Both the position numbers and the translations under genes were made by a program. Below, one piece after another: positions 1-64,000 of a stretch of 64,000 bases of DNA. Location: the NCBI GenBank assembly GCA_020444265.1, contig JAHLLH010000001.1, positions 620,001 through 684,000 on the forward strand. The letters are read 5' to 3'. The notes beneath the pieces are model-generated. The model was given only the letters and a program-made list of their open reading frames with translations, had not been told where the DNA came from and searched no databases. Each line of letters opens with the position of its first letter. Within the stretch, counting starts at the first letter, position 1. Origin of the DNA: a bacterium. Lineage in GTDB: Bacteria; Electryoneota; Electryoneia; Electryoneales; Electryoneaceae.

Positions 1-1762
1 TAGCATTTGTTTCCAGTTTGGTTAACACTTCCTGGAGATTCGTCAATGCTTTGTGCGTTTCACCGCCTTGAGTTGTATGTGAAGACTGTGGCATTGGAGA
101 CGAAGCTGGATGCGCTGATTGTTGGACTTGTGGTGCTTTAGCCGAGGTAGCAGCACCGTTGTCCGACACCTGCGAAACAGGATTGGAAGCCTGTGGTGTG
201 GCTTGAGCATTGACCTTGACTTCACGGCGGGCTGCCGTGGCCTCTGCCTTGCCAAATCGGCCACCTTGTGGTTCAGTCCGTTGCTTCCCCTCACGAGTAC
301 GACCCAGACGGCTGTCATCTCCTCGTGGAACAGCACCCGGTCGAGCTGAACGAGCTCGTGCTCGACCTGATGGCTGCAAGTCACCCGGAGTGTGCATCCG
401 CCATCCACGTGCCTTCATCCCCTCAACACCATTATCCACAGGCTGAGCAATGGTAGATTTCGGTGTGGATTGGGTGGCGTTTTGAACGGGTGCTTCTCGT
501 TGCTGAGCGGCACGTTCATTGGACTGAGGGCGAGCATCCGGTTTTGCCGGATTTACTTGCTTTGCCTGCTTCGCCGATTCGAAAGTCCGACCCTGTGGTG
601 ACTCCTGCTTCCCGGTGTTTGACTGTTCTTTCGCCAGTCCTGCGGGCAGCTTCACGTCCTGGGCTGCAGCTGGTTTCGGCTTTGTTGCAGCTGGATCAGC
701 AGCAGGTTTGGCCGTCTGCTGATTCACAGATTTCTCAGGTGCTGTATTGCCCTGACGGAGGGCCTTGACGATCTGGTTGCGTCGTTCACTTTCACTCAAC
801 GGCGCCGCTTTTTCCTCGGTCCGCTGGAATGTAATGCGTTCTACAACTTCTCCATTGCGAGCCTGGGACGCGTCAACAGGGATCGTTTGCTTGTGACCAG
901 CACTTTGGAGCGTTGGTTTTTCGATCTTGCCAGCTCCATTACCTGCTGCAGTCTTTTGGCCCTTCTCAGCGGGAGCTTCTGGAACTGGAAGACCCGTCCG
1001 GGAATCTATCCGCTGTGGTTTGAACTTCTTTACACGCGGCTGGGTTGGATCGGCCAGCTCGACCTTTTCCTCCCCACCACCCTTCGCTTTGATGGTTCCA
1101 TCTCTTCCTACTGCGGACTCCGCTTTCCCATCATCGCTACCTTTTTTGGCAGCATTCATCGCTTCGGCAAGCGCACGAAGGGAGCTTGCATCACCACCAC
1201 GACTTCTCGATAGATGGGATTTGACTTGCTCCAGCCAGGCTGCATCTACTGCAAAGTCTTCGTTCTTCGACTCTTCTTTAAGCTTTTTCTTGAGACGTCC
1301 ATCTTTGTTGCCGGGAGTCTCAATTTTACCAGAGAGGATGCCTAGTCTGAGCTCTTCCGTTTCTCGAAGATGGGCTTTGACCTGCTTGCGGAATTGTGGA
1401 ATGGCACGCGAAACACCGCCATTGTTACTCAGTTGAAGTTCCCTGCGCAACGCTGGATCTGCTGCTACCTTGTTCGATTTGCCAAGGCGACCTGCACGTT
1501 GAACACGAATCTTTTTCGCGCCAGCCTCCGTGCCGACCGTTTCAACCTTCAGGGGCGTACCATGTTTGTCGATAAAGGGTATTTTCTCGAACGATACCTC
1601 TCGGCCACCACGCACGTAGGCGACGGGGCGTGTGTTTTTCTTCCCGAGGATGGAGTTCAGCAGTTTCCCGAAGGGGCTGGCAGCCTTTTGTTTCCCTGAT
1701 CGACCAGCCGCTGCTGCTTCTCTGCCCCCAGGCGAGAAGAGCTGACTTAGTATCGCTTTCAT
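1..1762 (-). CDS. fliK: Flagellar hook-length control protein FliK-like, N-terminal part (3' end beyond window edge)
   Basis: Hand translation of the minus strand from the ATG at 1762 gives an uninterrupted ~587-codon frame (MKAILSQLFSPGGREAAAAGRSGKQKAASPFGKLLNS...), Q/A/P/K-rich, starting at a TGATG overlap with the upstream motE-like gene; position after fliJ fits fliK. Absent from the ORF track because the stop lies outside the window. Confidence 0.8.
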   Translation of the reverse strand, partial: MKAILSQLFSPGGREAAAAGRSGKQKAASPFGKLLNSILGKKNTRPVAYVRGGREVSFEKIPFIDKHGTPLKVETVGTEAGAKKIRVQRAGRLGKSNKVAADPALRRELQLSNNGGVSRAIPQFRKQVKAHLRETEELRLGILSGKIETPGNKDGRLKKKLKEESKNEDFAVDAAWLEQVKSHLSRSRGGDASSLRALAEAMNAAKKGSDDGKAESAVGRDGTIKAKGGGEEKVELADPTQPRVKKFKPQRIDSRTGLPVPEAPAEKGQKTAAGNGAGKIEKPTLQSAGHKQTIPVDASQARNGEVVERITFQRTEEKAAPLSESERRNQIVKALRQGNTAPEKSVNQQTAKPAADPAATKPKPAAAQDVKLPAGLAKEQSNTGKQESPQGRTFESAKQAKQVNPAKPDARPQSNERAAQQREAPVQNATQSTPKSTIAQPVDNGVEGMKARGWRMHTPGDLQPSGRARARSARPGAVPRGDDSRLGRTREGKQRTEPQGGRFGKAEATAARREVKVNAQATPQASNPVSQVSDNGAATSAKAPQVQQSAHPASSPMPQSSHTTQGGETHKALTNLQEVLTKLETNA

Positions 1763-2388
1763 CAGATTGAGCTCCTCGCGTAGGCACGGGAGAGGTATTT
1801 CGCCACTTCTGCAGCACGCTCACGAGGCATGGCGGCGAGAATCCGTGCCGCCTGTCGCTGCTTCATCTTAAGCAGCAGTTCCGCATTGGCCTTGTCCCCA
1901 AGCCGGTTCATGATGGCTGCAGCATCGGCAGGTTTCATCTGCTCGACAATTTTTGACAGACGAGCAGCATTCGCCTGGTCCAGACTGTCCGCCTGTGTTG
2001 CCAATACAGCAATAAGCCGTTCGAGTTCGTTGACTTGATCGCGAGTTGTTGTCAGCTCTGCTTTGGTTCCCTGCAACTCCTGGTTGAGCGGTGTGGTTTC
2101 TGCCACCAGCGCTGAGTCGACAATACTCGCAGTTTCCTCACGGATTTCGGCACGCTTGGCAGCTTCTATTTCTTCTTCAGTCTTTGCAGACTGAGGGCCC
2201 GCTCTTCCGGAGATGTCCCATGTCAGGTTGAGGCCTTCTTCCTCTTCGACCATGGCCTGCGTGGAATCGGTCATCCCCTCTTCGGGCCATTCTACCGTGG
2301 CCTTCAGGAAGAAATAGTTCGCCGCAAAGAAGACGAGATAGCCGACGATGAGGACGATGATGAGTGGTTTGATCTTGCTACGATCCAT
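1762..2388 (-). CDS. MotE-like / MgtE N-domain flagellar protein
   Basis: N-terminal TM segment, coiled coil and C-terminal MKPADAAAIMNRLGDKANAELLLKMKQRQAARILAAMPRERAAEVAKYL motif; located between fliJ and fliK. Confidence 0.75.
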   Translation of the reverse strand: MDRSKIKPLIIVLIVGYLVFFAANYFFLKATVEWPEEGMTDSTQAMVEEEEGLNLTWDISGRAGPQSAKTEEEIEAAKRAEIREETASIVDSALVAETTPLNQELQGTKAELTTTRDQVNELERLIAVLATQADSLDQANAARLSKIVEQMKPADAAAIMNRLGDKANAELLLKMKQRQAARILAAMPRERAAEVAKYLSRAYARSSI

Positions 2389-2431
2389 GGTTCAACTCGT
2401 TCTCTACGCAGATTGTGCCTGCGTGTATGGT

Positions 2432-2887
2432 TCATCCCCGGTGACCTTTTTCAAGCGTCTGTTTCCGGGTGCCGATATCATCCAGCATGTTCTGGGTTTC
2501 AGAAAGTGTCGCCTGACGATGTTCTTCCTGGCGACGTTCCTTCAACCGTTCCAGAACCCTCTTTTCTTTACTCACTTCCGTTAGCCGCTCACGCGCTTCC
2601 TCAACGAGTTTTGCAGCCTTATCTACTTCCAGATTCTGAGTTCTGATCCGTGTACGCAATTCACGGTACCAACTATTGTGCAGAACAGCGTCCCCAGCTC
2701 GCATGCTGCCTTGAATGCGCTGCCGTTGCTGAACTTCCTCATCCGCAAGCTGATCAATCAGGGTTCTCAGTTTCCGCTCTTCTTCAAGCAGCAGACCCTG
2801 CGCATCACCAAGCTCGCGTTGCCGTAACCGTTCTTCGCTGAGTTTGGCGTCCATGACTCGCTGCAACCGGAAACGGAATCGTTTCAT
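2432..2887 (-). CDS. fliJ: Flagellar export protein FliJ
   Basis: MKRFRFRLQRVMDAKLSEERLRQRELGDAQ; coiled-coil, ~150 aa, directly downstream of fliI. Confidence 0.85.
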   Translation of the reverse strand: MKRFRFRLQRVMDAKLSEERLRQRELGDAQGLLLEEERKLRTLIDQLADEEVQQRQRIQGSMRAGDAVLHNSWYRELRTRIRTQNLEVDKAAKLVEEARERLTEVSKEKRVLERLKERRQEEHRQATLSETQNMLDDIGTRKQTLEKGHRG

Positions 2888-2906
2888 GCAACCATCCCGC
2901 CAGCCA

Positions 2907-4244
2907 TCAGCTACTCACCTCGATGATGCGCTGCCAGGCGTCCTCCAGCTTGCCGGCATCATCGATTTCCTGCTGCAGGATTTCTGTTACTACATCTCGT
3001 TTGGCGATCGCTCGATCGATCTTCGGATTGGAGCCCGGTTTGTAGGCACCAATGTTAATCAAATCTTCATTTTCACGGTACACCGCGAGATCCGCCAATA
3101 CACGTTTTGCTGCATCTTTCAAATCTTTCGGAACGACATCAACCATGACACGGCTGACACTTTCGAGCACGTCAATCGCCGGATAGTGGTTCTCAGCAGC
3201 CATTTTCCGTGACAGGACAATGTGCCCATCGAGGATGGACCGGACTGCATCCGCAACCGGCTCATTCATATCGTCCCCTTCCACCAGCACCGTGTAAAGG
3301 GCAGTGATCGATCCTCTCCTCGCTCGCCCTGCGCGTTCAAGCAGCTTGGGCAGCAGGGCAAATACACTAGGTGTATAGCCACGGGTTGTCGGTGGTTCTC
3401 CAATGGCCAACCCGATTTCACGCTGTGCAAGGGCCAGACGGGTAACACTATCCATCATAAGCAGAACATCTTTGCCCTGGTCCCTGAAATACTCCGCAAT
3501 CGCAGTCGCCAGCATTGCGCCTTTAATACGAATCAGGGCGGGCTGATCGGAGGTAACGACTACAACGACGCTTCTCGCCAACCCTTCTTTACCGAGGTCA
3601 CGCTCGATGAAATCTCGAACCTCACGTCCACGTTCCCCGATCAGGGCAATCACGTTTACCTGGGCCGCTGTATTTCTTGCGACCATACCCATTAATACGC
3701 TTTTGCCGACGCCGGATCCGGCGAAGACGCCAAAACGCTGCCCTTTTCCGCAGGTCAACAAACCGTCTATCGCTCGAATACCAAGCTCTAACGGTTCCAG
3801 AACCCGTTCTCGTTCCATCGGGTGGGGTGGATTGGCTGCGATCGGAACAGATGAATCTATTTCTGGCGGAGCATCTCCATCGAGTGGAGCACCCAAGCCA
3901 TCAAGTACCCGACCCAATAGCGAATCCCCCACTCCAACCGTGAAAGGTCGTCTAAGAGAACGTACAATACTGCCAGGATGAATACCCTGGATGTCACCAA
4001 GCGGCATCAAGAGAACCTGGTGTTCGCGAAAACCAACCACTTCTGCCAGGCCACATCGTGTCCCGGTCCGGTCCAGAATCTCACAAATTTCACCGATCGA
4101 GGTATCCGGTCCAGTCGACTCGATTACGAGGCCGATCACCCTGGTCACCCGACCACGTGGCACGAGCGGCATCGCCCGTTCGAGACGATCCTCGTAACGG
4201 GTGAAGGCTTGTTCCACATCAGGTGCTAGGGTTACGGCATTCAT
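2907..4244 (-). CDS. fliI: Flagellar type III secretion ATPase FliI
   Basis: [19 protein letters not shown]-loop, [34 protein letters not shown]. Confidence 0.97.
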
Positions 4245-5113
4245 CCGGACCCTCCCTTTTCACGCTCAGCTTGAGAATTGGAGGGTTCCGGGATCAGAGC
4301 GAGATGGACTTCATCGAGAATGGTCTCGATGGTTGCATCAATGGATCCACCAGCGCTTTCGAGGATCACTCCGCCGGGAGAAACCCGTTGACTGATCTGG
4401 ATATCAATGTCTTTTATCCCTTCACTCAGGGCTAACAGATCTGCTCGTGATTCCTGCAAACTCTGAGCGTCCGCACTGTTCACCCAGAGGATCACCTTGG
4501 TTCGCTCAATTGACTGCTGAATCGCTTCACTTGCCAGTTTGACAGCGACTTCACGATTATGCTCAGCTGTATCTCCAACCACCTTTCGTGCGATGGCCAT
4601 CGAAAAGTTGACCAGACGTCGCTCGACATGGTGGAAGTAGCTACGAGTCTCTTTTCGGATTGACTCGAGGAATTCAACAATCTGGGCGACACTGGCGGCA
4701 ACCGCCTGCTTCCCTTCGACCATCCCCTGCTGATACCCCTCATCGCGACCCTTTGCGAACGCAGCTTCCTCTCGCTTGTCCGCTTCCTCTTTCAAACGGG
4801 CAACGTCCGCCTGAAAACGTGCTTCTCGTTCCTCGAGGGTTTCGACTTTGCCAAGACCGTATCTAGCTGGATCATACGCCACCCGCACCGCAGACTTCGC
4901 CAGAGACTCAAGCTGAATCTTGCCTTGAGCCACTGCCTTTGGCGCGGCGGGAGGATGCACCACAGCCGTCGATGTCTCTTCGACAACGTGGTACTGCCCG
5001 CCTCGAATCACGCGTGATGCTTTTGGCATAACACGGTCACCATGCCTGACGACACCGTCTTCCGCGTATTCCAATTCGCGTGAACTAGACCATTTGGTCT
5101 TCTGCTGAGTCAT
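4241..5113 (-). CDS. fliH: Flagellar assembly protein FliH
   Basis: Position between fliG and fliI; C-terminal [27 protein letters not shown]. Confidence 0.88.
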
Positions 5114-6098
5114 GGCTGATCACAATTTGGCCTTCGTCCTCCAGACGGCGGATAACATCAATAATCCGCTGCTGGACCTCTTCCACTTCACGCAGCCGCA
5201 CGGGACCCATGTAAGAAAGTTCTTCCTCCACCATCTCGGCGGCACGACGCGACATGTTCGAAAGGATCTTTGCTTTTAGTTCCTCGCTCGAGGCCTTGAG
5301 CGCCATGGCGAGTTCCTTGTTGTCGACTTCGCGGAGCACCTTCTGGATCGAACGATCGTCGAGGTTGATAACATCCTCGAACACGAACATCAGGTTTTTG
5401 ATTTCGGCAGCAAGATCCGGGTTTTCTTTGGCAATGCCAGACAGAATGTTCTTTTCGAACCTCTGGCCAACGAGGTTGAGAATGTCCGCAGCCTGCTGGA
5501 TGCCACCGAGCTTACTCGCCCCAGCACTGAAGTCAATCCGGCTTTCTAGCACACGCTCAACGGCACCAATCGTCTCCGGGCTGACTCGCTCCATCTGGGC
5601 GAGACGGTACATGACATCGACTTGAAGCTGAGGTGACAGCTCTGTTAAAACGTTGCTCGCCTGAACCGGGTTCAGCTGGCTCAGGACGAGAGAAATGGTC
5701 TGGGGGTGTTCCTTCTGCAGGAAGGCGAGGAGCTGGTTGGTATCAACATTCTGCAAGACGTTGAAACCCTTAACCTGAAGAGCACGCTGAACACGCTTGA
5801 TAATCTCAAGCGCCTTCGGTTCACCCATCGCATTCTCTAGAATTTCCTGGGCGTAGTTCAAACCACCTGCAGCAATGTATTCCTGCGCGAGAACCATCTG
5901 GTGAAATTCCTGGTTGATCTCATGCAGAAGATTGCTCGGCACCCCTTCAAGGCGTGCGATTTCACGCGTCAGCTTCTCCACCTCATTCTCGTTGAGGTGT
6001 TTATAGACCTCGCCTGAAGCTTTCGCCCCTAAGGCGACCATGAAGATTGCTGCCTTCTTGGCCCCCGAAATGGTTGTGATGGTTGCTTCTTTCGCCAC
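5085..6098 (-). CDS. fliG: Flagellar motor switch protein FliG
   Basis: LSGAKKAAIFMVALG, EHPQTISLVLSQLNP, MFVFEDVINLDDRSIQKVLREVD. Confidence 0.97.
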   Translation of the reverse strand: MAKEATITTISGAKKAAIFMVALGAKASGEVYKHLNENEVEKLTREIARLEGVPSNLLHEINQEFHQMVLAQEYIAAGGLNYAQEILENAMGEPKALEIIKRVQRALQVKGFNVLQNVDTNQLLAFLQKEHPQTISLVLSQLNPVQASNVLTELSPQLQVDVMYRLAQMERVSPETIGAVERVLESRIDFSAGASKLGGIQQAADILNLVGQRFEKNILSGIAKENPDLAAEIKNLMFVFEDVINLDDRSIQKVLREVDNKELAMALKASSEELKAKILSNMSRRAAEMVEEELSYMGPVRLREVEEVQQRIIDVIRRLEDEGQIVISHDSAEDQMV

Positions 6099-6111
6099 GG
6101 GTCACACTCCC

Positions 6112-7734
6112 TTAGTACTCGTCAACCAGCCAGGTTTTCAGCAGACGTGCCGCTACTTCGGGCCGTTCACCCGCGAAGTCGACAATCTGCTGCTGAAGCT
6201 GATTGGCTTCGATTACTTCACTCGGCAATTCGCTGTCAATGTCAGGAAGGGCAAGCATCTCCCCCCCCTCGCCAATGGCCCCTGGCAGGGCTGCCAGCGA
6301 CTGCTTGCCACCCGGCAGGGCGGCGATACGACGTTCCCACACTTCTCGTGCAGCCTGGCTGGATTTACTCAGCAGGTTACGTACATAGAAGAGGCCACCC
6401 AGGACAGCTGCGGCAAGCAACAGGTTTCGCAGGATATCAGGACCAAACCGCTGCAACCAGGTCCAGATGGTATCTTCCGGGATCAGGTTTGAGGGCGGGG
6501 CTTGGAAAGCAATATTGATAACAGATACCTCATCGCCACGGTCCTCATTGACACCCAATGCCCCACGTACCGCCTCGGTAATCATCTGCATCTCACGAGG
6601 GGTACGGTCACGATATTCCATCGTGGCATTGCCGTCAGCATCCTCAACCTGCTCGTAGGCACCGTCGATGATGACCGATGCGGTAATCCTTTTAATTCCC
6701 CCACTCTGGGAAGTTGTGGTCGAAATAGTTTTTGATACTTCGTAGTTGGTAACTGAATTGGATTCGTTCGCCTGGTCCGTCGTGCCTGCCTGGGATTGGC
6801 CTGAATCTGCACCACCAGCGGCTTCTTGCTTCTCACTCGTTCGAGTCGTCTCATTAAGCTCTTCACTTCGAACCGCTGTAAGCTCCGGATCAAACAACTC
6901 ACTCATTGTCTCGCTGCGCGTGAAATCGAGATCGGTCGAGACGCGGACGATGGATTTATCATGACCGAGCAGCTGGTTCAGCATGCTCTGCACCTTTTCG
7001 GTGAGATTCTGCTCAACCGTCTGCTTCAGTTGCAACTGGGTGGTCGACAGCGCCATCAAGGGGTCACGGTCGGACATATTTGATAGGATATTGCCGCGCG
7101 CATCAATGATGGTCACGCGATTGGGTTCGAGCCCTTCGACAGCTGATGCCAGCAAGTGGGTAATACCCTGAACCTGTGGCTGACTCAAACCTGAACGAAG
7201 TTTCATCGCGACCGAAGCGGTAGGTTCTTTCTCTTTTTCGCGGAACAACGCCTGCTCGGGCAACACAATATGGACACGTGCCTGATCAATCTCGTCCAGA
7301 GATTCAATGGTCCTGCTCAGCTCTCCTTCGAGGGCACGCCGAAAGTTGAGCTTCTGGACAAATTCGCTCATACCGAGATTGGTCTGGTCAAAAATTTCAA
7401 ACCCGGTCGATCGTTTGCTCGGCAGACCTTCCTGGGCCAGCTGGATTCGTGCCTCATACTGGGAGTCACGAGATACCAGGACTCGGCTTCCGCCCTGCTC
7501 CAGCCTGTACTCGATGCCGTTCTCATCCAGCCAATCAACCACTTTCCCTGCATCTTCGGCGGGCAGGTTGGAGAACAACGGCACGTAGTCTGGCGTTCCC
7601 GCCCAGTAGACGATGCCATAGAGTCCTAGCAGACCACCGGCAACGACTGCGATGAGAACGATTTTCTGACCAATGCTCAGGTTGGCAAATACAGTCCCGA
7701 GCCGGTCACCGAATGACCCAAACATTCCAGCCAT
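6112..7734 (-). CDS. fliF: Flagellar MS-ring protein FliF
   Basis: VPLFSNLPAEDAGKVVDWLDENGIEYRL, RARVHIVLPEQALF-type motifs; flanked by fliE and fliG. Confidence 0.97.
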   Translation of the reverse strand: MAGMFGSFGDRLGTVFANLSIGQKIVLIAVVAGGLLGLYGIVYWAGTPDYVPLFSNLPAEDAGKVVDWLDENGIEYRLEQGGSRVLVSRDSQYEARIQLAQEGLPSKRSTGFEIFDQTNLGMSEFVQKLNFRRALEGELSRTIESLDEIDQARVHIVLPEQALFREKEKEPTASVAMKLRSGLSQPQVQGITHLLASAVEGLEPNRVTIIDARGNILSNMSDRDPLMALSTTQLQLKQTVEQNLTEKVQSMLNQLLGHDKSIVRVSTDLDFTRSETMSELFDPELTAVRSEELNETTRTSEKQEAAGGADSGQSQAGTTDQANESNSVTNYEVSKTISTTTSQSGGIKRITASVIIDGAYEQVEDADGNATMEYRDRTPREMQMITEAVRGALGVNEDRGDEVSVINIAFQAPPSNLIPEDTIWTWLQRFGPDILRNLLLAAAVLGGLFYVRNLLSKSSQAAREVWERRIAALPGGKQSLAALPGAIGEGGEMLALPDIDSELPSEVIEANQLQQQIVDFAGERPEVAARLLKTWLVDEY

Positions 7735-7737
7735 GGC

Positions 7738-8043
7738 TTAGACCTGCATCCTCATGACTTCCTTGTAGGCATCGACAATCTTGTTCCGAATTTCCATCAT
7801 CAACTGGAACGATGTCTGTGCCTCCTCCATCGCCACCATAACCTGGTGAACGTCCTCGATTTGGCCGGTCAGCATCCGACGAGTCGATTCTTCCGCAGTC
7901 TTCTGCAGATTATCAACGTCGCCAACGAGGCCTTTCAGCGTATCCCCAAAGGAAGGACCCTGGTTCTTTTGCAAATCCTCGGCCTTCTGGATTTCCTTCG
8001 GGAATTGACCGCTGATTTGTCCAATCCTAGAGATGTCAGCCAT
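7738..8043 (-). CDS. fliE: Flagellar hook-basal body protein FliE
   Basis: SFGDTLKGLVGDVDNLQK ... VHQVMVAMEEAQTSFQLMMEIRNKIVDAYKEVMRMQV. Confidence 0.95.
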   Translation of the reverse strand: MADISRIGQISGQFPKEIQKAEDLQKNQGPSFGDTLKGLVGDVDNLQKTAEESTRRMLTGQIEDVHQVMVAMEEAQTSFQLMMEIRNKIVDAYKEVMRMQV

Positions 8044-8087
8044 GATGCTGCCTCCTGACGCTGTTTCGTGCCCTTCGAACGATTGAG

Positions 8088-8468
8088 CTATGCATAAGAA
8101 TCAAAGTTTCTGCCTAAATGGGGTGGGCTGATCCTGGTTGGAGCAGACTCCCCATCTTGTAGAGTACGATCCGCACCTGTCTCCGTCAACAGCGGACCAC
8201 GATTCATCGATGGAGCTGGGATGGAAGATGGCTCACGTACCGTATGGTTTTTTTGGACTTGAGTTGAAGACAAATGTGGATTTGACATGCCAGGTGCTGG
8301 GTTCGTTGCAGTACCGTTGAGCCGTGCATTCCGGACACGTGCCGCAGCAGCCGCGAAACGAGGATTGCCGGCTTGGCCAACAACCTTGTTATCGCCGCGA
8401 ACGCCTTGTTGCATTCGCTTCTGCTCTATCAGTGTCTGGAGTCGATGCAACTTCGGATCAACCTGCAC
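8088..8468 (-). CDS. Hypothetical protein between flgC and fliE
   Basis: 126-aa ORF, GTG start with GGAGAG 6 nt upstream, same strand and inside the flagellar operon; no family recognised. Confidence 0.6.
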   Translation of the reverse strand: MQVDPKLHRLQTLIEQKRMQQGVRGDNKVVGQAGNPRFAAAAARVRNARLNGTATNPAPGMSNPHLSSTQVQKNHTVREPSSIPAPSMNRGPLLTETGADRTLQDGESAPTRISPPHLGRNFDSYA

Positions 8469-8492
8469 GTCGTACTCTCCGGGTTAACGGGT

Positions 8493-8993
8493 TTAGATGT
8501 CCATCGCTCGTTTGGCCATCGATTTTGCCGCTTCAATCGCAGCAACGTTAGCCTCATAGTTCCTTGTGGCGGCAATCATGTCCACCATTTCTGTGATGAT
8601 ATTGATCTTCGGCTTTGCGACATAACCAAATTCATTCGCATCGGGGTGGGTCGGATCGTAGTAAAATTCAGGCTGTTTTGTATCACGTACTTCGTCCCAC
8701 TTGACACCGGAGAAATTGCTCTGTTCCATCATCGAAGAAAAGCTGTTCATGTGACCGGAACCTGGAGTGTCCATCTCCAGTCGACGAGTCGGATCTTTCT
8801 TCAGATGGACGGTATTTACCTCTTGCGGCGCTTCCGTAAAGACAGAAATCCGACGACGATAAGGACCGCCCTCGGGAGTTCGGGTTGTGTTGACATTGGC
8901 GATGTTTTCAGCAATGGAATCCATCCGCCGACGCTGTGCCGACAAGCCAGTCGAGCTGATGTCGATAGACGAAAATATGCCGCGAACTTGCAT
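8493..8993 (-). CDS. flgC: Flagellar basal-body rod protein FlgC
   Basis: IDISSTGLSAQRRRMDSIAENIANVNTTRTPEGGPYRRR ... MVDMIAATRNYEANVAAIEAAKSMAKRAMDI. Confidence 0.96.
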   Translation of the reverse strand: MQVRGIFSSIDISSTGLSAQRRRMDSIAENIANVNTTRTPEGGPYRRRISVFTEAPQEVNTVHLKKDPTRRLEMDTPGSGHMNSFSSMMEQSNFSGVKWDEVRDTKQPEFYYDPTHPDANEFGYVAKPKINIITEMVDMIAATRNYEANVAAIEAAKSMAKRAMDI

Positions 8994-9008
8994 CGTCCCT
9001 CGCTTTCC

Positions 9009-9419
9009 CTACGGAAGATGTGTCAGGGTACGGATCTTGTTGAACAAACCTGCTGCCCTCTTGGCAGTCAACTGGTAGTGGATGGAGTTTGTGGCCAGTC
9101 GAGTCATTTGCTGATCTATGTCAACAGCGTTGGTCCCAGCGGGATTCACTGCATCCTCATCCTCTACAATCAACGGTTTCACGCTCTTCGGATCGGGTTG
9201 GTATGGCATGTGGTTGGAATGGCTCATCACCAACTTGTTGTTCGGATTGCCTAGCGCCCTTGAAAGACGTTCCTCAAAGGTGACCCGTCTTGGTGTATAG
9301 CCAGGAACTTCCACATTTACGATGTTCGAAGCGAGGGCCTTTTGACGCATCGTCTGGGCGTCAAGCGCATTCTTCAGAATGGGCATCGAGGTTTGGCCGT
9401 ATAAAACTTCACGCAGCAT
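9009..9419 (-). CDS. flgB: Flagellar basal-body rod protein FlgB
   Basis: ALDAQTMRQKALASNIVNVEVPGYTPRRVTFEERL; start moved from 9500 to the ATG at 9419 because the sigma-54 element at 9451-9466 lies inside the longer ORF. Confidence 0.94.
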   Translation of the reverse strand: MLREVLYGQTSMPILKNALDAQTMRQKALASNIVNVEVPGYTPRRVTFEERLSRALGNPNNKLVMSHSNHMPYQPDPKSVKPLIVEDEDAVNPAGTNAVDIDQQMTRLATNSIHYQLTAKRAAGLFNKIRTLTHLP

Positions 9420-9450
9420 CGCACACTCCCGGTTCCGTCGCTCGCTTAAA

Positions 9451-9466
9451 AGCAACCCGTGTGCCA
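9451..9466 (-). promoter_or_regulatory. Sigma-54 (RpoN) -24/-12 promoter upstream of flgB
   Basis: Minus strand TGGCAC-ACGGG-TTGCT: GG and GC separated by exactly 10 nt, ~32 nt upstream of the flgB ATG. Confidence 0.85.
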
Positions 9467-9635
9467 GCCCCCAACATGCTGTAAATGCTTGACCCAACAT
9501 CTCGGATGTGTCTTAAAGTGGGAAACTTCCTCCGCTGCACGGCAAGGAGTTCCATGCGGAGAAAGCTCAAGTGCTGAGTGAACAAAGGGGGGAAACGGTG
9601 GAAATGGAGAGTGCTTGAGAGGAAATCCTCTTCTG

Positions 9636-10238
9636 CTATCGATAGAGCCCGTGATTCCTGATCAGGTGAACCACTTGTTCTGGAACCAGATCAGAGAATT
9701 CTACGCCATCACGAATTCGATCTCGCACTTCTGTGGAGGAAATGTCCATCTCGAGCTCGTCAAGGAATTCGACCTGCATCGACTTTGTCAAAGGATGATC
9801 CTGACGTTCGAATCCAGGACGATTGAAGACAGCGAAATCAAGCAACTGAACCAGCTCATCCGCTCTCTTCCATCGTGGCAAGGAATTGTATGTATCCATG
9901 CCGAGGATGAGTACAAATCGTTTATCCTTGTGTTTCTCCTGCAAAAAACGGACGGTATCTAGAGAGTAGGAGACGCTTTTTTGACAAAGCTCGACGGTAT
10001 CAATGCTCAGTTCCGGGTGCTCCGACAGCAACACTTTGAGCATAGCGAGACGCAGATGAGCGGGCGTGGGTTCGCGATCCAACTTCAAGGGGTTCTGGCT
10101 GGTAGGAATGTACCAAAGGGAATCAAGATCGAGAGACCGTACAGCCTCCTTGCCAACCCGAAGGTGTGCGAAGGTCGGCGGATCAAATGTTCCACCAAAC
10201 AGCCCAGTTCGCTTCAAGTCAGAAGATGACATGGGCAT
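9636..10238 (-). CDS. nadD: Nicotinate-nucleotide adenylyltransferase
   Basis: GLFGGTFDPPTFAHLRVGKEA, LILGMDTYNSLPRWKRADEL, ISSTEVRDRIRDG. Confidence 0.95.
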   Translation of the reverse strand: MPMSSSDLKRTGLFGGTFDPPTFAHLRVGKEAVRSLDLDSLWYIPTSQNPLKLDREPTPAHLRLAMLKVLLSEHPELSIDTVELCQKSVSYSLDTVRFLQEKHKDKRFVLILGMDTYNSLPRWKRADELVQLLDFAVFNRPGFERQDHPLTKSMQVEFLDELEMDISSTEVRDRIRDGVEFSDLVPEQVVHLIRNHGLYR

Positions 10239-10263
10239 CCATCCAACTGTTATGTGAGCAGGC

Positions 10264-11127
10264 TCAGGAGCCGGTTAGCCCGGAATCCTCTTCCATTTCG
10301 CCAGCGGGCTGCAACATACCCTTTGCTCGTTCACGACGGTCCGTGGTTGCCAGACGTTCGCGACAATCATTCATGCGAGACAAGGCGAGTTCAGCAAGGT
10401 CATGTTCGCCAAATTTATCAAGGAAGGTCGTGTAGGCAGCCATTGCTTCCTGCCATTCCTTCTGATCCTGGTAGCTCACGCCAACATTGTACTGTGCTTT
10501 CGGAGCGTAACTCGTGTCATAATAGTTGTTCAGGACGAGGTCAAAATAAATGCGTGCAGATGAATACTCATCCATTTTCAAATAAAGCAATCCGTTGAAG
10601 AATTCCTTGTGTGCCAGTTTTTCACGCAACTCCTGGATGCTTTCTGTTGCTTCTCCGACCAAGGGGGAGTTTGGGAAATCTTCAATGAAGAGTTGGAAGG
10701 TATCAATGGCCTTCTGAGTGAATTCCTGATCCAGGGAATATTTCGGAGATAGCTTGCGGAAACTGACGGCCATCTTGAATTCAGCTTCCGGGGCGAGAGT
10801 ACTCTGTGGATACTGTACGAAGAGCTGCTGGTATTCGCTGGCCGCGATAATGTATTCCTTCATCTCGAAATGGCATTCACCGAGGATGAACTGAGCCGAA
10901 TCCGACAATGAAGAGCCTGCATGGTTGATGAGGAAAATCTCGAGACGGTCTGCTGCATCCAGGTATTTACCATCGTTGAACTTGTCCATAATCTTGGCCC
11001 ACGCGGCATCCATCGGAACATCCTCATAGCGACGACCACGAGAACACCCAGCCAGTGCTGCCAAGGCAGCAACCAACACCAGGATCAGGACAGCCCGCTT
11101 CATTAGCGAATTGGGGCGATTCATCAA
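10264..11127 (-). CDS. bamD: Outer-membrane assembly lipoprotein BamD
   Basis: Lipobox LAALAGC and TPR-like repeats (FILGECHFEMKEYIIAASEYQQLFVQYPQS). Confidence 0.88.
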   Translation of the reverse strand: MMNRPNSLMKRAVLILVLVAALAALAGCSRGRRYEDVPMDAAWAKIMDKFNDGKYLDAADRLEIFLINHAGSSLSDSAQFILGECHFEMKEYIIAASEYQQLFVQYPQSTLAPEAEFKMAVSFRKLSPKYSLDQEFTQKAIDTFQLFIEDFPNSPLVGEATESIQELREKLAHKEFFNGLLYLKMDEYSSARIYFDLVLNNYYDTSYAPKAQYNVGVSYQDQKEWQEAMAAYTTFLDKFGEHDLAELALSRMNDCRERLATTDRRERAKGMLQPAGEMEEDSGLTGS

Positions 11128-11519
11128 CGACTCCTCACACTGAACAGCAAGTAGGTAGTGGTTCCAGCGGCCAGAATGACCGCGACCGGGACAACGTATC
11201 GCAAATATGAGGGTCCCCGGGAAGCGCTCTCAACCGCTTTCTCGCTTCCGTCTCCCTCATCTTCAACAGCATTCAGCCAACTGATGGGTTCCACTCCCCT
11301 TTGAATCTCAGGTTCCCGCCGATCTACAAGCTTTATGTCAGACAATGGATTGAATCGTCTCAACTGTGATTGCAGCAGTTGAACGGCATGATTCTCATGA
11401 ACCAGCTGATCACCTTCCCTGATCGACACCTCGAGCTGTTGAGGGACATCAACACCCCATGATGACACAGGGCTTAGAAGGATTCCCCAGCAAAGGAAAA
11501 GGAGTGCACGTTGCTTCAT
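11124..11519 (-). CDS. Hypothetical exported or membrane protein
   Basis: ATG at 11519 overlaps the lnt stop (ATGA); N-terminal signal-like segment and C-terminal TM (YVVPVAVILAAGTTTYLLF). Confidence 0.6.
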   Translation of the reverse strand: MKQRALLFLCWGILLSPVSSWGVDVPQQLEVSIREGDQLVHENHAVQLLQSQLRRFNPLSDIKLVDRREPEIQRGVEPISWLNAVEDEGDGSEKAVESASRGPSYLRYVVPVAVILAAGTTTYLLFSVRSR

Positions 11520-13087
11520 CTCTCCTCCTCCTTCTCGTCTAATTGTTGTCGCTTCAAGCGAAGCATGCTGATTGTAACCACCAAAAGAGCGGCGATCAGA
11601 CCAAGATAAGAGAGTACCCACCCACCTCTGTTAAAGGTCGTATTTACTGGTGGCGCAAGGTCTTCTACCAGGGCGCCACGCAGTTTGTTGCCCAATATCC
11701 GAGTGAGATGCCCTGCCGGGTTGATCATAGCAGAAATCCCGGTATTGGTGGCCCGTACCAGGCTGCGTCCTGTTTCTACGGCACGAATACGACTCAACAT
11801 CAGGTGTTGTTCGAGTTCCGCCGTATCGTCATACCATCCATCGTTGGTCAGGTTCAATAGAACATCTGCCCCTCCACGGACTGCCTTTTGGCCCAAATCA
11901 GGGAAGATCGATTCGTAGCAGATAAGGGGAGCAACGGTAAAGGTATCCTGTACCCCATCGATTCTCCATACAGCTGTTCCTTTGCCTGGCTTGAACTCAG
12001 CCTGGCCAAGATTCAGGTTACCGAGTGCTGGAATCAACCATTGGAAAGCGACCCGTTCACCGAAGGGAACCAGGTGAACTTTCGAATAACGTTCGAACTG
12101 ACCACGCTTGTGCGGTTGAATCAGGAACGCCGGATTATAGGGGATTCGACCATTATCAGTGAAATCAGCGTACCGCCCCCCCGTGATCAGGGCAAACCCA
12201 AGTGTATCCACCTCTTCCTGAAGTCGCCGTCTCCAACGGTAATCCTGCTGCACGTACACCGGCGCCGCGGTCTCCGGCCAAACCACAAGGTCGGGTTTCT
12301 CCTGATCAAGACTTCGTGTCAATGGCAGGTATACATCCATGCTGTAGTCGGCGCCCAGCTTCCATTTTTTTGCCGCATCGATATTTCCCTGGACCAGTGC
12401 TACTCGTCCAATTTTATTCCCCGCGATATCCACTACTACAGAACGAAGACGCAACTGCCCGAAGAGGAGTGTCCCTCCGATCAGGAGGAAGAAGAGGATG
12501 CTCGCAACCCTCCGTTCCCTGCCCGCCACCAACATCGCATTTGCCAATACGACCACACCTGTCATCAGGGCTGTTCCACCAACCGAGGCGAGCTGAAGGA
12601 CGGGAAGGTATTTGGCTTGCGTGAGCGCTACCAGCGGCCATGGAAAAGCGAGTTCCCCCAGATGCCAGACTGTTTCGAAGCCAATCCAGAGCATTGGAGC
12701 AAACAGATGGCCAGCACGTTCAAACGCCTTTAAAACAGCGGCATACCCCCAAGTCATGAACCCGAAAGAGCTGGTCAACAGAAGCACGCCACCCGCAGCA
12801 GACCCGATTCGAACACCGATCGTAGTACCGGAGTTGAACCCGATCCAGTGCATCGCAATACCGAAGTAGACCAGGCCAAAGAGGAAGCCAGCCAGGTAAC
12901 CATCCCTAACCCGTGGCAGCTTCTCCATAACAAACATGAAAGGCGTCAGAGCAAACCATGCCAGAAAACCGAGGTTGAGCGGTGGCAGAGCCAGGGCGAG
13001 TAACATTGCAGAAATGAAAAGAGTCGCCAGATGCAGGCGGCCTCGTCGGTCAGTGATCGAGAACAATCTCACGTCCTGAGTTCGCAC
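11516..13087 (-). CDS. lnt: Apolipoprotein N-acyltransferase
   Basis: Multi-TM N-terminus plus nitrilase domain: DLVVWPETAAP, KVHLVPFGERV, PLICYESIFPD, LLNLTNDGWYDDTAELEQHLMLSRIRAVETGRSLVRATNTGISA. Confidence 0.95.
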   Translation of the reverse strand: MRTQDVRLFSITDRRGRLHLATLFISAMLLALALPPLNLGFLAWFALTPFMFVMEKLPRVRDGYLAGFLFGLVYFGIAMHWIGFNSGTTIGVRIGSAAGGVLLLTSSFGFMTWGYAAVLKAFERAGHLFAPMLWIGFETVWHLGELAFPWPLVALTQAKYLPVLQLASVGGTALMTGVVVLANAMLVAGRERRVASILFFLLIGGTLLFGQLRLRSVVVDIAGNKIGRVALVQGNIDAAKKWKLGADYSMDVYLPLTRSLDQEKPDLVVWPETAAPVYVQQDYRWRRRLQEEVDTLGFALITGGRYADFTDNGRIPYNPAFLIQPHKRGQFERYSKVHLVPFGERVAFQWLIPALGNLNLGQAEFKPGKGTAVWRIDGVQDTFTVAPLICYESIFPDLGQKAVRGGADVLLNLTNDGWYDDTAELEQHLMLSRIRAVETGRSLVRATNTGISAMINPAGHLTRILGNKLRGALVEDLAPPVNTTFNRGGWVLSYLGLIAALLVVTISMLRLKRQQLDEKEEER

Positions 13088-14093
13088 TTTGATACATCAA
13101 ATCGATCAGTTCCATCACTCGCACAGCTTCGTCGATGGTGGAAATGTCCTTTTTCTCACCACGTAACGACGCGACAAAATGATGCATCTGGGCCTCAAAT
13201 GAAGCGTTGTAAAGGTCACGAGGCGCTGCGGATTTAACTGGAGTGACCGTGACAAGTTCATCCTGCACGGTTTTATGCAAAACGAGAGGATTCAACGAAG
13301 CGGTCGCCTTTGTACCCTCGACATGGGTATAGGCCACGTTGTGCTCAGCCAGCAAACCCCAACTACAATCAAGATGCACAAGGGTACCGTTTCCCAGTTC
13401 AACAGCACTGGAAAAGGTGTCCTCCACCTCCCTGTTCAAGTTTTCATGGTGCGACCATGCCGAGACTCTCCGGATGTCGGGATAGTCCAACGCCCAGAGA
13501 ATTACATCCAGCAGTTGGATGCCCAGATCCATCAACACACCACCGCCAGAAATGGTTTTCTTGTCAAGCCAGGGACTGCGATCCCAACCGCCAAACCGCT
13601 TCAACCAACCGGATCTGATGCGCCATATCTTACCCAGCTCATCGGCGGTTACAAAGTTCCGAAGTACGGAAACATCCTGCCGGAACCGCTGATTCATCGC
13701 GACAAAGACAGAACGGCTACGATCACGAGCTGCTTCTTGAAGCCGTTTGGTTTCAGATAGGTTTCGTGTGACAGGTTTTTCAACGATTACATGGGCGCCG
13801 CCTTCAAGAGCGGAAAGCGCCAGTGGAAGGTGAGTGATCGTGGGCGTGCAGATCATCACGACATCCGGGTTGGTTTTCCGGATCAGGTTTTCGATGTCAA
13901 CATGACCCGGCACACCGTATTTCTCAGTTACACGTGACAGCTTGTAACGATCTTCGTCTGCGAGGCCAACAAGGTCAATGGAGCCCATTTGCTCGAGGAT
14001 GGGCAGATGAATTAATTGTGCAGCCCCTCCGAGCCCAATCAGGGCCAGCCGGACCGGGCGATCCGAAGGTAGTCGCTCCGAATTGGCAACCAT
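13050..14093 (-). CDS. Gfo/Idh/MocA family oxidoreductase
   Basis: VRLALIGLGGAAQLIHLPILEQM, VVMICTPTITHLPLALSALEGGAHVIVEKPVTRNL. Confidence 0.92.
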   Translation of the reverse strand: MVANSERLPSDRPVRLALIGLGGAAQLIHLPILEQMGSIDLVGLADEDRYKLSRVTEKYGVPGHVDIENLIRKTNPDVVMICTPTITHLPLALSALEGGAHVIVEKPVTRNLSETKRLQEAARDRSRSVFVAMNQRFRQDVSVLRNFVTADELGKIWRIRSGWLKRFGGWDRSPWLDKKTISGGGVLMDLGIQLLDVILWALDYPDIRRVSAWSHHENLNREVEDTFSSAVELGNGTLVHLDCSWGLLAEHNVAYTHVEGTKATASLNPLVLHKTVQDELVTVTPVKSAAPRDLYNASFEAQMHHFVASLRGEKKDISTIDEAVRVMELIDLMYQSANSGREIVLDH

Positions 14094-14177
14094 ACGGCCT
14101 CGTGTCTCCTGTAAAAACCGGCCCCGCAAAGGACCGGTTCAACGTAATGCTGCGCAACTTACCAACCCTTGGGGGAA

Positions 14178-14597
14178 TCAGGGTAGACGATGGCTGTCAA
14201 GATACTCCTGCAACAGCATCGTAGCAGCGACTCGATCGACTCGCGCTTTATCCTTTGAAGGTTTACGTCCAATTTCGCGTAATGCTTTCTCAGCGGCGAA
14301 ACTGGAAAGACGTTCGTCCCAGGTTTCCACCTCAACACCCAGTGCTGAGACATCACGGACCAACTCACGCGCACCTTTGGCGCTCGACCCCTCTGAACCA
14401 TCCATATTGAGTGGAAGTCCCACTAGAACGAGGGTCACCGTTTCATGATCAATAATCTCAGCGATCCGGCGAAGAAAGAGGTCACGCGGTTTCGCAGCAA
14501 AGGTGTCATACGGAGACGCAATCATCCGCATCGGATCTGAGAGGGCAACACCTATCCGAACCGTGCCCCAATCGAGGGCCATTACCCTTCCCAGCAT
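14178..14597 (-). CDS. ruvX: RuvX/YqgF family RNase H-like protein
   Basis: MALDWGTVRIGVALSDPM, VGLPLNMDGSEG, ETWDERLSSFAAEKAL, KDKARVDRVAATMLLQEYLD. Confidence 0.95.
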   Translation of the reverse strand: MLGRVMALDWGTVRIGVALSDPMRMIASPYDTFAAKPRDLFLRRIAEIIDHETVTLVLVGLPLNMDGSEGSSAKGARELVRDVSALGVEVETWDERLSSFAAEKALREIGRKPSKDKARVDRVAATMLLQEYLDSHRLP

Positions 14598-14618
14598 ACC
14601 ACCTTCACAAGGACGTGA

Positions 14619-14948
14619 TCAGACTACGCCTTCGCCTTCGAGTTCCTCGATCGGAACCTTCAGCGCCAGCTTCAACAGTTTACCCGGCTTGAAATGGGTC
14701 TTGCGACGCGCCGGGACGTAGATGATATCATTTGTCTTCGGGTTGCGTGCTTTCGGTTTTGGCTTGGTCTTCTTCACTTCGAAGACTCCGAAATCGCGAA
14801 TTTCAATCCGCAGTTCGATATCATCGCCAGTCATGATTTCGCGCAGGCTGTTGAAGATTTCGTTGGTCACCCGTGCCACAACTTCGGGCTTCTCCCCCGA
14901 TTTCTCAATCACCCTTTCAACGACATCTTTCTTGATGTACGTCTTCAT
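14619..14948 (-). CDS. HU/IHF family DNA-binding protein
   Basis: MKTYIKKDVVERVIEKSG ... IRDFGVFEVKKTKPKPKARNPKTNDIIYVPARRKTHFKPGK. Confidence 0.93.
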   Translation of the reverse strand: MKTYIKKDVVERVIEKSGEKPEVVARVTNEIFNSLREIMTGDDIELRIEIRDFGVFEVKKTKPKPKARNPKTNDIIYVPARRKTHFKPGKLLKLALKVPIEELEGEGVV

Positions 14949-15028
14949 CTTTCCCCCATAAGACGAGATCATGTATCCAGTCTCTCGGCAAGCCTGAGCA
15001 GGCTAACCGAAGAGAATTACAAGAGTTA

Positions 15029-17278
15029 TTATACAACTTTCTCAGCTACGTCGGCAATGCCTATGCGCTCAACCTGCACAACTCCCTTCACCTTGCTCAC
15101 CTTGTTTCTCAGTTTTGAGAGATGCGCAAGGTTGCGCACTTTTACAACCAACGTGGCGATCCCGAGAGAGCCCTCAGTTCGCAAATTCATCTCGACGATC
15201 CCGACATCCTGCTTTGTCAGGATCTCGGCAAGATCACGAAGCATGTGTGGACGATCCTCTGTCACAAGACGCAAACGGGCATTGTAACGCTCATCCGGAC
15301 TGACTGCCCATTCAACATCGACCAACCGTTCTTTATCGCGGCTAAGTTCGCTGATATTTGGACAATCGGTACGATGGATGGTAATCCCACGACCTTTGCT
15401 GATGAAACCAATAATCCTGTCACCAGGAAGTGGCGAGCAGCAATTCCCGAAGGCAAGCATCAGGTTGTCCGCTCCTTTGACACGAACACCGACTGACTCT
15501 TTTTTCGGCCCCTTGAGGAAGCGCAATTTCTCGAGAGCCGACTCGCCTTGATCCTTTTCTGCCTCTGTTTGGCTGTCTCCAATAATCCGCCTCATCACCG
15601 CATGGAGCGAGAGATCTCCGCCCCCAAGAGCCGCATGGAACCCCTCAGTGGACTCATGCCCGAAAGCGTTGACAAGGTCAGACAGCTCCGTATTGGAGAG
15701 CTTTTTCCGATGTTTGCCAAGCTCACGTTTCAGCATTTCCTCGCCGATTCGGATCGAATCTTCAAGATGTTGCTGCTTGAAATGCTTTTTTATTTTCGAG
15801 CGTGCGCGGTGTGTTTTGACAAGACGCAACCACTCAACGCGAGGCTGGGCTGATCCACTGGTCAACACTTCAACCGAATCACCATTCTTAAGCTGGTAAT
15901 CCAGCGGCACCATACGGCCGTTCACCTTTGCGCCGAGAACACGCAAGCCGATGTCCGTGTGGACAGCAAATGCAAAATCAATCGGAGTTGCATCTTTGGG
16001 CAACTGAATCAATTTACCACGTGGCGTGAAAACAAAGACTTCATCCGTGAAGAGGTTGATCTTCAACGTCTCCATGAACTCTTCGCTGGTCGCCTCTTCT
16101 TTCGACCCCTCGATTAACTGACGCAGCCAACGATAGTACTCATTTAGGTTGTCACGTCCATCACGGCCACCAGCACCTTCTTTGTACTGCCAATGCGCGG
16201 CGATACCGACTTCAGCTACCAGGTCCATCTCATGGGTACGAATCTGGACCTCAACTACTCGCCCCTCCCTGTCCATCACCTTTGTATGCAACGACTGGTA
16301 CATGTTCGCCTTGGGCATGGCGATATAGTCGCTGAATCTTTCAAGGATCGGTGTATAAAGGCTATGAACCACGCCGAGGGTGCGGTAGCAGTCAGAGACC
16401 GAACCTACAATCACACGAACCGCGAGGAGATCGAGGATTTCCTCGAAACTTTTCCCGCGCTTTTTAATCTTGTTGTAGATGCTGAAGAAGTGTTTCGCAC
16501 GGCCTGTGACATCCGCCTCAATGCCATCCTGCTTGAGACGCTCCGTCAGCGGCGCCATGAACGAGGAAAGGGCATCTTCCCTGTCGTCCCGCCTCATGGC
16601 AACACGATCAGCGATACGCCTGTAAGAAACCTCGTCGATCACCTTGAGCGAGAGGTCTTCCAATTCCATCTTGATTCGCCCAATCCCGAAGCGATGCGCG
16701 AGGGGAGCGTAAATTTCCAGAGTCTCCTCTGCGATCCGTCGCTGACTTTTCTGCGGCAATGCCTCGAGGGTTCGCATGTTATGGAGACGATCAGCGAGCT
16801 TGATCAAGATGACACGCAGGTCCTGGGCCATCGAGAGAAGCATCTTGCGGAAATACTCCGCTTGACGTTCTTCATTGCTCTTGCTTTCATAGCGCAAGGC
16901 CGCGAGCTTTGTCATCCCTTCGACCAGAAGCCCAGCAACGGGTCCGAATTCCCGGGCCACATCGTCCACCGTCACACCAGTATCCTCGACCACATCGTGC
17001 AACAATGCACCGATCAAGGTAATCATGTCCACATTTAACTTGGTCAGGATCGCCATCACTTCGAGGGGATGTGTGATATAGGGTTCGCCAGACACACGAG
17101 TCTGGCCGTGGTGCGCACGTGCCGCAAACAGCAAGGCCTTGCGCAGTTGATCGCGCTCCTTGCTGCCATGATGGAACTCGAGCTGATCGCAGATCTGGTT
17201 CAGGCGATCCACAATATCTTGTGGCACCAGATCCAGGATCTCTTTTTCGAGATCATCCATGATCGACACGTTACTCAT
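15029..17278 (-). CDS. RelA/SpoT family (p)ppGpp synthetase/hydrolase
   Basis: HD domain (HHGQTRVSGEPYITHPLEV...ALLHDVVEDTG), synthetase, TGS (FTPRGKLIQLPKDATPIDFAFAVHTDIG) and ACT domains. Start taken at 17278, just after dnaB. Confidence 0.96.
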   Translation of the reverse strand: MSNVSIMDDLEKEILDLVPQDIVDRLNQICDQLEFHHGSKERDQLRKALLFAARAHHGQTRVSGEPYITHPLEVMAILTKLNVDMITLIGALLHDVVEDTGVTVDDVAREFGPVAGLLVEGMTKLAALRYESKSNEERQAEYFRKMLLSMAQDLRVILIKLADRLHNMRTLEALPQKSQRRIAEETLEIYAPLAHRFGIGRIKMELEDLSLKVIDEVSYRRIADRVAMRRDDREDALSSFMAPLTERLKQDGIEADVTGRAKHFFSIYNKIKKRGKSFEEILDLLAVRVIVGSVSDCYRTLGVVHSLYTPILERFSDYIAMPKANMYQSLHTKVMDREGRVVEVQIRTHEMDLVAEVGIAAHWQYKEGAGGRDGRDNLNEYYRWLRQLIEGSKEEATSEEFMETLKINLFTDEVFVFTPRGKLIQLPKDATPIDFAFAVHTDIGLRVLGAKVNGRMVPLDYQLKNGDSVEVLTSGSAQPRVEWLRLVKTHRARSKIKKHFKQQHLEDSIRIGEEMLKRELGKHRKKLSNTELSDLVNAFGHESTEGFHAALGGGDLSLHAVMRRIIGDSQTEAEKDQGESALEKLRFLKGPKKESVGVRVKGADNLMLAFGNCCSPLPGDRIIGFISKGRGITIHRTDCPNISELSRDKERLVDVEWAVSPDERYNARLRLVTEDRPHMLRDLAEILTKQDVGIVEMNLRTEGSLGIATLVVKVRNLAHLSKLRNKVSKVKGVVQVERIGIADVAEKVV

Positions 17279-17279
17279 C

Positions 17280-18740
17280 TCAGAACGGAGCTCCTTCAGA
17301 TCCGCTGGGCTCAGCGGGGATATAGTCATCTTCGTGATGTGACTCAAGATTTGCGAACGCCGCAAAGTCCGGCAAGAAGGCAAGTTTCACGGATCCAGTT
17401 GGACCGTTACGTTGCTTCCCAATAATAATTTCGGAGGTATTGTCTTCAGGTTGTGCAGCCAGCTCATCCTTGCTTTTCTCAAGTCGGTCATAATATGCCT
17501 GGCGATAGACGAACATGACCACATCGGCATCCTGTTCGATAGCTCCCGAGTCACGTAAATCGGACAGGATCGGTCGCTTGCTTCCGCCGCGTGTTTCCAC
17601 CGCACGACTTAGCTGGGATAATGCGACGACTGGGATGTCCAGCTCCTTCGCGAGTCCCTTCAACTGACGGCTGATCTGCGCAATCGCCTGCTGCTGGCTT
17701 TCGGAACGTGCCGGAGGCTGCATCAGCTGAAGGTAGTCAAGCACAATCATACCACAACCGTACTGCACCTGTAAGCGCCGCGCTCGAGCTCGGACATCGG
17801 TAATCGTCTGCGCAGGAGTGTCGTCGATGTAGATCGGCATCTGGCTCAAGCTGGATGCGGCATCAGCAATGCGCGCCCATTCATCTTTTGAAGCCTTTGC
17901 CGTACGGATCTTGTAGAGTGGTACACGTGATTCGACACTGATCAGGCGCATCGCAATCTGCTTCGCACTCATTTCGAGGGAAATCACACCGACCGGCTCT
18001 TTATGAATTCGGGCAGCGTTGTACGCGAAGCATAGCGCTAGTGCAGTCTTCCCCATGGATGGACGAGCCGCAAGGATAATCAAGTCGGATCGCTGAAAGC
18101 CACCCGTCATCCCATCCAGATCGTCATAGCCTGACCCAATACCGGTCAACGATCCCTGACGTTCGGATATCCGCTGAATTTCTTCGATTGTCTCGTGGTT
18201 GACATTGTCAATCGGACGATAACCGGAGCGCTCATTATGACGCTGGAGCTGGAACATCTCGCCGATGGACCAATCAAGCAGTGCATCCGGTTCAGAAGAG
18301 GGATCGAAGACTTTTGTCCCCATATCCTCAGCAAGGGTGGATACTTCACGAAGCAGGAACTTCTCCTGCACGATCTTCGCGTAGTAATCGACATTTCTTG
18401 GGAATGGTACCGATTCAGACAGTTCTGTGAGGTAGATATCTCCGCCAACATCCTCGAGCTTGTTGATCGCCTTCAGTTCGGCGGACAAAGTGATGAGATC
18501 GGTCGGCTCATTACGCTGGAACAAATCGTGCATCAAATCGAAGATGATAGCGTGTTTTTCCCAATAGAAGGATTTTTCACTGACAAAATCGACCACCTTC
18601 GCAAAGGCAGTCTGATCAATCAAAATCGCACCCAGGACCGCCTGTTCAGACTGGTAATCACTGGGTGGCACTCGCATCTCAGTGGATTGGTTGTCTCGTC
18701 CACCGTTGTTGCGACGTGGTGTTTGTTCTCGTTCGTTCAT
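17280..18740 (-). CDS. dnaB: Replicative DNA helicase DnaB
   Basis: VPPSDYQSEQAVLGAILID, DLIILAARPSMGKTALAL, VVALSQLSRAVETRGGSKRPILSDLRDSGAIEQDADVVMF. Confidence 0.97.
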   Translation of the reverse strand: MNEREQTPRRNNGGRDNQSTEMRVPPSDYQSEQAVLGAILIDQTAFAKVVDFVSEKSFYWEKHAIIFDLMHDLFQRNEPTDLITLSAELKAINKLEDVGGDIYLTELSESVPFPRNVDYYAKIVQEKFLLREVSTLAEDMGTKVFDPSSEPDALLDWSIGEMFQLQRHNERSGYRPIDNVNHETIEEIQRISERQGSLTGIGSGYDDLDGMTGGFQRSDLIILAARPSMGKTALALCFAYNAARIHKEPVGVISLEMSAKQIAMRLISVESRVPLYKIRTAKASKDEWARIADAASSLSQMPIYIDDTPAQTITDVRARARRLQVQYGCGMIVLDYLQLMQPPARSESQQQAIAQISRQLKGLAKELDIPVVALSQLSRAVETRGGSKRPILSDLRDSGAIEQDADVVMFVYRQAYYDRLEKSKDELAAQPEDNTSEIIIGKQRNGPTGSVKLAFLPDFAAFANLESHHEDDYIPAEPSGSEGAPF

Positions 18741-18787
18741 CAATCCTTCCAAAGGGCATCAGCCTGCAAACGTCTAGTATAGCTTGG

Positions 18788-19627
18788 TTACACTTCAGCG
18801 CGCTTCTCATCCAGTATCCGCTTCATCTCCTGAACATCTTCCCAAGTAGGACGCTTCCAGTTCGGATTTCTCAGTAGAGCGGCAGGATGGAAGGTGGCCA
18901 TCAATGGTACTCCATGGTAGTCATGGAGTTTCCCACGGAGCTTGGAGAGAGGCAACGTTGTTTTCAACAAGGTCTGTGCAGCAATCCTGCCCAACGCGAG
19001 GATCAGCTTGGGTTTTATCAGTTGGATCTGCTTGATGAGGTGCGGTTCGCACTCGTCCACTTCAGCGGGCAGTGGGTCACGGTTGTTCGGGGGACGACAT
19101 TTGAGGATATTTGCGATGTAGACACCATCCCCACGTTCCAACTGCACGGCCCCCAGGATCTGGTCCAGAAGTTTTCCGGCACGTCCAACGAAGGGCTCGC
19201 CCTTCGCATCCTCATCCGCACCCGGCGCTTCGCCGATCACCAGCAGATCCGCGTTCGGATCCCCTACCCCAAACACAAATTTGTTTCGAGTCTTGCCGAG
19301 CGGACATTTCTGGCAATTGCAGATCGCATTGTTGAAAGCATCCAGGTCGGTATAAGATGGGAATGGGTTTTCCAACTCGCCCGGTGTTGGGATCACCGGT
19401 TCCGGTTCGGGTGCGCCGCGGTCGGCCATAGTCTGATCTATCAGTTTCTCACTCACGTCTGAGTGCAATGCCACATCCAGTTCTTCAGAAGTGGGTTGAT
19501 CTGCCATGAACGGTTCCTCAACGGTGCGCTTCCCTACACCAGTAGGTCTGCTCCAGAGAGTCCCGCCCCGTTCGGATTGCTGTGCCAGAAAACGCACTGC
19601 ATCCCGTTGTAGATCATCATTTTTCAT
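18788..19627 (-). CDS. Uracil-DNA glycosylase, family 4 (Fe-S)
   Basis: CNCQKCPLGKTRNKFVFGVGDPNADLLVIGEAPGADEDAKGEPFVGRAGKLLDQIL, YIANILKCRPPNNRDP, TFHPAALLRNP. Confidence 0.95.
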   Translation of the reverse strand: MKNDDLQRDAVRFLAQQSERGGTLWSRPTGVGKRTVEEPFMADQPTSEELDVALHSDVSEKLIDQTMADRGAPEPEPVIPTPGELENPFPSYTDLDAFNNAICNCQKCPLGKTRNKFVFGVGDPNADLLVIGEAPGADEDAKGEPFVGRAGKLLDQILGAVQLERGDGVYIANILKCRPPNNRDPLPAEVDECEPHLIKQIQLIKPKLILALGRIAAQTLLKTTLPLSKLRGKLHDYHGVPLMATFHPAALLRNPNWKRPTWEDVQEMKRILDEKRAEV

Positions 19628-19721
19628 GTTGAGGGAATCGGTGTTTTCTTGTTCGCTTTGTACTAACGAAGGTACGGAACGAATATGGGGCGAGCTCCTT
19701 CAGAAGAGGAGCGAAATGAAC

Positions 19722-20930
19722 TCACGCAGACGGCGAGAGCCGCTCGATGATCCTTAGTACGACCCACGATGCCAGCTCCCTCTTTGGAGCGTCAGGAGAC
19801 TGATCTCGTTCCCCGTCCATCGTCAACCATGTGAGACTGCTCGATGCGCCACCAATCGCTGAAACATGGTTCAGCAAGATGACATCCAGCCCCTTTCGTT
19901 TCATCTTGTCGAGGGCAATCTCGTCACGGGCATCCACTTCGAGTGCGAATCCGACACGAAGCCCTTTGCATAACGGCGCCGTCTCTTTCGCGATATCAGG
20001 ATTCTCAACCATTTCGATAGCGGGAGGTCCATCCATCGCCTCCCGTTTCATCTTCCCTTTATACGCATTCTTGGGACGCCAGTCGGAAACTGCCGCCACG
20101 TAGAGCATACAATCCGCGTCAGAGGCAACTTCCTGCACCTCTCTCTTCATTTCTTCTGCGGTACCAATCCGTATAGCACGTATCCCTTCTGGCGGCGCTA
20201 CATCCATCGAACCATGAACCAGGATAACCTCAGCGCCTCTCTGGAACACTTCACGTGCCAGCTCAACCCCCATCCGTCCACTACTGCGGTTGGTCAGCAC
20301 ACGGACATCGTCGATGGGTTCTTCAGTTCGGCCAGCCGTGATGACAAATCGTTTACCCGCAAGCGGCTTATCCTGGTGGAGAAGATTGGCAACAGCAGCC
20401 TCTATTTCTTCGGGCTCACTCATCCGGCCAACACCTGGTTTTTCGCCTGGTGCGGCCATCTCACCAGATGCGGGACCGACCAACTTGATTCCACGATCTG
20501 TCAAGGTCTGAAGATTTGCCTGTGTTGCAGGATGATCCCACATGGAAGAGTTCATCGCTGGTGCAATAAGCACGGGACATTGTGCTGCAAGGAGAGCAGT
20601 GGCCACGAGATCATCGGCGATCCCGTGTGCCATCTTTGCCATCAGGTCTGCTGTAGCGGGCGCAACAAGAACAATATCAGCTGAATGTGGCAACTCGAGG
20701 TGATCTACAGAAGGGTTGCCATCGTCCTGAAACATCTCCAGCCCGACCGGAGCACCAGATATTGCGGCAAACGTGGTAGGATGCACAAAACGGGTGGCGG
20801 CACGGGTCATCATCACCCGGACTTCCGCTCCCCGTTTCAGCAAACGTCGAACGACATCGACAACTTTATATGCCGCGATCCCACCGCCAACGGCGACAAG
20901 GACTCGACGGCCTGCAAGATCATGGTTCAT
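19722..20930 (-). CDS. coaBC: Bifunctional phosphopantothenoylcysteine decarboxylase / phosphopantothenate-cysteine ligase
   Basis: VAVGGGIAAYKVVDVVRRL, IAPAMNSSMWDHPATQANL, RFVITAGRTEEPIDDVRVLTNRSSGRMG. Confidence 0.96.
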   Translation of the reverse strand: MNHDLAGRRVLVAVGGGIAAYKVVDVVRRLLKRGAEVRVMMTRAATRFVHPTTFAAISGAPVGLEMFQDDGNPSVDHLELPHSADIVLVAPATADLMAKMAHGIADDLVATALLAAQCPVLIAPAMNSSMWDHPATQANLQTLTDRGIKLVGPASGEMAAPGEKPGVGRMSEPEEIEAAVANLLHQDKPLAGKRFVITAGRTEEPIDDVRVLTNRSSGRMGVELAREVFQRGAEVILVHGSMDVAPPEGIRAIRIGTAEEMKREVQEVASDADCMLYVAAVSDWRPKNAYKGKMKREAMDGPPAIEMVENPDIAKETAPLCKGLRVGFALEVDARDEIALDKMKRKGLDVILLNHVSAIGGASSSLTWLTMDGERDQSPDAPKRELASWVVLRIIERLSPSA

Positions 20931-20946
20931 GGGTCACCGGACCCCT

Positions 20947-21372
20947 TCAGGCATCCTCGCCGTCATCATCAAGGGAGAGTTTCGACGGAAATGGACCCCC
21001 CGCGTCCTCGTCCTCATCCGAAAGGTCGAGCTTACCGGGGAACGCCCCGACGGGAGCATCGTCGGAATCATCGAAGTAGTCTTCTTCTTCACGAACCAGC
21101 TCGAGCTTCTCAGCGATCATTTCGCGTAGCGAAAGAATCGTCGGCTTCTCGAACTGCAGCACAGGTTCATGATGGACCAACGGCTCATCGTAGGTCTCTT
21201 CATCTTCCTGAAACTTTTCGAGCATCTCAACCTGGCTCAAATAGGCATCCATCTCCTTGCGGTGTGACTCACCAATCTGGCGGGCACGGCGGGCGATGGC
21301 GATGATTGCTTCGTATACGTTTTTAGCGTTGCGGCCGTGAAAGTCTTCGGCCAGGAACATCTCGTGAGCCAA
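20947..21372 (-). CDS. rpoZ: RNA polymerase omega subunit-like protein with acidic C-terminal extension
   Basis: NVYEAIIAIARRARQIGE and KPTILSLREMIAEKLEL; located between gmk and coaBC. Confidence 0.72.
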   Translation of the reverse strand: MAHEMFLAEDFHGRNAKNVYEAIIAIARRARQIGESHRKEMDAYLSQVEMLEKFQEDEETYDEPLVHHEPVLQFEKPTILSLREMIAEKLELVREEEDYFDDSDDAPVGAFPGKLDLSDEDEDAGGPFPSKLSLDDDGEDA

Positions 21373-21390
21373 AATCCACCTCCTGGAAAC

Positions 21391-21978
21391 TCACTTACGG
21401 CTTGAACGGAACTCTCTGATCGCCTCGACAACATCCTGTGTTGCGCGTTCGAGGTCATCGTTGACAACAATCTTGTCAAACATTTCAGCTTTGGATCGTT
21501 CAAGCACATAACGCTCCAAGCGCCGTTCTATTTCCGCAGCATCTTCACGACCGCGGGCAAGAAGGCGTTCACGGAGCACGTTTGTCGAGAGAACATCAAT
21601 GTAAAGCAAAAATGAGTCCGGGAAAAACTCCTTTAAACGGAGAGCCCCGAGCACATCCAAATCAAAAACAACATCTACCCCGGCATCCAAGAGGGGTTGA
21701 ACTCGCTCATAACGGGTGCCGTAGAACTGACCATGCACATTTTCGTGCTCGATGAAATCACCCGCTTCCAGCCCCGCCTCGAACTGCTCATGGGTAATGA
21801 AGTCGTAATCGACACCATCTTCCTCGCCTTTTCGGCGTGGACGAGTAGTCGCCGAGACGGAGAACTGTAAATCTTCAAGTTGCTCCATCACTCGGTGTAT
21901 CAGGGTCGTCTTTCCTGCTCCGGATGGCGCACTGAATACAATGGCACGCCCCTTTGAGCCAGACCCATCAGACGACAT
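21391..21978 (-). CDS. gmk: Guanylate kinase
   Basis: AIVFSAPSGAGKTTLIHRVMEQL, SVSATTRPRRKGEEDGVDYDFIT. Confidence 0.96.
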   Translation of the reverse strand: MSSDGSGSKGRAIVFSAPSGAGKTTLIHRVMEQLEDLQFSVSATTRPRRKGEEDGVDYDFITHEQFEAGLEAGDFIEHENVHGQFYGTRYERVQPLLDAGVDVVFDLDVLGALRLKEFFPDSFLLYIDVLSTNVLRERLLARGREDAAEIERRLERYVLERSKAEMFDKIVVNDDLERATQDVVEAIREFRSSRK

Positions 21979-22846
21979 TTTGCACCTGTTCGCGAATCTT
22001 TTCGAGTTCTTCCTTCGCCTCAACCACCCAGGCGGCAACCTCGCCGTCAGAGGCCTTTGAACCGATGGTGTTCACCTCACGGTTCATTTCCTGGAGGATG
22101 AAGTTGAGACGCTTGCCAACCGCCCCACCCTTCTCCAACGCCGAACGGAAAAGCTGGTTGTGGCTGCGAAGCCGGACAATCTCTTCAGTCGTATCAAGAC
22201 GATCGACGATGTAGGCGACTTCCTGCTCGAGCCGTCCCTCGTCAACACGTTCAGCCGTCACATTCTTTTCGATTCGTTCACGCAATTTCTCCAACTGCGC
22301 GGTACGTGTCAGCTCGGACTTGGTCTCCACATGGGCGATGACCTCTTCAAGGTGATCGAGTCGCTGCAGGAAGTCCTTCTCAAGGTTTGCGCCCTCTTCG
22401 GCACGCATCCTCTCGAAATCATCCAGCGCTGCATCCACCCCCTTCATAGCGAGTTCAAAACGCTGCTTGGTGTCCTTTTCGCCATCCTCACCTTCGATCC
22501 AATCCAGCAAGTGAATCAGATCACCGAGGCTCAGATCATCTTTTACACCCGTCCGACCGGCAAGCGCACGGAGATTCTCAACCAGGGTCAGCGCCGCTTC
22601 ATCATTAAAGGCGAATTTGGTCGTACGGACCGAGTCTCGCGCCTCCTGGACAAAGAGGTTGACTTTCCCACGGTCGATACGGTTCCGAACACGGGTACGA
22701 ATATCCATCTCATGAGACATGAGACTGCGCGGCAACTTCGTGCTCAGCTCGAGGTAGCGATTGTTCACGCTACGAACCTCGACGCTGTAATGCAGGTCGC
22801 CTGCTTCTACTTCGGCACGGCCGAAGCCTGTCAAACTCTGTATCAT
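21968..22846 (-). CDS. yicC: YicC/YloC family endoribonuclease
   Basis: MIQSLTGFGRAEVE, VRSVNNRYLELSTKLPRSL, C-terminal KRLNFILQEMNREVNTIGSKASD. Confidence 0.95.
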   Translation of the reverse strand: MIQSLTGFGRAEVEAGDLHYSVEVRSVNNRYLELSTKLPRSLMSHEMDIRTRVRNRIDRGKVNLFVQEARDSVRTTKFAFNDEAALTLVENLRALAGRTGVKDDLSLGDLIHLLDWIEGEDGEKDTKQRFELAMKGVDAALDDFERMRAEEGANLEKDFLQRLDHLEEVIAHVETKSELTRTAQLEKLRERIEKNVTAERVDEGRLEQEVAYIVDRLDTTEEIVRLRSHNQLFRSALEKGGAVGKRLNFILQEMNREVNTIGSKASDGEVAAWVVEAKEELEKIREQVQNVV

Positions 22847-23124
22847 GGCACCTTTCCCGAAAGTCGGACGAGTATACGCATCCTCCGCGCACCGTGCAAC
22901 GACTAGCTGAGGACCTTTTCTCACATGCGAGCGAACAGACCCCTCACCCCATCGACCTCGCTTACCCGCAATCCCACCGATTCTTTTGCTTCATTCTGCT
23001 ACCAGCACCATAAAACGCTGTTGCGAAATGCTACCTGGTATCGTTCGGATCCCCATTCTACTACTCCTCGCACATCCTACTTACTTGTTGTGATATATAG
23101 TGTTAGCACAAGTGGAGTGATTTC

Positions 23125-23140
23125 TGGCACACCCATTGCT
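23125..23140 (+). promoter_or_regulatory. Sigma-54 -24/-12 promoter
   Basis: TGGCAC-ACCCA-TTGCT with exact 10-nt GG/GC spacing, in an intergenic region; predicted transcription start ~23152. Confidence 0.8.
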
Positions 23141-23151
23141 AAAAGTACGGG

Positions 23152-23369
23152 CAGAGCAAGACACTTTGTTCTTTGATGAGGAAAATAGGTTCGCGTACCC
23201 CTAACAACGTGATCTTATTTCCCACCCAATCCCTACTCTCGGTCAGACCCACTGCTGGGTTCGAGATCCGTGGCCATACGTTGAACCGGCTCCGGCGTAT
23301 GGAGGACATTGAAGCCAGCGTAGGGTTTGAGACCCCCCGATTCCCACAGGGTCGGGGGGTACTTTTTTG
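23152..23369 (+). ncRNA. Candidate structured leader RNA or sRNA (three-way junction plus terminator)
   Basis: P1 AATCCCTAC(228-236)/GTAGGGTTT(320-328); P2 TCTCG(237-241)/CGAGA(262-266) with inner ACCCA-CTGC-TGGGT; P3 TCC(267-269)/GGA(304-306) and CCATACG(274-280)/CGTATGG(296-302); terminator follows (numbers +23000). 5' end inferred from the sigma-54 element. Confidence 0.5.
23332..23368 (+). terminator. Rho-independent terminator
   Basis: ACCCCCCGA-ttcccacaggg-TCGGGGGGT followed by acTTTTTT. Confidence 0.85.
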
Positions 23370-23539
23370 CCCAATTCCGAAAAGAAACAGAGTTGCGTCA
23401 GATTAAAGCGACTCAATCTCTAATAAACTCCTAAAGATTCCTGTCTCTCTATTGCCCCTGAAATTTAGGTACTCCTATCTTCTGCTTAATTGTCAGGTTC
23501 CCGCACACAAGGCCCCCCCGCAGCCTACCTGGAGGATTC

Positions 23540-24655
23540 ATGAACAAGGCGTTCGCCGCCCTTGCCGTACTCTATCTGTTTGTGCTGGTTCTTTCCCTTT
23601 CGGGAAACACATACGCACTACCTGAGTATGGGGTTCGTTACGGACAAAGCTGTCAGCTATGTCATTATAGTGTGACCGGTGCTGGTGCTCGTACCCTCTA
23701 TGGCGCCCAGTTCTTCAGTTATACAGATCTACCGGCTAACCCCTTGGATTTCAGCGAAATTGGTGAAATCAACCCGATGATTTCCGACAATCTGCAGGCA
23801 GGATTTGATTTCCGAACCTTTTATTACGCCTACGACGAGAATAATCTCGAAGCGGATCAGAATTCCTTCCTGACGATGCAAGGTGACATCTACTTGACAT
23901 GGCAGCCTGGTGACCGGACCATTGTCGCCTTCGACAAAGGGCTGCGAAACACCTTCGAAGCCTATGTTCAGACCCAGGCACTTCCGGGTGCGATGGCAGC
24001 CAAAATGGGCCGTTTCATGCCTAATTATGGCTGGCGTTTTACCGATCATACCGCCTATGTCCGTCAGTTCACTGGCTTTGGTGGAACTCAAGGGGTCGGC
24101 GGTGAGGAAGATGGATTCGAAATAGGCCATTTCGATGAACGTTGGGAATTGTCCGCAGCTGTCACCAATGGTCCAGTTGCCGGACCTGTGGATGGCAATG
24201 AGGGAAAAGCGTTCACCTCCCGGATTGCGAAACGATTCCACTTCAGCGATATGGGACTTACGTTGGGCGGGAGTTACCGCTATGCTGAGTTTGGAAACGG
24301 TGGAGCGCCAAATCGTCGCCTGGCAGGCGCGTTCTACGGTGTCAGCCTGGGCAAACTTACCCTTTTGGGTGAAGTCGATGGGATCCTCACAGATGAAGCA
24401 GGCAGCTCGACAAAAAGTGGGTATGTGGCAACAAACCTCCTCCGCTACGACCTCAAGAAGGGCGTCGCCGCACACACCTCATTTGATTACTACGAACCCG
24501 ACCTCGACCTGGCTTCTGGCCAATTCTGGCGCGGACGAGTTGGGTTTGACTACACGCCGTATGGCTATGTCACCCTGACCCCAATCCTTGAATACAGCAG
24601 CGATCCAACGTATGAAGGTCTTTCAGCACAGTTTCACGTACGGCTTTGGTACTAG
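23540..24655 (+). CDS. Fused monoheme c-type cytochrome / outer-membrane beta-barrel (Cyc2-like porin-cytochrome)
   Basis: Signal peptide, then LPEYGVRYGQSCQLCHYSVTGAGARTLYGAQFF (CxxCH), then alternating aromatic-rich strands ending in ...QFHVRLWY; GGAGG RBS upstream of the ATG. Confidence 0.65.
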   Translation: MNKAFAALAVLYLFVLVLSLSGNTYALPEYGVRYGQSCQLCHYSVTGAGARTLYGAQFFSYTDLPANPLDFSEIGEINPMISDNLQAGFDFRTFYYAYDENNLEADQNSFLTMQGDIYLTWQPGDRTIVAFDKGLRNTFEAYVQTQALPGAMAAKMGRFMPNYGWRFTDHTAYVRQFTGFGGTQGVGGEEDGFEIGHFDERWELSAAVTNGPVAGPVDGNEGKAFTSRIAKRFHFSDMGLTLGGSYRYAEFGNGGAPNRRLAGAFYGVSLGKLTLLGEVDGILTDEAGSSTKSGYVATNLLRYDLKKGVAAHTSFDYYEPDLDLASGQFWRGRVGFDYTPYGYVTLTPILEYSSDPTYEGLSAQFHVRLWY

Positions 24656-24668
24656 GGAGGCCAGCACC

Positions 24669-25274
24669 TTGAACGTATCGATTCGAAACGGCATAGTTTT
24701 CCTGTTCTCAATTCTTTGGATGATTGGGAATGTCGCTGAAGCTGAACCACTTCGATTTATTGTTTCGTCCGGGTCTCCGACAGTCATCAAGTTCGAATCA
24801 AAGGCTTCTTTGGAGTCTTTCGCAGGTGGAACTGACCAGCTCGTTGGTTGGTTCAGCTTTGATACGGACAATTTTGGAAGCAGCATTGATGGTGAGCTGG
24901 TTGCCGACATGACCAGTTTTCGTACTGGGATTCCTGTGCGTGACAATCACATGCGTGAAAACCACCTCGAGGTCGGAACATACCCGATCAGTGTGTTCAA
25001 ACCTAAGGGTTTAAAGCCCGGTGCACCCCCTCGAATCACAGGGGGTGAATCGGTATCGTTTACCCTGCTTGGTGATTTCACGATTCATGGTGTGACCAAG
25101 CAGGTCGAAGCCGAGGTACAGGCTACCCTTCAACCCGATCGTCGCTCAATCGACGTGTGGGCCGCTATCAATATCCCACTCGCTGATTTCTCAATTCCCA
25201 GGCCCGAGTTTCTCTTCATGCGTGTCGGAGAAGTACAGAAAGTCCAAACTAAGTTCATCGCGACAAAAAACTGA
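24669..25274 (+). CDS. YceI family protein (copy 1)
   Basis: TTG start after AGGGAGG; signal peptide; KFESKASLESFAGGTDQLVGWFSFD...MRENHLEVGTYPISVF...GDFTIHGVTKQVEAEV. Confidence 0.85.
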   Translation: MNVSIRNGIVFLFSILWMIGNVAEAEPLRFIVSSGSPTVIKFESKASLESFAGGTDQLVGWFSFDTDNFGSSIDGELVADMTSFRTGIPVRDNHMRENHLEVGTYPISVFKPKGLKPGAPPRITGGESVSFTLLGDFTIHGVTKQVEAEVQATLQPDRRSIDVWAAINIPLADFSIPRPEFLFMRVGEVQKVQTKFIATKN

Positions 25275-25336
25275 AGCAACCATAGAATCGCTTCACTGCG
25301 GGGGGTGGTGAATTGCGTGAACCCGATGGAGGCAGC

Positions 25337-25948
25337 ATGCGACACCTGATTCAAAACGTACGACGTAGCATACTCGCAACATGCGCAGTCCTCGTGACCA
25401 CCGCACTTGTTCAAGCTGAACCAGTCACCCTCAAGGTTGAGCCGAATGATTTCAGCGAGGTAAAGTTTATCTCGACTGCGAAAGTGGAAACCTTTGAGGG
25501 AACAACGAATCGTATCGCAGGCAGCTTCACCGTAGACCCCCAGGATTTGCAGGCAGGGATTGAGGGTAAGCTGGAAGTGGACATGACCGCGCTTTCGACA
25601 GGAATCGGGCAGCGAGATGGCCACATGAAGGAGAACCACCTGCATACGGATGAGTACCCGCGAAGTGTGTTTGTGCCGAAGAAGATTGTCGACAACAGCT
25701 TCAAGATGCTGCCGGACGACGAATCGGTCAGTTTCAAGCTCGAGGGTGATTTCACATTACACGGCGTGACTCACACCATCCAGCCAGATGTGACTGCCAC
25801 CTGGCACCCGAACCAGAATCTGATGAATGTTATTGCAAAGTTCAGCGTCAATCTTGAGGACTACAACATTCCGCTGCCACAGTTTCTCATCCTGCGCCTC
25901 GCCCAGGAGCAGAAGCTCGAAATTCGGTTTACAGCAACAGTCGATTAG
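25337..25948 (+). CDS. YceI family protein (copy 2)
   Basis: ATG after GGAGG; signal peptide; KFISTAKVETFEGTTNRIAGSFTVDPQDLQAGIEGKLEVDMTALSTGIGQRDGHMKENHL...GDFTLHGVTHTIQPDV. Confidence 0.87.
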   Translation: MRHLIQNVRRSILATCAVLVTTALVQAEPVTLKVEPNDFSEVKFISTAKVETFEGTTNRIAGSFTVDPQDLQAGIEGKLEVDMTALSTGIGQRDGHMKENHLHTDEYPRSVFVPKKIVDNSFKMLPDDESVSFKLEGDFTLHGVTHTIQPDVTATWHPNQNLMNVIAKFSVNLEDYNIPLPQFLILRLAQEQKLEIRFTATVD

Positions 25949-25957
25949 GAAACGATC

Positions 25958-27166
25958 ATGCAGATCAGGCACATGTACACCACTGCACGGCAACGCATCC
26001 AGCACCTGCTCCCCGGAGTCAGTGTCGTGGCCCTCGCTTGCCTGTTTTCTTTCGCTTCAGGTTGCAGCGACCAGGGTGATCCACTATCCCCCACTCCGCC
26101 CGACACCACCAGCAACCAGGGAGAGTTCGACTGGGTGGACAACATCGGCCCCCTCTTTCAGCAACGCTGTATCGCCTGCCATGGGGCATCTCTCCAGGAA
26201 AATGGATTTGATGCCCGAACGTATGCTGATGTTTTCAACTACACGACAACCGCCGGTAATCCATTGATTGACCAAGGAAATCCGGATGGTTCTGAACTTG
26301 TCGCTCGCGTTGAAGGAGATGGTTTCCAGCGTATGCCAGTCGGTCCAGCGCTGTCAACGGATCAAATCGCCATGATTCGAGACTGGATCAGCAACGGTGC
26401 GCCCGAAGATGTTCCAAATGATACGACAGGTGGTGGCAATAACGGTGGCACAGTTGCAGCCGATTCCATCACCTGGGACAACACAGTCGGTCGCATCCTG
26501 AACAACAATTGCCTCTCCTGCCACAATGCAGATTTACACTACAACGATTTCCAGGTTGTCAATTTCGAGATGGTTTTCACGCACATGACCGAGGATGGTC
26601 GTGCTGCGGTGGATACGGCAGCTGTCGAAGAAAGTGAGTTACTACTCCGCCTGGAGGGCAATGGTGTGAGTTTGATGCCCGATGGCGGACCAGCACTAGC
26701 AGCCGAACTCATTGACACCGTGCGTACCTGGATAGAGAATGGTGCACCCGAGAATGATGCGTTCATCGGGATCGGAGGTGGGGATATTGGCGAACCTGGT
26801 GTGGGCATCAACTGGGTGGAATCTGTCGGACGTATTCTGGAGAACAACTGCGCCGCCTGTCACAGCGGTGGCGCTCCGCAGAGTGGGCTCGATCTGACCG
26901 ACTACGATGAGCTGTTTGACCACACAACTGCCCAGAACAACGATGTTATCAAAGAGGGTGACCTCGAGGACAGTGAATTGTACCGCAGAATCAATGGCGA
27001 TGGGTTTGCCATCATGCCACCTGCCGGGAGCCCTGAACTATCCTCGGCTGAGATCGACACAATCCGTCAATGGATTCTCGATGATGCCCCGTTTGATGGG
27101 AGCGAGAACGTTGAGCGATTCCCAGGACAACCTATTCTTCGGAATGTTCAATTCACGTCGAGGTAG
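25958..27166 (+). CDS. Triheme c-type cytochrome lipoprotein with three tandem domains
   Basis: Lipobox-like SFASGC; three repeats, each with CxxCH (CIACH, CLSCH, CAACH) and a distal MP motif (RMPVG, LMPDG, IMPPA) followed by ...IRDWISNGAPED-type ends. Confidence 0.85.
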   Translation: MQIRHMYTTARQRIQHLLPGVSVVALACLFSFASGCSDQGDPLSPTPPDTTSNQGEFDWVDNIGPLFQQRCIACHGASLQENGFDARTYADVFNYTTTAGNPLIDQGNPDGSELVARVEGDGFQRMPVGPALSTDQIAMIRDWISNGAPEDVPNDTTGGGNNGGTVAADSITWDNTVGRILNNNCLSCHNADLHYNDFQVVNFEMVFTHMTEDGRAAVDTAAVEESELLLRLEGNGVSLMPDGGPALAAELIDTVRTWIENGAPENDAFIGIGGGDIGEPGVGINWVESVGRILENNCAACHSGGAPQSGLDLTDYDELFDHTTAQNNDVIKEGDLEDSELYRRINGDGFAIMPPAGSPELSSAEIDTIRQWILDDAPFDGSENVERFPGQPILRNVQFTSR

Positions 27167-27185
27167 ATTAGTTGTCATGAGCGAC

Positions 27186-27220
27186 AAAGACCCGGTGGAG
27201 TTCCCACCGGGTCTTTGTTT
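27186..27220 (+). terminator. Rho-independent terminator, possibly bidirectional
   Basis: AAAGACCCGGTGG-gagtt-CCCACCGGGTCTTT then gttt. Confidence 0.85.
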
Positions 27221-27235
27221 GAAGCCTTGGGCTGT

Positions 27236-27817
27236 CTACAGCTCAGGATCATAATCTTCATGGAAAATAGAGATTGTTTCGGTGACAGGCTTACGTTCCC
27301 GGGGTTTCTCTTCGATCCCTTTGTACTTGTCTGGAACATGGCTGTCATCATGTGCCGGGTAACCGATCGCCAGCATCACAAAAGGCTCATCGCCTTCCTC
27401 GAACTCGAAGTTTTCCCTCAATACCTCCGGGTCGAACCCAGCCATCGGCCTGGCTACCAAACCCATCGCGGTTGCAGCGAGCATAATATTCATCACAGAC
27501 ATACCCAGGTCGAACTGGTAGTAGTTGCGATCATGACTACTCTGGCAGTCGTTTTCCCTGTTCGCATAACCAACCACCAGTAAAGGTGCACGTGGCGCCC
27601 ACTCGACATTCCCACCCGTCAGTGCTTCTGAAGCTCTTCCACGGGATGCTTCATCGGCACAGAAAAGAAAACGCCATGGCTGCTTATTTGCACAGGAAGG
27701 TCCCATCCGTGCCGCTTCCGCAAGTGTTTCAAGGAATCCAATAGGCAATGGAACGGTTTTGATGGCACGAGTCGCACGTCGTTTATCGAGCAAATCGAGC
27801 ACGGGATTTACCGGCAT
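27236..27817 (-). CDS. Nitroreductase family protein
   Basis: LLDKRRATRAIKTVPLP, AARMGPSCANKQPWRFLFC, ATAMGLVARPMAGFDPEVLRE. Confidence 0.92.
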   Translation of the reverse strand: MPVNPVLDLLDKRRATRAIKTVPLPIGFLETLAEAARMGPSCANKQPWRFLFCADEASRGRASEALTGGNVEWAPRAPLLVVGYANRENDCQSSHDRNYYQFDLGMSVMNIMLAATAMGLVARPMAGFDPEVLRENFEFEEGDEPFVMLAIGYPAHDDSHVPDKYKGIEEKPRERKPVTETISIFHEDYDPEL

Positions 27818-28296
27818 TCTATGTCTCCTGTAGTGGTTTTGAGAAACGTTGGTGAGGGTGAGTCAAGATGTCTCAATTCGACTCACTTGAAGTTCTTTTG
27901 TCCGAAGAGTTTTTTGCTCCCCCCACAGCATGATTAGCGGGACTCTCGGAGGCGTAGCCAGGATGCAAAGCACTTGAAGCTCGCACTCGACCCCGCAGGT
28001 TATGGTGGGCCAACTGTTTGCGCTTTAAGCTAAACCATCATAAACCAAGAAGTTTAGCGCGCTTAACACCCTCTCCGTAGTATTGACTGTCCTCTCAGAT
28101 GCGTCTATTTTGCTTACCGTTATTCGGGGAATTCGATAAGCTGTATTCGGCTGAATAATCGAGCAACCGGGGCTTTCAGCGAAGTGAGTCATTTTGGCCC
28201 AGACGACAAAGTTCGATTTTTGAGTGCAGCAATCGGGACCACAACCTAACAAACCGCAGTGGGAACGCTGCCGAAACGGAAGGGGACGAGATCGTC

Positions 28297-29490
28297 ATGA
28301 TTGTTGGAGTTCCCAAGGAACTGTACCCCGGTGAACGTCGGGTCGCGATGATTCCGGATCATCTTCCCGCGCTCATCAAGAAGGGGTTCGAAGTCATCGT
28401 GCAAGCTGGTGCTGGTTATGAGGCCGGTTTCACGGATGACTCGTATGAGGCCAAGGGCGCCAAGATCGCCGCAAACCGGGACGACGTCTTCCAGAAAGCG
28501 GACATCATCGTCCAGGTGCGTGCGTACGGCGCAGAGGAAAAGAAAGGCGCCGAGGATCTGCAGCGCATGCGTCCCGGCCAGGTGGTTGTCGGTACCACGG
28601 ACCCGCTTGGGTCGGCGGACGCGGCAAAGGATCTCGCAGAAAAGAAGGTGCTCACCTTCTCGATGGAGCTGATCCCACGCATCACTCGTGCCCAGAGTAT
28701 GGACGTTCTTTCCTCGATGGCATCTGTTGCCGGGTACAAGGCTGTCTTGTTGGCCGCCTCTGCCCTGCCGAAAATGTACCCGATGATGATGACTGCCGCG
28801 GGTACCATTGCACCGGCAAAGGTCTTCGTCCTCGGTGCGGGAGTCGCGGGTTTGAACGCTATCGCCACGGCGAAACGCCTGGGTGCCATCGTCCACGCCT
28901 ATGACGTCCGTCCTGCAGTCGCGGAACAGGTCGAATCCCTCGGCGGCAAGTTTGTCGAACTCGAGCTGGACACAGCTGACGCACAGGATTCCGGCGGCTA
29001 CGCCAAGGAACAGGGCGAAGAATTCATCAAGAAGCAGCGTGAGATGATGCTGAAGGTCGTGGCCGGCAGCGATGTTGTCATCACTACCGCAGCGATCCCG
29101 GGTAAGAAGTCTCCCATCCTCGTGACCGAAGAGATGGTCAAAGGGATGAGCCCTGGTTCGGTTATCATCGACCTCGCCAGTGAACGCGGCGGCAACTGTG
29201 AGCTGACCAAGCATGGTGAAACCGTGGTCGAACACGGTGTCACCATCATTGGTCCGGAAAACATTAACTCGACCGTGGCCTTCCACTCGAGCCAGATGTA
29301 TTCCAAGAATATTGCCACCCTGCTGGCGCTGATCGTCAAGGACAACGAGATGAACCTCGACATGGACGACGAGATTATTCGTGACTGCCTCGTCACCCGT
29401 GACGGCGAAGTGATTCAGCCTCGTGTCCGTGAAATCATCGGCCTGCCCGCACTGCAGACGGCCGCCACCAGCGAAACAAAGGAGGCGTGA
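28297..29490 (+). CDS. pntA: NAD(P) transhydrogenase subunit alpha, part 1
   Basis: MIVGVPKELYPGERRVAMIP, VFVLGAGVAGLNAIATAKRLGAIVHAYDVRPAVAEQVESLGGKF; followed by TM subunits. Confidence 0.95.
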   Translation: MIVGVPKELYPGERRVAMIPDHLPALIKKGFEVIVQAGAGYEAGFTDDSYEAKGAKIAANRDDVFQKADIIVQVRAYGAEEKKGAEDLQRMRPGQVVVGTTDPLGSADAAKDLAEKKVLTFSMELIPRITRAQSMDVLSSMASVAGYKAVLLAASALPKMYPMMMTAAGTIAPAKVFVLGAGVAGLNAIATAKRLGAIVHAYDVRPAVAEQVESLGGKFVELELDTADAQDSGGYAKEQGEEFIKKQREMMLKVVAGSDVVITTAAIPGKKSPILVTEEMVKGMSPGSVIIDLASERGGNCELTKHGETVVEHGVTIIGPENINSTVAFHSSQMYSKNIATLLALIVKDNEMNLDMDDEIIRDCLVTRDGEVIQPRVREIIGLPALQTAATSETKEA

Positions 29491-29768
29491 TGGAACTGGT
29501 CATGCTGCTGACGGTCTTCGTACTCGCGATTTTTGTCGGGTTCGAGATCATCACCAAGGTGCCACCGACGCTTCATACCCCGCTGATGTCGGGGTCGAAC
29601 GCGATTTCGGGCATCACGATCATCGGTGCGCTGCTGCTCGCCGGTCATGTCGAAAGCCCCCACCTCGCCAAGATGCTGGCCATGGTCGCCGTGATTTTCG
29701 CGACGATCAACGTGGTCGGTGGTTTCCTGGTGACCGGGCGTATGCTCAACATGTTCAAAAAGAAGTAA
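29490..29768 (+). CDS. NAD(P) transhydrogenase subunit alpha, part 2 (TM)
   Basis: GFEIITKVPPTLHTPLMSGSNAISGITIIGALLLAG; overlaps the pntA stop (TGATG). Confidence 0.95.
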   Translation: MELVMLLTVFVLAIFVGFEIITKVPPTLHTPLMSGSNAISGITIIGALLLAGHVESPHLAKMLAMVAVIFATINVVGGFLVTGRMLNMFKKK

Positions 29769-29780
29769 AGGGCGGCCATC

Positions 29781-31364
29781 ATGCTTAGTCAGGAACTTGC
29801 TAATATCCTCTACGTGATCGCGGCCGTCTTCTTCATCTACGACCTGAAGTGGATGGCGCATCCACGTACCGCGGTCAAAGGTAACCGCACCGGCGCGATC
29901 GGTATGCTGATTGCCGTGATCGCCGTGCTGCTGTCTGATGAATTTGTCGTCGACGGCCAGTATTTGATCGATATTCCCACCATCTTGATCGGCCTCGTGA
30001 TTGGTGCCTCCATCGGTGCTTTCGCAGCCCTGCGTGTCAAGATGACATCGATGCCTGAATTGGTAGGTCTCTTCAACGGCTTTGGTGGTGCAGCTTCAAT
30101 TCTTGTCGCCGCTGCCGCTCTGGTGGAAGCGACTCACGCTATCACCAGTGGCACCCACCTGGGCATGCAGGAACGGATCGCGATTGTGGCCTCCGGCCTA
30201 ATTGGTTCGGTCACCTTCTTCGGTAGCTATGTCGCTTTCGGCAAGCTGGCGGAGTTTCTCGCCGTTAAGTGGAAACTGTATCCCTGGCAGAATGTAATCA
30301 AGTACGGTTTCTCGGCCATCGTCGTCGCAGGTGGCGCATGGCTGGGATCGGGTTACTTCGGCGAGGATCCAATTCTCGCCAGCCTGCTGATCCTCTCTGC
30401 TGTGATCATCGGCCTCGTGCTGCTTGTCAAGAAGGATCGCTTCCCGGGTATGGACGCGCTCAAGTGGATCTCTGCGCTGGTCGCTTTGGTCCTCGGTGTC
30501 ATGGTTGTGATGAACCCGGAAAACACTCTTCTTTACTGGGTGCTGGCTGGGTACGCAGGCGTGCTGGGTGTTATGCTGACCCTCTCAATCGGCGGCGCGG
30601 ATATGCCGGTCGTCATCGCCTTGCTGAACAGCTATTCTGGTCTCGCGGCCTGCGCCACGGGTTTTGTCATCAACAATACGGTTCTTATCGTTTCTGGTTC
30701 ATTGGTTGGTGCCTCGGGTATCATCCTGACCCAGATCATGTGCAAGGCGATGAACCGTTCGCTGACCAACGTACTCTTTGGTACGATGGGTCCGACAGGC
30801 GACACGCCGGATGCGGACGAGGTCTACAAGAACGTCAAATCGACCTCCGCAGACGAAATCGCGATGATGCTCGAAACCGCGCAGAAAGTGCTGATCGTTC
30901 CGGGTTACGGTATGGCCGTCTCCCAGGCACAGCACGCAGTGCGTGACCTTGCCAACCTGATCGAGACGAAGTTTGAGGGTGAAGTCATCTATGGCGTCCA
31001 CCCTGTCGCGGGCCGTATGCCCGGCCACATGAACGTCTTGCTGGCCGAAGCAAATGTCCCCTACGACAAGCTGCTCGAGATGGACGAAGTCAACTCGATG
31101 ATGGACAGTATCGACATGGCGATTGTCATCGGCGCGAACGACGTGGTCAACCCCGTCGCCCGCACCGACCCCAAGTCCCCGATCGCTGGTATGCCGATCA
31201 TCGATGTGGACAAGGCGGGTACGGTTATCGTGATCAAGCGTTCGCTGAGCCCAGGCTTCGCGGGCATCCCGAACCCCTTGTTCGCCCTCGACAATTCGAT
31301 GATGTTTTTCAACGATGGCAAGAAAGCCTTCAACGAGATCATCGAAGCGGTCAAGGAAGCGTAA
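29781..31364 (+). CDS. pntB: NAD(P) transhydrogenase subunit beta
   Basis: VPGYGMAVSQAQHAVRDLANL, YGVHPVAGRMPGHMNVLLAEANVPYD, IVIGANDVVNPVARTDPKSPIAGMP. Confidence 0.97.
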   Translation: MLSQELANILYVIAAVFFIYDLKWMAHPRTAVKGNRTGAIGMLIAVIAVLLSDEFVVDGQYLIDIPTILIGLVIGASIGAFAALRVKMTSMPELVGLFNGFGGAASILVAAAALVEATHAITSGTHLGMQERIAIVASGLIGSVTFFGSYVAFGKLAEFLAVKWKLYPWQNVIKYGFSAIVVAGGAWLGSGYFGEDPILASLLILSAVIIGLVLLVKKDRFPGMDALKWISALVALVLGVMVVMNPENTLLYWVLAGYAGVLGVMLTLSIGGADMPVVIALLNSYSGLAACATGFVINNTVLIVSGSLVGASGIILTQIMCKAMNRSLTNVLFGTMGPTGDTPDADEVYKNVKSTSADEIAMMLETAQKVLIVPGYGMAVSQAQHAVRDLANLIETKFEGEVIYGVHPVAGRMPGHMNVLLAEANVPYDKLLEMDEVNSMMDSIDMAIVIGANDVVNPVARTDPKSPIAGMPIIDVDKAGTVIVIKRSLSPGFAGIPNPLFALDNSMMFFNDGKKAFNEIIEAVKEA

Positions 31365-31388
31365 GCTTAGACTTTTTCCGACACACGT

Positions 31389-31421
31389 ACGCCCCCATAC
31401 GATCCGTATGGGGGCGTTTTT
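31389..31421 (+). terminator. Rho-independent terminator after pntB
   Basis: ACGCCCCCATACGgatcCGTATGGGGGCGTTTTT. Confidence 0.92.
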
Positions 31422-31446
31422 GTTGACACTTTGTTCTCTGAATCTT

Positions 31447-32064
31447 TCAGTTTTCCACAGATGCCGCATCGATTTCGAGCATTTTCTCTATGACTGAACG
31501 GATTTCCTCGCTATCCGGCTTTACGCGTGATGCAAAACGTGCTACAACCCTACCCTTTTTATCAATCAGGAACTTGTTAAAGTTCCATGATATCGGACCT
31601 GGAAAGGGCGATTCCTTGGTCAGGTAGGTATAAAGTGGATGTACATCTTTAAACCGAACATGAGTCTTCGCCATCATTGGGAAGGTGACACCCCAGGTAT
31701 GTTCGACATATTCTTGAATGCCAGCATCGTCTAAAGGCTCCTGGTTCAAAAAATCGTTTGAAGGAATCCCAACTACAGTGAAGCTTTGATTCTTGTAATC
31801 CTGGTAAACCTTCTCCAAACCACCAAATTGACTGGCAAACCCACAATTTGAGGCCGTATTCACCACAAGGATAACATCACTATCAAGGGCATCAAGTGTC
31901 GTCTGGTCTCCATCAATTGTGGTTAAGGGAATCTGCATCAAACCTGTCTCACCATTCAGCCAATTCGCGGATCCATAACCCGGCGAAAACAGAATGCTAA
32001 AAACAGCTCCTATTATTATAACCCTGAGTCGTCCATGTGCACTCACTGAGCACCTCGCTTTCAT
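31447..32064 (-). CDS. Exported glutathione peroxidase-like protein (copy 1)
   Basis: VNTASNCGFASQFGGLEKVYQDY, GIPSNDFLNQEP, ISWNFNKFLIDKKGRVVARF; N-terminal signal peptide. Confidence 0.9.
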   Translation of the reverse strand: MKARCSVSAHGRLRVIIIGAVFSILFSPGYGSANWLNGETGLMQIPLTTIDGDQTTLDALDSDVILVVNTASNCGFASQFGGLEKVYQDYKNQSFTVVGIPSNDFLNQEPLDDAGIQEYVEHTWGVTFPMMAKTHVRFKDVHPLYTYLTKESPFPGPISWNFNKFLIDKKGRVVARFASRVKPDSEEIRSVIEKMLEIDAASVEN

Positions 32065-32334
32065 AGCATAGTCCCGTAAACCGTTTTAGACCAATGGAAA
32101 ATGGCCGTTTTTCGTGTTTCAACGCGAGGATCTTTAGGAGTTTTGTTGAATCACCAATTCTGTTACATAATATAAGTATTACACTTCCGAACGACAACCT
32201 TTACTCCACTGGCTGGCCCTAAATCGGTTCCTCCTGATCATTTATATTATGCTACTCCAGTGTTGATCAGGCTGAACGAAGCGAACACTTTCTTTTTGTC
32301 CCCCAACAACGAACTTCCTCAGAAGGGACCATGT

Positions 32335-33654
32335 ATGGCTGACGAGACATTAGCTGCCAAAATCTATGATGCAATGATGAATGAGGAGGAGGATCGTGCG
32401 TGTGAAGCGATTCCTGAATCCGCCTGCCAAGAAGTACCTGCGAATTTCTTCTTGAATACCGCAAATGGTGCGTCCACCAAGCTGGCTGAACAGCTCGCTA
32501 ATCCAGGCTTGGTGCTTCCCTGGCTCTTGTCAGCCATCGGTGCGCCTGCCGCCATGGCGAGCTGGCTGCTTCCGATACGTCGCGCTGGCTCCATGATCCC
32601 TCAACTCGCTGTTGCTGGGGCGATCCGTGGTATGGAGCGACGGAAGTGGTTCTGGACCGGAGCAGGCTTGACGCAGGCGATTGCTCTCGCGCTGATGATC
32701 CCCGCTGCCTTGCTAGATTCACCCATATTGGCTGGGGCAGCGATCCTGGGTTTGATGCTGATTTTTTCTATAGCGAGCGGAGTCGGATCGGTCGCCTTTA
32801 GTGATGTGGTTGGGAAAACCATTCCGAAAAAGAGACGTGGGCGCTTGCTCGGCATTCGTGCAACTCTTGGGGGTATCCTGACACTCGCTGCTGGACTCCT
32901 TATGCGGAGCCAGCTGAAAGGGGTTGAATCCCTCACTCCTTACCTGATCCTGATAGGAGTTGCAGCACTCCTTTGGCTCCTTGCAGCCGTGCTCTTTGGT
33001 CTGATCCGTGAAATGGAAGGTGCTTCGGAAGGTGGGCGCAATGCCTTTCAGGAAATGAGCCATGGGTGGGACTTGCTGAAGAGATCACCCGGCTACCTGC
33101 GTTTCCTGCTGAGTAGAGCACTTCTGCTACTCGGAATCGAGCTGGCACTACCATACTACTCCCTCTACGCACGTCAGATTATCGGTCAGGGCCTTAGCGA
33201 TCTATCGCTCTTTGTCATTGTTACGGGTATTTCGGCAGCGATTACCAGCAGCATCTGGGGAAGACTTGCGGATCGCTCCAGCCGTCTCACTCTCATACTA
33301 GCGGGCGCTACAGGTGCCGCAACAGGATTATTGGCGCTTGGGATTGGCATGCTGCCAGAAAACTTGCACATCGCTCCGGTCTATGCGATCGTCTTTTTTG
33401 GCGCAAGTCTTTCTACGGCTGGAGTACGTGTTGGTCGTAAAACCTGGATTGTCGACTTCGCTCCCGCCGAGGACCGTCCAACTTATGTTGCCTTTGCAAA
33501 TACTGCAATTGGGCTGGTGACAGTCATGGGAGGGCTCTTTGGATTGATTCTCGCTTGGCTGGGCATCCAGGCATCGATCATCGCGCTAATTTTTCTATCT
33601 ACCGCTGGCGCAGCCCTTTCAGCCCTGATGCCTGAAGCGGATTCAGTGACCTGA
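32335..33654 (+). CDS. MFS-type transporter
   Basis: About 12 hydrophobic segments, VVGKTIPKKRRGRLLGIRATLGG loop; start placed at MADETLAAK. Confidence 0.85.
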   Translation: MADETLAAKIYDAMMNEEEDRACEAIPESACQEVPANFFLNTANGASTKLAEQLANPGLVLPWLLSAIGAPAAMASWLLPIRRAGSMIPQLAVAGAIRGMERRKWFWTGAGLTQAIALALMIPAALLDSPILAGAAILGLMLIFSIASGVGSVAFSDVVGKTIPKKRRGRLLGIRATLGGILTLAAGLLMRSQLKGVESLTPYLILIGVAALLWLLAAVLFGLIREMEGASEGGRNAFQEMSHGWDLLKRSPGYLRFLLSRALLLLGIELALPYYSLYARQIIGQGLSDLSLFVIVTGISAAITSSIWGRLADRSSRLTLILAGATGAATGLLALGIGMLPENLHIAPVYAIVFFGASLSTAGVRVGRKTWIVDFAPAEDRPTYVAFANTAIGLVTVMGGLFGLILAWLGIQASIIALIFLSTAGAALSALMPEADSVT

Positions 33655-33660
33655 TCAACG

Positions 33661-33694
33661 CAAACACCCCATCTCACATGAGATGGGGTGTTTG
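33661..33694 (+). terminator. Hairpin terminator between convergent genes
   Basis: CAAACACCCCATCTC-acat-GAGATGGGGTGTTTG, 15-bp perfect stem. Confidence 0.85.
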
Positions 33695-33717
33695 CTTATC
33701 CAACATGGTGGGAAGAC

Positions 33718-34308
33718 CTACTCGTTCACCCCAATCCCATCCAGAAGCTCTTCTATTTTGCTGACCATCTCGTCACTACCCGGCTTCGTCTTCGACCCGA
33801 ACCGTGCAACAACTTCACCTTCACGATTCAAGAGGAATTTGTTGAAGTTCCACGTAATCTTCCCCTTCTCTGGCGATTCCTTCGTCAAGTAGTGATACAA
33901 AGGGTGCATCTCATCGCCTTTGACATGGATTTTCGCCATCATCGGAAAGGTGACATCATAGTTCTCTTTGCAGAACTGCAGAATTTCCTCATTGCTCCCT
34001 GGTTCCTGACCAAGGAAATCATTCGCTGGAAAACCAATTACTGTAAACCCGCGCTCACCATACTCACGATAGAGTGCTTCCAACCCTTCATACTGTGATG
34101 TAAATCCACACTTTGAAGCGACGTTAACAATCAGGATGACGTTTCCCTGGTAAGCCTGAAGGGAAGTCTTCTCACCCGTGATCGATGTAAATGGAATATC
34201 GAGATAGTCCAAGTCGTCGCCAGACTGGCGAGCATGAGCAGGAAATGCTAGAAGCAGGAGGGAAAGGAAAGCAATCCCTGCAGGAACAATTGTGGAAATC
34301 TTCTTCAT
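33718..34308 (-). CDS. Exported glutathione peroxidase-like protein (copy 2)
   Basis: VNVASKCGFTSQYEGLEALYREY, GFPANDFLGQEPGSNEEI, ITWNFNKFLLNREGEVVARF; signal peptide ending FPAHA. Confidence 0.92.
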   Translation of the reverse strand: MKKISTIVPAGIAFLSLLLLAFPAHARQSGDDLDYLDIPFTSITGEKTSLQAYQGNVILIVNVASKCGFTSQYEGLEALYREYGERGFTVIGFPANDFLGQEPGSNEEILQFCKENYDVTFPMMAKIHVKGDEMHPLYHYLTKESPEKGKITWNFNKFLLNREGEVVARFGSKTKPGSDEMVSKIEELLDGIGVNE

Positions 34309-34533
34309 GCGAACACCTTCTCGGTTGCTTCAGCCTCACTCGTAATCCAGGATGCCCCCGGCCGTGGAACCGAATTCAATACCCATAATACTTCTATCAA
34401 TTATAATATACACGCAAACGGATACTCGATATCAGAATATTCAGACTCCCCGAGCAAATTAAAGTGGACGACTTCTCGCAACGCTGGTCGCTCCAACTGA
34501 GTACATAAAGCATCACAACACGAAAGGTAGGGC

Positions 34534-36558
34534 ATGTTACGCCAAAAAATGCGCAGCCATCCTGGTGCAACGTACAGCCGTCCCCTGCTCCCGTTATTGC
34601 TCAGTATCACATTGCTGCTTGTTGCATGCAGCTCCTCATCAGGAGGTTCCCGGGAGATGACGTTTGAGTACAAACAGACTGTACGAGCCCCAGATTTCGG
34701 GAAGAATGACTCCTGGTTGAATACGGATCAATCCTTTCATATCAAAGATTTGCGTGGAAAGGTAGTTTTACTTGACTTCTGGACCTATTGCTGCATCAAC
34801 TGCATCCACGTACTGCCCAAACTGCATGATTTGGAGGAGCAGTACGGCGATTCCCTCGTCGTGATCGGGGTGCATTCTGCCAAATTTGAAGATGAAGGGG
34901 AAACCGAAAACATCCGTCAGGCGATCCTTCGCTATAACATCTCACATCCTGTTGTTAATGATCGCAGTTTTGATGTTTGGAATGCCTACAACGTTAAAGC
35001 GTGGCCAACAATGGTCCTGATTGACCCGGAAGGCTACATCGTGGATACCCAATCCGGTGAAGGTGCCCCGGATACATTTGCCCCGATCATCGGTCAACTC
35101 GCCCGGGACTATGCAAAACGTGGCAAGCTGGATACAACACCTCTGAACCTGGCACTGGAACGTGATTCTGCTCCCCCTTCCCTGCTTGAATTCCCGGGAA
35201 AAGTGCGTGTAGATGATGCCTCCAACACACTTATCATCTCCGATTCAAACCACAACCGGATTCTGGTGGCAGACCGTACGTCTGGTGAGGTCAAGCATGT
35301 GATCGGGAACGGTCAGCCCGGTCTCAAGGATGGCGGCTTCGAGGATGCCCAGTTCAATAATCCACAGGGTGTGCAGCGCGTGGGGGATCTTGTTTACATC
35401 GCAGACACCCAGAATCATGCCTTGCGTGTTGCAAACCTGGAAACGGGTGAAGTTACCACTTTAGCGGGAACGGGCGAGCAGGGAAGGTTCGGATCGGGTC
35501 CCGCACCGGCGAAGGCCACAGCCCTCGCCAGCCCTTGGGCAGTTGCCTGGGTCAACCCACGTCTCTTCATTGCCATGGCCGGACCACACCAGATCTGGTA
35601 CTACGATCCAGCAAAAGACGAGGTCGGATTATGGGCAGGTTCAGGACGCGAAAATCTTGTTGATGGTCCTCGTGTTTTCGCCGCTCTCGCCCAGCCCTCT
35701 GGGTTGACATTTGATGGCCGTCAGCGTCTCTTCTTTGCTGACAGCGAGGTTTCAGCGATCCGTTCTGTCGACACCACACCAGGTGGACTGGTCAGCACGG
35801 TCGTTGGCCGGGGCTTGTTCGATTTCGGCGATGTCGACGGAACCGGTACAGAAGTACGCCTGCAACATCCGCTGGGAGTTTCCTGGCATGAGGGCAGCCT
35901 CTATGTTGCGGATACCTACAACAACAAGATCAAGTTGCTCGGACCAGGAACACGGAGTAGCACCACATTCGCTGGTTCAGGCAATGGTGGATACAAGGAT
36001 GGGTCCCTGCTAGAAGCCCACTTTGATGAACCGGGTGGACTTGATGTCGCCTCTGATGGACTTATCTATGTAGCGGACACCAATAACCACCTGATCCGTG
36101 TGATCAACCCTGCTGCCGATACCGTGGGCACTTTCGTCATGAAGGGTCTGAGCAAGGTGATGGGTGAAATGGATGATGAGCAGATCCCAAGCGTCATCCT
36201 GCCTGTACAGGCTGTTGCTCCCGGGAATGGGAGCCTGAAAATCGTAATGACCTTCCCTGATGGCTACAAATTGAACCCCGAAGGCGGATTGCGTATCTCG
36301 TTGAAAGGACGGCCCGGAGTGGTTACTGTGGACGACATGCAGACCTTCACCATGCATGTACCCGTTGAAATTCCGGTCACATTCACGGCTGGAATGGGCG
36401 AACTGGATGTCACGATGGACTATGTCTATTGCCGCAAGGATAACGAGGGGCTCTGCTACTTCGGGAACGTGAAAGCGCGGCTTCCGATCAACGTTACAAC
36501 CAGTGCTGCATCCGCACGGGTTTCAATCGCGCACAGCGTCGAGGATCCCGGCTTGTAA
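34534..36558 (+). CDS. Lipoprotein with thioredoxin-like, NHL beta-propeller and C-terminal domains (NHLRC2-like)
   Basis: Lipobox LLLVAC; FWTYCCINCIHVLPKLHDLE (CCINC); repeated NHL motifs (VYIADTQNHALRV, LYVADTYNNKIKLL, IYVADTNNHLIRVI). Confidence 0.88.
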   Translation: MLRQKMRSHPGATYSRPLLPLLLSITLLLVACSSSSGGSREMTFEYKQTVRAPDFGKNDSWLNTDQSFHIKDLRGKVVLLDFWTYCCINCIHVLPKLHDLEEQYGDSLVVIGVHSAKFEDEGETENIRQAILRYNISHPVVNDRSFDVWNAYNVKAWPTMVLIDPEGYIVDTQSGEGAPDTFAPIIGQLARDYAKRGKLDTTPLNLALERDSAPPSLLEFPGKVRVDDASNTLIISDSNHNRILVADRTSGEVKHVIGNGQPGLKDGGFEDAQFNNPQGVQRVGDLVYIADTQNHALRVANLETGEVTTLAGTGEQGRFGSGPAPAKATALASPWAVAWVNPRLFIAMAGPHQIWYYDPAKDEVGLWAGSGRENLVDGPRVFAALAQPSGLTFDGRQRLFFADSEVSAIRSVDTTPGGLVSTVVGRGLFDFGDVDGTGTEVRLQHPLGVSWHEGSLYVADTYNNKIKLLGPGTRSSTTFAGSGNGGYKDGSLLEAHFDEPGGLDVASDGLIYVADTNNHLIRVINPAADTVGTFVMKGLSKVMGEMDDEQIPSVILPVQAVAPGNGSLKIVMTFPDGYKLNPEGGLRISLKGRPGVVTVDDMQTFTMHVPVEIPVTFTAGMGELDVTMDYVYCRKDNEGLCYFGNVKARLPINVTTSAASARVSIAHSVEDPGL

Positions 36559-36583
36559 ATGCAGTCACAGGTTGGCTCTCGCG

Positions 36584-36617
36584 GACGGCGAGCGGTTTGC
36601 GCTCGCCGTCTTTCTTG
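36584..36617 (+). terminator. Rho-independent terminator
   Basis: GACGGCGAGCGgtttGCGCTCGCCGTC followed by tttctt. Confidence 0.85.
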
Positions 36618-36659
36618 TCTACCATCTGACCGTCCAGGTCAACCATAAGGAGTGGGGTG

Positions 36660-37979
36660 ATGAAGCAGGTTTGTGTCGGTATCAGGTGGGAAGACAAATC
36701 CGAGTTGGAACGTCGCTCCCCCCTTACACCGGATGATGTTCAAGAACTTAGTGTGAAGCATGGGATCCAGTTTACCGTGGAACCCTCAGCCTCTCGTGTC
36801 TACGACGACAGCGATTTCGAAAAGGCTGGAGCGACAATTAAACTCGGACTCGACGCGTGCGATCTGATCGTTGGAATCAAAGAAGTCCCAATTAAACGTC
36901 TTGTCGAAGGCAAACCCCACCTCTTTTTCTCTCACACGATCAAAGGGCAGTCTTACAACATGGGCCTGCTCGCCGAAGTGCTGCACAAACAGATTACACT
37001 GATTGATTACGAAAAAGTGACCGATGACCAGGGCCGCCGTCTCATCGCCTTCAGTACCCAAGCGGGCCAGGCGGGCATGATCAACAGCCTTTGGTCCCTC
37101 GGGCAGCGTTGGCTCGCGCAGGGCATCGAGACCCCTCTAGCAAACCTGAAGCAGGCCTGCGATTACACATCCGGTTTGGAAGGACCTCGCAAAGACATTC
37201 GCGAAGCTGCCGAAGCAATTCGAGAGAATGGCCTGCCTGAAAGCGTCGCCCCGATCGTTGTTGCCTGCACCGGTATTGGACGAGTTTCCAGTGGTGCACA
37301 GGATATCCTGGACGACGCAAAGCCGGTTGAGCTGAACCCTGCTGACCTGCTTGACCCCGAGGTCATGAACGGGCTCAAGCGGAACAATATCTACAAAGTC
37401 GTTCTCGACATGGAGCACTTCCTGTTGCACGAGGAGGACGATAAGAAGTTCGACTTTACAGAATACCTGGCCCATCCTGAACGCTACCGCTCACGTTTCA
37501 CGGACTATCTCCCTTCGATTACAGTGCTCGTAAACGGGATCTATTGGGAGGAACGTTTTCCCCGCCTCGTCACTAAGCAAGACGTGAAGCAGTTGTTCAA
37601 GGACGCCCCCACTCCACGGTTGACTGTGATTGGTGATGTGACATGCGATCCGGAAGGAAGCATCGAGTGCACCTTGACCCCCACCCTCCCGGACAAGCCT
37701 GTGTTTGTTTATCGTCCGGAAACTGAGGATATGGTGTACGGTTTTGAGGGCGACGGCTTGCTGATGATGACGGTCGACATCCTTCCGACCGAAATCCCGA
37801 TCACATCCTCGGAAGAATTTGGTGCCATGCTGAAGCCTTTTCTGCCAGCGTTGGCCTTCGCCGATTACAGCACCTCATTCGATGAATTGGAACTTCCACC
37901 GGAATTCAAACGTGCCGTTATCGCACATAAGGGCGAGCTCACCCCTGACTATCGCTATTTGCAGGAATTTCTCGGATAA
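36660..37979 (+). CDS. Lysine-ketoglutarate reductase (LKR)-like protein, stand-alone, AlaDh/PNT N-terminal fold
   Basis: CVGIRWEDKSELERRSPLTPDDVQEL, PHLFFSHTIKGQSYNMGLL, C-terminal ILPTEIPITSSEEFGAMLKPFLPAL...AVIAHKGELTPDYRYLQEFL, recalled as similar to the LKR half of AASS. Confidence 0.8.
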   Translation: MKQVCVGIRWEDKSELERRSPLTPDDVQELSVKHGIQFTVEPSASRVYDDSDFEKAGATIKLGLDACDLIVGIKEVPIKRLVEGKPHLFFSHTIKGQSYNMGLLAEVLHKQITLIDYEKVTDDQGRRLIAFSTQAGQAGMINSLWSLGQRWLAQGIETPLANLKQACDYTSGLEGPRKDIREAAEAIRENGLPESVAPIVVACTGIGRVSSGAQDILDDAKPVELNPADLLDPEVMNGLKRNNIYKVVLDMEHFLLHEEDDKKFDFTEYLAHPERYRSRFTDYLPSITVLVNGIYWEERFPRLVTKQDVKQLFKDAPTPRLTVIGDVTCDPEGSIECTLTPTLPDKPVFVYRPETEDMVYGFEGDGLLMMTVDILPTEIPITSSEEFGAMLKPFLPALAFADYSTSFDELELPPEFKRAVIAHKGELTPDYRYLQEFLG

Positions 37980-37993
37980 ACAAGGGAGCGATT

Positions 37994-38620
37994 TTGGATA
38001 TTGTCACCCCTCCAATTGGCCAGTATTTAGAATCACTCGTCCCAGAGCGCCACGATGTTTTTCATGCGATGGAACGGGAAGCGAAAGAGACCGGTTTTCC
38101 GCATGTAGGCCCCCAAGTGGGCGCTTTGCTGCAGCTTCTGGCAAGCATTAGCCAAGCTGAGAACGTATTTGAGTTGGGATCGGGATTCGGATACTCAGCC
38201 GCCTGGTTCCTATGCGGACTTCCTGAACAAGGGAGGGTGGTCTTAACCGACCTGAGCGCGGAGAATCGTTCGAAGGCGATCACCAATATCTCCCGGATCG
38301 GACGGGAATACTCGATTGATTTTCTGGTCGGGGATGCGCTCGAATTGCTGAAGAATAGCACGGAAAGCTGGGACATCATCTTCAATGACATTGACAAGAA
38401 GGACTACCCGAAGGTCATTGATGTGGCAGAGGGTAAATTGAAGTCTGGCGGATTGCTGGTCACTGACAATGCCCTTTGGTACGGCAATGTGGTTGAAAAA
38501 GGTGTTGATGCCGCAACGGATGCTGTCCGCGAGTACAACCAGCATCTTGCGAATCATCCTGGTTTCGACATGACCATCATACCTTTGCGTGATGGGGTTT
38601 CTGTCGCGCGAAAACGTTGA
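37994..38620 (+). CDS. Class I SAM O-methyltransferase
   Basis: VGALLQLLASISQAENVFELGSGFGYSAAWF, WDIIFNDIDKKDYPKVIDVAEGKLKSGGLLVTDNALWYGNV; TTG start. Confidence 0.9.
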   Translation: MDIVTPPIGQYLESLVPERHDVFHAMEREAKETGFPHVGPQVGALLQLLASISQAENVFELGSGFGYSAAWFLCGLPEQGRVVLTDLSAENRSKAITNISRIGREYSIDFLVGDALELLKNSTESWDIIFNDIDKKDYPKVIDVAEGKLKSGGLLVTDNALWYGNVVEKGVDAATDAVREYNQHLANHPGFDMTIIPLRDGVSVARKR

Positions 38621-38653
38621 CAACTACCAGGTAGAGAAAAGAAGGGCAGGACC

Positions 38654-38833
38654 GTGACCGTAAAAGACCCGAAAACGAAGTATCGCTGCACAGTCTGCGG
38701 CTATATCTACAACCCTGAATGGGGAGATGCGGAAAGCGATGTGGAACCAGGAACGGCATTTGACGATCTGCCCCGCGACTGGCTCTGTCCAATTTGCGGA
38801 GTAACCACTCAACTCTTTTTCCCCGAAGAGTAG
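38654..38833 (+). CDS. Rubredoxin, 59 aa, absent from the ORF track
   Basis: Hand translation from GTG: MTVKDPKTKYRCTVCGYIYNPEWGDAESDVEPGTAFDDLPRDWLCPICGVTTQLFFPEE-stop; two CxxCG knuckles. Confidence 0.93.
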   Translation: MTVKDPKTKYRCTVCGYIYNPEWGDAESDVEPGTAFDDLPRDWLCPICGVTTQLFFPEE

Positions 38834-39326
38834 CGTGATCAAGCAATTACATGTAATCTGACTCTCAGCATGTATCCAACAGTAGCCTAAACGAATTGAC
38901 CGAAGGCTATTTATTACGATATCGTAACATTTAGGGTGGTGGCTGGCATCAGTACCCTTGATCATGTTCTCTACCCCCCGTTTCACCGTTGCCATGGAGC
39001 CACTTGATTCGCCTCCACCTCCTCATGCCGTTCTTCTTTTGAACGATACCGTGGCACAACACTATCAGCGGGGCTCTGTAATCCTATCTTGCTTGCTCGA
39101 ATGAGGTTACAGTCCTGCAGGTCGATCCATCCAAGCATCCACTCTTTGTTTTCCCCTTCACAGTGTCGCCCGATAACATCTACTTCTTGACCGTTCTCCT
39201 CAGCTCTGAGCCCTGCGAAGTCGCGTTGACTGGTAAGTTAGGTGCTTCTATCTTGCCATTGACAACACGTACAAAAACAATAGCATGCTTGAATATTTAG
39301 CATGTACGAACACGAAAGGAAAGCCG

Positions 39327-40415
39327 ATGCCGAGCAAAGTCTACGCACGGTTCAGCGTATCCTACATGCAGGTATTGGACGAGGACGGCAAGGTTGATTC
39401 CAAGCTTGAACCTTCCGTCTCTGATGATGAGCTGCTCAAACTTTATCGAGTGATGCTCACCTCCCGTCGCCTGGATGAGAGGATGTTGAAGTTGCAGCGC
39501 CAGGGTCGCCTCGGAACGCTTCCGGTCTGTGTCGGCCAGGAAGCTGTTTCCGCAGCCGCCGCATTGGCGATGGCAGAAGATGACTGGTTTGTTGGAGCAT
39601 ATCGTGAACTCGCCGGCCGCGTCATGCGTGGCGAAGCGCTTGTCAAGCCAATGATGGTCTATAACGGCATGGAAGAAGGCAACATGACAGAGGGGATGAA
39701 AAACGTCACCCCAGTTGCCATCATCCTTGCCTCCCAGATCCCCCACGCAGTCGGGATTGCTTACGCGATCAAGATTCGCGGCGAGAAGAATGCCGTGGTA
39801 TCCTTCAACGGAGATGGATCCACTTCCGAAGGTGATTGGCACGAAGCTCTGAACTTTGCCGCGACGTGGCAGACACCGAACGTCTTTGTGGTGCAGAACA
39901 ACCACTGGGCCATCTCCACCCCGCTCAGCAAGCAGATGCACAACCGTTCCATCGCACAGCGCGGAATCGCCTACGACATGGAATCGATCCAGGTTGATGG
40001 TAATGACCCGCTTGCGGTCTACAAGGCTACAAAGGAAGCGCTTGACCGTGCCAAAAAGGGCGAAGGTCCCACACTGATCGAGGCGCTGACTTACCGCATG
40101 CTGATGCACACCACCGCAGACGATCCGAAGAAGTACCGGAAAGAGGATGAGGTGGAAGAGTGGGTCAAACGTGACCCGATCACCCGTTTCCGAACCTACC
40201 TCGGGAACAAGAAGCTCTGGAACGCCAAGAAAGACGAGGCGCTCGAAGCTGAGATCAAGGGTGAAATTGACGCTGCGGTCAAAGAGTTCGAATCCATCAG
40301 CAAAGTCCGGATGGACGAGCCCTTCGACTACATCTTCGGCGAGAAGGAAGAAATTATCGAAGAGCAGCGCCAGGAGTTTTTAGACGATCTGAGAAAGGAC
40401 AAGGAAGATGCCTAA
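39327..40415 (+). CDS. pdhA: Pyruvate/2-oxoacid dehydrogenase E1 alpha
   Basis: LYRVMLTSRRLDERMLKLQRQGR, FNGDGSTSEGDWHEALNFAATWQTPNVFVVQNNHWAIS; ATG at 39327 with AAAGGA. Confidence 0.94.
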   Translation: MPSKVYARFSVSYMQVLDEDGKVDSKLEPSVSDDELLKLYRVMLTSRRLDERMLKLQRQGRLGTLPVCVGQEAVSAAAALAMAEDDWFVGAYRELAGRVMRGEALVKPMMVYNGMEEGNMTEGMKNVTPVAIILASQIPHAVGIAYAIKIRGEKNAVVSFNGDGSTSEGDWHEALNFAATWQTPNVFVVQNNHWAISTPLSKQMHNRSIAQRGIAYDMESIQVDGNDPLAVYKATKEALDRAKKGEGPTLIEALTYRMLMHTTADDPKKYRKEDEVEEWVKRDPITRFRTYLGNKKLWNAKKDEALEAEIKGEIDAAVKEFESISKVRMDEPFDYIFGEKEEIIEEQRQEFLDDLRKDKEDA

Positions 40416-41391
40416 ACTGACCATGGTACAAGCGATCAACCTCGCCCTGCACCAGGAAATGGAACGTGACGAGTCGGTTCTTGTCATGGGCCAGGATGTC
40501 GGTGTCAACGGCGGCGTTTTCCGTGTCACAGACGGCCTGGGCGACAAGTTTGGCTCGGACCGTGCGATTGACGCCCCGCTCGCGGAAGGCGCGATCATCG
40601 GTACCGCTATTGGCATGGCGATGAATGGTCTGAAGCCAGTCGCAGAAATGCAGTTCTCAGGCTTCAGCTACCTGTCGATCCCACAGCTCGAAGGTAATGG
40701 CGCTCGCATGCGAACCCGTTCACGCGGGCAATTCACCGTCCCGATGGTGATGCGTATGCCCTATGGTGGTGGTGTGCGTGCCCTGGAGCACCATAGCGAA
40801 TCGAAGGAGACCTACTACGCTCACACCCCGGGTATGAAGACGGTCATTCCTTCGACCCCGAAGGCAGCGTACCACTTGCTTCTCGCGGCTATTCGCGATC
40901 CCGATCCTGTGGTCTTCATGGAGCCGAAACATTCCTACCGTGCGTTCAAAGAAGAAGTTGACGACAACGGTGAGGCATGGGAGCTTGGCAAGGCTCGTAC
41001 CGTGCAGGAAGGAACCGATCTGACGGTGATTTCCTGGGGCGCCATGCTGCACCGTACGGAAAAGGTCGTCGAACAGCTCAGTGAGGATCGCAATGCCAGC
41101 ATCGAACTGATCGACCTTCAGACCATCTACCCGATGGACGGTGCAACGATTGCCAAGTCTGTCATGAAGACAGGTCGCTGTGTGATCGTACAGGAAGCCC
41201 AGAAGACACTGGGCCCGGCATCCGAGATCATTTCGATCATCAACGACAAGGCCCTCATGTACCTCGAGGCCCCGGTCAAACGTGTCACAGGTTACGATGT
41301 GATCATGCCCTATTTCGCGCGGGAAAACCAGTACGTCCCGACGATTGGGCGCATCAAGCGTGCTATCGAAGAGACACTCGACTTCGAATAG
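40408..41391 (+). CDS. pdhB: Pyruvate/2-oxoacid dehydrogenase E1 beta
   Basis: LTMVQAINLALHQEMERDESVLVMGQDVGVNGGVFRVTDGL, EPKHSYRAFKEEV. Confidence 0.95.
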   Translation: MPKLTMVQAINLALHQEMERDESVLVMGQDVGVNGGVFRVTDGLGDKFGSDRAIDAPLAEGAIIGTAIGMAMNGLKPVAEMQFSGFSYLSIPQLEGNGARMRTRSRGQFTVPMVMRMPYGGGVRALEHHSESKETYYAHTPGMKTVIPSTPKAAYHLLLAAIRDPDPVVFMEPKHSYRAFKEEVDDNGEAWELGKARTVQEGTDLTVISWGAMLHRTEKVVEQLSEDRNASIELIDLQTIYPMDGATIAKSVMKTGRCVIVQEAQKTLGPASEIISIINDKALMYLEAPVKRVTGYDVIMPYFARENQYVPTIGRIKRAIEETLDFE

Positions 41392-41402
41392 AGGAGGTCC
41401 AC

Positions 41403-42758
41403 GTGTTTGAGTTTAAACTTCCCGACCTGGGTGAGGGCATCCACGAAGGCGAACTGCTGAAGTGGTATGTCGAAGTTGGCGAGGAAATCGAAGAAGATGC
41501 CGACTTGATGGATGTGGAAACCGACAAAGCTGCGGTAACCATCCCATCGCCCCGGAAAGGCAAAATAGCCAAGCTGAATGGTAGCGTTGGCGATACCCTC
41601 CACGTCGGTGATGTCGTTGTCGTAATCGATGATGGCAGCGGCGGCAGTATGGAGGAAGCGGCTCCGAAAGAAGAGCCGAAGCAGGAATCAAAAGCCGAGG
41701 AGCCCAAAAAGGAAGAGGCGAAACCTGCCCCGCAGGCAGCAAAGACCTCCCCCGCTCCGTCAGCAACCACCCCCGGTTCCCCGTTGAACCGTGTTCCCGC
41801 TGCACCAGCGACTCGTCGCCTTGCACGTGAACTCGGTCTCGACATCAACCAGGTCAAGGGCAGCGGTCCCGGTGGACGAGTTTCTCCGGACGATGTCCGT
41901 GCCTTCTCGGAGGGTAAACCGCAGGCAGCCACCGCGGCTACAACTCCGCCTGAAGCAGCGGGCGAGGAGTCGAGAGAGGCTCCAGTCTTTAGCGGTGGTA
42001 CCTCCGGCATCCCCTTCTTTGAGGTCGAGCAGATGCCCGATTTCGAGGAACAGGGCCCGGTGGAACGTGAGCCGGTCCGTTCGATTCGCCGCAAGGTGGC
42101 GAAGAAGATGGTCGCCTCAATGGTGATGGTGCCGCACGTCGCGCACATGGACGAAGCGGATGTCACCGACATCGAAGCGTTCCGTGCCGCTGAGCGTAAG
42201 CGTCGCGAAGGCACACCGGGTGGCAAGCTCACCCTGCTGCCTTTCGTGATCAAGGCGATGACCGGCCTGCTGAAACGTTATCCGATGTTCAACGCCAGCC
42301 TCGATCCGCATCGTGAGGAACTGGTCTACAAGAAGTACTACAACATCGGTTTCGCAGCGGACACCGATCGCGGCCTGATGGTTCCGGTCGTTAAGGGTAC
42401 CGAGTCCAAGAGCATCATTCAGGTTTCAGCGGATATCGTTGACTTGGCCACCAAGGCACGCGAAGGCGCACTTGATCCTGCGGATATGCGTGGAGGAACC
42501 TTCACCATCACCAATGTCGGTCCGATCGGCGGCACCGGGTTGATCCCAACGATCAACTACCCGGAAGTCGCGATTCTCGGCATGGGTCGAGTCACCGAGA
42601 AGCCGGTCGTGCGTGATGGCGAGATTGTCATCCGTAAGATGCTGCCCCTGACCCTTGCCTTCGACCATCGTGTCGCGGACGGTGCCCAGGCGGCGCACAT
42701 GGTGACGGAGCTGTGCAAGCTGCTCAGCGACCCGAACCAGTTGCTTCTCGAATCGTAA
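41403..42758 (+). CDS. pdhC: Dihydrolipoamide acyltransferase E2
   Basis: Lipoyl domain (DLMDVETDKAAVTIPSP), E3-binding domain (ATRRLARELGLDINQVKGSGPGGRVSPDDV), catalytic LTLAFDHRVADGA. Confidence 0.96.
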   Translation: MFEFKLPDLGEGIHEGELLKWYVEVGEEIEEDADLMDVETDKAAVTIPSPRKGKIAKLNGSVGDTLHVGDVVVVIDDGSGGSMEEAAPKEEPKQESKAEEPKKEEAKPAPQAAKTSPAPSATTPGSPLNRVPAAPATRRLARELGLDINQVKGSGPGGRVSPDDVRAFSEGKPQAATAATTPPEAAGEESREAPVFSGGTSGIPFFEVEQMPDFEEQGPVEREPVRSIRRKVAKKMVASMVMVPHVAHMDEADVTDIEAFRAAERKRREGTPGGKLTLLPFVIKAMTGLLKRYPMFNASLDPHREELVYKKYYNIGFAADTDRGLMVPVVKGTESKSIIQVSADIVDLATKAREGALDPADMRGGTFTITNVGPIGGTGLIPTINYPEVAILGMGRVTEKPVVRDGEIVIRKMLPLTLAFDHRVADGAQAAHMVTELCKLLSDPNQLLLES

Positions 42759-42817
42759 GGTTTTGATCCGTCCCCGGTCCCCTTGCTGGGACCAGGACGG
42801 TTTTCCCGGAGGATATC

Positions 42818-44239
42818 ATGGTCATCGGTGAATTGACACAGGAAACCGATGTCGTTGTGATCGGGGGCGGCCCAGGCGGGTATGTCGCGGCGATTCGTGC
42901 CGCGGATCTCGGTTTGGATGTTACCCTGATTGAAGAACGTGAAAAACTGGGCGGTGTCTGCCTGATCGAAGGCTGCATTCCCTCCAAAACCCTGATCCAC
43001 ACGGTTGAACTCGCCAACGCGATGCGTGAAGGCGAAAAGATTGGCCTCTCCTTCAAGGGCGATGTGCAGATTGACATCGAAAAGCTGCGTGCGTACACCC
43101 AGGAAGTGGTTGACAGCCTGACCGGTGGTGTTAAAACTCTCGTCGAAAAACGTGGTGTCGATGTCATCCACGGCCGTGCCACCTTCACCAGCAACAACAA
43201 GGTGCACATCGAGGGCGCTGGCAATGTCGAGTTCAAGTATGCGATCATCGCGACCGGTTCTCGCATCAACGAGCTGCCGACGGGCTACGATCTCCCGTTG
43301 TGGACATCCTACCACGGTGTCAACATCCCCGAAATCCCGAAGTCGCTTCTGGTTGTCGGAGGTGGCTACATCGGTCTCGAACTGGGCTTTGTCTACGCGG
43401 GCCTCGGCTCGAAGGTGACAATGGTCGAGTTCATGCCCAACTTGCTCGCTGGTGCGGATCAGGACCTCGTGAAGGTTGTGGTCAAGCATGCGGAAAAGCG
43501 GTTCGAGCGCATCATGACCGGCAGCAAGGTGCAGGAAGTGAAGCAGGGTAAAGGCGACAATTACGATGTCACGGTTGAAACAGCCGACGGCAAAACCGAA
43601 ACGCTCAACTTTGATCGTGTGCTGGTCTCCATCGGCCGCAAACCGAACACCGACAACATCGGGCTTGAACATACCGATGTTGAAGTCGGGGACCGTGGGC
43701 TGATTGTCGTCAACGAAGAGGGCCGCACTTCGGTTAAAAACATTTTCGCCATCGGCGATGTCACCCCCGGTCCGGCACTTGCCCACAAGGCTTCACGCGA
43801 AGGCAAGGTGGTCGCGGAAGTAATCGCCAAGCATCCAGCCGCCTTTGACAACCGTGCCATTCCAGCAGTCGTCTTCACCGACCCGGAGATCTCCTGGACG
43901 GGGATTACGGAACGTGAAGCGAAGGAGAAGGGAATTACGGTAAATGTGGGACGATTCCCCCTGTCTGCCCTCGGTCGTGCCAAGAGCCTCGGCCAGACCG
44001 ATGGTTTTGTCAAGGTTATCTCTGACCCGGAAACCCACCTGATTCTCGGTGTGGCGATTGTTGGCCCGTCTGCATCGGAACTGATCGCGGAAGGTACCTT
44101 GGCTATCGAGATGGGCGCGACCCTGGAGGACTTGATGTCCACCATCCACCCCCATCCGACCCTGTCCGAGTCCTTGATGGAAGCGGCAGAAGTCGCAGCC
44201 GGCGAACCGGTACACATCCTTCCTCGGAAGAAGAAGTAA
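42818..44239 (+). CDS. lpdA: Dihydrolipoamide dehydrogenase E3
   Basis: VVIGGGPGGYVAAIRAADLGLDVTLIE...GGVCLIEGCIPSKTLI, C-terminal IHPHPTLSESLMEAA. Confidence 0.97.
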   Translation: MVIGELTQETDVVVIGGGPGGYVAAIRAADLGLDVTLIEEREKLGGVCLIEGCIPSKTLIHTVELANAMREGEKIGLSFKGDVQIDIEKLRAYTQEVVDSLTGGVKTLVEKRGVDVIHGRATFTSNNKVHIEGAGNVEFKYAIIATGSRINELPTGYDLPLWTSYHGVNIPEIPKSLLVVGGGYIGLELGFVYAGLGSKVTMVEFMPNLLAGADQDLVKVVVKHAEKRFERIMTGSKVQEVKQGKGDNYDVTVETADGKTETLNFDRVLVSIGRKPNTDNIGLEHTDVEVGDRGLIVVNEEGRTSVKNIFAIGDVTPGPALAHKASREGKVVAEVIAKHPAAFDNRAIPAVVFTDPEISWTGITEREAKEKGITVNVGRFPLSALGRAKSLGQTDGFVKVISDPETHLILGVAIVGPSASELIAEGTLAIEMGATLEDLMSTIHPHPTLSESLMEAAEVAAGEPVHILPRKKK

Positions 44240-44253
44240 GTGTCTAGATCGTT

Positions 44254-44277
44254 CCGTCAGATGCTTACATCTGACGG
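44254..44277. repeat. Perfect hairpin downstream of lpdA
   Basis: CCGTCAGATG-ctta-CATCTGACGG, 10-bp stem. Confidence 0.8.
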
Positions 44278-44291
44278 TTGCAGTCCTATGG

Positions 44292-44316
44292 CCCCGACAG
44301 AGATGCCGGGGTTTTC
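44292..44316 (+). terminator. Intrinsic terminator-like hairpin
   Basis: CCCCGACA-gaga-TGCCGGGG (one mismatch) followed by TTTTCT. Confidence 0.6.
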
Positions 44317-44450
44317 TGTGTCATCCCGGGCTTGACCCGGGATCCAGCATCCGAAGTGACGAGGTTAATTCCGGTGAATCTGCCAACTACAACAGGGTAG
44401 CCTGGCGCTTCAGCTCTTAGTTGCAGTCCCTCTCGCCCGATACCGCGCAG

Positions 44451-44489
44451 TGCTGACATGCACGCTTGGGTGACGGGGCACCCAAGGCC
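44451..44489 (+). repeat. Dispersed palindromic repeat, copy 1
   Basis: tgctgacatgcacgCTTGGGTGacggggCACCCAAGgcc. Confidence 0.85.
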
Positions 44490-44588
44490 GGTGACAGGTA
44501 CACGTTACACCAGCAGAGGATTCCCTCGAGGCACTTTCTTCATAGCGGACGGTGTAGACCTTCACAATCCCAGAGTGTACCTGTCACC
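44490..44588. repeat. 99-bp element bounded by 14-bp perfect inverted repeats
   Basis: GGTGACAGGTACAC (44490-44503) and GTGTACCTGTCACC (44575-44588), exact reverse complements. Confidence 0.75.
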
Positions 44589-44692
44589 ATCGCTCTTGCC
44601 ACCTTTGCTCTTGTCACTTTCTCCGGCCTCCGAAGAGACCCGACACTGAAGTGTCGGGCCAGGTACAGGGCCCAGTTCCCTATATTCCCCAC

Positions 44693-45352
44693 ATGAGCAG
44701 CACACGCGACGACGACAAACTCGGCATCATCCACTACGATACCAACCGCTCCATCCTCGACGAAACAAAGAAGGATGGTCAGCCTCGAATGCGCATCTAC
44801 GGAGTGGACGAAACCTGTATCGTGCTGGGGCGTGGCAGCGACCCTTACACCGAGGTTTACCTCGACCGTGCCAAGGCGGATGGCATCCCCCTCTACCGCA
44901 GACCCGGTGGTGGGTGCAGTGTGGTGCTCGATCCGGGGAACCTGGTGGTGGCAGCGACTCTGCCTGTCGAAGGATTGGGCGAGACGAAGAAGTGGTTCAA
45001 CCGTTGCACGCAGTGGATGATCGACGGCTTGCGTAAAGCTGGTGTTGAGGGTGTGGATACGGATGGTGTCAGCGACCTGGTGATCGGGGATAAAAAAATC
45101 GCCGGGTCCGCAGTCTACCGGACAAAGGATATCCTTTATTACGCGGTCACCATTCTGGTCAATGCCGACCTCTCCCTGATCGACAAGTACCTCCCCCATC
45201 CTCCACGTGAGCCGGAGTACCGAGCAGGGCGCTCTCATCTGGATTTTGTGGCGTCGCTGCAACAAGCGGTAGGGATATCAGATGTGAGAATGCTGGTAGA
45301 AAAGCTGAAGCAGACTCTAACACTGGATGCCCTGACAGAACGAACAGACTAG
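44693..45352 (+). CDS. lplA: Lipoate-protein ligase A family protein
   Basis: YRRPGGGCSVVLDPGNLVVAATLP, GVSDLVIGDKKIAGSAVYRTKDILYYAVTILVNADL; adjacent to the E1/E2/E3 operon. Confidence 0.9.
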   Translation: MSSTRDDDKLGIIHYDTNRSILDETKKDGQPRMRIYGVDETCIVLGRGSDPYTEVYLDRAKADGIPLYRRPGGGCSVVLDPGNLVVAATLPVEGLGETKKWFNRCTQWMIDGLRKAGVEGVDTDGVSDLVIGDKKIAGSAVYRTKDILYYAVTILVNADLSLIDKYLPHPPREPEYRAGRSHLDFVASLQQAVGISDVRMLVEKLKQTLTLDALTERTD

Positions 45353-45353
45353 C

Positions 45354-45857
45354 CTACTTCCCCCAATTCACTTCACAAGACCCTCCACTTTGCAGCGCCT
45401 TCAGCACGCGCAGTATCTCTTCCGTGCTGCGTCCGATACGGACCTCGTGCACGACCTCGTAGGCCACATTGCCGTCCGGATCGATAATAAAGGCGCCACG
45501 ATTGGCGAAACCGGCTTCTTCCTTCAGCATTCCAAACGCTTGGGTCACCTCTTTGCGCGGGTCGGCGAAGAGCGGGTAGTTGATCTCACCCAATTCATGC
45601 TGCATCCATGCCAACAGGCTCGGGCCGGAATCGGTGCTGCCACCCAGCACCTTCGCGCCAAGCTGGGTGAATTGATCGAGTTCCTCGTTGAAGGCGACCA
45701 CCTCACTGCCGCAGACCCCGGTAAACGCCATCGGGAAGAAAAAGAGGACCACCCAATTGCCACGGTAGTCGCTCAGTTTGGCGGTCTGACGGCCTTTGCC
45801 GGCTTCGACCAGTTGGAGGGTGACATCGGGAGCGGATGTGCCGACGAGGGTGCTCAT
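45354..45857 (-). CDS. Peroxiredoxin (AhpC/TSA family)
   Basis: MSTLVGTSAPDVTLQLVE, FFFPMAFTGVCGSEVVAFNEELDQFTQLGAKVLGGSTDSGPSLLAW; start set at the ATG at 45857. Confidence 0.92.
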   Translation of the reverse strand: MSTLVGTSAPDVTLQLVEAGKGRQTAKLSDYRGNWVVLFFFPMAFTGVCGSEVVAFNEELDQFTQLGAKVLGGSTDSGPSLLAWMQHELGEINYPLFADPRKEVTQAFGMLKEEAGFANRGAFIIDPDGNVAYEVVHEVRIGRSTEEILRVLKALQSGGSCEVNWGK

Positions 45858-45887
45858 GAGGTGTTCTCCAAGGGGATTAATTTGGTG

Positions 45888-45930
45888 TGCTGAAATGCAA
45901 GCTTGGGTGACGGGGCACCCAAGCCACTTT
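45888..45930 (+). repeat. Dispersed palindromic repeat, copy 2
   Basis: tgctgaaatgcaagCTTGGGTGacggggCACCCAAGccacttt. Confidence 0.85.
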
Positions 45931-45939
45931 GTTGTGCAT

Positions 45940-46065
45940 GTCGTTGCGAGGACCGAAGGGACGAAGCAATCTCGTACCACGCACCCATCGTCGGCTGCGC
46001 AAAGCGCAGGGAAACAAGAAGAGTGATGTGAGATTGCTTCAGCTGCTGTGCAGCTTCGCAACGAC
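45940..46065. repeat. Imperfect inverted-repeat intergenic element
   Basis: Left end gtcgttgcgaggaccgaagggacgaagcaatctc, right end gagattgcttcagctgctgtgcagcttcgcaacgac. Confidence 0.7.
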
Positions 46066-46081
46066 ACCTGGTGGATCGAAT

Positions 46082-46591
46082 TTAGACAATCACCGTCGGG
46101 TTGGCATCTTCGGTGGTCGAGGCGTTTTCGCCGGAGCCGCCCTTCTCGTATCGTTCGAGACCTTCTACAAGGGTCACCCAGGCGAGCAAGGCGCACTTGA
46201 TGCGGACGGGGAATTGACGTACTCCCTCGAGCACTTCGATGTCGCTCAACTCATCGAGCTCGATCTCTTCCGGGACCTCACCCGTCGTCAACATCCCCTT
46301 CACCGCTGCTGCGATCACCTTCAGCTCGGAAATGGTTCGTCCCTCGGCGATTTCAGACAACATCGACCCGGAAGCCACCGAAATCGCGCAACCAGCGCAG
46401 TGGACACCGAGTTCTTCGACAGTGTCGCCCTTGAGACGCACCTTCATTTCGATCTCATCCCCGCAGGAGGGGTTCATGCCCTCGTTGACAACGGTCGGAT
46501 CGGCCACATCTTTCCGTCCGCGGGGCGAACGATAATGGTCGAGGATGATGTCACGGTACATCTCATCGAGTTGATGATCGTGGTTGTGCAC
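46082..46591 (-). CDS. sufU: Fe-S assembly scaffold/sulfurtransferase SufU
   Basis: MYRDIILDHYRSPRG, NPSCGDEIEMKVRLKGDTVEELGVHCAGCAISVASGSMLSE, RIKCALLAWVTLVEGL. Confidence 0.95.
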   Translation of the reverse strand: MHNHDHQLDEMYRDIILDHYRSPRGRKDVADPTVVNEGMNPSCGDEIEMKVRLKGDTVEELGVHCAGCAISVASGSMLSEIAEGRTISELKVIAAAVKGMLTTGEVPEEIELDELSDIEVLEGVRQFPVRIKCALLAWVTLVEGLERYEKGGSGENASTTEDANPTVIV

Positions 46592-46616
46592 GGTTCAAAT
46601 CCCTTACGGCAAAAGA

Positions 46617-47867
46617 TCAACCAAAGTACTTCTTCGCCTCGAGCAGTGCTTCTGCGAGTCGATCCGATTCAGCGGTCGTGTTGTATAGGTAGCCACTGGC
46701 ACGTGTGGTCGAAGTCTGGCCCAGCAGCTTGGTTAACGGTTGCGCGCAATGATGCCCGGCACGGACCGCCACACCCCGGCTGTCGAGGAACTGCGCCAGG
46801 TCATGAGGATGCACTCCTTCCACCTCGAAGGAGATGGCTGAGCCACGTTCTTCGACATCTTTTGGTCCGAAAATGTTCACAAATCCGAGTCCCAGAAGAC
46901 GATTCATCGTGTATCGTGTCCACTCGACTTCGTGAGATCGGACTGCATCCATGCCGAAACGATCGAGGTAGTCGAAGGCTTTCGACCAGGCAGCTACTCC
47001 GGCAATGTTCGGAGTGCCCGCTTCAAACTTGTGCGGCAGCTCCGCCCAGGTGGCACGGTCCCATTTGACCAGCAGGATCATCTCGCCGCCAGTCTGCCAG
47101 GGTTCCATCGCTTCGAGCAGTTCTCGACGCCCCCACAAGGCCCCAACCCCGGTCGGACCGAGCATCTTATGCCCGGAAAAGGCGAAGAAATCAACGCCCA
47201 AAACCTTCACATCGACCGGCATATGTGGTGCGCTTTGCGCCCCATCGGCCAACACAACTGCGCCTACCGAATGCGCCCTTGCGGCCACCTCGGCAGCGGG
47301 GTTGATCGTACCGAGCACATTGGACATCTGGGTGATTGCGACCAGCTTCGTGTTTGGAGTGATGATGCTGTCCATCGAACTCAGGTCGAGTCGACCTTCC
47401 CCATCAATCGGCAGGTAGGCAAGCTCAGCACCATTTTTTTTCGCGAGCTGAATCCAGGGGACGAGGTTGGCGTGATGCTCCATCTGGGTGAGGACAATTC
47501 GGTCACCCTTCCCGATGTTCGCCCCGCCCCAGCTATGGGCCACCAGATTGATCGCTTCGGTCGTGCCACGTGTAAAAATCACTTCTTCACGTGCAACACC
47601 ACCGATCCAGCTGGCGATCCGGTCACGAGTGCACTCGTAAGCTTCGGTCGCCTCTTCCGCGAGGGTGTGGATGCCACGGTGCACGTTGGCATTGTGCTTC
47701 AGGTAGTACTCGGCTTCGGCATCGATCACGGAACGAGGTTTCTGGGTGGTGGCTGCATTGTCCAGGTAGACCAGCGGCTTGCCCTGGACAGAGCGCTCCA
47801 GGATCGGAAAATCCTTGCGGATCTCCGCTGAGTCCAAGACCTGCTGTTGATTGACCGCCTCTTGCAC
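46617..47867 (-). CDS. sufS: Cysteine desulfurase SufS
   Basis: YLDNAATTQKPRSVIDAEAEYY, FFAFSGHKMLGPTGVGALWG, VRAGHHCAQPL. Start set at GTG 47867 (AGGAG upstream); the longer ORF start crosses a hairpin. Confidence 0.95.
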   Translation of the reverse strand: MQEAVNQQQVLDSAEIRKDFPILERSVQGKPLVYLDNAATTQKPRSVIDAEAEYYLKHNANVHRGIHTLAEEATEAYECTRDRIASWIGGVAREEVIFTRGTTEAINLVAHSWGGANIGKGDRIVLTQMEHHANLVPWIQLAKKNGAELAYLPIDGEGRLDLSSMDSIITPNTKLVAITQMSNVLGTINPAAEVAARAHSVGAVVLADGAQSAPHMPVDVKVLGVDFFAFSGHKMLGPTGVGALWGRRELLEAMEPWQTGGEMILLVKWDRATWAELPHKFEAGTPNIAGVAAWSKAFDYLDRFGMDAVRSHEVEWTRYTMNRLLGLGFVNIFGPKDVEERGSAISFEVEGVHPHDLAQFLDSRGVAVRAGHHCAQPLTKLLGQTSTTRASGYLYNTTAESDRLAEALLEAKKYFG

Positions 47868-47893
47868 CTCACCACTCCTGAAATACGGGGTGG

Positions 47894-47918
47894 CCCGGGC
47901 AGTCTCCTGCCCGGGTTT
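47894..47918. repeat. Perfect hairpin upstream of sufS
   Basis: CCCGGGCAG-tctc-CTGCCCGGG (47894-47915) followed by ttt. Confidence 0.75.
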
Positions 47919-48007
47919 CACTCCCGGTATAATTCTGCTCTACCCGTTCCGTCATGTCTTTTGCGTCAGGGGAGACCAGACGGTATAACCATGCCACGAC
48001 ATTTGCG

Positions 48008-48050
48008 TGCTGACATGCACGCTTGGGTGACGGGGCACCCAAGCCACTTA
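48008..48050 (+). repeat. Dispersed palindromic repeat, copy 3
   Basis: tgctgacatgcacgCTTGGGTGacggggCACCCAAGccactta. Confidence 0.85.
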
Positions 48051-48060
48051 TAAACTCGGG

Positions 48061-48390
48061 TTACTCATCCACTTCGACAAACACCTTCCCGTTCTCAACC
48101 TTGATCGGGTAGGAAGCGATACCGTAGACGGCGGGCATACGTGTCACTTCACCGGAACGTACATCAAAACGGGCACCGTGACGTGGGCACTCAACCTGAT
48201 GGTCGTGCACCTCTTCTGCATCCAGATTTTCGCCATCATGAGTGCAGTACGGGCTCAATCCGTGGATCTCCCCACCATCATTGACAAGCAGAACATCTTC
48301 GCCATTCACTTCGACTTCGTGCGTCTGGTTCAGCTTGACATCATCGACTGCGCAGGCTTCGAAAAACTTCTTCGCGCCCCCCATACTCAC
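48061..48390 (-). CDS. Rieske-type ferredoxin in the suf operon
   Basis: SPYCTHDGENLD ... VECPRHGARFDVRSGEVTRMPAV. Confidence 0.93.
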   Translation of the reverse strand: MSMGGAKKFFEACAVDDVKLNQTHEVEVNGEDVLLVNDGGEIHGLSPYCTHDGENLDAEEVHDHQVECPRHGARFDVRSGEVTRMPAVYGIASYPIKVENGKVFVEVDE

Positions 48391-49676
48391 ACCTCCAGTT
48401 TTGCCAGCAGTTGGTTTCGTGTCGTTTCACGCAGAACCTGAGGAAGAGTTTCGAGGCTCTTCTCGAAAAATCCTGTCAGGATGATACGCATCGCTTCGTC
48501 ACGAGTGATACCGCGGGCCATCAAGTAAAAAATTTGCTCGTCTTCCAGTGCGCCGACAGTCACGCCGTGGCTGCACTTGACTTCATCGTTAATGATCTCG
48601 AGTTCCGGGATCGATTCGACCTTTGCCTTGTCGCTCAGCAACAGGTTACGGTTCTCCTGGTAGGCTTCGCAGAAGAAGGCATCCTTATCGATGTTGATCC
48701 GACCGGTGTAAGCCGAAACCGCTTTGCCACCAGCTGCGACCTTGAATTCGAGGTTCGAATAGGTCTCGCTGGCAGAATGGTGATGACCGGTGAAGTGGTC
48801 AAAGTGTTGCTTGCCATTCCCGAGCAACAGACCATTCCAGTGGCTGTTGGCACCACGTCCCGCGAGCTGGGTCGACCAGTTCACCTTTGTCACACTGCCA
48901 CCTAGGGCGACGGCGGACGATGTCAGGGTCACATTCTCGCCGATACGGTTTCGGTGAGTCAGGTTGAGCCGTTGACTTTCAGGCAGATTGAACATGCTGG
49001 TCAGGGCAACTCGTGCCGAATTATCGACAATGCCTTCAACCACCGCATGCATCAATCCATCCCCATCGCCACCAGCGTACTCATCAATGATGCTGACTTC
49101 CGCATTCTCACCAACGACCAACAGCAGGCGAGTAATCGTTGTGCCAGATCCCGGCGTACGTTTCAGGTGGATCGGCTGTTCGAGGGTTGTGTGGGCTGGA
49201 ACATGCAGCAGGAGCCCACCTTGCCACAAGGCGAGGTTGAGCGCCTCGAACTTGCCGTAGTCCGAACCGATCACACTGCCGAGATGTTTTTCCACCAGCT
49301 CCGGCTTTTGCTCCGCCGCTTCCGCAAGACTGATAAGAGTGACACCCTTCTCGGTCGCGTTGTCGGATAAAGCAATTCCGAATTTGTTGTCTGAAGTTTC
49401 CACTCCGATGCCATCATGGCCCTCGGGCAACATCTGTTCCGTACGAGAATGGCCATTGGGCCGCACCGGCACAGCCTTCATCACCTCTTCGACCAGCTCG
49501 GGCTCGAACTGTTCAGGGGCGGTGTATTTCCAAAGATGCTGGACACGGTCCGGCAATGGCATCTCGTTATAGCGTTCCCAAGCTTGCTTGCGAAGGGTGT
49601 ACAACCACTCCGGTTCATCCTCAGTTGCGGGGCGAAACTCCAGCGCCTGGCTTTTTGTATCCTGCTCGATCATCAA
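48387..49676 (-). CDS. sufD: SufD
   Basis: SYTGRINIDKDAFFCEAYQENRNLLLSDKAKVESIPELEIINDEVKCSHGVTVGALEDEQIFYLMARGI. Confidence 0.95.
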   Translation of the reverse strand: MMIEQDTKSQALEFRPATEDEPEWLYTLRKQAWERYNEMPLPDRVQHLWKYTAPEQFEPELVEEVMKAVPVRPNGHSRTEQMLPEGHDGIGVETSDNKFGIALSDNATEKGVTLISLAEAAEQKPELVEKHLGSVIGSDYGKFEALNLALWQGGLLLHVPAHTTLEQPIHLKRTPGSGTTITRLLLVVGENAEVSIIDEYAGGDGDGLMHAVVEGIVDNSARVALTSMFNLPESQRLNLTHRNRIGENVTLTSSAVALGGSVTKVNWSTQLAGRGANSHWNGLLLGNGKQHFDHFTGHHHSASETYSNLEFKVAAGGKAVSAYTGRINIDKDAFFCEAYQENRNLLLSDKAKVESIPELEIINDEVKCSHGVTVGALEDEQIFYLMARGITRDEAMRIILTGFFEKSLETLPQVLRETTRNQLLAKLEV

Positions 49677-49688
49677 TCGATTCCAGGT

Positions 49689-51119
49689 TTAGCCGACCGA
49701 GCCTTCCATTTCAAGCTCGATCAGACGGTTCAACTCAATCGCGTATTCCATCGGCAGCTCCTTGACGAACGGGTTGATAAACCCATTGACGATAAGGAGA
49801 CGTGCCTCATCCTCGGATAGGCCACGGCTCATCAGGTAGAAGATCTGTTCTTCAGCGACCTTCGAGACCGAAGCTTCGTGCTCTATGGCGACCTTTTCGT
49901 TGTCGATCTCCATCGTCGGGTAAGTATCCGTCCGCGATTCGCTGTCCAGCAGCAGGGCATCGCACTCGACATTCACCTTACAGTGGTGAGCGTTCGGGTA
50001 GACCTTGACCATCCCGCGATACGATGCACGACCCGAATCCTTCGAAATCGACTTCGAGGTGATACGGCTGCTGGTATTCGGCGCGGCGTGAATGACTTTC
50101 GCACCGCTATCCTGATGCTGCCCTTTACCGGAGAAAGCAACGGTGAGGATTTCACCCTTAGCACCTTCGCCAACAAGGTTGATGCAGGGGTACTTCATCG
50201 TCAGCTTGCTGCCGATGTTGCCATCCACCCATTCCACCGTCGCATTTTTGTGGGCCACCGCACGTTTGGTCACCAGGTTGTAAATGTTGTGCGCCCAATT
50301 CTGGATGGTGGTGTAGCGGACATAGGAATCCTCGAGCGCCACCAGTTCAACCACCGCCGAGTGAAGCGAGTTTGAGGTCCATACTGGAGCCGTGCAACCC
50401 TCGATATAGTGGACACGTGCGCCCTTGTCGGTGATGATCAGGGTACGTTCGAACTGGCCCATATTTTCCGAGTTGATGCGGAAATAGGCCTGCAGTGGCA
50501 CCGTCAACTCGACACCAGGCGGCACGTAAATGAACGATCCACCCGACCAAACCGCAGAATTCAATGCGGAAAACTTGTTGTCGTTAGGCGGGATAACAGT
50601 CGAGAAATACTTCTGCACGAGTTCGGGGTACTCACGTACAGCGGTGTCCATGTCGGTGAAGATCACTCCCTGATCGGAGAGCTCCTCCTTCACATTATGG
50701 TAGACCACTTCGGATTCGTACTGCGCCGATACACCCGCGAGAAACTTCCGTTCCGCTTCCGGGACACCGAGACGATCAAAGGTGTTCTTGATGTTTTCCG
50801 GGACATCATCCCAGCTACGGCTCTGAAATTCAGCCGGTTTGATGTAGTAATAGATGTCCTGGAAGTCGATCTCGTTCAGCAGCTTCGTATTGCCCCAGCG
50901 CGGCATCTCTTTGCTATAGAAGATGTCGAGCGACTCATGACGAAACTTCCGCATCCATTCCGGCTCTTTCTTCATGAGGGACATCATCTCCACGACCTCG
51001 TGGCTCAGTCCCTTCGCACCCTTGTGAAAGTATTCTTCCGGGTCATGGAAGCCGTACTTGGTTGCGTAATCGTCGCCAATCGTCGCAAGTTTTTTGTTTT
51101 GTTCTATGATATCTGCCAT
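49689..51119 (-). CDS. sufB: SufB
   Basis: [72 protein letters not shown]. Confidence 0.97.
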
Positions 51120-51130
51120 GGGAACACTCC

Positions 51131-51892
51131 CTACGCTACAAGTTCAGCTTTGATCCAGTCGTACCCTTTTTCCTCGAGCTGATGCGCCAGCTCAGGACCA
51201 CCGGAGCGAACGAGGTTGCCGTTCATCATCACATGGACATGGTCCGGGGAAACGTAGTTCAGGATACGCTGGTAGTGGGTCACAAGCAGGACAGCGTTAT
51301 CGTCTGTATGTGCCGCATTGACACCTTTCGACACGACCTTCAACGCATCAATATCGAGGCCCGAGTCGGTCTCATCGAGGATCGCGACTTTGGGTTGCAG
51401 CATCGCAAGCTGGAGGATTTCGAAACGCTTCTTCTCACCGCCGGAAAAACCATCGTTGACGTAACGGGAAGCAAACACCTCATCCATCTCGAGCAGCTTG
51501 AAGGCCTCCTTCATCTCTTTACGGAAACTGCGCAGGACCGAAGGGTCATCACCACGATGAGCCTTAATGGCGGACCGCAGGAAATTGGTCACCGTCACAC
51601 CCGGCACGGCCAAGGGATACTGGAACGCCAGGAATAGGCCGGCAATGGAACGCTCTGAGGCATCCATCTCCAGCAAGTTCTCACCATCAAGCAGTACCTC
51701 GCCCGACGTGATCTCATAAGCGGGGTGCCCGGAAAGGGCATTGGCCATGCTGGACTTGCCGGAACCGTTGGGGCCCATGATGGCGTGCTTCTCGCCCTTC
51801 TTCATCTCAAGGGAAACACCCTTGACGACCTCGATGCCTTCAACCGTGACATGCAGGTCCTTGATCGACAGCAAAACGTCATTTCCAGCCAC
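51131..51892 (-). CDS. sufC: SufC ATPase
   Basis: [76 protein letters not shown] start at 51892. Confidence 0.96.
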
Positions 51893-51905
51893 GTCAAACC
51901 TCGTT

Positions 51906-52442
51906 TTATGTGTTTTGTTGAATCGTTTCTGAATCCTTGATCGTCCCGGCCGTATCGGGCGACATTGCCCAATCGCGAGTATCAATACCAGCCATCGCCA
52001 GCAGATTGAGACGACCTTTTGACTTTTTCGATGCGAGATCCTCGAGAGTGATTCGTTCAAGGATGTCGCTGATCAACGCATGAAAGGTGAACCAGACATC
52101 GCGCACGGTGCAGTCGCCCAAGTGGACACAATCCCCAACGGTATCACCGGAGGTGAATTTTTCGCAGTGTCCCACTCCGAAAAGAGGCTCGCCCAATGCG
52201 TCGAATACCTGCTTCAGGCTAATCCGGTCCGCTCTTCGTGCAAGCGCATATCCGCCATTTCGGCCGCGTTCCGCTTGCACCAGCCCCGCCTGCTTCATCA
52301 AGCCCAGCAATTTGCCGACATAGGGAACAGATAGACGTTCACGTTCCCCGATTTCAGTAAGGGAAAGCGAATCGCCCGGTGCGGTTTTGGCCAACAGGAC
52401 CATGCAACGGAGGCCGTATTCTTCGAGTGCGGTGATCCGCAT
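51906..52442 (-). CDS. Rrf2/IscR family regulator with three-Cys cluster motif
   Basis: MRITALEEYGLRCMVLLAK, YVGKLLGLMKQAGLVQAERGRNGGYALAR, CEKFTSGDTVGDCVHLGDC. Confidence 0.93.
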   Translation of the reverse strand: MRITALEEYGLRCMVLLAKTAPGDSLSLTEIGERERLSVPYVGKLLGLMKQAGLVQAERGRNGGYALARRADRISLKQVFDALGEPLFGVGHCEKFTSGDTVGDCVHLGDCTVRDVWFTFHALISDILERITLEDLASKKSKGRLNLLAMAGIDTRDWAMSPDTAGTIKDSETIQQNT

Positions 52443-52491
52443 GGATCGTACCCTGAATTAATCTCTACAAAAAAGTATAGTATTAACGCTG

Positions 52492-52517
52492 AAAAAAGGG
52501 AACTCGAGCGGAGTTCC
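52492..52517 (-). terminator. Rho-independent terminator of the AhpD-like gene
   Basis: Minus strand GGAACTC-cgctc-GAGTTCC followed by cTTTTTT. Confidence 0.8.
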
Positions 52518-52652
52518 AACGATTGGCGAGGGTCTAATGTCAAGCCATTTCAAGCGTTTATCGTTCTGCCTACAAGGTATACAGGCGACCGTAAGCTGTC
52601 AAGGAATAGACAGAACACCGATCTCCTGAGCACCCACTAAGGGTAGGATGCA

Positions 52653-53000
52653 TCACTCTGCCTGAAGTTGCTCCCACCTTGCGAAGGCTCTCCGCATGTG
52701 CGGGACGACAATTGATCCACCGACCACATAGCCTACCAGGATCGCCTCTTCCAGCTCTTCGCTGGTTACCCCTTCTTCGTGGGAACGGCGGATATGGTAG
52801 GTGATGCAATCATCGCAGCGCAGGACGAGAGATGCCGTCAGCCCCAGCAGCTCCTTGGTCTTGACAGACAGAGCACCTTCACGGTACGCCGCGGTGTCGA
52901 TGTTCATCAAACGCTTCATCTGGAGGCCGGCGTTCTTCAGGATGAGGTCATTGCCCTCGCTGCGCTCGTTCTCCCACTGCTCGAGTGAAGATAGGTCCAT
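52653..53000 (-). CDS. Carboxymuconolactone decarboxylase / AhpD-like protein
   Basis: SVKTKELLGLTASLVLRCDDCITYHIRRSHEEGVTSEELEEAI, CxxC motif. Confidence 0.92.
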   Translation of the reverse strand: MDLSSLEQWENERSEGNDLILKNAGLQMKRLMNIDTAAYREGALSVKTKELLGLTASLVLRCDDCITYHIRRSHEEGVTSEELEEAILVGYVVGGSIVVPHMRRAFARWEQLQAE

Positions 53001-53049
53001 GATGTGACATCCCTTCGGTTGCGTCAGACGCCAACGTTATGACGCTTCT

Positions 53050-53356
53050 ATCGCGCCTATCGGCGCGATTCACTGCCAGGCTCGGGGGCCTGGCAGAACT
53101 ACTGGTTTGGTCAGGTCTCCCGACCTGACCGAGTCATGCGTCAGGTCGGGAGACCTGACGCAACCTCTTCCCTACATGTTCTGTCAGGTCCTTAGCGTAG
53201 CGAAGACCTGACAGATGATCGCGCCCACAGGCGCGAATCATGCGTCAGATCTGAGGATCTGACGCAACCTCTTATGGATTACTGCCCCACTCAACCTGTC
53301 TATGTACAAACAGGTAAGCCCGGGTGACGTACACCCGGGCCACTGTGATAACACAG
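53050..53356. repeat. Array of about 10 consecutive hairpins
   Basis: Stems of 5-11 bp at 53050-53069, 53073-53096, 53109-53130, 53137-53162, 53181-53214, 53219-53236, 53241-53266, 53294-53315, 53318-53340, 53343-53356, all read directly. Confidence 0.9.
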
Positions 53357-53370
53357 CAAATCAGGGCCGC

Positions 53371-54129
53371 CTACCCCTCGTTCGCGATTTGCTCAACGAT
53401 TTCGGGGCTGATATCGAAGTTGGAATAGACCTTCTGGACATCGTCGCAATCGTCTAACGCATCCATCAACTTCATCAAGGTTCGTGCGTGCTTCTCTTCC
53501 ACTTCGACATAGTTCTGCGGAACCATGGTCACCTCCGACGAGGTCGGTTCAATCCCGAGGGCCACAATCGCATCGTTGATGCTAACCAGGTCATTCGGGT
53601 CACCGGTTACCGTAAAGGTGCCATCATCTTCCGGGACCACATCTTCCGCGCCAGCCTCGAGGGCAGCTTCCATGATGGTATCCTCGTCCTTCTCGCCCGG
53701 ATCGAGCTCGACTACAGCTTTACGATCGAACATGAAGGCGACTGCATTCGATTCCGCCAGGTTGCCGCCGAACTTCGAGAAGATGTGACGGACTTCCGAG
53801 ACGGTACGGTTCCGATTGTCGGTAATCGCATCGATCAGAACCGCGCAACCGCCAGGACCATAGCCCTCGTAGGTCAGTTCCTCGTAGGCCTGCCCTTCCA
53901 ACTCCCCCGTACCCTTCTTGATCGCACGGGTGATGTTGTCGTTCGGCATGTTCGCCGATTTCGCCTTATCGATGGCAAGACGAAGGCGTGGGTTGGCATC
54001 GGGATCCCCGCTTCCCATTCGGGCAGCGATGGTTATTTCACGAATCAAGCGTGTAAAAACACGTGCGCGGGCGGCATCAGTCGCACCCTTTTTGCGCTTA
54101 ATAGTTGCCCATTTTGAATGGCCGGACAT
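53371..54129 (-). CDS. yebC: YebC/PmpR family regulator
   Basis: MSGHSKWATIKRKKGATDAARARVFTRLIREITIAARMG. Confidence 0.97.
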   Translation of the reverse strand: MSGHSKWATIKRKKGATDAARARVFTRLIREITIAARMGSGDPDANPRLRLAIDKAKSANMPNDNITRAIKKGTGELEGQAYEELTYEGYGPGGCAVLIDAITDNRNRTVSEVRHIFSKFGGNLAESNAVAFMFDRKAVVELDPGEKDEDTIMEAALEAGAEDVVPEDDGTFTVTGDPNDLVSINDAIVALGIEPTSSEVTMVPQNYVEVEEKHARTLMKLMDALDDCDDVQKVYSNFDISPEIVEQIANEG

Positions 54130-54201
54130 GCTTCAGCCCTCTATATCTGGTTGCCTGCCCGGAAGCTGCCCGTGACAGGGTGCATGGTAATGTACGTATC
54201 G

Positions 54202-54624
54202 TTAACCGTCGTGACGGTTCTCGCGAACCCAGTCACGAATGTAATCAATCGGCTCCTGCGTCGTAGAACCAGGACCAAACAGACGACCCGTACCCATCTC
54301 CATCAGGGTTTCAATGTCCTCGTCTGGAATGATTCCACCGCCTGTCAGCAGGACATCATCCAACCCGCTCTCTTTCATCTTCTCGAGAACACGTCGGAAC
54401 TGGGTCATGTGGGCACCAGACAGGATGGAAAGTGCAATGACATCCGCATCTTCCTGCAACGCTGCTTCCACAATCATATCAGGTGTTTGACGCAAACCGG
54501 TGTAGATCACCTCGAAACCAGCATCCCGGAAGGCTGCTGCCAGGACTTTTGCACCACGATCGTGGCCATCCAGCCCAGGCTTGGCGAGAACGATTCGGAT
54601 CTTTTTCTCTTCCTGTTGACTCAT
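54202..54624 (-). CDS. mcmA2: Methylmalonyl-CoA mutase B12-binding (small) subunit
   Basis: [68 protein letters not shown]. Confidence 0.94.
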
Positions 54625-54734
54625 CACATTTCCTGTTTGGATCGTAGTTCGTTGCACGTGCGAAATTACGCCATAGGACGACACTTCCGCCACATTGTCA
54701 GGAGCCTCATCGGGCATTCAACCCGAATGTGTCT

Positions 54735-57700
54735 CTATTCCAGAACTTCCGCAAGGACTGATCCCAGATCTTGCAAGCGATAGGGTTTGGCCACCACCCC
54801 CTTAAAACCGAAATCAAGGTAGTTCGACATGATCGGATCGTTCGAATAGCCACTCGACACGATAGCCTTGACACCCGGATCAAGTTTTCGGAGATGGGAG
54901 ATCGTTTCCTCACCACCCATCCCCCCCGGGATGGTAAGATCCATGATTACCGCAACATAGGGCTTTTCCTCCATCCGGGCCTGAAGATACTTCTCGATGG
55001 CGCTGGAGCCATCACTTGCCACATCCACAGTAAAGCCAAGTTCCTTCAACATGACGGTGGCAACTTCCTGCACAGATTGTTCATCATCCATCACGAGGAT
55101 ACGACCTTCCCCATGGTAAAGTGCATTCGGCTGAACCTTTGGCTCATGGTTCGCAGTCTCCGCGGCGGGCAGGTAAATCTCGAACTTCGTTCCCTTCCCC
55201 ACTTCCGAATGGACAGCCATGAACCCACTGTGCTTTTGTACAATAGAGAAGGATGTTGCCAATCCCAGTCCGCTGCCACGCTGTTTGGTGGTAAAGAATG
55301 GATCGAACACCTTCTGCAAGTGGTCTGCAGGGATGCCCACCCCTTCATCTTTTACTGTGACATAGATATACCGGCCGGGATTGAGCGGCAGAGTCGACTC
55401 CTCATGAACGAGATGGTTTCGCATGCGAATTTCAATTTTGCCACCATTGGGCATCGCCTGGTCAGCGTTAATCACCAGGTTGTGAAAAACACGGCCTACC
55501 TGACCACTATCGACGTCCGCCGCCCATAGGTCTGTTGCGATATCGAACTCGCTCAAAACGTTTGAACCACGCAGCGCAAACCCTGCGGATTCACGTACGA
55601 GTCCCTCCAGGTTTGTGGATTTTCTGACTGGCTCACCGCCGCGGCTGAAGGTTAACAACTGCTGTGTCAGGTCACGGGCTCGCATCGCCGCGTTTTCAGC
55701 CTCTGTCAAACGTTCGTGAATCAGTCCGACGTCATCCTGAATTAAACGGGCGATGGAAATATTTCCGAGCACAGCTGCGAGGATGTTGTTGAAGTCATGT
55801 GCAATCCCTCCGGCGAGTACGCCCACCGACTCAAGCCGCTCGATTTTGGACATCTCTTCTTCAAGCTTGCGCTGATCGGTCACATCCCGGAAAACAACCA
55901 CCACACCAATAACTTCACCATGGACATCATGGATGGGTGCGGCGCTTCCAAGGAGGATCACATCCCTCCCACTCCGGGACTGGAGCAGGGTTTCACGGGT
56001 CCAGCCTTCCAACGAGCCTCGTTGTATAACTCGTTGCACGGGGTCAGGTAATTCCTTGCCTGTGTCTGGATCATAGGTTTTGAAAACAGTTGAAAAAGGC
56101 TCGCCTGATGCAGCGTTACTCGACCATCCTGTAATCTCCTCCGCTGCCTGGTTCATCATGACAACCTGGCCGGATACATCTGTTGTGATCACCCCCTCAC
56201 CGATCGAGCTGAGGGTAACCGCGAGACGTTCTTTTTCCTCGGCAAGGTCTGCGACTGCACGCTTCTGTGGGGTGATGTCACGGTAAATCGCGTAGAGCGC
56301 GATCACTTTGTCATCCACAACGATGGGTGAGCCGAGCAGGGAAGTCTCAACGAATGTGCCATCTTTGCGTACACAACGTGTCTCATCAAGACGAACCAGC
56401 TCACCCTTCGCAATGCGTTTCAAGGCATGGAGATGCTCACCTTCATCCTCATTTTCATCCTTAGGAATAATCCACTCACCAATCGAACGGCTGAGTGCAT
56501 CAGAAGAGGTAAACCCGAAAAGCTCGGTAAACTCCCGGTTGACTCGGATTGCGCGTAGACGAGGATCGAGCAGTACAATCGCTTCCGGAGATCGTTCAAA
56601 GAGCTGCTCCAGATAAATCCTGTTGATTTCCGCACGCTGCTCGCTACGCTTCTGCTCAGTCACATCCAGCGCAACACAAATTCCACCCACAACATTCCCG
56701 TCAGCATCCAACAAGGGGGAACTGCGTGCAGAGACGTAAAGCTCCCAGCGAGTAGTTCTCGTTTTATATGGTCCTGAATATTCTTCAGATTTTCCTTCGA
56801 TGGCGGCTTTCAACATGGGGGTTAAACATTGGTCTGGAAGATCAAGCAGATTCAAACCCACAAGCTGCTCAACCGGCACACCCACCATTTGGCCGATCTT
56901 GCTGTTCAGATTGATCATTTTTAAATCACGGTCAAAGAGGAAGACCCCAACGGCGGCCTGCTCAAACAAAGCGCGATACCGCGCTTCAGACACCATTAAC
57001 TCCTTCTCCGCACGATTGGATTCTACCATTCCAGCTATCTGGCCGGAGATAAATTCCATCAACTCTAAATCATTATCACTCAGCAGATGAGGATTCGTAT
57101 AGCTTACAACAGAGAGGACACCGAAGACCTTTTCACCACTTCGTAGTGGCACACCCAGCCAGGTCTTTGGCAAATGTTTCCAGGTACCGATTACACCTTC
57201 TTCTTCCAACTGATGATAGTCGGATCTGTCGATCAAAATCGATTTCCCTGTGGAACGAACATGATCCGTCAAAGACTCTTTCAGTGGATAGTATTTTTCG
57301 GGATCGTAATCGTAATACTGGTCAATATGGTAGGGGAATGCGTAGGCATCGAGCTCTGAATTGTAGAGTGCGATGGAGAAGTTGTCGACCTCAATAAGCC
57401 GTCCCAGTTGCTGATGAACCAGCCCGTACAGGGTCGTACTCTCTATACCGGTCGCCGCCGCCCGCGCGATCTCGTATAGAACACTCTGTAAACGTTCACT
57501 GCGTTTTCGCAGAGAAATGTCCCGATAAATGAGGAAATAGGCAACCGGCTCTTTCTCCATCAAGACGGGCCCGCCCAGGATCGAGACTTCGATCAACTCG
57601 CCCGACTTGTTCTGTCGAATCGTTTCCAGATTGACCCGATCTGCCTGCTTGATCCTGCTCTTCAGGTCAATACTTTCGGCGCCCTCTTTCGGCAGAAGAT

Positions 57701-60473
57701 TTATGTGACTCAGCTTTTTCCCAGGCAGGTCGGCAACATCGTATCCGAACAACCTGCCGAATTCATCATTCACACGAAGGATTCTCAGGCTTGGGTCAAC
57801 AAATAGAATTGCTTCCGGCGCATCCTGGAACAGGTGATGAGAATACGCACGCTGCAATTCAAGTTCCTGCTCAGTTTCCTTTTTCTCGGTCATATCTTCG
57901 ATCATGACCAATCCGCCCAGAATGGACTGATCGCTGCCGTAGAGTGGAGAAATGGAACCCGTAAGCCATCGTGAAACGCTCGAATCAAGTGAGGTAAACT
58001 GACCATCAATTCGTTCAGTCTGACCCTTGATTGCTCTTTTCGCAATCCTCATAAACCGTCGATCAGCAAGGTCACGAAGATTCAATCCGATGAGTTGAGC
58101 CGTCTTCAGCTGGAACATATCCATAAGCCGGTCATTTGAATCGATGACATGAAAATCGCGGTCAAACAGGAGAATGCCAAGTGGGCTCTGACGGAAGAGG
58201 GTGCGATAACGTTCCTCCGATGTAGTCATCGCATCCTGCCAACGGCGATGCTCGATCGCAGTTGCGATATGGCCTGAAACGAACTCAAGCAGGTCCATAT
58301 CTTGATCGGAGTAGGCAAACTCACGATTGTAACTTTGAACAACTACTACCCCGATGGTGCCTTCTGGCGTCCGTAGCGGCACCCCCAACCAGGAGTCTGC
58401 TAAAGGACCAACAACTTTAATGTTTTTCAATTTGACCAGCTCGCGCAGTTCAGCCTCAGTGCCAGTCAGTAACGGTCCATTCTTCCTCACATAATCAGTT
58501 AAGCTGTCCGGCAGCTCAACTTCAAGTGATTGATCCAGTGTCTCCTGCTCGTCAACAAAATATGCGAACTGGTAGAGGCTACGGTTGGAATTGTAGAGGG
58601 CAACATAAAAGTTCGTTGTATCAATTAGATGGCTGACTTCTTCATGGATAATCTTCAGCAGCTCATTCAAGTCGCTTGATGTAGAAGAGGCTTCCGAGAT
58701 ATGAAACAGCGCAGTTTGAAGCTTGGCGCTCCGCGTCTGCTGGGTGATATCCCGATAGACCCAGTACGATCCTGCAAGATGATTGTCGATCCGAATGGGT
58801 GTTCCAAGGATACTGACTTCGAACTCGTTCCCGTTTTTTTGGCGACGTACGGATTCGAGGGCGACGCTCTCGCTCTCCTCAACTGCCTGTACCAGGGAAG
58901 TGCTTTCCTCCAGAAACCTCTCGGGTACGATCAGCGTGTTCTTCTCCCCTATTAGTTCCTCTTTCGTAAACCCAAACATCCTTGAAAACTCACGGTTTAC
59001 GGATATAATGCGGTCGTTCGAGTCTACAAATACAATCCCCTCAGGACTGTTCTCGATGAATCGTTCCAAGTGCGCCTTCTGAATCGACAGATCGGTCTCG
59101 ACTTGACGTCGTACAGTAATATCTCGTTGCGCTCCCCAAATTTGGACCAACCTGTCATCTTCGATAATCCCAATGAGCTGGTTCAGGTATACTCGTTGAT
59201 TCCCGCCTTCCAGCTCTTCCCAGGATTCCCCATCGGTCATTCTGTACCCCTCACTTATAAAACGGGAGAGAGAGGCGTTCGACTTCTCGGAAATATTCCG
59301 TGCTGGTATATCTAAAAGCGTTTTACCAAGTAAATCCTGTTTATTCTTCAGGTTATACATTTGAAGGAAGGTGGCATTGCATTCGATGAAACGACCTGTC
59401 TGAGCAATCATACTCACCTGCTCATCAACAGGTAGAGATGTCAAAAGGGGCGAATCAAGCTGAATACACCAGATCCCTTCTACACTCTTTTCGATAAAGG
59501 TGGAAAAACGTTCCTCGCTACTCTGAAGGGCCTGCACGACTCGACGCCGTTCTAAAGTTGTTGCTACGGCTGCCGACACAAACTCGAGAACTTCGAGATC
59601 TGCATATGTGTAAGCATTCGGATCAGAGTAATGCTGTAGACCAACCACTCCGATCACCCCTTGGGGTGTCACCAGTGGTGCGGCCATCCAGACTTCGGAT
59701 GGGTGCCCCTTCCTTACCACCTCTTTTTGCCGGACCAATTCCTTGTAACGATCCGGGCCAACAAGCATCGGTTCACCGCTGCGGCGAACAATATCGGTCA
59801 AGGTGTTTTTCAGTGGCCCGCTATCGGGACGTTTCTCGACCTCATTTTTGAAATATGGAAACTCATATACCCCCGATGGTTCATCATACAACGCGACGAA
59901 AAAATTGTGCGTATCGAACAGGGAGGACAGCCGTTCCCGCATCAGGTTGATCAATTCTTCGAGATCACTCGTACGACTGATCGCTTCGGACAGGTCTGCG
60001 AGCTGGGAACGAACTCGTTCTGCCTGCTTTTGCTCTGTTACATCCACCAGAGTCATTGCAAGCAGGTAGTTGTCGGCAATATTGACACGCTGGTGCAATA
60101 CCCGGAGGTCTCGGTGGACAATGGGGGAAAGCTGAATGGAATAAACCTGATCGGTGACCATCTCATCAAGCAGATCACCAGGATCAAGCAAGGGGTTGTC
60201 TTCCTGAAGGCTGACAACGTTCTTTAGTCGTTTCCCGCGGAGACGACTTGGTGGTCTTTCCAGAAACATGGACGCTGCTGTATTTGTCTCGATGATGACC
60301 CCTGAATCAGGGTCCAGCAGCAGTTTTGGCTGGGGATCAGCAAGAAACATCTCGAGCATTGGCCGGTACATTTCTGCATGGAGCTGCCCAGAGGTGGTCT
60401 TACGTTCCACCCATTTCTCCAGTCGCGCCAGAGTTCTTCCTGCAGCGTCCTTCCCAGCCCTCTTTGCAGCCAT
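54735..60473 (-). CDS. Large cytosolic hybrid histidine kinase: multi PAS/GAF, HisKA, HATPase_c, receiver
   Basis: H-box [57 protein letters not shown], receiver [15 protein letters not shown]...[15 protein letters not shown]; three GAF copies with paired PAS domains; no TM segment seen. Confidence 0.93.
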   Translation of the reverse strand: [1912 protein letters not shown]

Positions 60474-60523
60474 TCCTGACCTTCCCAGCGTTCACGTAAC
60501 CGAAAAGGGGTGCATTTTATGTT

Positions 60524-62236
60524 CTAGAAATAAGCCGTCTCGACGTAGGTACCATAGACATCTTCCATCAGGCTGACCATCTCGCCAAGGGTCACGTCCG
60601 CATGGGCACATTCAATCAGACTCGGCATGACGTTGGCCCCATCTTCGCAAGCTGTGCGAAGATTTTTCATTGTCTCTTCGACTTTGACATTGTCACGTCG
60701 CTCTCGAAGCTCCTTCAGGCGCTGACGCTGACGATCTCCGACTTCCTCACCGATTTTCAGGATCGGGATGTCAATCTTCTCACCGCTATCTTTAAAGCGG
60801 TTCATCCCGACGACAACCCGTTCACCACGATCAAGCTCCTGCTGGTGGCGGTATGCCGCTCGGGCAATTTCTTTCTGGAAGAAACCGTTTTCAATTCCCG
60901 CAACGACTCCACCCATGTCGTCGATCCGCTTGATGTATTCCTGGGCTTCGCTCTCCATTTTATCGGTCATCCACTCGACAAAGTAGCTGCCTCCCAGTGG
61001 ATCCATGGTATTCGCAACACCAGTCTCGTACCCAAGAATCTGCTGGGTGCGAAGTGCTATCTTCACTGCCTTCTCAGAAGGGAGTGCAAGCGTTTCATCC
61101 ATTGAATTGGTATGTAGGGATTGAGTTCCACCCAAGACGCCTGCGAGTGCTTCGACGGCCGTACGAACGATGTTGTTCTCCGGTTGCTGAGCCGTCAGGC
61201 TGCATCCAGCCGTCTGAGTGTGGAAACGTAGCAGCCAGGAACGTTCTTTCTCGGCACCGTAGCGATTCTTCATTCGATCCGCATAGATTCGACGTGCCGC
61301 TCGGAATTTTCCGATCTCTTCAAAGAAATCTATGTGGCTGTTGAAAAAGTGAGACAGACGGGGTGCGAAGGTGTCAACTGGCAAACCGCGCTTCATCGTT
61401 TCTTCGATGTAGCAGAAGCCGTCCGCGAGAGTGAACGCCAATTCCTGCGCCGCTGTCGACCCAGCTTCGCGAATGTGATAGCCGCTAATGGAGACAGAAT
61501 TCCACATCGGCATCTCACGAGTCGCATACTCGATCGTATCGACCACCAGCTTGACACTGGGTTCCGGCGGAAAGATGAATTCTTTCTGGGCGATAAACTC
61601 TTTCAGGATGTCGTTCTGCAATGTCCCGGCGAGTTTATCGCGTGAAATACCCTTCCGTTCAGCAGTCGCAATAAAAAACGCCCATATGATTGCGGCGGGG
61701 CCGTTGATGGTCATGGACGTCGTAATTTTGTCCATGTCGATACCATCGAAGAGGATATCCATATCCTCTCGCGATGAGATCGCGACCCCACACTTGCCCA
61801 CCTCCCCTTCACTTAACGGATCGTCCGCATCACGCCCCATCAGGGTCGGCAGGTCAAATGCTACCGAAAGGCCGGTTTGGCCTTTCTCCAGCAGGAATTT
61901 GTAACGCTGATTGGTCTCTTCCGGCGTACCAAACCCGGCAAATTGACGCATCGTCCACATCTTGCCACGATACATCGTCGGGTGAACGCCGCGAGTAAAT
62001 GGATATTCAGCAGGCCAGGCAAGCTTTTCACGAGGATCCCAACCAGTCTCTTCGAAGTATTCGGGTCCGACTATGTGCGGCACTTCAGCAGAGGAAACTG
62101 TAGTAAACGTTACCCCATCCTGGCGGAACCGTCCCTTAGGCTTGTAGAGATCCTCTTCCCAGCGCTTACGGTCTTCCACGAAGCTTTTCCCTCCGCGATG
62201 GCCATTCCCGTTGGAACCCTTCTTATCGCCGCTCAT
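60524..62236 (-). CDS. mcmA1: Methylmalonyl-CoA mutase catalytic (large) subunit
   Basis: TRGVHPTMYRGKMWTMRQFAGFGTPEETNQRY, LRFHTQTAGCSLTAQQPENNIVRTAVEALAGVLGGTQSLHTNSMDETLALP; start set at the ATG at 62236. Confidence 0.95.
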   Translation of the reverse strand: MSGDKKGSNGNGHRGGKSFVEDRKRWEEDLYKPKGRFRQDGVTFTTVSSAEVPHIVGPEYFEETGWDPREKLAWPAEYPFTRGVHPTMYRGKMWTMRQFAGFGTPEETNQRYKFLLEKGQTGLSVAFDLPTLMGRDADDPLSEGEVGKCGVAISSREDMDILFDGIDMDKITTSMTINGPAAIIWAFFIATAERKGISRDKLAGTLQNDILKEFIAQKEFIFPPEPSVKLVVDTIEYATREMPMWNSVSISGYHIREAGSTAAQELAFTLADGFCYIEETMKRGLPVDTFAPRLSHFFNSHIDFFEEIGKFRAARRIYADRMKNRYGAEKERSWLLRFHTQTAGCSLTAQQPENNIVRTAVEALAGVLGGTQSLHTNSMDETLALPSEKAVKIALRTQQILGYETGVANTMDPLGGSYFVEWMTDKMESEAQEYIKRIDDMGGVVAGIENGFFQKEIARAAYRHQQELDRGERVVVGMNRFKDSGEKIDIPILKIGEEVGDRQRQRLKELRERRDNVKVEETMKNLRTACEDGANVMPSLIECAHADVTLGEMVSLMEDVYGTYVETAYF

Positions 62237-63182
62237 GGCGTATCTCCTCGTAAAAATCGTCAATCAACTGTTCACCCAGCTCGTAGGGGCTGGACGCAGA
62301 AGCTAAACCTTTCACCCGACGCGTATTCCGATCCTCATTCCAAAGCTTTTTACGGATTCCATCTTCGACAAAACGTTTTGTCTTTGCGGCAATACGCGCA
62401 TGCCTCCGCTCTTCGAGCGAACCGGAGTCAATGATGTGCTGACGATGCTCCTGAATCGCTTTGAGCACCTCATCCAGCCCCTCCCCCTTCTCAGCAACTG
62501 TACGAAGGACCGGCGGGCGCCAGCCATCTTCCGGGGCTTTTAGACTAACTGTGCTGACCAGTTCACGGAACGCATGGTCCGCACCATCCCGGTCACACTT
62601 ATTTAATATATATAGATCAGCAATTTCCATCAGTCCGGCTTTCATCGCTTGAATCGCATCTCCGGACTGAGGGACGAGTACCACGATGGTCGTATCCGCC
62701 GAATTTGCCACTTCAAGCTCCGACTGGCCAACACCAACCGTTTCGATGATGATCCGTTCCTTGCCGAATGCATCCATCAGGTCGCATGCCTCGTCCACAC
62801 CCACCGACAATCCACCTAAATGACCGCGTGTTGCCATGCTGCGAATGAAGACACCAGGATCCTGCGAGACCGTTTCCATCCGGACACGATCCCCGAGCAG
62901 CGCACCGCCGGTAAAAGGACTGGTCGGATCGAAGGCGATGACGCCGACTGGAAGTTCTTTTTTCCGATAGGAGCCGACAAGCCGATTAACGAGGGTGCTC
63001 TTGCCAGCACCTGGAGGGCCTGTTACTCCCAGACGCCAAGCATCACCAGTTCTCGGGTAGAGGGTATCGAGGATTTCCGGTACGGATGGATCCCTGTTTT
63101 CGATCCGAGTCAGTAGTCGGGACAGTGACCGTCGATCCCCTTCACGAAAACGCTCCAGCAGTGTCTGATCCAGGTTTTCCAT
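62223..63182 (-). CDS. meaB: Methylmalonyl-CoA mutase-associated GTPase MeaB
   Basis: LGVTGPPGAGKSTLVNRLVGSYRKKELPVGVIAFDPTSPFTGGALLGDRVRM, ILNKCDRDGADHAFRELVSTV; ATG at 63182 with GGAG. Confidence 0.96.
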   Translation of the reverse strand: MENLDQTLLERFREGDRRSLSRLLTRIENRDPSVPEILDTLYPRTGDAWRLGVTGPPGAGKSTLVNRLVGSYRKKELPVGVIAFDPTSPFTGGALLGDRVRMETVSQDPGVFIRSMATRGHLGGLSVGVDEACDLMDAFGKERIIIETVGVGQSELEVANSADTTIVVLVPQSGDAIQAMKAGLMEIADLYILNKCDRDGADHAFRELVSTVSLKAPEDGWRPPVLRTVAEKGEGLDEVLKAIQEHRQHIIDSGSLEERRHARIAAKTKRFVEDGIRKKLWNEDRNTRRVKGLASASSPYELGEQLIDDFYEEIRHERR

Positions 63183-63295
63183 GAGCTCCAGGCGTGTCAA
63201 AACATGCAGTCAAGCGGTAAATGAGATATCCCCGGCGACGAGCAGGTTCACCCTGGACATCGATGCCGGGGATGTCGTTCAAGGTCCTGTAACAG

Positions 63296-63997
63296 TTACG
63301 AGAACAGCCGTTTGAACTGATTGAACTCGTTGAAGACCAGGCTGTTTTCCACCTTCACCAGCACACCCTCGTCTTCGAACTTTTTAATGACTCGGCTGAT
63401 GGTTTCTCTGCTGGTACCGGCGATATTCGCCAGGTCGCGTTGGAGTGGTAATTCCGCGATTACCACCTTGCCACCACGGATGATGCCTATATCTTCGGCA
63501 AGGCGGACCAGGGTGGCACCGACACGTCCACGGGCATCCTTCAAGGAAAGACTCTTGATCTGGAGGTCTGAACGACGGATGCGACGCGCCATCTCTTTCA
63601 AAAGAGTAATCGCAATCTGAGGGTATTTCTGCAGCATCTCGAGGAAGTCACCGCGATTCAACACCCAGAGCTCGACATCGTCCATACTTGTGACAGTCGC
63701 GCTACGTGGGAGGCCATCGATGATTGACAGTTCCCCGAAGAACTCACCTTCGCCAAGGATGGAGAAAATCGCTTCACCACCCTCATTTGAAATGCCACTA
63801 ATCTTCACCCGACCGTTCTTGATGATGAACATGTTACGGCCGAGATCTTCCTCAAAGATGATGAGGTTGTTTTTTCTGTACCGCTTGCTCACCATGAGAT
63901 CAGCGATACGCTGAAGATCCTCGTCGTCCAATTCACTGAACAACGGTATGTTCTTCAGGAGTTGCGCCTCGCGGCTGGGTTCCCCGTGAAAGCTCAT
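63296..63997 (-). CDS. Crp/Fnr family transcriptional regulator
   Basis: cNMP-like domain (GEGEFFGELSIIDGLPRSATVTSMDD) and HTH (LPLQRDLANIAGTSRETISRVIKKFEDEGVLVK). Confidence 0.93.
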   Translation of the reverse strand: MSFHGEPSREAQLLKNIPLFSELDDEDLQRIADLMVSKRYRKNNLIIFEEDLGRNMFIIKNGRVKISGISNEGGEAIFSILGEGEFFGELSIIDGLPRSATVTSMDDVELWVLNRGDFLEMLQKYPQIAITLLKEMARRIRRSDLQIKSLSLKDARGRVGATLVRLAEDIGIIRGGKVVIAELPLQRDLANIAGTSRETISRVIKKFEDEGVLVKVENSLVFNEFNQFKRLFS

Positions 63998-64000
63998 ATC

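Follow-up and report, generated by a model that had tools for sequence, protein, structure and literature searches.

A Cyc2-like heme-porin, YceI lipocalins and a c-type lipoprotein in a conserved gene cassette with a putative role in outer-membrane electron transfer

What might an outer-membrane heme-porin, two lipocalins and a triheme lipoprotein be doing in a single operon? The question is raised by four genes within a 64-kb stretch of a genome of the Electryoneaceae, hereafter the window, which an initial annotation had read as an envelope electron-transfer module in a combination not known as a described system. The reading frames themselves are confirmed: the ORF listing and the sequence give four plus-strand genes for exported proteins, spanning 23540-27166 and separated by short gaps of 13, 62 and 9 nt (Table 1). 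Since the flanking genes, yicC- and gmk-like on one side (so named from a reading of their sequences) and a nitroreductase on the other, all lie on the opposite strand, the four genes form an operon of their own.

Table 1. Coordinates of the operon and its surrounding elements within the 64-kb window
Feature	Position	Strand	Basis
Sigma-54 -24/-12-like element TGGCACACCCATTGC	23125..23139	+	Exact TGGCAC-N5-TTGC; judged to lie outside the operon
Strong intrinsic terminator between sigma-54 element and operon	23332..23366	+	12-pair stem at 23332-23360, then T6
Cyc2-like heme-porin, 371 aa	23540..24655	+	ORF; signal peptide; C38QLCH42; predicted 16-strand outer-membrane barrel (AlphaFold, Foldseek)
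N-terminal heme segment of the porin, C38-C41-H42...G47-x-G49-x-R51	23648..23705	+	Alignment, residue counts
YceI-family lipocalin 1, exported	24669..25274	+	TTG start behind GGAGG; PF04264 E 1e-16; RDNHMRENHL signature
YceI-family lipocalin 2, exported	25337..25948	+	PF04264 E 8.8e-23; model pLDDT 88; Foldseek
Triheme PSCyt1 lipoprotein, 402 aa	25958..27166	+	Three CxxCH; three PF07635/PF13442 stretches; lipobox ...SGC, then CSDQGDP
Intrinsic-terminator-like hairpin 3' of the operon	about 27190..27220	+	GACCCGGTGG/CCACCGGGTC stem, then T-rich TTTGTTTG; by eye

The operon had also been linked to sigma-54 and placed between intrinsic terminators, and both statements hold only in part. The promoter-like element is exact, being one of two matches to its consensus in the 64 kb (the other lies at 9452-9466 on the minus strand, TGGCACACGGGTTGC), and the genome encodes RpoN (27.1 bits). 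However, 400 nt separate its end from the first start codon, a 12-pair terminator intervenes, and no sigma-54-like site is found at the same place in relatives except for one weak match (locus L040); the four genes do not, on this evidence, constitute a sigma-54-controlled operon. Likewise, the downstream hairpin bounds the operon, but the upstream one, lying between the sigma-54-like element and the first gene, ends another transcript. The stretch from 23125 to 23366 is well folded (fold z -4.6, terminator included), with the terminator about 190 nt after the element, and it is more likely that the element drives a separate, stand-alone RNA of about 215 nt. Neither this candidate RNA, nor the operon leader, nor the window as a whole has a match in Rfam, and blastn of the sigma-54/terminator stretch returned no convincing match in relatives. 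A conserved attenuator was considered and rejected, as terminators in the leaders of relatives came to one weak match in 15 loci.

The 371-aa protein encoded by the first gene matches no family in Pfam or NCBIfam. Its AlphaFold model (18 aligned sequences, pLDDT 81) has sixteen strands after the N-terminal heme segment, so that the barrel and heme site on which the initial annotation depended are both predicted, and its best PDB match in Foldseek is OprP (2o4v, E 9.5e-10, rank 1); by sequence, the family profile weakly reaches OprO and OprP. Profile matches to 6qvm and 8e5f were discounted, being confined to the first ~45 positions that comprise the signal peptide and heme region. The CxxCH motif is present in all 28 cassette porins, and among the histidines and methionines of the mature window porin beyond the heme histidine, M113 and H170 alone are invariant across the same 28. 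H170 is situated where porins have their constriction loop, on a long loop (160-189) that follows strand 5; in porins, this loop folds into the lumen. This position makes H170 a candidate distal ligand, in a model that itself holds no heme. Two divergent sequences may be mentioned here. A long-branch, stand-alone porin (L038:8742-9839) lacks M113 and H170 and has neither a YceI nor a cytochrome neighbour, while L137:1065-1982 encodes a fusion of a like heme segment (YARQTGMSCNQCHIDPMGGG) with a membrane part resembling CopD and with a cytochrome b5 domain, from which the heme module seems to be mobile.

Is this protein Cyc2, as first proposed? Like Cyc2 from Acidithiobacillus and Mariprofundus PV-1, it has a signal peptide, a single N-terminal CxxCH and a predicted 16-strand barrel, and OprP/OprO is the nearest solved structure for both families, Cyc2-PV1 having been given the same fold on the same templates (PMC8406198). 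The spacing AxPx(F/Y)...CxxCH is also common to the two. However, Keffer et al. named two Cyc2-defining motifs, AXPXFAR[Q/K][T/Y] upstream of CXXCH and PXL four residues downstream of it (PMC8406198), and our alignment finds neither in the window porin family. The FAR[Q/K][T/Y] of Cyc2 is replaced by Y[SGA]x (ALPEYGVRY in the window, A-x-P-x-Y-[SGA]-x-x-Y in the family), and PXL by NP[TS]GGGxR (CHYSVTGAGAR in the window, CHxNP[TS]GGGxR in the family); the family differs further in its partners, YceI and a PSCyt1 lipoprotein. A separate protein that carries the Cyc2 motifs (AVPAFARKYRMSCTTCHAPFPRL; L132:3398-4558, G000:C11 about 491397) is encoded in this genome too, its gene adjoining that of a pentaheme cytochrome weakly resembling ExtKL. 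Profile comparison aligns this protein with the window porin family (prob 95.6, E 1e-8), the barrel also being covered, and a Cyc2-motif gene adjoins that of the heme-porin in two other genomes. The profile match, shared architecture and missing motifs together argue for homology to Cyc2 but a separate family, and on sequence grounds the window porin belongs to a sister family of Cyc2 that has partners of its own. What stands of the original identification is therefore the homologous heme segment and barrel and not formal membership, and since the full motif is absent, Fe(II) oxidation is not transferable to the window porin.

The two genes that follow encode YceI proteins, as annotated: PF04264 scores 62.1 and 81.8 bits against a curated cut-off of 23.7, and the model of the second (pLDDT 88) has the lipocalin fold, matching E. 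coli YceI, the polyisoprenoid-binding TT1927b, BcnA and X158 in Foldseek (fold matches 1y0g, 1wub and 5ixh). The YceI proteins of related cassettes share the signature R[DN]xHMxx[ND]H[LF], with HM in 27 of 28 and [ND]H[LF] in all 28; the canonical YceI copy of this genome reads RDGHLRSADFF at that signature. Their ligand would be an isoprenoid, maybe a quinone.

The fourth gene belongs to PSCyt1 (PF07635; 88.5 bits against a cut-off of 22), which matches in three stretches, with CxxCH. Because cassette cytochromes in relatives carry one, two or three hemes, the triheme form is an elaboration. The protein was originally described as a periplasmic triheme relay, but the lipobox marks a lipoprotein, and the carrier is hence taken to be anchored and not soluble. 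From the lipid-bearing cysteine onwards, the motif C-x-D-x-G occurs in 10 of 11 heme lipoproteins detected by a simple rule and in 1 of 17 other lipoproteins of the same loci; it is perhaps a sorting signal. Variant heme motifs occur among cassette-type cytochromes, namely CxCH (L041:9315-9806 and L098:5394-6140) and CxxxxCH instead of CxxCH (L110:6323-6727).

Comparative genomics indicates that these genes belong together. Relatives were drawn from the window's own family and phylum, from a wider search of 386 genomes and from a scan of named genomes. In relatives of the family and phylum, porin, YceI and cytochrome genes occur in the same order with short gaps or overlaps, and the conserved synteny that the initial annotation relied upon is strong. 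The wider search and the named-genome scan, the latter with a closer subset of the porin alignment, place the cassette in the window's own phylum (MAGs labelled LCP-89 or 'Calditrichaeota'), Zixibacteria, Krumholzibacteria and others; the named loci, having been retrieved by sequence motif, lean to close kin. Among the 51 porin loci on our tree, the window included, 24 have the order porin-YceI-cytochrome, with genes that often touch or overlap; the remainder have YceI only (4, the Eisenbacteria locus being of this type), cytochrome only (6), a cupredoxin (3), or other neighbours or a contig end (14). The six porin-cytochrome loci do without YceI, which is thus no strict requirement. On a quick tree the full-cassette label needs 8 changes, where shuffled labels need 18.1 on average; this strong clustering suggests that the cassette is largely inherited and sometimes reduced. 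The 39 genomes of the phylum include 11 with close cassette-type YceI genes (E<=1e-70), in every case with an adjacent porin, and none that has such a YceI without the porin. The pair of YceI genes and the triheme cytochrome, taken initially as the unit, are true of the window; judged by relatives' sequences, however, the conserved unit is a three-gene core that has a single YceI and, as a rule, a single heme; the triheme form and the additional YceI are lineage-specific variants. An apparent YceI-cytochrome-porin fusion at L120:4892-6298 was rejected, as internal deletions have brought truncated parts of all three genes into one frame, and this MAG cassette looks like an assembly fault.

Clustering of all neighbouring genes showed that porin, YceI and cytochrome are the sole families recurring across lineages at porin loci, and found no further partner common to different lineages. 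The porin's neighbour can nevertheless be exchanged. In three genomes of family f4, a longer porin is followed by a plastocyanin-like cupredoxin (L046:9234-9848, L045:2931-3587 and L049:9427-10008). Elsewhere in f4 there are YceI genes that share the HM..NHL subfamily with those of the cassette, and in at least three loci such a gene stands immediately behind one for a plastocyanin-domain protein (L144:4645-6351, L150:4778-6274 and L143:2586-4373) in which we also read a region resembling a beta-propeller and, at the C terminus, a sorting-like tail. As predicted from these sequences, the partner of the porin is a small redox carrier, either a c-type lipoprotein or, in the three f4 loci, a cupredoxin, and the repeated presence of redox carriers beside the heme-porin speaks most strongly for electron transfer. 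It also bears on the simplest objection, that the genes are mere neighbours with no common task, the heme motif being structural and the barrel an ordinary porin. Porin homologues without YceI or cytochrome do exist, but gene order kept in 24 loci over several phyla, matching presence and absence, exchange for another redox carrier and the invariance of M113 and H170 have already largely refuted this reading, which we consider highly improbable.

The explanation that we favour, and think reasonably probable, is an outer-membrane electron-transfer cassette built around a single-heme porin of a sister family to Cyc2. The heme segment would sit at the periplasmic end or in the lumen of the 16-strand barrel, and its heme would pass single electrons between a small redox protein on the inner side and an external reductant, which by analogy with Cyc2 may be Fe(II) or some other reduced solute. 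The inside acceptor would be the envelope-anchored triheme PSCyt1 lipoprotein, whose place is taken in other lineages by a form with one or two hemes or by a plastocyanin-like protein, and this carrier would then feed electrons to the respiratory chain; the genome has three genes of the COX1 (heme-copper-oxidase) family. YceI would be a regular yet dispensable helper that binds an isoprenoid such as quinone and serves to buffer electrons, to relay them or to shield the outer membrane where the heme sits. Electron flow would probably be inward, as in Cyc2. The module as initially annotated is supported by synteny, barrel and heme segment. What the computations show is the gene order with its conservation, the barrel, the heme motif, the YceI fold, the lipoprotein signal and the exchange of partners; we infer the transfer itself, its inward direction, its substrate and what YceI binds. 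The barrel could, as a counterpoint, serve mainly for solute passage. It is also conceivable, if rather unlikely, that YceI is a soluble carrier shuttling isoprenoid quinone from one membrane to the other, between the inner membrane and the porin with its single heme; electrons would then cross the periplasm on a lipid as well as on heme proteins.

The conduits MtrAB, MtoAB and PioAB, in which a larger barrel encloses a multiheme cytochrome, resemble the cassette in combining a barrel with a heme protein for outer-membrane electron transfer, the role that we suppose for the cassette; they differ in that the cassette's one heme belongs to the 16-strand barrel protein itself. For the association of YceI with cytochromes there are two precedents, BcnA/LcoA (PMC9113575) and Cbp2D (PMC8981238), and each recommends a rival explanation. 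The BcnA/BcnB-LcoA operon also has YceI lipocalins, sometimes paired, with a heme protein gene, but the partner there is an inner-membrane b561 where the cassette has a heme-porin and a c-type lipoprotein (PMC9113575). On this pattern the cassette might be an envelope antioxidant, in which reduced isoprenoid quinone borne by YceI quenches outer-membrane lipid peroxyl radicals and the cytochrome and heme-porin re-reduce the quinone or act as a peroxidase, like Burkholderia BcnA-LcoA. This role has been proposed where YceI lipocalins are partnered by a cytochrome b561 (PMC9113575), our YceI model resembles BcnA, and YceI is the most regular companion of the porin besides the cytochrome. Yet neighbour clustering finds no cytochrome b561 or other electron source recurring at the cassette, loci with cytochrome only or cupredoxin only occur, and radical quenching needs no 16-strand heme-porin; we consider this explanation unlikely.

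Cbp2D/Cbp2E likewise combines a YceI-type quinone-binding domain with monoheme c domains for electron delivery beyond the inner membrane, but is a single secreted fusion with a cellulose-binding module and without a porin (PMC8981238). It raises the prospect of outward transfer to acceptors such as metal oxides, humics or secreted oxidative enzymes, with YceI bringing quinol to the outer membrane. Cbp2D, in which a YceI-type X158 domain is joined to two c-type heme domains, is linked to the reduction of a secreted LPMO (PMC8981238), and a heterotrophic life seems likely for some of the FCB MAGs that carry Cyc2-like genes (PMC9769843). Against this, the single heme and the kinship to Fe(II)-oxidising Cyc2 suggest inward flow, and no secreted oxidase recurs beside the cassette in the neighbour clustering, so that outward transfer seems distinctly unlikely.

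Cyc2 homologues have already been reported from Krumholzibacteriota, Eisenbacteria and Calditrichota (PMC9769843), and so heme-porins in those phyla are not new as such. The combination of heme-porin with YceI and c-type lipoprotein seems to be new, for in the literature searched, which lay outside most subscription journals and preprints, we found no paper that joins the three; here the initial annotation is supported. Cyc2 is a marker gene for iron oxidation. If our reading is true, the existence of a related heme-porin family without the Cyc2 motifs and with partners of its own would change how genomes of several uncultured phyla are read, among them Zixibacteria, Krumholzibacteria, Eisenbacteria and LCP-89-related lineages, and the regular presence of YceI would give the old question of its part in electron transfer a concrete and testable setting.

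Follow-up and report, generated by a model that had tools for sequence, protein, structure and literature searches.

Comparative evidence for a sigma-54-dependent small RNA family with paired upstream activator sites in Candidatus Electryoneota

Among the small RNAs (sRNAs) known in bacteria, GlmY and GlmZ of the enterobacteria are transcribed from sigma-54 promoters with an NtrC-class activator, and CrcZ and CrcY of Pseudomonas, activated by CbrB and sigma-54, are likewise sRNA genes under the control of an enhancer-binding protein; CrcZ sequesters Hfq through repeated A-rich motifs. The Qrr RNAs of Vibrio are composed of several stem-loops and have about half the length of the rod-shaped Electryoneota RNA that is reported here. 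Upstream of the sigma-54 promoter of qrr1 in Vibrio fischeri there are two copies of the LuxO site TTGCAWWWTGCAA (PMC10162802). As for Electryoneota, a paper examined here that names this group mentions neither sigma factors nor small RNAs, and the RNA family described below may be the first regulatory one to be defined in Candidatus Electryoneota, a phylum of the FCB group.

The stretch of DNA analysed here (the window, 64,000 nucleotides in length) covers positions 620001-684000 of contig C9 in a 4.33-Mb draft genome of this phylum, hereafter G000. Its region 23100-23540 contains, in order, a sigma-54 box, a folded segment, a strong terminator and a cytochrome-porin-like gene; this gene starts at 23540 in the same direction, 170 bp downstream of the terminator, and a search for a Pfam match to it found none. 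The initial annotation, made from the letters of the window, had placed a sigma-54 promoter upstream of the folded segment and a strong terminator 3 nt after its closing helix, and both are indeed found, as the box TGGCACACCCATTGCT and as a stem followed by a T tract (Table 1). The transcript is predicted to start near position 23152. In addition, six of the seven family genomes, that of the window among them, encode RpoN. On the whole, the locus is predicted to be a sigma-54-dependent sRNA gene, with a -24/-12 promoter located at the right distance before a noncoding and terminated transcript in four of four homologs.

Table 1. Positions of the predicted sRNA gene and its control elements in the window
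Feature	Position	Strand	Basis
Distal activator site (imperfect), GCTTCATTCTGCTAC	22988..23002	.	8/10 positions of GTWGC-N5-GCWAC; 32 bp from proximal site
Proximal activator site, GTTGC-GAAAT-GCTAC	23020..23034	.	10/10 positions
Sigma-54 (-24/-12) promoter, TGGCACACCCATTGCT	23125..23140	+	Equivalent box in 4/4 homologs; RpoN encoded
Predicted sRNA transcript, ~218 nt	23152..23369	+	Promoter-to-terminator interval; fold z = -4.9; ends inferred
P1 5' strand of rod, UCAGACCCAC	23243..23252	+	Compensatory changes in homologs
P2 5' strand (GCUGG, UUCGA), middle of rod, less conserved	23254..23264	+	Pairs with 23309-23319
P3 hairpin with conserved apical tip	23274..23302	+	Tip AACCGGCUCCGG at 23284-23295 identical in 4/4 genera
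P2 3' strand (UUGAA, CCAGC)	23309..23319	+	Computed fold
P1 3' strand, GUAGGGUUUGA, one bulged A	23320..23330	+	Computed fold, homologs
Intrinsic terminator, 12-bp stem (23332-23360) then T6	23332..23368	+	Terminator directly after P1 in 4/4 homologs

Of the seven family genomes searched, four carry the RNA, each representing a genus of its own: the window genome and three others, namely G004 (WJJA01000389.1), G003 (JAIOHU010000061.1) and G001 (JAVCCM010000176.1, Ca. Electryonea clarkiae); in the other three genomes, all of them draft assemblies, no copy was found. In each of the four copies, a -24/-12 sigma-54 promoter precedes a rod-shaped hairpin whose tip, AACCGGCUCCGG, is invariant, and an intrinsic terminator comes immediately after the hairpin. 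A plain DNA search of the relatives at E <= 0.001 returned the self-match only. With a relaxed threshold, a 30-base match covering P3 appeared in G004, where a sigma-54 box lies 150 bases before the match, as it does in the window. The tip pattern, allowing up to two mismatches, gave mostly chance matches together with one true homolog, G003, in which sigma-54 box, closing helix and terminator are all present. A covariance model made from these three copies detected the fourth one, in G001, at E = 0.014; it has TGGCATACCGGTTGCT upstream, the closing helix CCCCGCG/CGUGGGG, a terminator, and the same tip AACCGGCUCCGG preceded by a 2-nt insertion. When the phylum was scanned with the four-member model, four strong matches (E from 1e-9 to 1e-14) were obtained and nothing convincing beyond them; the weak matches elsewhere fall in coding-like sequence and were rejected. 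The genomes of about 85,000 species, a set that may leave out records of the window's own genome, were also scanned for the tip with part of P3; among the 14 matches the whole set of features occurs only in G001, G003 and G004. Neither the Rfam scan of the window nor the relaxed scan of the region gave anything but chance matches, none of them at gathering score, in agreement with the initial annotation, which had recognised no known riboswitch consensus. By these comparisons the predicted RNA is a new family outside any Rfam family tested, and belongs to the class of sRNA genes controlled by sigma-54 and enhancer-binding proteins. The family, its promoter and its structure are well supported by the comparison, which also shows, at the level of sequence, the boundaries of the gene, its tandem sites, the rod with its tip, the terminator, and the gene's independence from the porin gene.

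The shape of the RNA differs from the one first proposed. As a 221-nt transcript, the window copy has a folding energy of -89.2 kcal/mol against -67.1 kcal/mol in dinucleotide shuffles (z = -4.9), which is better than all 200 shuffles, and the z values of the four copies are -4.9 (window), -2.2, -4.1 and -5.6. The minimum fold is a rod with P1, P2 and P3 (23274-23283/23293-23302) in line. The initial annotation had claimed a structured RNA with three helices meeting at a junction; what holds is that the RNA is really folded, as seen from the z value and the homologs, and that the P3 hairpin CCATACG/CGTATGG exists (23274-23280/23296-23302, pair probability >0.97), while the three-way junction fails. 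In the rod, GACCCAC (23246-23252) pairs with GTAGGGTT, giving -68.2 kcal/mol, and the best fold containing the P1 and P2 of the junction reaches -60.7 kcal/mol, 7.5 kcal/mol worse. The P1 drawn for the junction, AATCCCTAC/GTAGGGTTT, does not make nine pairs, having a U-U mismatch inside, and its P2, TCTCG/CGAGA, has a pair probability of 0. A three-way-junction aptamer of this kind has in its favour that CCCTAC/GTAGGG and TCTCG/CGAGA are present as strings, and CCCTAC/GTAGGG could take the place of the rod's base for a calculated penalty of about 1.4 kcal/mol, but it lies at a distance from P3 that the homologs do not share. Their spacing and pairing fit the rod, and we regard such an aptamer as extremely improbable. 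The individual minimum folds, which are free of any alignment, agree on P1 and P3 in every one of the four copies; what the homologs have in common is the rod and not the junction.

Covariation across homologs had been named in the initial annotation as a check on the structure, and it is present, with compensatory changes in the P1 closing helix. The numbers come from four sequences, and in the first alignment, anchored by hand, the register of P1 was fitted to the pairing; there, both sides change in six of seven P1 pairs and in two of ten P3 pairs, and 94% of the cells are paired, against 31-47% in slid controls. On this alignment, none of 500 shuffles reached the whole-structure covariation score. 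MAFFT misaligned P1, and for the search models the sequences were padded with N and shortened by a few bases; the native sequences were later realigned to the model, with both sides changing in five of seven P1 pairs and two of ten P3 pairs. P1 is 96% paired, and RNAalifold, applied to the realigned native alignment, predicted the same helices.

Comparing the four upstream regions, we found the palindrome GTWGC-N5-GCWAC in two copies before each promoter. In the window, the copies are GTTGCGAAATGCTAC, at -105 relative to the promoter box, and a weaker one at -137; in G004, GTAGCGTATCGCAAC lies at exactly the same distance, -105, with a copy at -138, the pair being 33 bp apart. The copies in G001 are at -80 and -111 (31 bp apart), and those in G003, which are weaker, at -103 and -135 (32 bp apart). 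The sum scores of such pairs, 31-33 bp apart and with 20 as the maximum, are 18 in G000, 18 in G004, 17 in G001 and 14 in G003; when these sequences are shuffled, such sums are reached 0, 0, 0 and 6 times per 200 respectively, counts that are not independent, as the motif was derived from the same four regions. Among 21 other sigma-54 boxes of the window genome, only one exceeds 14, that of a TonB-like gene, which scores 16. When seven genomes were searched for the palindrome together with a sigma-54 box, five places were obtained, three of which are not the sRNA, against one for the reversed control pattern, and this we take as partly independent support for the motif. Candidate sites for an enhancer-binding protein, as in the sigma-54 sRNA class, are thus predicted upstream in all four copies, more weakly in G003. 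Three other genes have the palindrome as well, 100-126 bp upstream of a sigma-54 box: a TonB-like gene (L148, G000:C16:217399, minus strand), a peptidase-like gene (L156, G001:C113) and a short unknown gene (L155, G005:C44); judged by the shared motif, these genes probably belong to the regulon of the activator that would control the sRNA.

Sigma-54 boxes were seen at other places as well. In the window, a consensus box at 9451-9466 on the minus strand lies directly upstream of a flgB-like flagellar gene, and another (L140) stands before a flgD-like gene. Boxes directly upstream of a dnaK or Hsp20-like gene are found at L139 and L133 in G000 and at L004 (G013:C235), those of dnaK coming from two genomes that belong to different families; sigma-54 may control heat-shock genes in the phylum Electryoneota. 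At L152 (G000:C17:26708-26723, plus strand), no convincing gene is seen over the several hundred bases that come after a consensus box, and then there are a terminator-like hairpin and a tRNA-like sequence; this is possibly a second sigma-54-driven non-coding RNA. At L149 (G000:C16:365087-365102, plus strand), the leader after the box is strongly folded, contains repeated CATCCCGGGAT and has a T tract immediately upstream of a gene whose product begins MRVAVPSDNE; it is a possible attenuated leader.

The genomic setting decides between the two functions offered by the initial annotation, a ~218-nt sigma-54-dependent sRNA or a riboswitch-like attenuator of the porin locus. The former is strongly supported by the promoter, tandem sites, fold and terminator that recur together in four genera, while the latter is contradicted by the homologs. 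A cis-acting riboswitch or attenuator of the gene at 23540 would suit the window, where the terminator precedes a co-directional porin gene, but in the three other genera the porin orthologs are on contigs other than that of the RNA, and the gene after the RNA is convergent: groES in G004, a DJ-1/PfpI gene in G003 and an rsmD-like methyltransferase gene in G001. Because the homologous RNAs are off the porin contig and face convergent genes, we consider the RNA a stand-alone gene and not a porin attenuator. In these three genera it does not keep a co-directional position upstream of a regulated gene, the Rfam scans gave no known riboswitch class, and the relatives' porin genes have no matching sigma-54 box in the stretches compared. 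Moreover, no anti-terminator alternative is seen in the window, the terminator having a pair probability of about 1. The attenuator is therefore very unlikely, and the comparison indicates that the porin neighbour in the window is incidental. A short mRNA for a conserved small peptide might likewise be considered, since a reading frame of 66-67 codons runs across the window copy, and the G004 copy has one across it as well. These frames, however, differ between the homologs and run through the terminator, that of the window is without a ribosome-binding site, only unrelated short frames occur in G003 and G001, and the changes among copies preserve pairing, not codons; we rejected this reading, which has a negligible probability.

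The explanation that we consider likely is a trans-acting sRNA, activated by an enhancer-binding protein and independent of Hfq, which presents the tip as its interaction site. An NtrC-class protein would bind the two palindromes, which lie about 100 and 130 bp before the promoter box, and activate the RNA polymerase holding sigma-54; the ~218-nt transcript would then fold into a long irregular rod (P1, P2, P3) showing the fixed tip, and transcription would stop at the terminator right after the rod. Most likely the RNA would act in trans without Hfq, and its tip would block translation by pairing with sequences like GGAGCCGGUU, for instance where these cover a ribosome-binding site. In this scheme we infer transcription itself, the identity of the activator and its signal, the base-pairing action in trans, and the targets. 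Hfq was not found in the seven family genomes, and the control genomes were positive. The tip is 12 nt long, identical in all four genera with varying sequence around it, and contains CUCC, which is complementary to a GGAG ribosome-binding site. There are nine GGAGCCGGTT sites in the window genome, one of them the sRNA itself; most lie inside genes and one exactly at a start region, L116 (G000:C6:160294-160303, minus strand), where GTGGAGCCGGTTATG is complementary to the tip over 10 nt. The L116 gene encodes a DUF1565 domain with a signal-peptide-like (secreted-protein) start and has its own consensus sigma-54 box about 175 bp upstream. It is a candidate target, a lead and not a proof: by our own estimate about 0.3 start-site matches are expected by chance from Shine-Dalgarno composition alone, against the one seen, and among the sites inspected in other genomes there is no start-codon match and no shared target.

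The same sigma-54-driven sRNA could instead use its tip to bind a protein, or a second copy of itself via the CCGG palindrome, and so titrate the protein as the CrcZ, Csr and 6S RNAs do. Such a tip would account for the invariance of 12 nt across genera where the rest of the RNA drifts, and it can also adopt the form of a CCG/CGG mini-helix, with a GCUC loop and a bulge whose length varies, which fits G001 best; neither Hfq nor a convincing set of shared complementary targets was found, as this reading would have it. But the single complementary start site in the window genome would then lack an explanation, and the partner protein is hypothetical. We hold titration to be possible though on balance doubtful, and pairing of the tip in trans remains the reading that we prefer. 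Somewhat less likely than titration, but also conceivable, is that a lineage-specific, rod-shaped RNA regulator in a family in which Hfq was not found, driven by an activator with LuxO-type sites, has independently reached a Qrr-like promoter plan, with the 12-nt tip as the sole conserved surface, acting via a partner protein or tip-to-tip dimers.

The precise 12-nt element and the DNA motif provide handles for seeking the partner, the activator and the regulon, and they tie sRNA control to a specific sigma-54 activator site. As for the known systems, the Electryoneota RNA differs from GlmY/GlmZ in having no Rfam match, and no sequence or structure in common with them is seen. It is also unlike CrcZ/CrcY: no Rfam match and no titration of Hfq connect the two, Hfq not being found here, and what is conserved is the GC-rich tip of a hairpin. 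Qrr is the closest case, although the RNA here is unrelated in sequence, comes from another phylum, and does not share the property of working with Hfq, which was not found in the Electryoneota family; in the Rfam library, which we take to include Qrr, Qrr is not among the weak matches, and none is at gathering score. What is alike is the plan of the gene: a free-standing sRNA gene with a sigma-54 promoter, two upstream activator palindromes and a 3' terminator, as in the LuxO/sigma-54 system of Vibrio. The LuxO site TTGCAWWWTGCAA shares its TTGC-N5-GCAA spacing with the GTWGC-N5-GCWAC sites (PMC10162802), so that by spacing alone the candidate sites are paired LuxO-type sites before a sigma-54 promoter. 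The Electryoneota RNA would be a second case, apparently Hfq-free, of the plan known from Qrr, in which a sigma-54 sRNA gene has tandem sites.
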